Positions 1 through 24,104 of a DNA stretch of 24,104 bases are shown piece by piece; position 1 is the stretch's first letter; every line of letters begins with the position of its first letter. The stretch lies in the IMG/VR virus record IMGVR_UViG_3300017744_000145, positions 1 to 24,104 of that record; one strand, given 5' to 3'. The notes beneath the pieces are model-generated. The model did not search any database, was not told the origin of the DNA, and was given only the letters and a program-made list of their open reading frames with translations. Both the position numbers and the translations under genes were made by a program. Source of the stretch: a virus.

Positions 1-1
1 T

Positions 2-1921
2 ATGTATGAACACCGGACATGGTTCTTCGATATGGAGTGGATGATGGATTCAGGACAAATCACCATCATAGTTATTCAGGATTCAGTAGAGGGGGAGTAT
101 GTTTTATTCACGCACCCCGACTATGAGGCAGGTTACTATGATATGATGCCTTGCGCAAATCACCCCGAAGGACATTCATACATATGGTCGGGCAAAAGAG
201 ACTTCAAGTGTTTCAACAGCGAAAAGGAATTGTTGCAGGACTTTGCCCGACTTATGCGCAAATTCGACCCCGACATCCTGACGGGATGGAATGTAGTCAA
301 TGCCGACTGCCAACAATTATTCAAGCGGTTCAAGGCAACAGGTCTTGACATACGCACATTATCCCCTCTGCGCAAAGTGCGTTATGACTTTGGGGAGTGG
401 GCGCAACCGATTGCGGGTTACAACACCATAGACCTGATGATTTCTTTTAAGCAGTTATGGGCTTTGAAAAACGGGCAATTGCCTTCGATGGGCTTAGGCG
501 CAGTTTCAGAGCATTGTCTCAAAGAAACAAAGGTCGAGTTGGCAGACGGCCATGACACTTACTTTAGCGACATCGGAACATATCTCGACTACGCAAGACA
601 GGATGTGCGATTATTACCTCGCTTAGACTCACTGGTTGGCGCACTTGGTTATTTCACCGCTATTCAACATATTGCGCAGTGCGACATACGCACCACACCA
701 TACATAACGAAGGTATTCCCCGTTCTCGCCCTGCGTGATGAAGAGTTTAAAGAGAAAATACCGAGCAAGCCTCAGTTTGAAAAGGTTGATTATCAGGGCG
801 CAGATATTCAAGTGCCGGAGGCCGGAGTGTATAAGAACATAGGAATTATGGATATTAAGGCCATGTATCATTCAAATATCAAGAAGCATAACATTTGTTG
901 GACTACACTTGATGACGAAGGCGTAGATTGCGGGAATGGAGTCAAGTTCTCGCAAGGCAATGGTTTACTCGGCAGACAGATGGATAAAATGACTGTTCTA
1001 CGCAACAGATACAAAGGATTGATGAAGTCTGCGCAAACAGAAAATGGGCGCAAAATGTATGACGCATTGCAATACGCCACTAAGTCTCTCGTTGCATCCA
1101 TGTATGGGGTCGCCGGAGACTCAAAATGTGGCTTTTATCACCCTGATATTGCCGCCGCTATCACTTTCACATCCCGACAGACACTTTTTGAATTGCGCAG
1201 TATTGCCAATGAATTAGGGTGCAAAGTCAGATACGGACACACCGACAGCATAATGTGCGACATCGAAAGCCCCGAAAAAGGATTGGAGGTTCTGCGCATA
1301 GTCAATGAGCGTATGCACCCCATCGAGACTGAGTTTGAAAAATGGTGCGACTCATTCCTGATTATGGCAAAGAATCGTTATGCCGCAAGTGTTTCATGGA
1401 CTGAGGGCGAAAACCACCCTGCGCAGATTTATGTTAAGGGCATTGAAATGAAGCAGGGCAGACTGCCGAAGTGCATGAAAAATGCACTAAAGACTGTGAT
1501 AGAAGGAATACTGCTCGATGAAGACAGTGCGCAGATAACCTCTTCACTGGACTCCTTAGTTTCAAACATAGTAGATGGAGTTATCCCCGTTGATGAACTC
1601 TGCATCAAAGCAAAGTTGAATAAAAATCTAAGCGAATACAGGGTGTTGGGTGAAGCGAGAGCCGGTGCGCAGTGGGCGAACACACACTTAGGCAAAGGTT
1701 ATCGCAAGGATGACTACTTCTTAACCACGCTAAACGATAAGGGTGAATACATTGCCTTCGATGACCCAACCGAAGTAGAAGGTATTTCGCAGATTGGCTA
1801 CCGTCATTTGGCGGAACGATTCATAGTAGATAAGGTCAAACCGTATTACGCAGTTATGGGTTGGGATATTATACGCTTAGAGAATGCTCTCAACGGGATT
1901 AGTAAAATAGATTGGATTTAG
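2..1921 (+). CDS. polB: Family B DNA polymerase, 5' end outside the window
   Basis: Replicative DNA polymerase with 3'-5' proofreading. Exonuclease motifs are visible in order: Exo I D10/E12 (FFDMEW), Exo II N97 to D102 (GWNVVNAD) and Exo III Y197 to D201 (YARQD). Polymerase motifs follow: A with D284 (MDIKAMYHS), B with K361 to G369 (K-x3-ASMYG), C at 411-416 (YGHTDS) and a KNRY at 457-460 matching the family KKRY. Motif C has His where most family members have the first Asp; the metal-binding second Asp (D415) is kept. Exo I lies only 10 residues from the first visible Met, whereas the family normally has an N-terminal domain of about 100 residues or more before it, so this ATG is probably internal and the gene begins upstream of base 1. 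It heads the + strand replication cluster. Identification is secure; the start is not. Confidence 0.95.
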   Translation: MYEHRTWFFDMEWMMDSGQITIIVIQDSVEGEYVLFTHPDYEAGYYDMMPCANHPEGHSYIWSGKRDFKCFNSEKELLQDFARLMRKFDPDILTGWNVVNADCQQLFKRFKATGLDIRTLSPLRKVRYDFGEWAQPIAGYNTIDLMISFKQLWALKNGQLPSMGLGAVSEHCLKETKVELADGHDTYFSDIGTYLDYARQDVRLLPRLDSLVGALGYFTAIQHIAQCDIRTTPYITKVFPVLALRDEEFKEKIPSKPQFEKVDYQGADIQVPEAGVYKNIGIMDIKAMYHSNIKKHNICWTTLDDEGVDCGNGVKFSQGNGLLGRQMDKMTVLRNRYKGLMKSAQTENGRKMYDALQYATKSLVASMYGVAGDSKCGFYHPDIAAAITFTSRQTLFELRSIANELGCKVRYGHTDSIMCDIESPEKGLEVLRIVNERMHPIETEFEKWCDSFLIMAKNRYAASVSWTEGENHPAQIYVKGIEMKQGRLPKCMKNALKTVIEGILLDEDSAQITSSLDSLVSNIVDGVIPVDELCIKAKLNKNLSEYRVLGEARAGAQWANTHLGKGYRKDDYFLTTLNDKGEYIAFDDPTEVEGISQIGYRHLAERFIVDKVKPYYAVMGWDIIRLENALNGISKIDWI

Positions 1922-1959
1922 ACATTGGGTTTATATGGACTAAGAGAGAAGGGTTGTTT

Positions 1960-2238
1960 ATGGCAGAAAAGCGCAAATTGACTATGAAAGAGGCAGAAGG
2001 GAGAATCGAGCAGGTCGAAACTGAATTAGGAACTATTAACCAAATGTTGAGAGTTATTTTCGCAGAGGTTGATAAATGTAATATGGTTTTGATTCGGCTA
2101 CTTGAAAAAATGGATTTGTTGCATAAAGAAACATGCAAATCATGCGGGTTCGCTATTCAGACTCCGAAGTTTGACGACATAGAATTAGCGACCCATTGCC
2201 CTGCTTGTCAGGAACCACTAAACGACGAAGAAGAATGA
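1960..2238 (+). CDS. Coiled-coil zinc-ribbon protein, 92 aa, function unknown
   Basis: I do not recognise a named family. From the ATG at 1960 the first two thirds is a charged helical stretch with heptad-like spacing of I, L, V and M (likely coiled coil). It is followed by a CxxC...CxxC pair (CKSC, then CPAC about 24 residues on), as in a treble-clef or zinc-ribbon fold. The tail is acidic (NDEEE). The frame extends up to an ATG at 1912 inside the polymerase gene, but 1960 avoids the overlap and has a purine-rich AGAGAAGGG just upstream. It sits between polymerase and nuclease, so a DNA- or protein-binding accessory role in replication is possible but only inferred. Zn binding is likely; function is open. 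Confidence 0.75.
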   Translation: MAEKRKLTMKEAEGRIEQVETELGTINQMLRVIFAEVDKCNMVLIRLLEKMDLLHKETCKSCGFAIQTPKFDDIELATHCPACQEPLNDEEE

Positions 2239-2247
2239 GGTTTTTGC

Positions 2248-3105
2248 ATGAAAGACCCATCGAAAATGTCAATTGAAGAATTGAAAGCCAATTCAAGTTA
2301 TGACCCAACAGAAGAGGATAAAATACTAAAGTTAAGTAAGTCTTCTTTTATGACATATTCAAAATGTCCTCGTCAATTTTGGATGCAGAAGGTTGTTCTC
2401 AAGGATTTGCGCACACCCGCTACTCCTGAAATGGAGAGGGGAACTCGGATTCACACAGACCTTGAACTGATTTATGATAATTGGGAGGGTCAATCGACTC
2501 TTGGCCCCCTCGTTCCCGCAGAACGGCATGAAAATGGCGTAGATGAATTAGTTGCGCTTGAAGAACAGCGCATTAAGGAATGGGGTATTGAGAACTTTAT
2601 GCCGGTAGAATATGAAGAATACCGAGCAGTATATGACGCAGAGCGAGATGTTGTCCTCGTCGGACTAATCGACGCAGTATTGGTTCATCCCGACGGTGGA
2701 CTATGTATCTATGAGTTAAAGACCGGCAACATGAACGCCAATAAACTTTCACGCACACGCAGAGAGTTATGCTATTACACGCATGTTCTGCGCCTAATGG
2801 GTGAAACTCGACCAATCACGCATTTCGCATACCTTGCGCCCGACGCAGACAATCTCGATTTTGTTATGAAAATGGTGAATGATAAGAAAAGACAGGTAAT
2901 GCTCGGTGAAGAAAGAGGAATACTCGTCGTTGAGAAGGTCAATACTCGCTCTATGACTGCTTTCTACAAAGCATTAGACAAAGCGGTAGAAGGTCTGAAG
3001 GCGCATGATAAACCTATGGTTTGGTCTGATTACTTCTGCCCCCAATGGTGCGACTTTGCGCAACAATGCGAATCTGAATTAACAGGGTTGGTTGAAGAAT
3101 GGTGA
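2248..3105 (+). CDS. Cas4/AddB-like PD-(D/E)XK nuclease with Fe-S cluster
   Basis: A 285-residue RecB-family nuclease. The N-terminal motif SSFMTYSKCPRQF carries C40. H69 lies in a GTRIH motif, D142 in GLIDA, and E156/K158 in ELKTG, which form the PD-(D/E)XK metal site; Y177 in ELCYY stands at the usual QxxxY motif. Near the end, C264, C268 and C274 (FCPQWC...QQC) together with C40 make the four-cysteine arrangement that binds a 4Fe-4S cluster in Cas4 and AddB. Such enzymes resect DNA ends. In viruses without CRISPR arrays, as here (no repeats or cas1/cas2 seen), they are thought to act in recombination or replication. A GAGG ribosome site lies 8 nt before the ATG. The 3' end overlaps the next small gene by 7 nt. 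Family assignment is strong; the exact biological substrate is unknown. Confidence 0.9.
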   Translation: MKDPSKMSIEELKANSSYDPTEEDKILKLSKSSFMTYSKCPRQFWMQKVVLKDLRTPATPEMERGTRIHTDLELIYDNWEGQSTLGPLVPAERHENGVDELVALEEQRIKEWGIENFMPVEYEEYRAVYDAERDVVLVGLIDAVLVHPDGGLCIYELKTGNMNANKLSRTRRELCYYTHVLRLMGETRPITHFAYLAPDADNLDFVMKMVNDKKRQVMLGEERGILVVEKVNTRSMTAFYKALDKAVEGLKAHDKPMVWSDYFCPQWCDFAQQCESELTGLVEEW

Positions 3106-3212
3106 AGTGCTGTAAACCCTTAGTCCATAACCCGCAGTTTGAGGGTAAAGTCCACTGCAAACTCTGCGCCGCAGAAAAGGTTATTTTTGATTTGACGGGT
3201 GAAGAAGAATGA
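3099..3212 (+). CDS. Cys-rich microprotein, 37 aa
   Basis: A very short gene that overlaps the nuclease stop by 7 nt and the next gene's ATG by 4 nt (ATGA). The product starts MVKCCKPLVHN and has a later CKLC, giving CC...CxxC with His residues nearby, which could bind one zinc ion. The tail is acidic (TGEEE). The reading frame, tight overlaps on both sides and the metal-binding pattern shared with its neighbours support it as a real gene. No family is recognisable at this length. Confidence 0.6.
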   Translation: MVKCCKPLVHNPQFEGKVHCKLCAAEKVIFDLTGEEE

Positions 3213-3415
3213 AGCCCGAATGGATTTGGATGAAGGAAAAGGTTCAGAACCGCAACCTTTGTTTTATCTGCGGGGGCGAACTTATTTGGCAAAACGAGTT
3301 TACTCCCGAAGAATACGGTTATGACATCGAGTATAAAGGGAGAGTTATATTTTTAAGTTGCGCAGACTGTGGGGCTAATGTGAAGTATGAATCGGTGGTG
3401 CGCTCTGATGAATGA
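3209..3415 (+). CDS. Zinc-ribbon protein, 68 aa
   Basis: Starts in an ATGA overlap with the preceding microprotein; GGGTGA lies about 8 nt upstream as ribosome site. CFICGG near residue 20 and SCADCG near residue 52 form two CxxC knuckles about 30 residues apart, the layout of a zinc ribbon. Between them are alternating hydrophobic residues fitting the ribbon's strands. A small DNA-, RNA- or protein-binding role is plausible; no named family is recognised. It belongs to a run of similar tiny genes between the nuclease and primase. Confidence 0.75.
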   Translation: MKPEWIWMKEKVQNRNLCFICGGELIWQNEFTPEEYGYDIEYKGRVIFLSCADCGANVKYESVVRSDE

Positions 3416-3587
3416 AAAAGAGTATGAGCGTGCTTTAATCGAAGTCGAAAGCGTTTGCGCAGAAATATACATCGTTGCCAAAATGATGCAACCTAAAGAC
3501 GCAATAGAGCATATACTAAGTATTTTTGATAAACGATACTCCGATGATAAAAACGATTTTGATAACTTCTTAAACAAGTTGAGATAA
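3408..3587 (+). CDS. Small helical protein, 59 aa, unknown
   Basis: Start chosen at the ATG at 3408, which overlaps the stop of the preceding zinc-ribbon gene and has GGTGGTG about 7 nt upstream. A start at 3387 in the same frame would overlap the previous gene more deeply. The product is rich in charged and aliphatic residues and looks all-helical (MNEKEYERALIEVESVCAEI at the N-terminus). Only one cysteine is present, so it is not a zinc ribbon like its neighbours. Function unknown. Confidence 0.65.
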   Translation: MNEKEYERALIEVESVCAEIYIVAKMMQPKDAIEHILSIFDKRYSDDKNDFDNFLNKLR

Positions 3588-3677
3588 ATGATAATATGTT
3601 TTGGTTGCGGCGAAGGTCTTGAAGTTTCAGATATTGATGAAGGATATTGCATATATTGCAGGAGGAAAATAGAATGA
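3588..3677 (+). CDS. Minimal zinc-ribbon microprotein, 29 aa
   Basis: Begins directly after the TAA of the upstream gene and ends in an ATGA overlap with the next one. The 29-residue product has CFGC near the start and CIYC near the end, separated by a short acidic strand-like segment. That is close to the smallest possible two-knuckle zinc ribbon. Its last codons (AGG AGG) also supply a strong ribosome-binding site for the following gene. Position, overlap and the CxxC pair are the whole evidence; function unknown. Confidence 0.55.
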   Translation: MIICFGCGEGLEVSDIDEGYCIYCRRKIE

Positions 3678-3823
3678 TAATTTGCGCAGAATGCGACGGT
3701 GAAATGACTTTGAACAGTGAAGCGGGTGCGCCCATGATGTTGATAACAGGTGATGTCGAAACAGGCAACCGAAGGTATGCTTCATGTAAAATATGTGGGC
3801 ATCGGCAGGTTCTTAAGGACTGA
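3674..3823 (+). CDS. Zinc-ribbon protein, 49 aa
   Basis: Starts in an ATGA overlap with the preceding microprotein, with AGGAGG about 8 nt upstream. The protein starts MIICAECDGEM and has SCKICGH near its C-terminus: two CxxC knuckles about 31 residues apart. Its N-terminus resembles that of the 29-residue neighbour (MIIC-x2-C), which hints at local duplication. Likely zinc-binding; role unknown. Confidence 0.65.
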   Translation: MIICAECDGEMTLNSEAGAPMMLITGDVETGNRRYASCKICGHRQVLKD

Positions 3824-3839
3824 ACACTTCGCTTAAAAT

Positions 3840-4835
3840 ATGTTGGAGTTCCCTCGACAGATAGGGCTTAAGAGGTCTATTTGCAGAAGCAGAAGTGATT
3901 TTGCAAACTACATTAAAAGGTTGAACGGTAAAACCTCAATCTACACATCCCTCTATTCTTTCGATACTTTCGGAGAGTATGATTCCGCCGTCATGGATAG
4001 AGCATGGTGGGATTTTGATATGAACGACGATTTCACTATGGATGATGTCAAGCATGATGTAGCGGCCCTAATACAGCGTTTAGAGGGGGATGTGAGGCTC
4101 GTTGCGACCGGCAGGGGGTTTCATATCCATCAATGCTTCAAACGCCCCGTAAGAGGTCGAGAGTGGGCTATTCACCTCGATAGGTATGAGCGCGCTATGG
4201 CAGACGGACTATCAAGTCTTGATGGAGTCGGCTACCCTGAAAAAATGACAAGGGTTTCAGGAACATACAATCCAAAGAGAAGGAAGTGGGCAGTTACTAT
4301 TCCTGCGCAGGATTTTGCGCAAGACCCGTTCAATTACCGAATACCGGAAAAACCTTTACCGGAATATGACAGTATAGACCCATTCAAAGGTATTATTCAG
4401 GAAAATGATTGCTTCGATTTGGTTAAATGGGCGCATGAGAATCCAATTCCCTCAAGGAAAAGAACATATGAATCGAGTATCACTACCGTTTCAGTCGGCG
4501 CAAATACGGGGGAGTGCGCACTACCGACCTGCCTCGACAGAGCGATTAGAGTTTCTAATCCCCCACACCATGTTCGGGTGGCACTGGTTCAGGAGATGCG
4601 CAGACAATTGGCGTTCTACGCAAAGCCCTCTCAACTATCCGATGAAGAAAATTATGAAATAACAGACAGCATATGCTCTTTCATAGAGGGCTTGGGTTGG
4701 CTGGACTATCGAGAAGGAATTACCCGCAAATATGTTCTTGGCGCAGTGCGCAAATATGAACATGCGCCGAGTCCACTATGGTATGCTAAACATAATCTAT
4801 GTAATGGTGAAGGGTGTTGGTTCTGTGCGCAGTGA
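3840..4835 (+). CDS. Archaeo-eukaryotic primase, PriS catalytic part fused to PriL-like Fe-S tail
   Basis: A 331-residue single-chain primase that makes primers for the polymerase. The catalytic part shows AEP motif I D58/D60 (WWDFD), motif II GRGFHIH (H95, H97) and, at the end of the core, D128 followed by RVSGTYNPK (138-146), matching the motif III and R...S...K region of PriS. From about residue 220 the pattern changes to that of the PriL C-terminal domain: LPTC (C231), HHVR (H244), a helical stretch, then C321, C326 and C329 in LCNGEGCWFC, giving the cysteines for a 4Fe-4S cluster. PriS and PriL are separate in most archaea; fused forms are known in some small genomes and mobile elements. 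No good ribosome site precedes the ATG. The function call is firm; the Fe-S tail is a motif-based reading. Confidence 0.85.
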   Translation: MLEFPRQIGLKRSICRSRSDFANYIKRLNGKTSIYTSLYSFDTFGEYDSAVMDRAWWDFDMNDDFTMDDVKHDVAALIQRLEGDVRLVATGRGFHIHQCFKRPVRGREWAIHLDRYERAMADGLSSLDGVGYPEKMTRVSGTYNPKRRKWAVTIPAQDFAQDPFNYRIPEKPLPEYDSIDPFKGIIQENDCFDLVKWAHENPIPSRKRTYESSITTVSVGANTGECALPTCLDRAIRVSNPPHHVRVALVQEMRRQLAFYAKPSQLSDEENYEITDSICSFIEGLGWLDYREGITRKYVLGAVRKYEHAPSPLWYAKHNLCNGEGCWFCAQ

Positions 4836-5028
4836 AGAAGAGATAATAACGATGCTCAAAGAAGCGTCAAAGTTGAGAGACAGGTGGCTTCAAGTATTGA
4901 CTGATAAGACATGGGCCGATGATTCGGAGATGCGCAGAGCAATACGCAACTACAATGCTTTGCGTGGAGTCATTAAGAGTCTGCGTTGGGTTTTGCGGCA
5001 ACCGATGGCCGGAAACCCTCTTTATTGA
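4825..5028 (+). CDS. Small basic helical protein, 67 aa, unknown
   Basis: Start placed at the GTG at 4825, which overlaps the primase end by 11 nt and has AAGGGTG about 9 nt upstream. An ATG at 4804 (74 aa) and one at 4852 (58 aa) are alternatives. The product is highly charged, with many Arg and Lys and a likely two-helix layout (EEEIITMLKEASKLRDRW, then RRAIRNYNALRGVIKSLRW). Translational coupling to the primase suggests a replication accessory role, but no family is recognised. Confidence 0.6.
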   Translation: MRSEEEIITMLKEASKLRDRWLQVLTDKTWADDSEMRRAIRNYNALRGVIKSLRWVLRQPMAGNPLY

Positions 5029-5035
5029 ATCGTCA

Positions 5036-5043
5036 TTTAAATA
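5036..5043 (+). promoter_or_regulatory. Archaeal TATA box for the ERCC4 nuclease gene
   Basis: TTTAAATA lies in the short gap after the preceding stop codon. Its centre is about 26 nt before the GTG at 5066, exactly the TATA-to-start distance of archaeal promoters, so transcription would begin at or next to the GTG and give a leaderless mRNA. In agreement, no ribosome-binding site lies at normal distance (the only GAGG is about 18 nt away). Confidence 0.55.
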
Positions 5044-5065
5044 GAGGCGTGAAAACCGATTCATC

Positions 5066-5764
5066 GTGATATACGCAGACGACAGAGAGAATGAAAAACT
5101 TCTCCACCGGCTGTATGTCAAAGTTGGCGACAGAAAAGCAGACCCGAAGGGGCAGTGCGTGGTTAAGAGACTGGCTACCGCAGATTACATAATCAATGAA
5201 TACGGCATCGAAGCAAAGGAGATTAACGACCTTTACCGTAGCATTCTCGGCATCGGGCGCAACGGGCGCACTATCAAACATCAACTTTCAGAATTATGCG
5301 AAGCGGTCGAGATTCCCGTTCTCGCAGTTTACAATACTACGCTAAAGCCATATTTCAAAGGGCGCAAAGCAACCCGTCAGGAGGTTGCCAAAGAGATTCT
5401 GCGCCAACAAAGAATTATCAAATCATTCAAAATGACACTTTATTCGCAGTTCCCTAAAGTGCGTCTTATCGAGTTTAGCGATATGGCAGAGTTTGTCGAA
5501 TGGCTCGCAATACTGAATATGAATTGCTCTATGCGCAAAGCATTAACTCCTGCGCCCAAAGAAAAGCCAAGCGACCCCCGACTACTTGCTCTGATGGGCG
5601 TTCAGGGAATATCAGAGACAATCGCGATTCAACTTCTCGACCAATACGGATGTTTGCAAAACATACTCAAAAGCAAAGTAAAGCAAAAAGACCTGATGAA
5701 AATTAAGGGTGTTGGTCGAACAACAGCACGCAGAATAAAACAACTATCGAAACGATGGGTTTAA
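5066..5764 (+). CDS. XPF/Hef-type ERCC4 nuclease with helix-hairpin-helix tail
   Basis: A 232-residue structure-specific endonuclease of the XPF/Mus81/Hef group, which cuts branched DNA near junctions. The ERCC4 core is seen as DDRE (residues 5-8), TADY (38-41, family GDY) and EAK-x3-D (E49, K51, D55), the counterpart of the family ERK-x3-D signature with Arg replaced by Ala. The C-terminal 60 residues form tandem helix-hairpin-helix motifs (MGVQGISETIA around 177-187 and IKGVGRTTARRI around 213-224) that grip duplex DNA. No helicase domain is present, unlike full-length euryarchaeal Hef. The start is GTG, supported by the TATA box at 5036. It is the last gene of the + block. Role in replication-fork or recombination-intermediate processing is inferred from the family. 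Confidence 0.88.
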   Translation: MIYADDRENEKLLHRLYVKVGDRKADPKGQCVVKRLATADYIINEYGIEAKEINDLYRSILGIGRNGRTIKHQLSELCEAVEIPVLAVYNTTLKPYFKGRKATRQEVAKEILRQQRIIKSFKMTLYSQFPKVRLIEFSDMAEFVEWLAILNMNCSMRKALTPAPKEKPSDPRLLALMGVQGISETIAIQLLDQYGCLQNILKSKVKQKDLMKIKGVGRTTARRIKQLSKRWV

Positions 5765-5789
5765 TAGAGCGTTTAGCACAGGGTAATTT

Positions 5790-5863
5790 GCGGGTGGCAC
5801 TCGCGGCAATGGACTTTCTGTTTTCGGTCTTCGTTTCTCCCCCTCCGTTGATGTGCCACTCGC
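5790..5863. repeat. Long imperfect hairpin between convergent gene blocks
   Basis: GCGGGTGGCAC (5790-5800) pairs with GTGCCACTCGC (5853-5863): 11 pairs with one G-U. Inside, after a 6-versus-2 nt bulge, CAATGGA (5807-5813) pairs with TCCGTTG (5844-5850), 7 pairs with one G-U. The 30-nt apical loop (5814-5843) is almost all pyrimidine. This could be a structured RNA, a processing signal for the tRNA just downstream, or a terminator for the + block, since archaeal termination favours T-rich tracts. No open reading frame of note covers it. Confidence 0.5.
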
Positions 5864-5873
5864 CCAATTCTAA

Positions 5874-5945
5874 GGGCTTGTAGTGTAGCGGAAGCACACC
5901 CTCAATGGTTGAGGGAGGTCGGAGGTTCAATTCCCCCCAAGTCCT
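5874..5945 (+). tRNA. tRNA-like gene, apparent anticodon TGG (Pro), unusual anticodon arm
   Basis: A 72-nt cloverleaf without encoded CCA. Acceptor GGGCTTG (5874-5880) pairs with CAAGTCC (5938-5944) with one G-U. D stem GTGT/GCAC has a loop containing GG. The T arm holds TTCAATT, the canonical loop, on a stem GGAGG/CCCCC with one A-C mismatch. The anticodon stem CCCTC/GAGGG (5899-5903, 5911-5915) encloses AATGGTT, so positions 34-36 read TGG. However, position 33 is A rather than the near-universal T, position 37 is T rather than a purine, and the loop bases can pair further, making a 7-bp stem with a 3-nt loop. Discriminator is T, not the A usual for tRNA-Pro. No TATA box precedes it, so it is probably cut from the + strand transcript. 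It may be degenerate or specialised. Confidence 0.7.
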
Positions 5946-5949
5946 CTAA

Positions 5950-8900
5950 TCAATAAGGCTTAAAGTTATCAGACTGCGCATTTGAATGAATACTGTTTCT
6001 GCGCATTTTAACGGATGTGTTATGGATTACAAGTGATTGATACGGCGCAGAATCTCCATCACGGGCCGGTGAACGAGATATTTCAATAAGTAATGTGTTA
6101 CCTGCTGTTTCTGCGCCGTCGAGGTTTTGCGTAGTCAATAGTGTAGTTGATTCTCTCGATGCCCCCATAGCAACGGTAGTGTTTTGAGATATGCTTTGCC
6201 CAGTTTCTTTACAAGTTATTGTAGTGGTGATAAGCGCAGAACCACCACTGCTAATAGTATCGAGCGTCAAAGCACCTTCAAGACCGACAATACCTGTGCT
6301 TATGTCATTCGGAACACGGACAGTCATAGAGTGGGTATGTATCTCTCCTTGTTCACCTGATTCCGAGTCCGTAATACCGGCGAGAACAAAACCTTCATTT
6401 GTCTTTATAGCAACTCCCTCTCCCGTAGAAAGGATGCTATCTATGCCGTCTATATCTCTATCAGAAGACAGTGCGACAGACGGCTTCTTTTGCCCTATGA
6501 TGCCCCAAGAACCCGCAGAAGCGTGCGTATCGGAGGAAAATGAAGCACGCCCCTTAATTACACGCATAGCCGCATTAGACATCTTATTGACATCATAACC
6601 TTGACTGTTGTTCACACTGCTTGAACCACCGCCGACAAAATCAGGAGGCAGAGAAGGTCGAGGATTGATAGCATCCCCGCCGCCCACATCAGGGGGTAGA
6701 GCAGGGGATGGGTCAGGTGAAGGAGGTGGGTTTTCAGGTCGGGCCGGATTGTTTGCGCCGCCACTGATAACCTGCGCAAGAGAATAGGCAAAGTGCTTCT
6801 CTGTTCTTTCAAGACCTAAAATTACTTTTTCTATCTGTTGTTCGTCTTTAGACCAACCAACAGAGTTTATAGTAAGAGTTTGAGTTTCTAAATCAATATG
6901 CGTATCTGTAAATGTGAGCGTGGTTGATGGCAGATAATTTATGTCTTTTACTATTGCTACGCGTGGTGCATAGTATGAGGCTCTTTCTTCACCCATATGA
7001 CCGAATACTGGATGTTGGCGCACACCAAGAGGAAATGCCGAAGCAAGATTAAATGAAGAATATGTAGATAGGCCGTCAATGTTATGCGCATTTATTGTAG
7101 AACCTGTTTGTTTGCGCACTATTGCACGCAAATACTCCGCATTTACAGAAACAAAAAGTTTTTTGCTTGTATCTCCTTGATAAGAAGAAGGAATAGTAAT
7201 TGGGTAATAACCGTTGCCATCAACAAGAACACTACTACTCCCTGAAAGTGATTGAATGTCATTTTGCGGAGGTTTGTTTCCGGCATCCGGCGCTTCATCA
7301 AAAGTATAGTCGAGAAGCCAAACTCTAAAAACTACATTATCTGCGGTAGAACCACTGTCAATTGTAATTGCTAATCTTAATTTATTTGAAGTGTCGGCAC
7401 TTACTAAATTAGTTCCTTTATCAACATGGATAATGTTTAATGCGTAAGAAAGACTGTTTGAGCCATGCCATGAATAAGCATGATTATAACCTCTTTCAAT
7501 GCCTTCAACCGATTCTAATGTATAAGTTCCGGCGGTTCCCGTTCTACTTCCTAATCCTGATTGACAATATATACTTAATTGAGTATTACCGGAGTTTGGC
7601 TCTAAAAAGTTCCAACCATCCGCAAGTGCTTTAGATGCACCATACACCGGACTACCTGAAAGTTGCGCCCACTTAGCAGTGTGGACTCTATTTGGTGAAC
7701 TACCTGACTCGACTATATTTAAAAGCGAACTGCCGTTTGAAACATCAACACCAACCGAAACCGGCCCCTTAACTCTTGGCTCTACACCTTTACTTTGCAA
7801 AGTATCGGTTTGAGATATTTGAGTATGAAACTTTCCGGTGTTTCTACTATTTTCCGCAGGTTTGTTAAAAGTTGTTTGCGCACTTTCAAGCGCAGACTGA
7901 ATACCTGAAAACGGAGAACCGCCCCATATGTTATTCCATGAAGCATTAGAATCAATATGTGCTTTAGTTCCTTGACGGTAAACATCCTGAACATAACCAT
8001 ATCTTGCGCCGGAAAGCATAATATCGTTTTCACCAGCCGCCCTGACTATCTGCGCAGTAATAGAAACTCTTGCATTATTTTCACGCGCATATTCTTGTTG
8101 CGCAATAGATAGTGCTTCATCTTCAGAAAAAATCTTTGGTTGTTGCAAAATACGCCATCGAGTTACCTCGCCCGAAACGGCTTCGGGATAATCTGCGTAG
8201 TTTGTATTACCGTTGTAAAAGACTCTAATGTTTGTTGCTTGAGAGCCAATCTGCGTGTTAAGGGAACTCATTAGCATATTGCTACGGGTAAGGGTATGGC
8301 CTGAAGCATAGGATGGTCTAAAAGTAAGCATATTGTCTCGATTTACACTCCATGTAAATGTTTTAAAATCGCCACCTATACCCGCACCTTCTTTGTCGCT
8401 CATTTGATTTAAAAGATTGAGAACAGTAGTTGCTTTTGCGTCAATAACTGAACCGTATGAATCTGTGTCGGCTCCTGAAGCCGCTAATTGAGTTGTAGTC
8501 ATGTTTTTTGTAATAGGAACTCCGCCAAAATTATACATCAAAGGCAGTGCGCTATTTTTAGCCCAAGTATCGGCAGTTAAAAGATTAAAAATAGTGCGCA
8601 GTTTATCGTGGGCAAAAAATGTTCCTGAGTTTGCAGAAGGTATATATCCTTGTAGATTTGTCATTAAGCGCAAAGAAAATAGTGCGGCAGTAGTATTGTA
8701 AACAATTGCAGTTTTAAACACACCTGCACCGTCTGCGCCGACTAAATCAATAACTGCATTTGAACCTGCGGCCCCATTTGCAACATCGGTTTTTAGCAAA
8801 ACTTCAAGAGATTTTGGCCCCATAATGTTCCCATTAGGATATGAAGTAATATACACTCCTGTTAATTTATCACCTTTTGTAGCATCTACGCCTTTGCCAG

Positions 8901-11900
8901 TCCATGAATAATAATAAATTAAATCTTCTGCGCTTCTACTATCGCCCTTTCTACAAACAATTGCTCCATAGCCTGATGTGTCAAATTGCGAAACATCATC
9001 TACAAAAATTGTAGTATCTGAAAGTGCTATGTCTTGATTTAAGAAAGAAAAGTCGTTAATCATATACTTTTGATTTTTATGTTTGATAAAAGTTGCATCA
9101 TCGTTATTTTTAAACGACAAAACGGCATTTTTCCAATAAGAATCGGTTAAGTATGGAGTTCCTGCTACTGCTAAAGTATAGTCGCCAAAATCAACTTGAC
9201 CTCCCGAAGAATACCCACTTCGACCACCTGTTGCGGCTGTGTTTAGGTTATAATATCGGGATGCGTCAATTATTACAAACGCACCTGCTGTTTCATCCCA
9301 ATTAGCATAGCGAGTATCAAGAGGTTCATCGTTTGAACCACCGGCTAAACTACACCAAGCATTGCCCGTGTAAGGTTCGGATTCTGCGTCAAACTTCCAA
9401 ATATCAATGTCTTCGCCAATTTTTAATTCCGTATAAACATCAGGCTCGCCGCCTTCATTAAATTGGTCTGCAACAGTTAATTGAACTTTGTAGTTATCAG
9501 AGGTTGGCAACAACAAACCAAAATCGTTTTTGCGGAAACCGCCGTCTGCGTCTGCTGTTCCGTCGTTGCGCATATCTGCCCAAAGAACATACAAATGCTT
9601 GTAAGAATCACTTGAATTATTGCGCAGACTGTAAATTGTTTTATCGGCTTGCCATTTTCTTTTAACGCCTTTAACCCCCGTTAATGTGATTTGCGCAGAA
9701 TTAAGATACTTTATTGTTCCTGTGTCATCGACGGGTTCAAAAGTTGCATTAGAGTTTGCTGTTCTTCTTTCGGTAATATGAGGTTCAGTTAAACGGACTT
9801 TGACACCATCGGGGTCTGAATAATGACGAGCAGTGCCGTAGTTCCAAGAAGAAGCATTTAGATTTCTTGCGTTCATGTAAGCAAACTCATTCACACCTGC
9901 TTCAAATGTTATTTTCTTTGCTTTGTAAACACCGCTACCTGCCGCCGCAGTTATTTGAAATAAACCATTTAACAAATTGTCTGAAAACCCTTCATGGATA
10001 ATAATGTTTCCAACAGTCCAAGTTCCTGAGCCTGATGTAAACTCTTCTGCGGATAAATCCCATGAGGTAGCGGCTTCTGTTAAAGTTCCTGAAACGCCGC
10101 TAAAAATAACATGCTGTGAGTCATTTGTTTCAATATCAACTAATTCAAGAATGCCATGCCTCATATCATTATAATTGAATAAATGCAAAATTGCGGGTTC
10201 GTCAATAACAATTGAAGTAGCACCCTGCGCAATATCTGCGTGCAAACCATCCCAACCTGTTACTGTTCCGTTTGAATTATATGACCCTGCGCCATGCGTA
10301 GCAATATACTGCGCAGATTTTGGGGTATTTAGATTTGAACCCGCACCAGCCCTCCATAAAGGTATTGCGTCAATTATGCCAAACTGCGCCTTAAAGAAAG
10401 GGGATAAAGGCAAATCCCTCATAATTCTTGCGTGGATGTTTCTATTTTTTACCGCTTGATGTTCTGCGTCGGTTAAAAGTGCGCCTTCAAACAAAACGGG
10501 TTTTACAAGCGGGTATCGCTTTGAGTCATCACTGTTTATTTTTGTTAAATTATAAGCCATACCGTAGTTACTTGTTACTGTTGCGGTATCAGAAACAGCA
10601 AGCGCAGAAGGCCAACTTTCAAGTTCAACATGAACAGTAGTAGCAGAAGGAACAGCAACAACCTTTAGGGGTGATGCCTTTAAAACAGAAGAACCAGTAG
10701 TGCCTATTCCCGAAGGCAAAATAAATACATCACCAATAGCAAGACTATGAGATGCCCTTGTTCGCAATTCAAACATAACACTTTTTACTACACTTCGATT
10801 AGTAGTTTTATCCAGTTTTGAGCGATAATGAATAGATTTACAAGTCCATTTATCTACCTCAAATAATCTATCTGTTGTTTCATCTGCGCCAGTAAAAACA
10901 CATCTAATTTCACATAAGTAAGTATTAACATCAATAGAACCATTCCCCGCAGAATTATACCTTCTTTTATGCGCAATAAGACCATTTAAAGCAATAACAT
11001 AATCTCCATCATAACCTGTTCCTTTAACAGTAATTGTATCACCTGCGGCTAAACCTTTGTATGTGCTTAACACTGTTGCGTATTGAGAAACTCCACTTGA
11101 TGCAAATGTTGGGTCTGTTGCTTCCTCCCACTCAACATAAAAACTGCGGGTGTTTGCTGTGCCATCTACTTTATGTTGAACTGCAATAATTTCAGAAAGG
11201 CTGTAAGTATCATTATCAAACCCAAATCCCTCCCATTCACTTTCAGGAAAATTAGGCCCGTCTTCGTCTTCACCCATATACATTTGAATAGCAGAACCTG
11301 AGTTTAAATGCGCTCTTGCGCTACTGTCTTTTTGAAACTTAACGCTATTTACTACATTGTAGAAGTTATGGCCTAAATCGCTGTTGCCAACAGTAAGAGA
11401 ACTTGCACCCATATTCATTTTTGTTAAAAGAGAAAGTGTGTCAAAATTAACTTGAGAAGAAGTAGAAGACATTGAAATATGCTCATTCAAAGAAAAAGTT
11501 GCACTACCTCCTGTTTCCCATAAAGGCAATACTCTATCAAGAATTGCCGATGAATCGCGAGCAGTAATTATTGTTTCAAGTGTTTGTTGATGTTTATTTT
11601 GTTTATGGTTTAAAGACTCAACAACTCCCGACCAAATAGGGCGTTCTTCTTCATCACGGAATGCTAATAAACGCCATTCTGTTGCACCTATTCCTGTTGT
11701 AAGAGCCGAAAGAGCATATTCATTTGAATCGTCATAAATAGACAAATTAAGAGTCGAAACATTATTTGAACCATATTTAAAAGCAAACTTGCCAACTTCG
11801 GGTTTTGCTACTGTGTTACCAATGTTATAATTTAAAGGCAAAATAACTCCGACTCTATCAATCAAAGTGTTTGTGCAAAGATGTGTTTTACTGTTAAGAT

Positions 11901-13131
11901 TAGCCCAAACTGCGTCTAAAGACCAACCTTTACTTGTTGTTAAAGAATTGCCAGTTGCCGCAATAGAACCATTAGTAAAATGAGTTGTGCTATCATTTAA
12001 ATATGCTTTCCATGTTCCTGCTGTATGGTCGAAAACAACATAAATATCGGCCCATATTTCATCTGCATTGTATATTCGTGCGCTACTTTCGCCATCATCC
12101 CACTTTCTAAAAACACCGGAACTATAACTCATTATGGTTTGAAGGTCAATTGCTACTGTTGCTAAAGGTGTTGTATCACTCCACTCGCCTGTCGATTTAG
12201 TAAAAGTTGCACTTGATTTGTAGCCAATTTTTAAAGAATAAGTCATTGGCACACCATCCATAATTCGATGTGAAGCCATTCTTATGTGAAAAACTTCACC
12301 TAAACCACGCAAACGCAAAGGCCCATTATAACTAATTAGTCTTTCAGTGCCGCTTGATGCTTGAGAATAAATGTTATTTATTAAAAATGGCATTTCACTT
12401 GGCGAAGTAATGTCATGCAAATAATTATCAGGTCTTGATTCTGTAATATCCATTGCTGTTTGCGGCCCTTCGCCGGTATAAACACTTGCAAAATGAGTTC
12501 TTTTTATTGCGCTTAAAGCCCACTGAGAATCGTCTTGTTGTCCTATGCGAGCATAACCTCCTGCAAGTGGCATTTTTGCGGCAGGAAGCCATGAAGAATC
12601 CGCAGGAATATAACCGTCTGCGCCAAATGTTAAATCCATAACACCCATTGGCGCAAAATAAGAACCGCTTGTATCATGTCCGTTTGTAAAATTAAGGTAT
12701 GAAGAACCACTTGCACCATTAAATCGAACTCTATTTGCAGACAAAGATGAAGGATGTTGTAGATTTGACCTATGTTCATAATCAGAACCAATTGACGGGT
12801 CAATAGTTAGCCATTCATGGATTCCTCTATTTATTGTAAGTTTATTGCTATTATTAGTAATAAATGTGCTAAGTCCTTCATCAACATCACTTTCTGCACG
12901 CACAGGGTCGCCCGAAGCATAATGCCCACTGCGCAGACGGTCAATGTAAGAATACGCATAGCGCGGATTAAGTATATTGGTTGCGCCAAAAATTGAACCA
13001 TGATGAGAGTTTTCGTGGTCGTGTGTGCGGATTCTTGCGTCGTTTAAATCGTCTGCAATTGCTCTTGCACCGTTAAAGTCGTCATAGTAACCTGCAAGCC
13101 AAAATGTCTGTTTTAACCCTATTGACCTCAC
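5950..13131 (-). CDS. Giant tail hub / tail-tip protein, 2393 aa
   Basis: Last gene of the tail module, directly after the tape measure, the place of the baseplate hub or Tal protein in siphoviruses. About residues 250-440 look like a LamG/concanavalin-type beta sandwich. Residues 455-535 (ending IWSGVVESLNHKQN...TLETIITARDSSAILDR) and 1570-1720 (with ATNIRVFYNG and EDEALSIAQQEYAREN) resemble the separated parts of gp27-like hub proteins, here with about 1000 residues between them. That insertion is beta-rich and contains one or two small modules also seen in the head-tail connector (around 1366-1428 and perhaps 966-1020). A Pro/Gly-rich linker (about 2127-2170) leads to a C-terminal beta domain of about 220 residues that may bind the host. 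Start is GTG, overlapping the tape-measure stop (GTGA), with GGAGG 9 nt upstream. Tail-tip role is well supported by position; hub homology is a motif-level impression. Confidence 0.8.
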   Translation of the reverse strand: MRSIGLKQTFWLAGYYDDFNGARAIADDLNDARIRTHDHENSHHGSIFGATNILNPRYAYSYIDRLRSGHYASGDPVRAESDVDEGLSTFITNNSNKLTINRGIHEWLTIDPSIGSDYEHRSNLQHPSSLSANRVRFNGASGSSYLNFTNGHDTSGSYFAPMGVMDLTFGADGYIPADSSWLPAAKMPLAGGYARIGQQDDSQWALSAIKRTHFASVYTGEGPQTAMDITESRPDNYLHDITSPSEMPFLINNIYSQASSGTERLISYNGPLRLRGLGEVFHIRMASHRIMDGVPMTYSLKIGYKSSATFTKSTGEWSDTTPLATVAIDLQTIMSYSSGVFRKWDDGESSARIYNADEIWADIYVVFDHTAGTWKAYLNDSTTHFTNGSIAATGNSLTTSKGWSLDAVWANLNSKTHLCTNTLIDRVGVILPLNYNIGNTVAKPEVGKFAFKYGSNNVSTLNLSIYDDSNEYALSALTTGIGATEWRLLAFRDEEERPIWSGVVESLNHKQNKHQQTLETIITARDSSAILDRVLPLWETGGSATFSLNEHISMSSTSSQVNFDTLSLLTKMNMGASSLTVGNSDLGHNFYNVVNSVKFQKDSSARAHLNSGSAIQMYMGEDEDGPNFPESEWEGFGFDNDTYSLSEIIAVQHKVDGTANTRSFYVEWEEATDPTFASSGVSQYATVLSTYKGLAAGDTITVKGTGYDGDYVIALNGLIAHKRRYNSAGNGSIDVNTYLCEIRCVFTGADETTDRLFEVDKWTCKSIHYRSKLDKTTNRSVVKSVMFELRTRASHSLAIGDVFILPSGIGTTGSSVLKASPLKVVAVPSATTVHVELESWPSALAVSDTATVTSNYGMAYNLTKINSDDSKRYPLVKPVLFEGALLTDAEHQAVKNRNIHARIMRDLPLSPFFKAQFGIIDAIPLWRAGAGSNLNTPKSAQYIATHGAGSYNSNGTVTGWDGLHADIAQGATSIVIDEPAILHLFNYNDMRHGILELVDIETNDSQHVIFSGVSGTLTEAATSWDLSAEEFTSGSGTWTVGNIIIHEGFSDNLLNGLFQITAAAGSGVYKAKKITFEAGVNEFAYMNARNLNASSWNYGTARHYSDPDGVKVRLTEPHITERRTANSNATFEPVDDTGTIKYLNSAQITLTGVKGVKRKWQADKTIYSLRNNSSDSYKHLYVLWADMRNDGTADADGGFRKNDFGLLLPTSDNYKVQLTVADQFNEGGEPDVYTELKIGEDIDIWKFDAESEPYTGNAWCSLAGGSNDEPLDTRYANWDETAGAFVIIDASRYYNLNTAATGGRSGYSSGGQVDFGDYTLAVAGTPYLTDSYWKNAVLSFKNNDDATFIKHKNQKYMINDFSFLNQDIALSDTTIFVDDVSQFDTSGYGAIVCRKGDSRSAEDLIYYYSWTGKGVDATKGDKLTGVYITSYPNGNIMGPKSLEVLLKTDVANGAAGSNAVIDLVGADGAGVFKTAIVYNTTAALFSLRLMTNLQGYIPSANSGTFFAHDKLRTIFNLLTADTWAKNSALPLMYNFGGVPITKNMTTTQLAASGADTDSYGSVIDAKATTVLNLLNQMSDKEGAGIGGDFKTFTWSVNRDNMLTFRPSYASGHTLTRSNMLMSSLNTQIGSQATNIRVFYNGNTNYADYPEAVSGEVTRWRILQQPKIFSEDEALSIAQQEYARENNARVSITAQIVRAAGENDIMLSGARYGYVQDVYRQGTKAHIDSNASWNNIWGGSPFSGIQSALESAQTTFNKPAENSRNTGKFHTQISQTDTLQSKGVEPRVKGPVSVGVDVSNGSSLLNIVESGSSPNRVHTAKWAQLSGSPVYGASKALADGWNFLEPNSGNTQLSIYCQSGLGSRTGTAGTYTLESVEGIERGYNHAYSWHGSNSLSYALNIIHVDKGTNLVSADTSNKLRLAITIDSGSTADNVVFRVWLLDYTFDEAPDAGNKPPQNDIQSLSGSSSVLVDGNGYYPITIPSSYQGDTSKKLFVSVNAEYLRAIVRKQTGSTINAHNIDGLSTYSSFNLASAFPLGVRQHPVFGHMGEERASYYAPRVAIVKDINYLPSTTLTFTDTHIDLETQTLTINSVGWSKDEQQIEKVILGLERTEKHFAYSLAQVISGGANNPARPENPPPSPDPSPALPPDVGGGDAINPRPSLPPDFVGGGSSSVNNSQGYDVNKMSNAAMRVIKGRASFSSDTHASAGSWGIIGQKKPSVALSSDRDIDGIDSILSTGEGVAIKTNEGFVLAGITDSESGEQGEIHTHSMTVRVPNDISTGIVGLEGALTLDTISSGGSALITTTITCKETGQSISQNTTVAMGASRESTTLLTTQNLDGAETAGNTLLIEISRSPARDGDSAPYQSLVIHNTSVKMRRNSIHSNAQSDNFKPY

Positions 13132-16100
13132 GCTACTAATCCTCCACTTCTCAACTCATCTAATACTCCTTGCGATACCTGAGTAACCATTTCAGGCAAA
13201 GTCATTCCATTGAAAATGTTTGTTTGAACAATTTCAGTTTTATGCAAAAGGTTTTCAATACCTCCTTGCGACACTTGTTTCATAAGCGTTCCTGTAAAGT
13301 TTTGTCGCTGTCCGAAAAACAACTCTTCACGGGCATTGGCAAATTGAAATGCGTCGCCTAAAATCTCTTCATTAGCCGCTTTTTCTGCGGCAATAATTTC
13401 TTCGTTATTAGCAAGAGTAGTGCCGAGAAGTGCGTTTAAGTAATCTTCATGTTGCATAAGAGAAGTCATATTATACTCTTCTTGAAGTTCAAGTTTTCTT
13501 GCATCTCGTTCCTCAATAGTATTAAAGTCTTCTTCAATATACTTACCTTGTAAATTAGTGTAAGCAAGTCTTTCTTTAGTTGTTACTATTTCACCTCTAT
13601 AATGTTTTCCAAAATAACTTGACCTTGAGGTTGAAACTTGTTCTTCTGTCATTTCTAATCCTCCTGCTGTTAATATAGCAGAAGTTCTTGATAATTCAGT
13701 TTGGCTTTGTTGTAAACCTTCTAAAGTTAATTTAGCGGATTCTGCCGCAGAAATATCTGCCTTAAGTTGATTTACTAAAGCATTATTATTACCTGCCATA
13801 CTTTTACTTGTTTCTAATTCTGCGAGTTCTGCATCAAGTCTTGCGATAGCATCTGTTGCACTATTTGTTGCAATAATATCTGCATAAGTTTCATCAATAA
13901 CACCTTCTAAAACTGAACCTTCTCTTGAAGAAAGAGATGCAAGGTTTGTTTCGGTATTCATTATACCTTCATTAAAAGAATCAATCTGCGCAATTTCATC
14001 TGCCAAAAAGTCTTTGCCCCCAAACAAAGCCTTGCCGCCAAAGTAAGCACCGGCCATTACAGCCGCCGCAATAAGAAGGTTCATTCCTCCTGTCAAAATA
14101 GTTTGGAGGAATACACCTTCTGCCATAGCAGTATTTAGTGTCATCATAGCACCTGTAAGCATAGGGAAAGCCATAGTAGCCAACATAACCGACATAACAC
14201 CTGCTTGAGAAGCACCGTCGCCAACCAACATGAATAACATAGATAGTGGCATCATAGCCTTTGTTACGCCCTGAATACTTATTCCGGCCATACCCATAGC
14301 AAAATTATATTTAATTATTGCACCTGTGCTTGCATTTACACCTGTTACTTCTTGGCGGATTTGCAAGTTTCTCTTCTTTAAGGCCGCATTGGATTGTTCG
14401 CTTGCGAGAATATCCATTTGCACAGCGTTTCTTCTCTTCATTAACGCTTCTTCTTCTTTTTGAGATGTGATTAAAAGATTGTTAAGTTCTTGGTCTTCTT
14501 GGTCTATAAGTCTTAATCGAACAATACGGGATTGAATCTCGGACTTTTTAATACCTTCTGCTTGTATTGCGGTGTTTAACTCTGCGACTTTTGTTCTTGC
14601 CATTCGCAATTCTGCTTCGTTAAGAGGATTTGTTAAAGTAAGAGTTTGAGTTAAATACGCAATTTCTCTTTCTTGAGTCATTGCGAGCGTGTCCTGAGCC
14701 TTTGCTCTTTCTATCATACCCTTTGTTCCCTGAGACTGCAAAGCATTGTAATGCGCAACAGCAGAAGCGCCTCCTGCGTTTAATCCAATAAATCTCTTTT
14801 GGACTGCTTCTTGCGCCTGTGTTTTTAAAGTCAATTCTCCTAATTCACCATTAAGTTTTTCAATATCTACTTTTAACTGTTTCATTCCTGCGTCATTAAA
14901 AACAACCATTGTGCCTGTAAGCGTGTTAAAAGCCTGATTCATTTTACCTGCGGCATTTGCACCCATTTCTAAACTTTTACCCATAGCAGTTTGAGTTGCT
15001 TTCAAAGACTCCATAGTAAGTCTTGTTTCTAAAGATTCTTGGTTAAGAGCGCCGAGTTTTTGAGTAGCAATTAGCGTTTCATTACCGAACAATTGATTCC
15101 TATAAGTCAAACCTTGAAGGTGAAATAAGTTTTCTTTATCGGTAATTGCCATATTTTGTTTTGCAGTTGTTAAGAACTTAATTTCTTCTCTTGTTGCCGC
15201 ATAACCTTGCGCTTCTGCGTAGAACTGCGGATTAGATGCTTTGCGCACAGCGTCTAAAGTTTTAAACGCAATCATTAAATTAAATATACTAAACCCAACA
15301 TCTGCTAATGGTTGAATCATTGTCTTGTATTGTCCTGAAAGAGCGACAAGGTTTCCAATTGCTTTACCGCCCATATCAGTTTCCATTATTGCGTTAATTC
15401 CTTTCAGGAAAATTGCCTGTCCTTCTGCGGCTTTGCGGTATGAATCAGTTAATTTATCACCGATTTCAATTTGAAGATTGGTTACAACAGCCTCTAATTG
15501 TTGCTGTCTAAATGAAGCGGTTTCTGCTCTAAGACCAAACTCTTCAAGTGCGCTGTATTGTCCGTGATAAGCCGCAGTTTGCAACTCAAGAAGTCGAGGT
15601 TGGTTTTCCATTAACTTTAGGAACTTGACATAGTGGCGGGAACCTGCTATTGATACAGCAAGGTTTCTCTTCTGTTCCGCCGTCATACTATCATAAGCAG
15701 GGCCAATTTCTTTAATAATGTCGGTCAGTTTCATTTGCGTTATGCCGGTAGCATCTACGCCATCTATTAACTCATCTAAGACTTTAACTGCCGCAGTATT
15801 TTCATTACCTATGCGTTGATAAATCATACGCAGACCTGTTCCAGCACGACTGACTTCTTCACCTGTTTCAAGCAACAGCGCAGACATAGCGGCCATTTCA
15901 CCAATAGATTCACCGGCAATAGATGCTTGGCTTGAAAATTGGTTAAGAACAAAAGTAATATCCTCCATTATCGCAACAGAAGAGTTTTCAACAGTATTTA
16001 ATTGGTCGAGAACTCGGATTGTATTTCCACGCACTATATTGGCTTGTTGTTCCGCAGTCATTAACTCATACTGCGCATCCGTCAAACCGCCCATCATAAA

Positions 16101-16583
16101 ACCTGTTTGTTGCGCAAGTTGAATAAGACGGTTCATACCCATTTCAGTTTCCATTTCACCAACTGCGGCCATCAAAAGACCGCCTCTTGTAGCCTCAATA
16201 ATTGCTTCTTGAGACTCAAGAACTTGTTTCAATTGCGCAGTTTTTGCAGAAGCCGCAAGCGCTTGGTCGCCACTAAAACCAAAAGCCAAACCTAATTGAA
16301 CTGTTGATTCTGCAAATCTTTCAACTTCTCCGGCTTGGCCTTGATAAAACTTGCGCACACGGATAAGTTGTTGCTCATACTCAAAAAACGCATCAACGAC
16401 AAGTTGAGTTGCGTCAATAATCTGCATGGCAGAATCATTAAAAGCATCACTAATTCCTGAAAGTGCATCACCAAGAATTGCTTGTTGAACAGTTAATGCG
16501 GCTTGAGTATCGCCAAGAAGAGTTTTTGCTTGAAAAGTTCCGACAATATCAAAAAAGACTCTTGCCGCACCTGCTTTTGCCAT
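13128..16583 (-). CDS. Tail tape measure protein, 1151 aa
   Basis: Sets tail length and sits inside the tail tube. It is long, helical and low in Cys. About residues 70-400 match the TP901-type tape-measure core: repeated Gln/Ala/Leu-rich helices, with AGTGLRMIYQRI and GSRHYVKFLKLM typical of the conserved part. Residues about 500-745 and 860-965 look like coiled coil. Residues about 763-856 are strongly hydrophobic, with several possible membrane spans, as in tape measures that insert into the host membrane. By the usual rule of about 0.15 nm per residue the tail would be near 170 nm. It lies just after the chaperone pair and before the hub, the standard order. ATG has GAGG 7 nt upstream and follows the GT-extension stop by 2 nt. 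Confidence 0.92.
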   Translation of the reverse strand: MAKAGAARVFFDIVGTFQAKTLLGDTQAALTVQQAILGDALSGISDAFNDSAMQIIDATQLVVDAFFEYEQQLIRVRKFYQGQAGEVERFAESTVQLGLAFGFSGDQALAASAKTAQLKQVLESQEAIIEATRGGLLMAAVGEMETEMGMNRLIQLAQQTGFMMGGLTDAQYELMTAEQQANIVRGNTIRVLDQLNTVENSSVAIMEDITFVLNQFSSQASIAGESIGEMAAMSALLLETGEEVSRAGTGLRMIYQRIGNENTAAVKVLDELIDGVDATGITQMKLTDIIKEIGPAYDSMTAEQKRNLAVSIAGSRHYVKFLKLMENQPRLLELQTAAYHGQYSALEEFGLRAETASFRQQQLEAVVTNLQIEIGDKLTDSYRKAAEGQAIFLKGINAIMETDMGGKAIGNLVALSGQYKTMIQPLADVGFSIFNLMIAFKTLDAVRKASNPQFYAEAQGYAATREEIKFLTTAKQNMAITDKENLFHLQGLTYRNQLFGNETLIATQKLGALNQESLETRLTMESLKATQTAMGKSLEMGANAAGKMNQAFNTLTGTMVVFNDAGMKQLKVDIEKLNGELGELTLKTQAQEAVQKRFIGLNAGGASAVAHYNALQSQGTKGMIERAKAQDTLAMTQEREIAYLTQTLTLTNPLNEAELRMARTKVAELNTAIQAEGIKKSEIQSRIVRLRLIDQEDQELNNLLITSQKEEEALMKRRNAVQMDILASEQSNAALKKRNLQIRQEVTGVNASTGAIIKYNFAMGMAGISIQGVTKAMMPLSMLFMLVGDGASQAGVMSVMLATMAFPMLTGAMMTLNTAMAEGVFLQTILTGGMNLLIAAAVMAGAYFGGKALFGGKDFLADEIAQIDSFNEGIMNTETNLASLSSREGSVLEGVIDETYADIIATNSATDAIARLDAELAELETSKSMAGNNNALVNQLKADISAAESAKLTLEGLQQSQTELSRTSAILTAGGLEMTEEQVSTSRSSYFGKHYRGEIVTTKERLAYTNLQGKYIEEDFNTIEERDARKLELQEEYNMTSLMQHEDYLNALLGTTLANNEEIIAAEKAANEEILGDAFQFANAREELFFGQRQNFTGTLMKQVSQGGIENLLHKTEIVQTNIFNGMTLPEMVTQVSQGVLDELRSGGLVA

Positions 16584-16585
16584 AA

Positions 16586-16873
16586 CTATTCCTCATTTAC
16601 CCAATTGTTCATTATGCCGCCCATTTTTTCGCTTGATATTTTTTCTGCTTGATGTCGTTTTTGATTTCTGCGTGCAACTGCGGATTTAGCCTTAGACTTA
16701 CTATTGGCTTCTTCCGTTTGCTCTTTAATTCTTTCTCCTATCTCTGCGGCAACATGAAGGTCAAACTCCATTCTTTGATAACCGTTTTCGTCATCATAAC
16801 GGTCAAAAAGTTGATTCGGAAGAATGCCTTTGAAAGTGCTTAACAAAGTTGGTGCGACCCTCCCGATTAGTCC
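16586..16873 (-). CDS. GT extension of tail chaperone, made by -1 frameshift
   Basis: This frame encodes about 95 residues with no ATG near its start. It is open upstream of its first possible initiator (TTG at 16846) right up to the CCCTTTG slippery site, and it lies in the -1 frame relative to the upstream chaperone gene. Frameshifting would give a fusion of about 210 residues: the G part up to its second-last residue, then GLIGRVAPTLLSTFKG and onward to NNWVNEE. The C-terminal half is charged and Lys/Glu/Ala-rich. In lambda the T part of gpGT contacts tail tube subunits and G binds the tape measure; by position this pair should do the same. A GGGAGG lies about 11 nt before the TTG at 16846, so independent initiation cannot be fully excluded. 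Confidence 0.8.
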   Translation of the reverse strand, partial: GLIGRVAPTLLSTFKGILPNQLFDRYDDENGYQRMEFDLHVAAEIGERIKEQTEEANSKSKAKSAVARRNQKRHQAEKISSEKMGGIMNNWVNEE

Positions 16874-17217
16874 AAAGGGATAGCGCCCTCTAATGTATCG
16901 CCTCGGACAAATCCGAGAATATCTCTTATCTCTAATGAGGTTAAGGTGTTAATATCAAAATCTTTTGGTTCAATAACGCAGGTAGGAATCCATGTCATAA
17001 TTTGGTCGGTCATTCCACCGCCTTCTTCATCGAGCATTACAGCAAACTCTTCATGTTGTTCAGGAGTCCATTCTGTCGGGTCATTACCAAAGTGTCGCAA
17101 TTTGCGAAAAACCTTTGCTTGTATATTTTCAATTCGCAATTTTTCCATACCGGATGCTTGGCGAACCCAAATCTTTTTTCCATCACTTAATTCAATCTCT
17201 TTCTTCAATACTGGCAT
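16867..17217 (-). CDS. Tail assembly chaperone, G-like, 116 aa
   Basis: Small acidic protein immediately upstream of the tape measure, the fixed place of tail assembly chaperones that coat the tape measure during tail building. N-terminal segment VLKKEIELSDGKKIWVRQAS is strand-rich, followed by helices. It ends in IPLD just after the slippery heptamer at 16873-16879. Most ribosomes should stop here, and a fraction should shift into the GT extension. ATG at 17217 is preferred because GGAT lies about 11 nt before it; an in-frame GTG at 17226 would add three residues. The sequence family is not one I can name; assignment rests on position, size and the frameshift. Confidence 0.8.
   Translation of the reverse strand: MPVLKKEIELSDGKKIWVRQASGMEKLRIENIQAKVFRKLRHFGNDPTEWTPEQHEEFAVMLDEEGGGMTDQIMTWIPTCVIEPKDFDINTLTSLEIRDILGFVRGDTLEGAIPLD
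16873..16879 (-). other. -1 ribosomal frameshift slippery heptamer CCCTTTG
   Basis: On the - strand the zero frame reads ATC CCT TTG GAC TAA. The heptamer C CCT TTG fits X XXY YYZ exactly, in the correct phase, two codons before the chaperone stop. After slipping one base back, the codons are CCC TTT GGA CTA and the frame runs on without a stop for about 95 codons. Location just upstream of the tape measure matches the conserved G/GT frameshift of long-tailed phages. Confidence 0.8.
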
Positions 17218-17247
17218 TCTTTTCACTATCCTTTTCTTTTACTATTT

Positions 17248-17264
17248 GGTTCATTGAACCGTTC
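17248..17264. repeat. Two overlapping short palindromes in the gap before the chaperone gene
   Basis: GGTTCATTGAACC (17248-17260) is a 6+1+6 palindrome. GAACCGTTC (17256-17264) is a second one sharing the GAAC arm, so only one hairpin can form at a time. They lie in the 88-nt gap 17218-17305 between the 63-residue gene and the chaperone gene. The rest of that gap is AT-rich and holds no gene I can support. An operator or RNA switch is possible but unproven. Confidence 0.35.
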
Positions 17265-17305
17265 AAATACAAAATACTACTATTATTCTGCATTTAATTT
17301 CACTC

Positions 17306-17497
17306 TCATTGGTCTTCAAATGTAATAATTCCCATATAGTTGTTTCCAACAGGTTTTCTTATTACTGAAATATCTACTATTTTGTCTCCGTTTGCCAAAG
17401 CACGCAAAGCCGCTTGTATCTGCGTATGAATTGTTAAATGCGTTCCGTAAACTACCGAAGTAGTCATTTTTGCGGCGGCGGTTATTGTATGAGACAT
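17306..17497 (-). CDS. Small virion-block protein, 63 aa, unknown
   Basis: Lies between tail tube and chaperone genes. ATG at 17497 has a G-rich GGGGG about 8 nt upstream. The product has a mixed strand/helix look: MSHTITAAAKMTTSVVYG, then a helix TQIQAALRALANGDKI, then two strand-like stretches. No Cys, signal or membrane span is seen. No family recognised. Its place in the tail operon suggests a structural or assembly role. Confidence 0.65.
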   Translation of the reverse strand: MSHTITAAAKMTTSVVYGTHLTIHTQIQAALRALANGDKIVDISVIRKPVGNNYMGIITFEDQ

Positions 17498-17511
17498 CTA
17501 TGAAGCCCCCA

Positions 17512-18552
17512 TCAAGCGTCATAGTCTGCAAGGGCGGCGGAGTCTGATGAGCGACAGTTAATTGCCATCATTTTATTAGCATCCCCTAAATCATAAAGAG
17601 CGTGAAATGCGATAGACATTGTTTGACTGTCTCGGCCTGATACCGATGTTTCCGGCATTTCAAAGTGAAGTTTGAAAAAGTCAAACCGGATATAATCTGT
17701 TGCCGATACTTCAAATAAAACAGACAAAGCAGGAGTTCCTGACCCCGGATTTTGGACTGCTTGAGCATTTGCTTGAGTAGCACCCATTATTTCATCAAAG
17801 AAAGGTTCTGCATTAGTTACATCAGATGTCAAAAGAGCCTTAGAAAAAGTAATAGTTCCTGATATATCCCTTACTGTGCTTGGGGGAGTTCTTACGCATG
17901 TTTCATCACCGAGAGTATATGAGTTTTCAATATCGCGATTTGTCTTAATTTCAAAGTCAATACTTTGGACTAATTTTGAAAAGTTGCTGTTTGTAGCGGT
18001 TCCTTCAAAATCTACAAATGCTTTAGCAAAATGTGCGGCATCTCCTAAGTAAGTCGGAACTGCTGTTGCAAGAGTAGTAGTAGAAGAAGACTGTTTTCGA
18101 CCAACTGTATTAACGCTCATCATAGCGTATTCACCAATAGACGATGAAACACTAATTGATTCAATTACTTGTCCGTCAAAAATATGTGCTTTGTCATCTC
18201 GACCAACATGAAATGTAAAAACAGGCAACTCGGCAGTTGAGGAAACTGTTAATTCGTTAAAAGTTCGAGCCGCACTTGCGCTTGCGCCTTGAGCATCAGT
18301 TCCCATAATGCCATGAAGCATCATAAGAGTAAAGTGGTCGGGTTGCAAAGGCATACTAAACGAGCCTTCTGCAATCTTTTTGCTTAGAATTGCTTTAGCA
18401 GAACCGTAGTAGTTAATGTCATTTCGCTTCAACACATCAAATGATTGTTGAAATGATTCTGATTCCACTTCACCAATAGCGGTGTGAGAGGTAGCCGGAG
18501 TCAAAAAATTAGATTGTTTTTTAGCCGAAACATAGCGCGTGTGCTGTGCCAT
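17512..18552 (-). CDS. Major tail tube protein, 346 aa
   Basis: Forms the rings of the non-contractile tail. The segment around residues 112-153 (FTFHVGRDDKAHIFDGQVIES, then SVSSSIGEYAMMSVNTVGRK) and the later EIKTNRDIENSYTLGDET and RDISGTITFSK segments are typical of the tail tube beta-barrel fold, in which the FDGQVI...SI pattern recurs. The final part, FFKLHFEMPETSVSGRDSQTMSIAFHALYD, is the closing strand pair. No sheath gene lies next to it, so the tail is non-contractile. No ribosome site lies at normal spacing: GAGG is about 18 nt upstream and tied up in a hairpin. The gene has its own possible promoter at 18601. Confidence 0.88.
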   Translation of the reverse strand: MAQHTRYVSAKKQSNFLTPATSHTAIGEVESESFQQSFDVLKRNDINYYGSAKAILSKKIAEGSFSMPLQPDHFTLMMLHGIMGTDAQGASASAARTFNELTVSSTAELPVFTFHVGRDDKAHIFDGQVIESISVSSSIGEYAMMSVNTVGRKQSSSTTTLATAVPTYLGDAAHFAKAFVDFEGTATNSNFSKLVQSIDFEIKTNRDIENSYTLGDETCVRTPPSTVRDISGTITFSKALLTSDVTNAEPFFDEIMGATQANAQAVQNPGSGTPALSVLFEVSATDYIRFDFFKLHFEMPETSVSGRDSQTMSIAFHALYDLGDANKMMAINCRSSDSAALADYDA

Positions 18553-18561
18553 ACTTAAATT

Positions 18562-18574
18562 GAGGCGTTGCCTC
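18562..18574 (-). promoter_or_regulatory. Leader hairpin before the tail tube gene
   Basis: GAGGCAACGCCTC on the - strand forms a 5-bp stem (GAGGC/GCCTC) with a 3-nt loop, 9 nt before the tail tube ATG. It contains the only Shine-Dalgarno-like GAGG of this leader, so it could control translation or stabilise the mRNA end. The pairing is directly visible; the role is inferred. Confidence 0.4.
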
Positions 18575-18600
18575 TCTTATGAATGTTTTGACTAAAAAGT

Positions 18601-18608
18601 TTATATTT
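18601..18608 (-). promoter_or_regulatory. Possible TATA box for the tail tube gene
   Basis: On the - strand AAATATAA overlaps the stop codon of the upstream tail terminator gene. A start site about 26 nt downstream would fall near 18578 and leave a leader of about 26 nt carrying the hairpin at 18562-18574. A T5 run (18594-18598) just after it may end the upstream transcript. An extra promoter would suit a protein needed in many copies. The match is AT-rich and not decisive. Confidence 0.35.
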
Positions 18609-19713
18609 ATGCTTCACGCATAAACATGCGAACCTTTTTCATATATTGCAAAGATAAATTATGCACGCAAATTGTTTCATCGTCATCAAGTTTAGAGTCA
18701 AACTTTACATCATACCCAACAAGACTATCTACGCCACTTTCAAGACCTGTTTTAGTGTATAACTCATCAAACACTTCACCAAGAATCGACGCACCAAGCC
18801 TATATGCGTTTGCATAATTAGTTCCTCTTGTAGTAATAAAAATCAATACTTCATACCTTTGGTCTGTTCTTGCACCTGCTAATGTCAAGAAGTCGGGAGA
18901 GTTTGCTTTTTGAATCAACACATGAACAGAAGGAACAGCGAAGCGGTTAATTAGCGCGTTGTTTGAAAGGTCATATCCATATCTAATGCTACCGGATTTG
19001 ACAAATGATTTAAGGTAAAGTCTATTGCTATTTTGTAAAATCTCAACAACTTTCATTCCTGTGCGCAAAAGACTGTGAGAAATAAAATCGGACATATCCA
19101 TTTCATCAGGAGAGTATGCACCATGCGGGGTAAAATAAACGGAGTAATAATCAACGGTTCCGCTTGTATTACCGAAGAAAGCACCCTGCGCAGAAGAAGA
19201 TGCGCCAGTTATCTCAAGGTAATGCTGTGTTGCATCATCATCTTCAATAATTTCACTAATGTAGAGTCTTGCTTTACCGCTACTATCGAGAGTCAATCTC
19301 AATATAATAGGAACGGCGTCATCTTCAATCATGGAGAAGTCGAAGTTATTACTTACAACGGTAGTAGCACCAACGAGTTTTACTTTATTCAAACTCCCAT
19401 TACTCTTAACTTCAACTTTATGGCTTCCATTATCGAGAGCCATAAGGACTGCATCATTGGATGGCGCAGATTCAATATGGATAGCGCAAATCATGGTGAG
19501 GGAATTATCATCATTATCAACAGTTTGTTTCCAAGTTTGACCCCCACTTGATGAAGACACTCTCCAAAAACCCCCTGTATTAGCCACTCCGTCGTCTGTG
19601 TGGCCTCCGGTAAGAGTCCAAGCGGTATTATACTCTGAACTACCAACAGGAGAAGCAGGGCTACCTCCGTTAAGTCTTGCAGTCCAAAAATCATTTTGTT
19701 TTGAAACCGTCAT
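18607..19713 (-). CDS. Tail terminator with N-terminal LamG/lectin-like domain, 368 aa
   Basis: ATG at 19713 shares one base with the upstream stop (TGATG) and has GGAGG 8 nt before it. About residues 1-200 look like a LamG/concanavalin-type jelly roll: ICAIHIESAPSNDAVLMALD, KVEVKSNGSLNKVKLVG, VPIILRLTLDSSGKARLYIS and VDYYSVYF follow the strand pattern of that fold. About residues 215-368 look like a tail terminator or completion protein: VPSVHVLIQKA, RYEVLIFITTRG, a helix LGASILGEVFDEL and a final strand ICVHNLSLQYMKK. The gene lies between the tail completion protein and tail tube, where the terminator belongs. Tail terminators are usually only about 130-150 residues, so the lectin-like half is an addition, probably exposed at the head-tail neck. 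Confidence 0.7.
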   Translation of the reverse strand: MTVSKQNDFWTARLNGGSPASPVGSSEYNTAWTLTGGHTDDGVANTGGFWRVSSSSGGQTWKQTVDNDDNSLTMICAIHIESAPSNDAVLMALDNGSHKVEVKSNGSLNKVKLVGATTVVSNNFDFSMIEDDAVPIILRLTLDSSGKARLYISEIIEDDDATQHYLEITGASSSAQGAFFGNTSGTVDYYSVYFTPHGAYSPDEMDMSDFISHSLLRTGMKVVEILQNSNRLYLKSFVKSGSIRYGYDLSNNALINRFAVPSVHVLIQKANSPDFLTLAGARTDQRYEVLIFITTRGTNYANAYRLGASILGEVFDELYTKTGLESGVDSLVGYDVKFDSKLDDDETICVHNLSLQYMKKVRMFMREA

Positions 19714-20420
19714 CAATAATCCCTCCTTGCCGACATAGCACCTATTCCTCCAATCATACTTGTTGGAGATGCACCACTTACTTGTCCTGCGGCTTCAACA
19801 GTAAACCCTGCTTCTAATGCCGCACCAAAAATAACCGAAAGAGATGTTTCATAAAAATCAGTAGTTATTTGTTTTTGTATTTGAGCCATATAATCTATTG
19901 TTTTGTAAAATCCGGGGTGTTGCGCTCTCATTCTCATTCCTGTTGAAACCCAATCCCCCTGACCTGTTGCTTTATACCATCCAGTGCTTGAGCGAACAAC
20001 CATAGGTAAATTGCCATAAGTAAAAGGGTCGATACCTTTTGCGACAATATGCGCAAGCCTTCCTCCCCTTGAACCTAAAACACCTTGTTCGGCATTCCTT
20101 AAACCTTTACCTGTATGTATTCTATGTTCTAATTTTTTTACTTTTTCTACTTGTAAAGCATCAGAAACTTTAGTATGGATATTTTTTGAAGTGCTTCTAA
20201 ATATACGAGAAGGCGGAACTACAACATCTGCGAGTCCACCTGCTAAAGCCTTGATGTCTTTTTTTGCTTTAATAACTGCTTGTTTAGACATATAATCAAG
20301 TAAATTATCTAATCGTCGTTCACCTGCTTTTCCGATAAGTTCAATTGCTTGTCGCAAACCTTTATCGTTTCTTGACATTTTAAAGTCAATATAGGTTCCT
20401 CTTCGATTAGTAGTTTGCAA
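19713..20420 (-). CDS. Tail completion / HK97 gp10-like protein, 235 aa
   Basis: Basic protein between the connector and tail terminator, matching the neck protein position of HK97-type phages. The N-terminal helix (NDKGLRQAIELIGKAGERRL) followed by a Lys-rich helical stretch resembles the start of gp10-like proteins, and the C-terminal part ends in a Gly/Ala/Ser-rich segment. The start appears to be TTG at 20420, directly after the upstream stop, with AGGA about 10 nt upstream. The next ATG (20378) has no close ribosome site. Its last base overlaps the next gene's ATG. Assignment is mainly positional. Confidence 0.65.
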   Translation of the reverse strand: MQTTNRRGTYIDFKMSRNDKGLRQAIELIGKAGERRLDNLLDYMSKQAVIKAKKDIKALAGGLADVVVPPSRIFRSTSKNIHTKVSDALQVEKVKKLEHRIHTGKGLRNAEQGVLGSRGGRLAHIVAKGIDPFTYGNLPMVVRSSTGWYKATGQGDWVSTGMRMRAQHPGFYKTIDYMAQIQKQITTDFYETSLSVIFGAALEAGFTVEAAGQVSGASPTSMIGGIGAMSARRDY

Positions 20421-20951
20421 TCAAACACTTCCTAAATGAGCCAACCTTTGAAGACAATGAATCCCTCTATCACGCAATGTTTTTCCACGCAAACCTCCGT
20501 CTGCGCCAGTTTGATGTGTTCCTTCATCTTCAAGATAACCTGCGGCGGCTAAGTCTGCGCAGATTTCACGCAGAATATGCGCATAAGCACCTTCTTGAAC
20601 TGCTACGCCGCTTGCGTGGTCGAAAGATACGCCAGTTACGCCGGTTAAATCATTAGTTGATTTACCAGTCCATGTAAATGTGTCTCCGTCAATGTTGCCA
20701 CTACCCGCAGAACTAAAATCAGTTCCGCTTGTTACGGTTACAGTTGTTGCACCTGCTGTTATTGCGCCGTTCAAAGTGCTATCCGCAGTTGATTTACTCG
20801 GTTCTGCTCTGCCAAAATCAAGAAACTCTTGGTCGATGTAAATTGTAGATTGTCTAATATGTCGGTTAATTCTACTTTCTGCTCGCACTCTTTGTTGAGA
20901 GTCAAGACCAATCCGAGAGCCAACATCGGCAACGCTACAATAGTAAGTCAT
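20421..20951 (-). CDS. Head-tail connector protein with inserted beta domain, 176 aa
   Basis: The N-terminus (YYCSVADVGSRIG, then a helix with RINRHIRQSTIYIDQEF) and the C-terminus (a helix YAHILREICADLAAAGYL and RDRGIHCLQRLAHLG) are the helical halves of gp6/gp15-like connector proteins that join portal and tail. Between them, residues about 58-119 form a beta module with ATTVTVTSGTDFSS, DTFTWTGK and DLTGVTGV, absent from typical 100-110 residue connectors. ATG has GGTGA 5 nt upstream. A related module occurs in the hub protein. The connector call is supported by both sequence layout and position. Confidence 0.72.
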   Translation of the reverse strand: MTYYCSVADVGSRIGLDSQQRVRAESRINRHIRQSTIYIDQEFLDFGRAEPSKSTADSTLNGAITAGATTVTVTSGTDFSSAGSGNIDGDTFTWTGKSTNDLTGVTGVSFDHASGVAVQEGAYAHILREICADLAAAGYLEDEGTHQTGADGGLRGKTLRDRGIHCLQRLAHLGSV

Positions 20952-21260
20952 TTACTTCACCTGTTCTTTTAGTTTTGCGATTAACTCATCCTTTGTTCCC
21001 TTTGCGTCAATCCCATGTTCTGCGCAAAGATTCATAACTTCTGATTTGCGCATACGCTTTAATTTTGAAAGAGAGGGGAGACTTTTTGCTTCTTCAATAC
21101 TTTCTTTAACATCATCTACTAAATCAAGTGCTTCATCAAGCGAAATACTACCGTCTGCCATAGCAGAATCATACGCACTGCGCAGTTTTTTGTAATGCTT
21201 AAGCGCAAAACCTATTCCAAATAATCCAACCGCCAAACTTGCTACTACAATTTCATTCAT
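20952..21260 (-). CDS. Membrane-anchored SAP-domain protein, 102 aa
   Basis: Start at 21260 chosen because GGAAGG lies about 8 nt upstream; a start at 21284 would add eight residues. Residues 4-20 form one hydrophobic helix (IVVASLAVGLFGIGFAL) followed by KHYKK, typical of a membrane span with positive residues after it. Residues about 35-60 are an acidic helix. Residues about 66-100 (LKRMRKSEVMNLCAEHGIDAKGTKDELIAKL) fit the SAP/Rho-N helix-extended-helix fold that binds DNA. The union of a membrane helix and a DNA-binding tail among neck genes is unusual. It might act in DNA ejection or be a minor virion protein. Confidence 0.7.
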   Translation of the reverse strand: MNEIVVASLAVGLFGIGFALKHYKKLRSAYDSAMADGSISLDEALDLVDDVKESIEEAKSLPSLSKLKRMRKSEVMNLCAEHGIDAKGTKDELIAKLKEQVK

Positions 21261-21435
21261 AATTTTTACCTTCCTTGTATTCAATAGTTATTGCTTTTGA
21301 TAGCGGAATAACCATGAAATGTTGCGTATCGCCATCCCTGTATAAACGGTAGCCATGCGGTGTCTCTTCAATGTTTATGTTTGTATAACATCGTTCAGGG
21401 GGTTGATAAACTATTTTTCCTTTTCTTTTTGTCAT
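21253..21435 (-). CDS. Small protein, 60 aa, unknown
   Basis: ATG at 21435 has GGTGA 5 nt upstream, a good archaeal ribosome site; a GTG at 21444 in frame is an alternative. The 3' end overlaps the next gene by 8 nt. The protein is basic at the N-terminus (TKRKGKIVYQPPERC) and then strand-rich (GYRLYRDGDTQHFMVIPL, AITIEYKEG). No family recognised; a small virion accessory is a guess from position. Confidence 0.6.
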   Translation of the reverse strand: MTKRKGKIVYQPPERCYTNINIEETPHGYRLYRDGDTQHFMVIPLSKAITIEYKEGKNYE

Positions 21436-21446
21436 ATTATTCACCT

Positions 21447-21848
21447 TCAGTAGAATGCTAAAACTGTTAATTCTTCGCTTGTAACAGTAACCGTAGGATT
21501 GCCAGTGTTGTCATCCACTGTGCATCTTGCTTGAACGATAGCAGGTGCGCCCGAACTACTTCCACCAACAACTGTTGCATCATCATAACTTTGTTGGTCT
21601 TGCGTTCCTTGACTATCTATCGAAAGCATTCCTCCGCCGTCATCACTAATAACAAGAGTCCAAGAATAAGTGTATGAACCTGAACCTCCCGATGCAGATG
21701 CACTAAAACTTATATCTCCTGCATTAGAAGGTGTTCCTTGTTGGGGTAAAATAACTTCGGGTGCGGGAGAATCGTTGTTTATAGTAAGAGCAAGACTGGA
21801 TGACCCACTACTTTGAGCCGTAGCAATACCGCATACAATAGGGAACAT
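21447..21848 (-). CDS. Ig/PKD-like virion surface protein, 133 aa
   Basis: ATG at 21848 overlaps the fibre stop (ATGA) with GGAGG 7 nt upstream, so the longer frame to 21872 is not needed. After a short Ser-rich N-terminal part, residues about 40-130 read as one Ig-like or PKD domain: DISFSASASGGSGSYTYSWT is the classic PKD core, followed by AIVQARCTVDD and a final strand LTVLAF. Such single domains decorate capsids or tails and weakly bind carbohydrates. It is coupled to the fibre gene and may sit on the same structure. Confidence 0.65.
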   Translation of the reverse strand: MFPIVCGIATAQSSGSSSLALTINNDSPAPEVILPQQGTPSNAGDISFSASASGGSGSYTYSWTLVISDDGGGMLSIDSQGTQDQQSYDDATVVGGSSSGAPAIVQARCTVDDNTGNPTVTVTSEELTVLAFY

Positions 21849-24067
21849 CAAATACCTCCAAAAACAAGCCATTCCGACGAATTGCCATTTTGAACAACAG
21901 CAACAATTGATGTTGCGGCGTAAGCGGTAGTGTTGGTTTTGTCGGCAGTTGCGCCGTTAATTTTAACGCTTGAGTGAGGTCTTGTAATAACAATATCTTG
22001 ACCGTCGCCATTAACTAAAACAAATTGAGTTCCTACGGGTGGATTTGCAGGTAAAGTAAATACCCCTGACGAACCTTTAGTAAATTGATAAATAGTTCCC
22101 GATTCAGTGGTCGCAGGTGCAGGGTCGCTTGTGCATATTTCTACTGATGCTCTAAATCGCGCATCTCCAACAACATCAAGCGTTGCTGTTGGCGCAAGAA
22201 CACCAATACCTACTTTGTCTGTTCCACCATCTACAACGAGCATATTTGCATTATTATTTGACTCAACACGAAAGTTCATGTCAAGTGATTCTTCATTAAA
22301 AACAACACCTAATGCGTTTACATCAATTCTTCTTTTTAAAGTTCCGCCGTGAAGTGTTCGGAAGTATATTTCGCCGTCTTCGGTGCCAGTAGTAATGTCG
22401 TTAATTCTTGCATACATATCTGCAAACTTATGCTCGGCTTCTGTTCCGGCCCCGTCATCTTGGTCGCTATTTGTTCCTAAAAATTGAATTATTCCTATGT
22501 TGTCGCCATTAGCGGGAGTTGTCGATGTTCTTTTGAAAGTCATAATTGGAGCAGGGTCGCCATCGGAGTCTGTTGATTCTAAACGCAAAACTTCTCCATC
22601 TGTGCTTGAAGTAATTTTTACTAAACCTGTTAAATCAAGTGTAGATTCTCCTTCGACTGCGGCAATAGCCTGTGCATCAAAATCAAGCATTGTGCGCACT
22701 TCTGCGGGAGTCAATTCTTCGCTATCGCCACTACCCCCATCATTGCGACCAAGAATAGTATTTGTGGCTACATTTGACACGACATTGACTGTTCCACCGC
22801 CGCCTCCACTACCTGTGGGTGAGCCGTTATTAGTTAATGCTATATCATTCCCTGCATCGTCTGTGAAGTATAAGTTGCTTGGCGCATCATTATGCACCCA
22901 TAGAATACCTGTTCCGGCCACATGGTCGGGAGCGTCTGCCATTTCAGTTATTTTTACTCCTTTATCTGCGTGCAAAGTATTATTTGCAAAGGAAAGTTCG
23001 GTAGAAGTATTCAATGCCGACGCTGTGCTACCAAACGGTAGTAGTCCTGCCGCAACTGACTGCAAACCTGTTCCTCCATCTGCGATATTTAGGGTGTGCA
23101 ATCCTTTGTAAACATAAATGCCATCTGCAATAGGATAAAAACCCCAAGTTCCTCTAATTGTTGGTTTATTTGTAATATGAAAAGTTCCTCCAAGTGTATT
23201 TGAACCGCTAACTCCTGCGCCAACATTAACTGTTAAATCATTTAAAAAAACAGATGAACCCGATGCGATTGTTGCTTTGCCCCCAACACCTGCTACGCTT
23301 GAATCAATAATCCACTTTTGCCATGTAAAACGACACCCATTATATGTTGAAGTTCCGTTTGTTGGCAAAACAAAACTACCAGTAAATGCTTGAAAAGTCC
23401 ATGTTGCATATCCCCCATTAAATGCAGTAACGCCGCTATCAACTTTAAATTGGTTTTGCGTAGTTCCCTCGCTTATCCATTCTTTTGCTCTATCTTGTAA
23501 ACCAACAGTTGCAGAAGCAGGGGCAAAAGCGCCGCCTTTCATATGTAAAGTGTAAAACTTTACCGCAGTTGCCGTATTTGTTCCAAGTGAAGGTGAAACA
23601 TAATCAGGAGTATGCGAACCTGAATTGATAACTATATTTGGATATTCACCTGCTTCATATTTTATCCCTGTTGTAGAACCTGCATAAGCAAAATAAAATA
23701 ATCTTCTTGCGGTTTCATTTGCAAAAATTGATGTGTCTTTTGCTATGCCAATTTGAAAAAAGGTTTTATTGCTGTTGTATGGTGCTGTTCCTGAAAAAGT
23801 AAAAACTCTATCTGCGCTTGCAGTAAAAGCGCCAACTCTTGAACAAGAAAGACCCGTAAGTGCAATATCACTATTTACTGTAATTACTCCTGTATAAGTT
23901 GAAGCAACAGTAATTGTAGAAACTGCGGTTACATCCCATGTGCAGTTTTCTACACTTGTATTATTAAAAACGACTGTATCACTTGAAGTTGGGGCAGAAC
24001 CACCACTCCAATTACCCGCAGTTGAGGCAGAACCCGCACCCGAAGCAGACCATACTCTTTCTGCCAC
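21848..24067 (-). CDS. Beta-rich fibre protein, 739 aa
   Basis: Residues about 1-320 are rich in Thr, Ser, Gly, Val and Asn with strand repeats; the start (VWSASGAGSASTAGNWSGG) resembles beta-helix and adhesin-like surface proteins. Around 386-412 is GILWVHNDAPSNLYFTDDAG, a segment common in marine phage fibres, then a poly-Gly hinge at 420-425. NTILGRNDGGSGDSEELTPA (436-455) is another widespread fibre motif, and DKVGIGVLAPTATLDVVGDA (617-636) matches the KVGIG...P...LDV.G pattern that precedes fibre tips. The end is a compact beta domain. The start is GTG, because a stop codon lies immediately before it in frame. It lies on the head side of the neck genes, so it may be a head fibre rather than a tail fibre. 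Confidence 0.75.
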   Translation of the reverse strand: MAERVWSASGAGSASTAGNWSGGSAPTSSDTVVFNNTSVENCTWDVTAVSTITVASTYTGVITVNSDIALTGLSCSRVGAFTASADRVFTFSGTAPYNSNKTFFQIGIAKDTSIFANETARRLFYFAYAGSTTGIKYEAGEYPNIVINSGSHTPDYVSPSLGTNTATAVKFYTLHMKGGAFAPASATVGLQDRAKEWISEGTTQNQFKVDSGVTAFNGGYATWTFQAFTGSFVLPTNGTSTYNGCRFTWQKWIIDSSVAGVGGKATIASGSSVFLNDLTVNVGAGVSGSNTLGGTFHITNKPTIRGTWGFYPIADGIYVYKGLHTLNIADGGTGLQSVAAGLLPFGSTASALNTSTELSFANNTLHADKGVKITEMADAPDHVAGTGILWVHNDAPSNLYFTDDAGNDIALTNNGSPTGSGGGGGTVNVVSNVATNTILGRNDGGSGDSEELTPAEVRTMLDFDAQAIAAVEGESTLDLTGLVKITSSTDGEVLRLESTDSDGDPAPIMTFKRTSTTPANGDNIGIIQFLGTNSDQDDGAGTEAEHKFADMYARINDITTGTEDGEIYFRTLHGGTLKRRIDVNALGVVFNEESLDMNFRVESNNNANMLVVDGGTDKVGIGVLAPTATLDVVGDARFRASVEICTSDPAPATTESGTIYQFTKGSSGVFTLPANPPVGTQFVLVNGDGQDIVITRPHSSVKINGATADKTNTTAYAATSIVAVVQNGNSSEWLVFGGI

Positions 24068-24070
24068 TTA

Positions 24071-24104
24071 TCATTCAACCCTTGTATTTGTAAAATCAAG
24101 AGCA
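24071..24104 (-). CDS. Possible C-terminus of the upstream virion gene
   Basis: One - strand frame reads ALDFTNTRVE followed by TGA at 24071-24073 and is open to the window edge. It ends 3 nt before the fibre GTG, the same tight spacing as the other genes here. In this gene order a capsid or head gene would be expected. Only ten codons are visible, so identity cannot be judged. Confidence 0.35.
   Translation of the reverse strand, partial: ALDFTNTRVE

Follow-up and report, generated by a model that had tools for sequence, protein, structure and literature searches.

A conserved C CCT TTN heptamer and a very probable programmed -1 frameshift in the tail module of a family of probable marine archaeal viruses

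Organization of the tail module

The window (the whole 24,104-nt stretch of viral DNA analysed here, positions 1 to 24,104 of IMG/VR record IMGVR_UViG_3300017744_000145) contains two overlapping ORFs, hereafter G and T, between its tail tube and tape measure genes (Table 1). The order on the minus strand is tube, a 63-aa ORF, G, T and tape measure, and the arrangement tube-G-T-tape measure is maintained in relatives. The tape measure start at 16583 follows the T stop codon (16586-16588) after 2 nt, which agrees with the initial annotation of this DNA, where the site had been placed just upstream of the tape measure gene, as in lambda G/GT. The 63-aa ORF found no match in Pfam; tblastn detects it at 41-98% identity in nearly all relatives. 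As to the start of G, ATG 17217 is the likely one, and GTG 17226 is unlikely to be used because several relatives have a stop codon just upstream of the homologous ATG.

Table 1. Coordinates of the tail module features within the window
Feature	Coordinates	Strand	Remarks
G (0 frame), tail assembly chaperone-like protein of 116 aa	16867..17217	-	AlphaFold2 pLDDT 94
Start (ATG) and stop (TAA) of G	17217; 16869-16867	-	
Slippery heptamer C CCT TTG	16873..16879	-	C CCT TTN in 114/120 loci, core CCT TT in 119/120; codon statistics
GAGG, internal Shine-Dalgarno-like element (GAGGG)	16887..16890	-	7 nt upstream of heptamer
T, -1-frame extension, 95 codons past heptamer plus TAG stop	16586..16872	-	C-terminal domain of the predicted 210-aa fusion
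Tape measure protein, 1151 aa	13128..16583	-	Matches to PF10145 (E 1.4e-11) and to several tape measure families in PHROG
Tail tube protein, 346 aa	17512..18552	-	PF18906 Phage_tube_2 (E 1.3e-12)
63-aa ORF between tube and G	17306..17497	-	Conserved in relatives

G is predicted by AlphaFold2, with high confidence, to consist of a beta hairpin and four helices, while T is predicted to be entirely helical (pLDDT 83). The best PDB fold matches of G, to the HK97 tail assembly chaperone 2ob9, are weak and non-significant (E 0.15-0.20), and its weak viral fold matches include several annotated tail assembly chaperones. G also strongly matches the viral protein A0A516M8M4 (53% identity), so that members of its family are present in UniProt. 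The initial annotation had called G a chaperone: its position, its architecture and the weak fold match suggest such a role, whereas neither G nor T matched a known chaperone family by sequence.

Elsewhere in the window, the tape measure gene is followed by a 2393-aa ORF (5950-13131, minus strand), which overlaps the tape measure stop by 4 nt at its start, has no Pfam match and probably encodes a tail tip or fibre protein. A small protein with a SAP domain at its C-terminus is encoded within the morphogenesis region (20952-21284, minus strand). The 331-aa protein encoded at 3840-4835 (plus strand), flanked by a PD-(D/E)XK nuclease and an ERCC4 nuclease, matched nothing in Pfam or the phage collection and is possibly a primase, a guess from its position and the look of its sequence.

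The slippery site and its conservation among relatives

The 3' end of G reads GAG GGC GCT ATC CCT TTG GAC TAA, in which CCCTTTG (16879-16873), read as ATC CCT TTG, constitutes an X XXY YYZ heptamer in phase with G, 3 nt before its stop codon. Upstream of that stop the -1 frame is already open for 79 nt, and it runs on to its own stop; a tandem slip at the heptamer would produce a G-T fusion of 210 aa, with 95 codons beyond the heptamer. No ATG lies near the beginning of T, the first start-type codon being TTG 16846. The phase of the heptamer and the open -1 frame of about 95 codons without an early ATG had both been described in the initial annotation and are borne out. Its further claim that chance is unlikely cannot stand on one sequence: in-frame XXXYYYZ occurs at 32 of the 7296 codon sites in the genes of the window (0.44%), and is expected by chance at about 2% within the final four codons of a gene and at about 11% over the whole 26-codon overlap, so that the heptamer and frame relation seen here are suggestive, and it is the comparison with relatives that is decisive.

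Viral contigs were searched with G, the tube protein and T, the T search being independent of the heptamer, and this yielded 120 distinct loci having both frames, with G identities between members as low as 39%. Alignment of such relatives had been proposed in the initial annotation as a check, and both the frame relation and the heptamer proved to be kept: all 120 loci place T in the -1 frame relative to G, 119 retain the core CCT TT, and 114 retain C CCT TTN in full. The A-site codon of these 114 is TTG in 88, TTA in 14 and TTT in 12.

Codon statistics were computed on 42 representatives (nucleotide identity <80%); the background codon frequencies ignore phylogeny, which the choice of diverged representatives partly corrects. 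The slip-site proline is encoded by CCT in 42/42 representatives (background 0.335 at other G prolines; log10 P -19.9) and the slip-site leucine by TTR in all 36 cases where leucine is present (background 0.513; log10 P -10.4), and 39 of 42 have a C directly before CCT, against 5.4 expected (P 7e-33). Conversely, another nearly invariant proline column of G uses all four codons. Codon choice at the heptamer thus far exceeds what protein constraint would demand, and on these statistics the heptamer is shown to be under purifying selection.

Third-position (wobble) variability follows frame 0 as far as the heptamer and the -1 frame directly after it. Some loci have a stop codon 7-10 nt upstream of CCT that closes the -1 frame, and others have the 0-frame stop immediately after TTA, so that a shift point common to the family must fall within 13 nt (-7 to +6 of CCT), a segment that contains the heptamer. 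The alignment of the T peptide PF...VAPxLCSxFKG is free of gaps all the way from PF to the end of the FKG motif, while the G stop sits anywhere from 0 to 15 nt beyond the heptamer. Across the aligned loci, T-frame coding is thereby shown to begin at the heptamer.

The possibility that T is a separate gene, translated from its own start codon or through coupling to the G stop, draws on the TTG at 16846, at which the initial annotation had envisaged independent initiation, and on the in-frame ATG that occurs in some subclades in a CMAFKG or APM context. Nevertheless, five diverged representatives (L008, L051, L024, L133 and L086) lack ATG, GTG and TTG throughout the opening 30 codons of T, and because some relatives are devoid of any start-type codon there, separate initiation is excluded as an explanation for the family as a whole. 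It would also leave the codon-level constraint on CCT TTG unexplained, it conflicts with the VAPxLC block and the spacing without gaps that the -1 frame conserves ahead of any possible start, and it does not suit the predicted T fold, whose first helix begins directly after the shift site. We consider this scenario very unlikely. Slippage of the RNA polymerase, adding or removing the base in the transcript, is extremely unlikely: CCCTTT contains no long A or T run of the kind that bears on transcriptional slippage, and the conserved codon phase together with the upstream GAGG suits ribosomal slippage better. The odds that the frame change reflects an assembly or sequencing error, or a recently broken G, are practically nil, as the relatives refute it: in 120 distinct loci the two frames stand in the same -1 relation, and the 0-frame stop falls at several different positions. 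The ribosomal frameshift at the heptamer is accordingly the reading retained below.

Several candidate additions to the site were rejected. T TTG GGN as an alternative slip site is present only where GGN comes next, and is not conserved. Sliding-window folding of the 42 representatives, in search of a downstream hairpin or pseudoknot, gave a mean z never below about -0.8 in any tested window near the site, similar to control positions. The window also encodes a viral tRNA-Pro (TGG) at 5874-5946 (plus strand), and the same tRNA is found in a near-identical relative (record G001, 64.7 kb, with a tube protein 99% identical). As a conserved helper at the CCU slip codon this tRNA was discarded, being carried by only 2 of 18 records; a tRNA-Ala (TGC) replaces it in two other relatives, and most carry no tRNA.

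Upstream element, natural variants and proposed mechanism

The glutamate codon located four codons upstream of the slip site is GAG in 26 of 33 cases among the representatives (background 27%; P 1e-9), and it is only at this segment, within the last 94 nt, that the computed pairing with the CCUCC of 16S rRNA beats synonymous shuffles (z -7.9). These comparisons show purifying selection on GAGG beyond codon usage, and the element is probably an internal Shine-Dalgarno (SD) stimulator of the slip. Its 7-nt distance from the heptamer is shorter than the SD spacing of bacterial -1 sites, which is 9-14 nt (PMC5009743). Start codons in this virus family show little SD, SD-like motifs being patchy ahead of the G and tape measure starts. 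We also considered a local hairpin, GAGGG-CCCTTT, for which covariation is impossible as the heptamer is invariant; since GAA would pair about as well as GAG in such a hairpin, the preference for GAG favours the SD reading.

Relatives that keep both frames and lose the heptamer had been named in the initial annotation as evidence against frameshifting. Six such loci exist, all in or beside one clade in which the A-site codon is TTT, and they qualify rather than refute the frameshift claim. According to the tree, A-site TTT arose once, in a well-supported clade. The upstream C was lost five times, always in this TTT clade and across several of its branches, and in 0 of the 75 TTG/TTA members. 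One locus closely resembling the TTT clade and absent from the tree (L248, 2470-2500) has CAT TTT instead of CCT TTT and keeps both frames; it is either a reduced site that would use the TTTT run or an error. The GAG preference is near background in the TTT clade (5 of 13 glutamate codons), with Fisher P 0.003 over all loci and P 0.18 over representatives; since the latter is non-significant and TTT has a single origin, SD loss in this clade is only suggestive.

Taken together, G and T are very probably a single unit of programmed -1 ribosomal frameshifting, of the lambda G/GT kind, with GAGG probably helping. Most ribosomes would end at the G stop and release the 116-aa chaperone. A minority would pause when CCU occupies the P site and UUG the A site; their tRNAs would slip back by one base and pair anew with CCC and UUU, the leucine tRNA matching only two of its three bases on UUU. 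Translation would then continue in the T frame to give the 210-aa G-T fusion. GAGG, lying 7 nt upstream, would aid the slip by pairing with the 3' end of 16S rRNA. As in lambda, G would bind the tape measure protein and T would recruit tube subunits. The efficiency of frameshifting, the anti-SD pairing, the binding partners and the archaeal host are elements of this scheme that we infer.

The natural variants would fit a simple accounting of tRNA pairing. With UUG or UUA in the A site, the leucine tRNA would re-pair only partly on UUU, so that complete re-pairing on CCC would be required of the proline tRNA. Phenylalanine tRNA, reading UUU, would re-pair completely, and fewer demands would fall on the rest of the site. 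It is conceivable, and we propose it tentatively, that an anti-SD contact of the translating archaeal ribosome with a GAGG located 7 nt upstream promotes -1 slippage at C CCU UUR, and that a trade-off exists in which A-site UUU, with its full re-pairing, has relaxed the demands on both the upstream base and the SD element.

Host assignment and comparison with known systems

The host is likely to be archaeal, judging from the replication genes and from the resemblance of the module to haloviruses. Archaeal-type replication genes occur together with tailed-virus (Caudoviricetes) morphogenesis genes: PolB is nearest to that of haloarchaeal tailed viruses (23%), the window encodes an ERCC4-HHH (Hef-type) nuclease, and in record G001 the RFC small subunit is nearest to archaeal RFC. 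The same record has an AAA_5 ATPase gene (L169:67-2614) adjoining one for a DUF7192 protein, which resembles the AAA + VWA (CobS/CobT-like) pair of HVTV-1. Were the host bacterial, the site would be an ordinary phage G/GT frameshift. In the phage collection the tape measure indeed finds its matches in bacterial phages, the clamp loader matches T4-like phages as well, and 84,980 GTDB species genomes queried with tube and G contained no relative, so that no archaeal host genome was linked; no named phage relatives were found for the tube, G, the portal or a 308-aa head-region protein. Against a bacterial host stand the affinities of PolB and RFC, the presence of the Hef-type nuclease and AAA_5 genes, and the fact that PolB, these two genes and tube family PF18906 are common to HVTV-1. 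We therefore regard a bacterial host as unlikely, and the term "archaeal" used in the initial annotation is probably right, judging from the replication proteins and the halovirus-like module.

The unit shares with lambda G/GT a small gene between tube and tape measure, a -1 heptamer near the end of that gene and a C-terminal -1 extension. It differs in its heptamer (G GGA AAG in lambda, C CCT TTG here), in the upstream SD-like element and in the probable archaeal host, and the two have no detectable sequence similarity. No conserved downstream structure was found in the present family, and lambda G/GT is also understood to function without one. An internal SD upstream of a slippery heptamer, comparable to the SD-like element here, is found in E. 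coli dnaX, which differs in being a cellular gene and in having a 3' stem-loop.

Frameshifting of the -1 G-T type has already been reported in the haloarchaeal tailed viruses HVTV-1, HCTV-1, HCTV-2 and HCTV-5 (Druskaviridae; PMC5009743, PMC8211752), and the halovirus Hardycor1 has a predicted -1 X XXY YYZ site upstream of tmp (HrrHc1_110/115; PMC7911831); the archaeal example highlighted in the initial annotation is thus of interest without being the first. HVTV-1 displays the same order of PF18906 tube, joined chaperone CDS and tape measure, and also possesses PolB, Hef-type nuclease and AAA_5 genes, in addition to VWA genes. Its 0-frame tail past the site is longer, and no sequence similarity was found between G and the HVTV-1/HCTV chaperones. 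The HVTV-1/HCTV heptamers are G GGA AAN and A AAA AAC (PMC5009743), unlike C CCT TTG here, the HVTV-1 site itself reading GAG GGA AAG, i.e. G GGA AAG. The Hardycor1 site differs as well (G GGA AAT), and concerns a single virus and one provirus relative, with no family-wide test cited.

According to a 2021 review, the archaeal virus -1 cases are predictions in a few haloviruses, and experimental study of archaeal -1 frameshifting has been confined to a single case, in a Saccharolobus enzyme gene (PMC8211752). Sulfolobus fucA1, described as the sole -1 case reported among the cellular genes of archaea (PMC8211752), similarly involves -1 frameshifting by an archaeal ribosome but is a host enzyme gene with an A-rich site. 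Heptamers like the present one have been proposed outside archaea, namely C CCU UUA for Giardia virus, where it is contested (PMC8230311), and CCCUUUG/T for a few West Nile virus genomes (PMC3574045). The family of probable marine archaeal viruses described here provides strong evolutionary evidence that such a -1 site is used, and short, well-defined test sequences for frameshifting by archaeal ribosomes. It combines a fixed heptamer that differs from those of the haloviruses with a candidate stimulator, and its natural variants tell which parts of the site matter.
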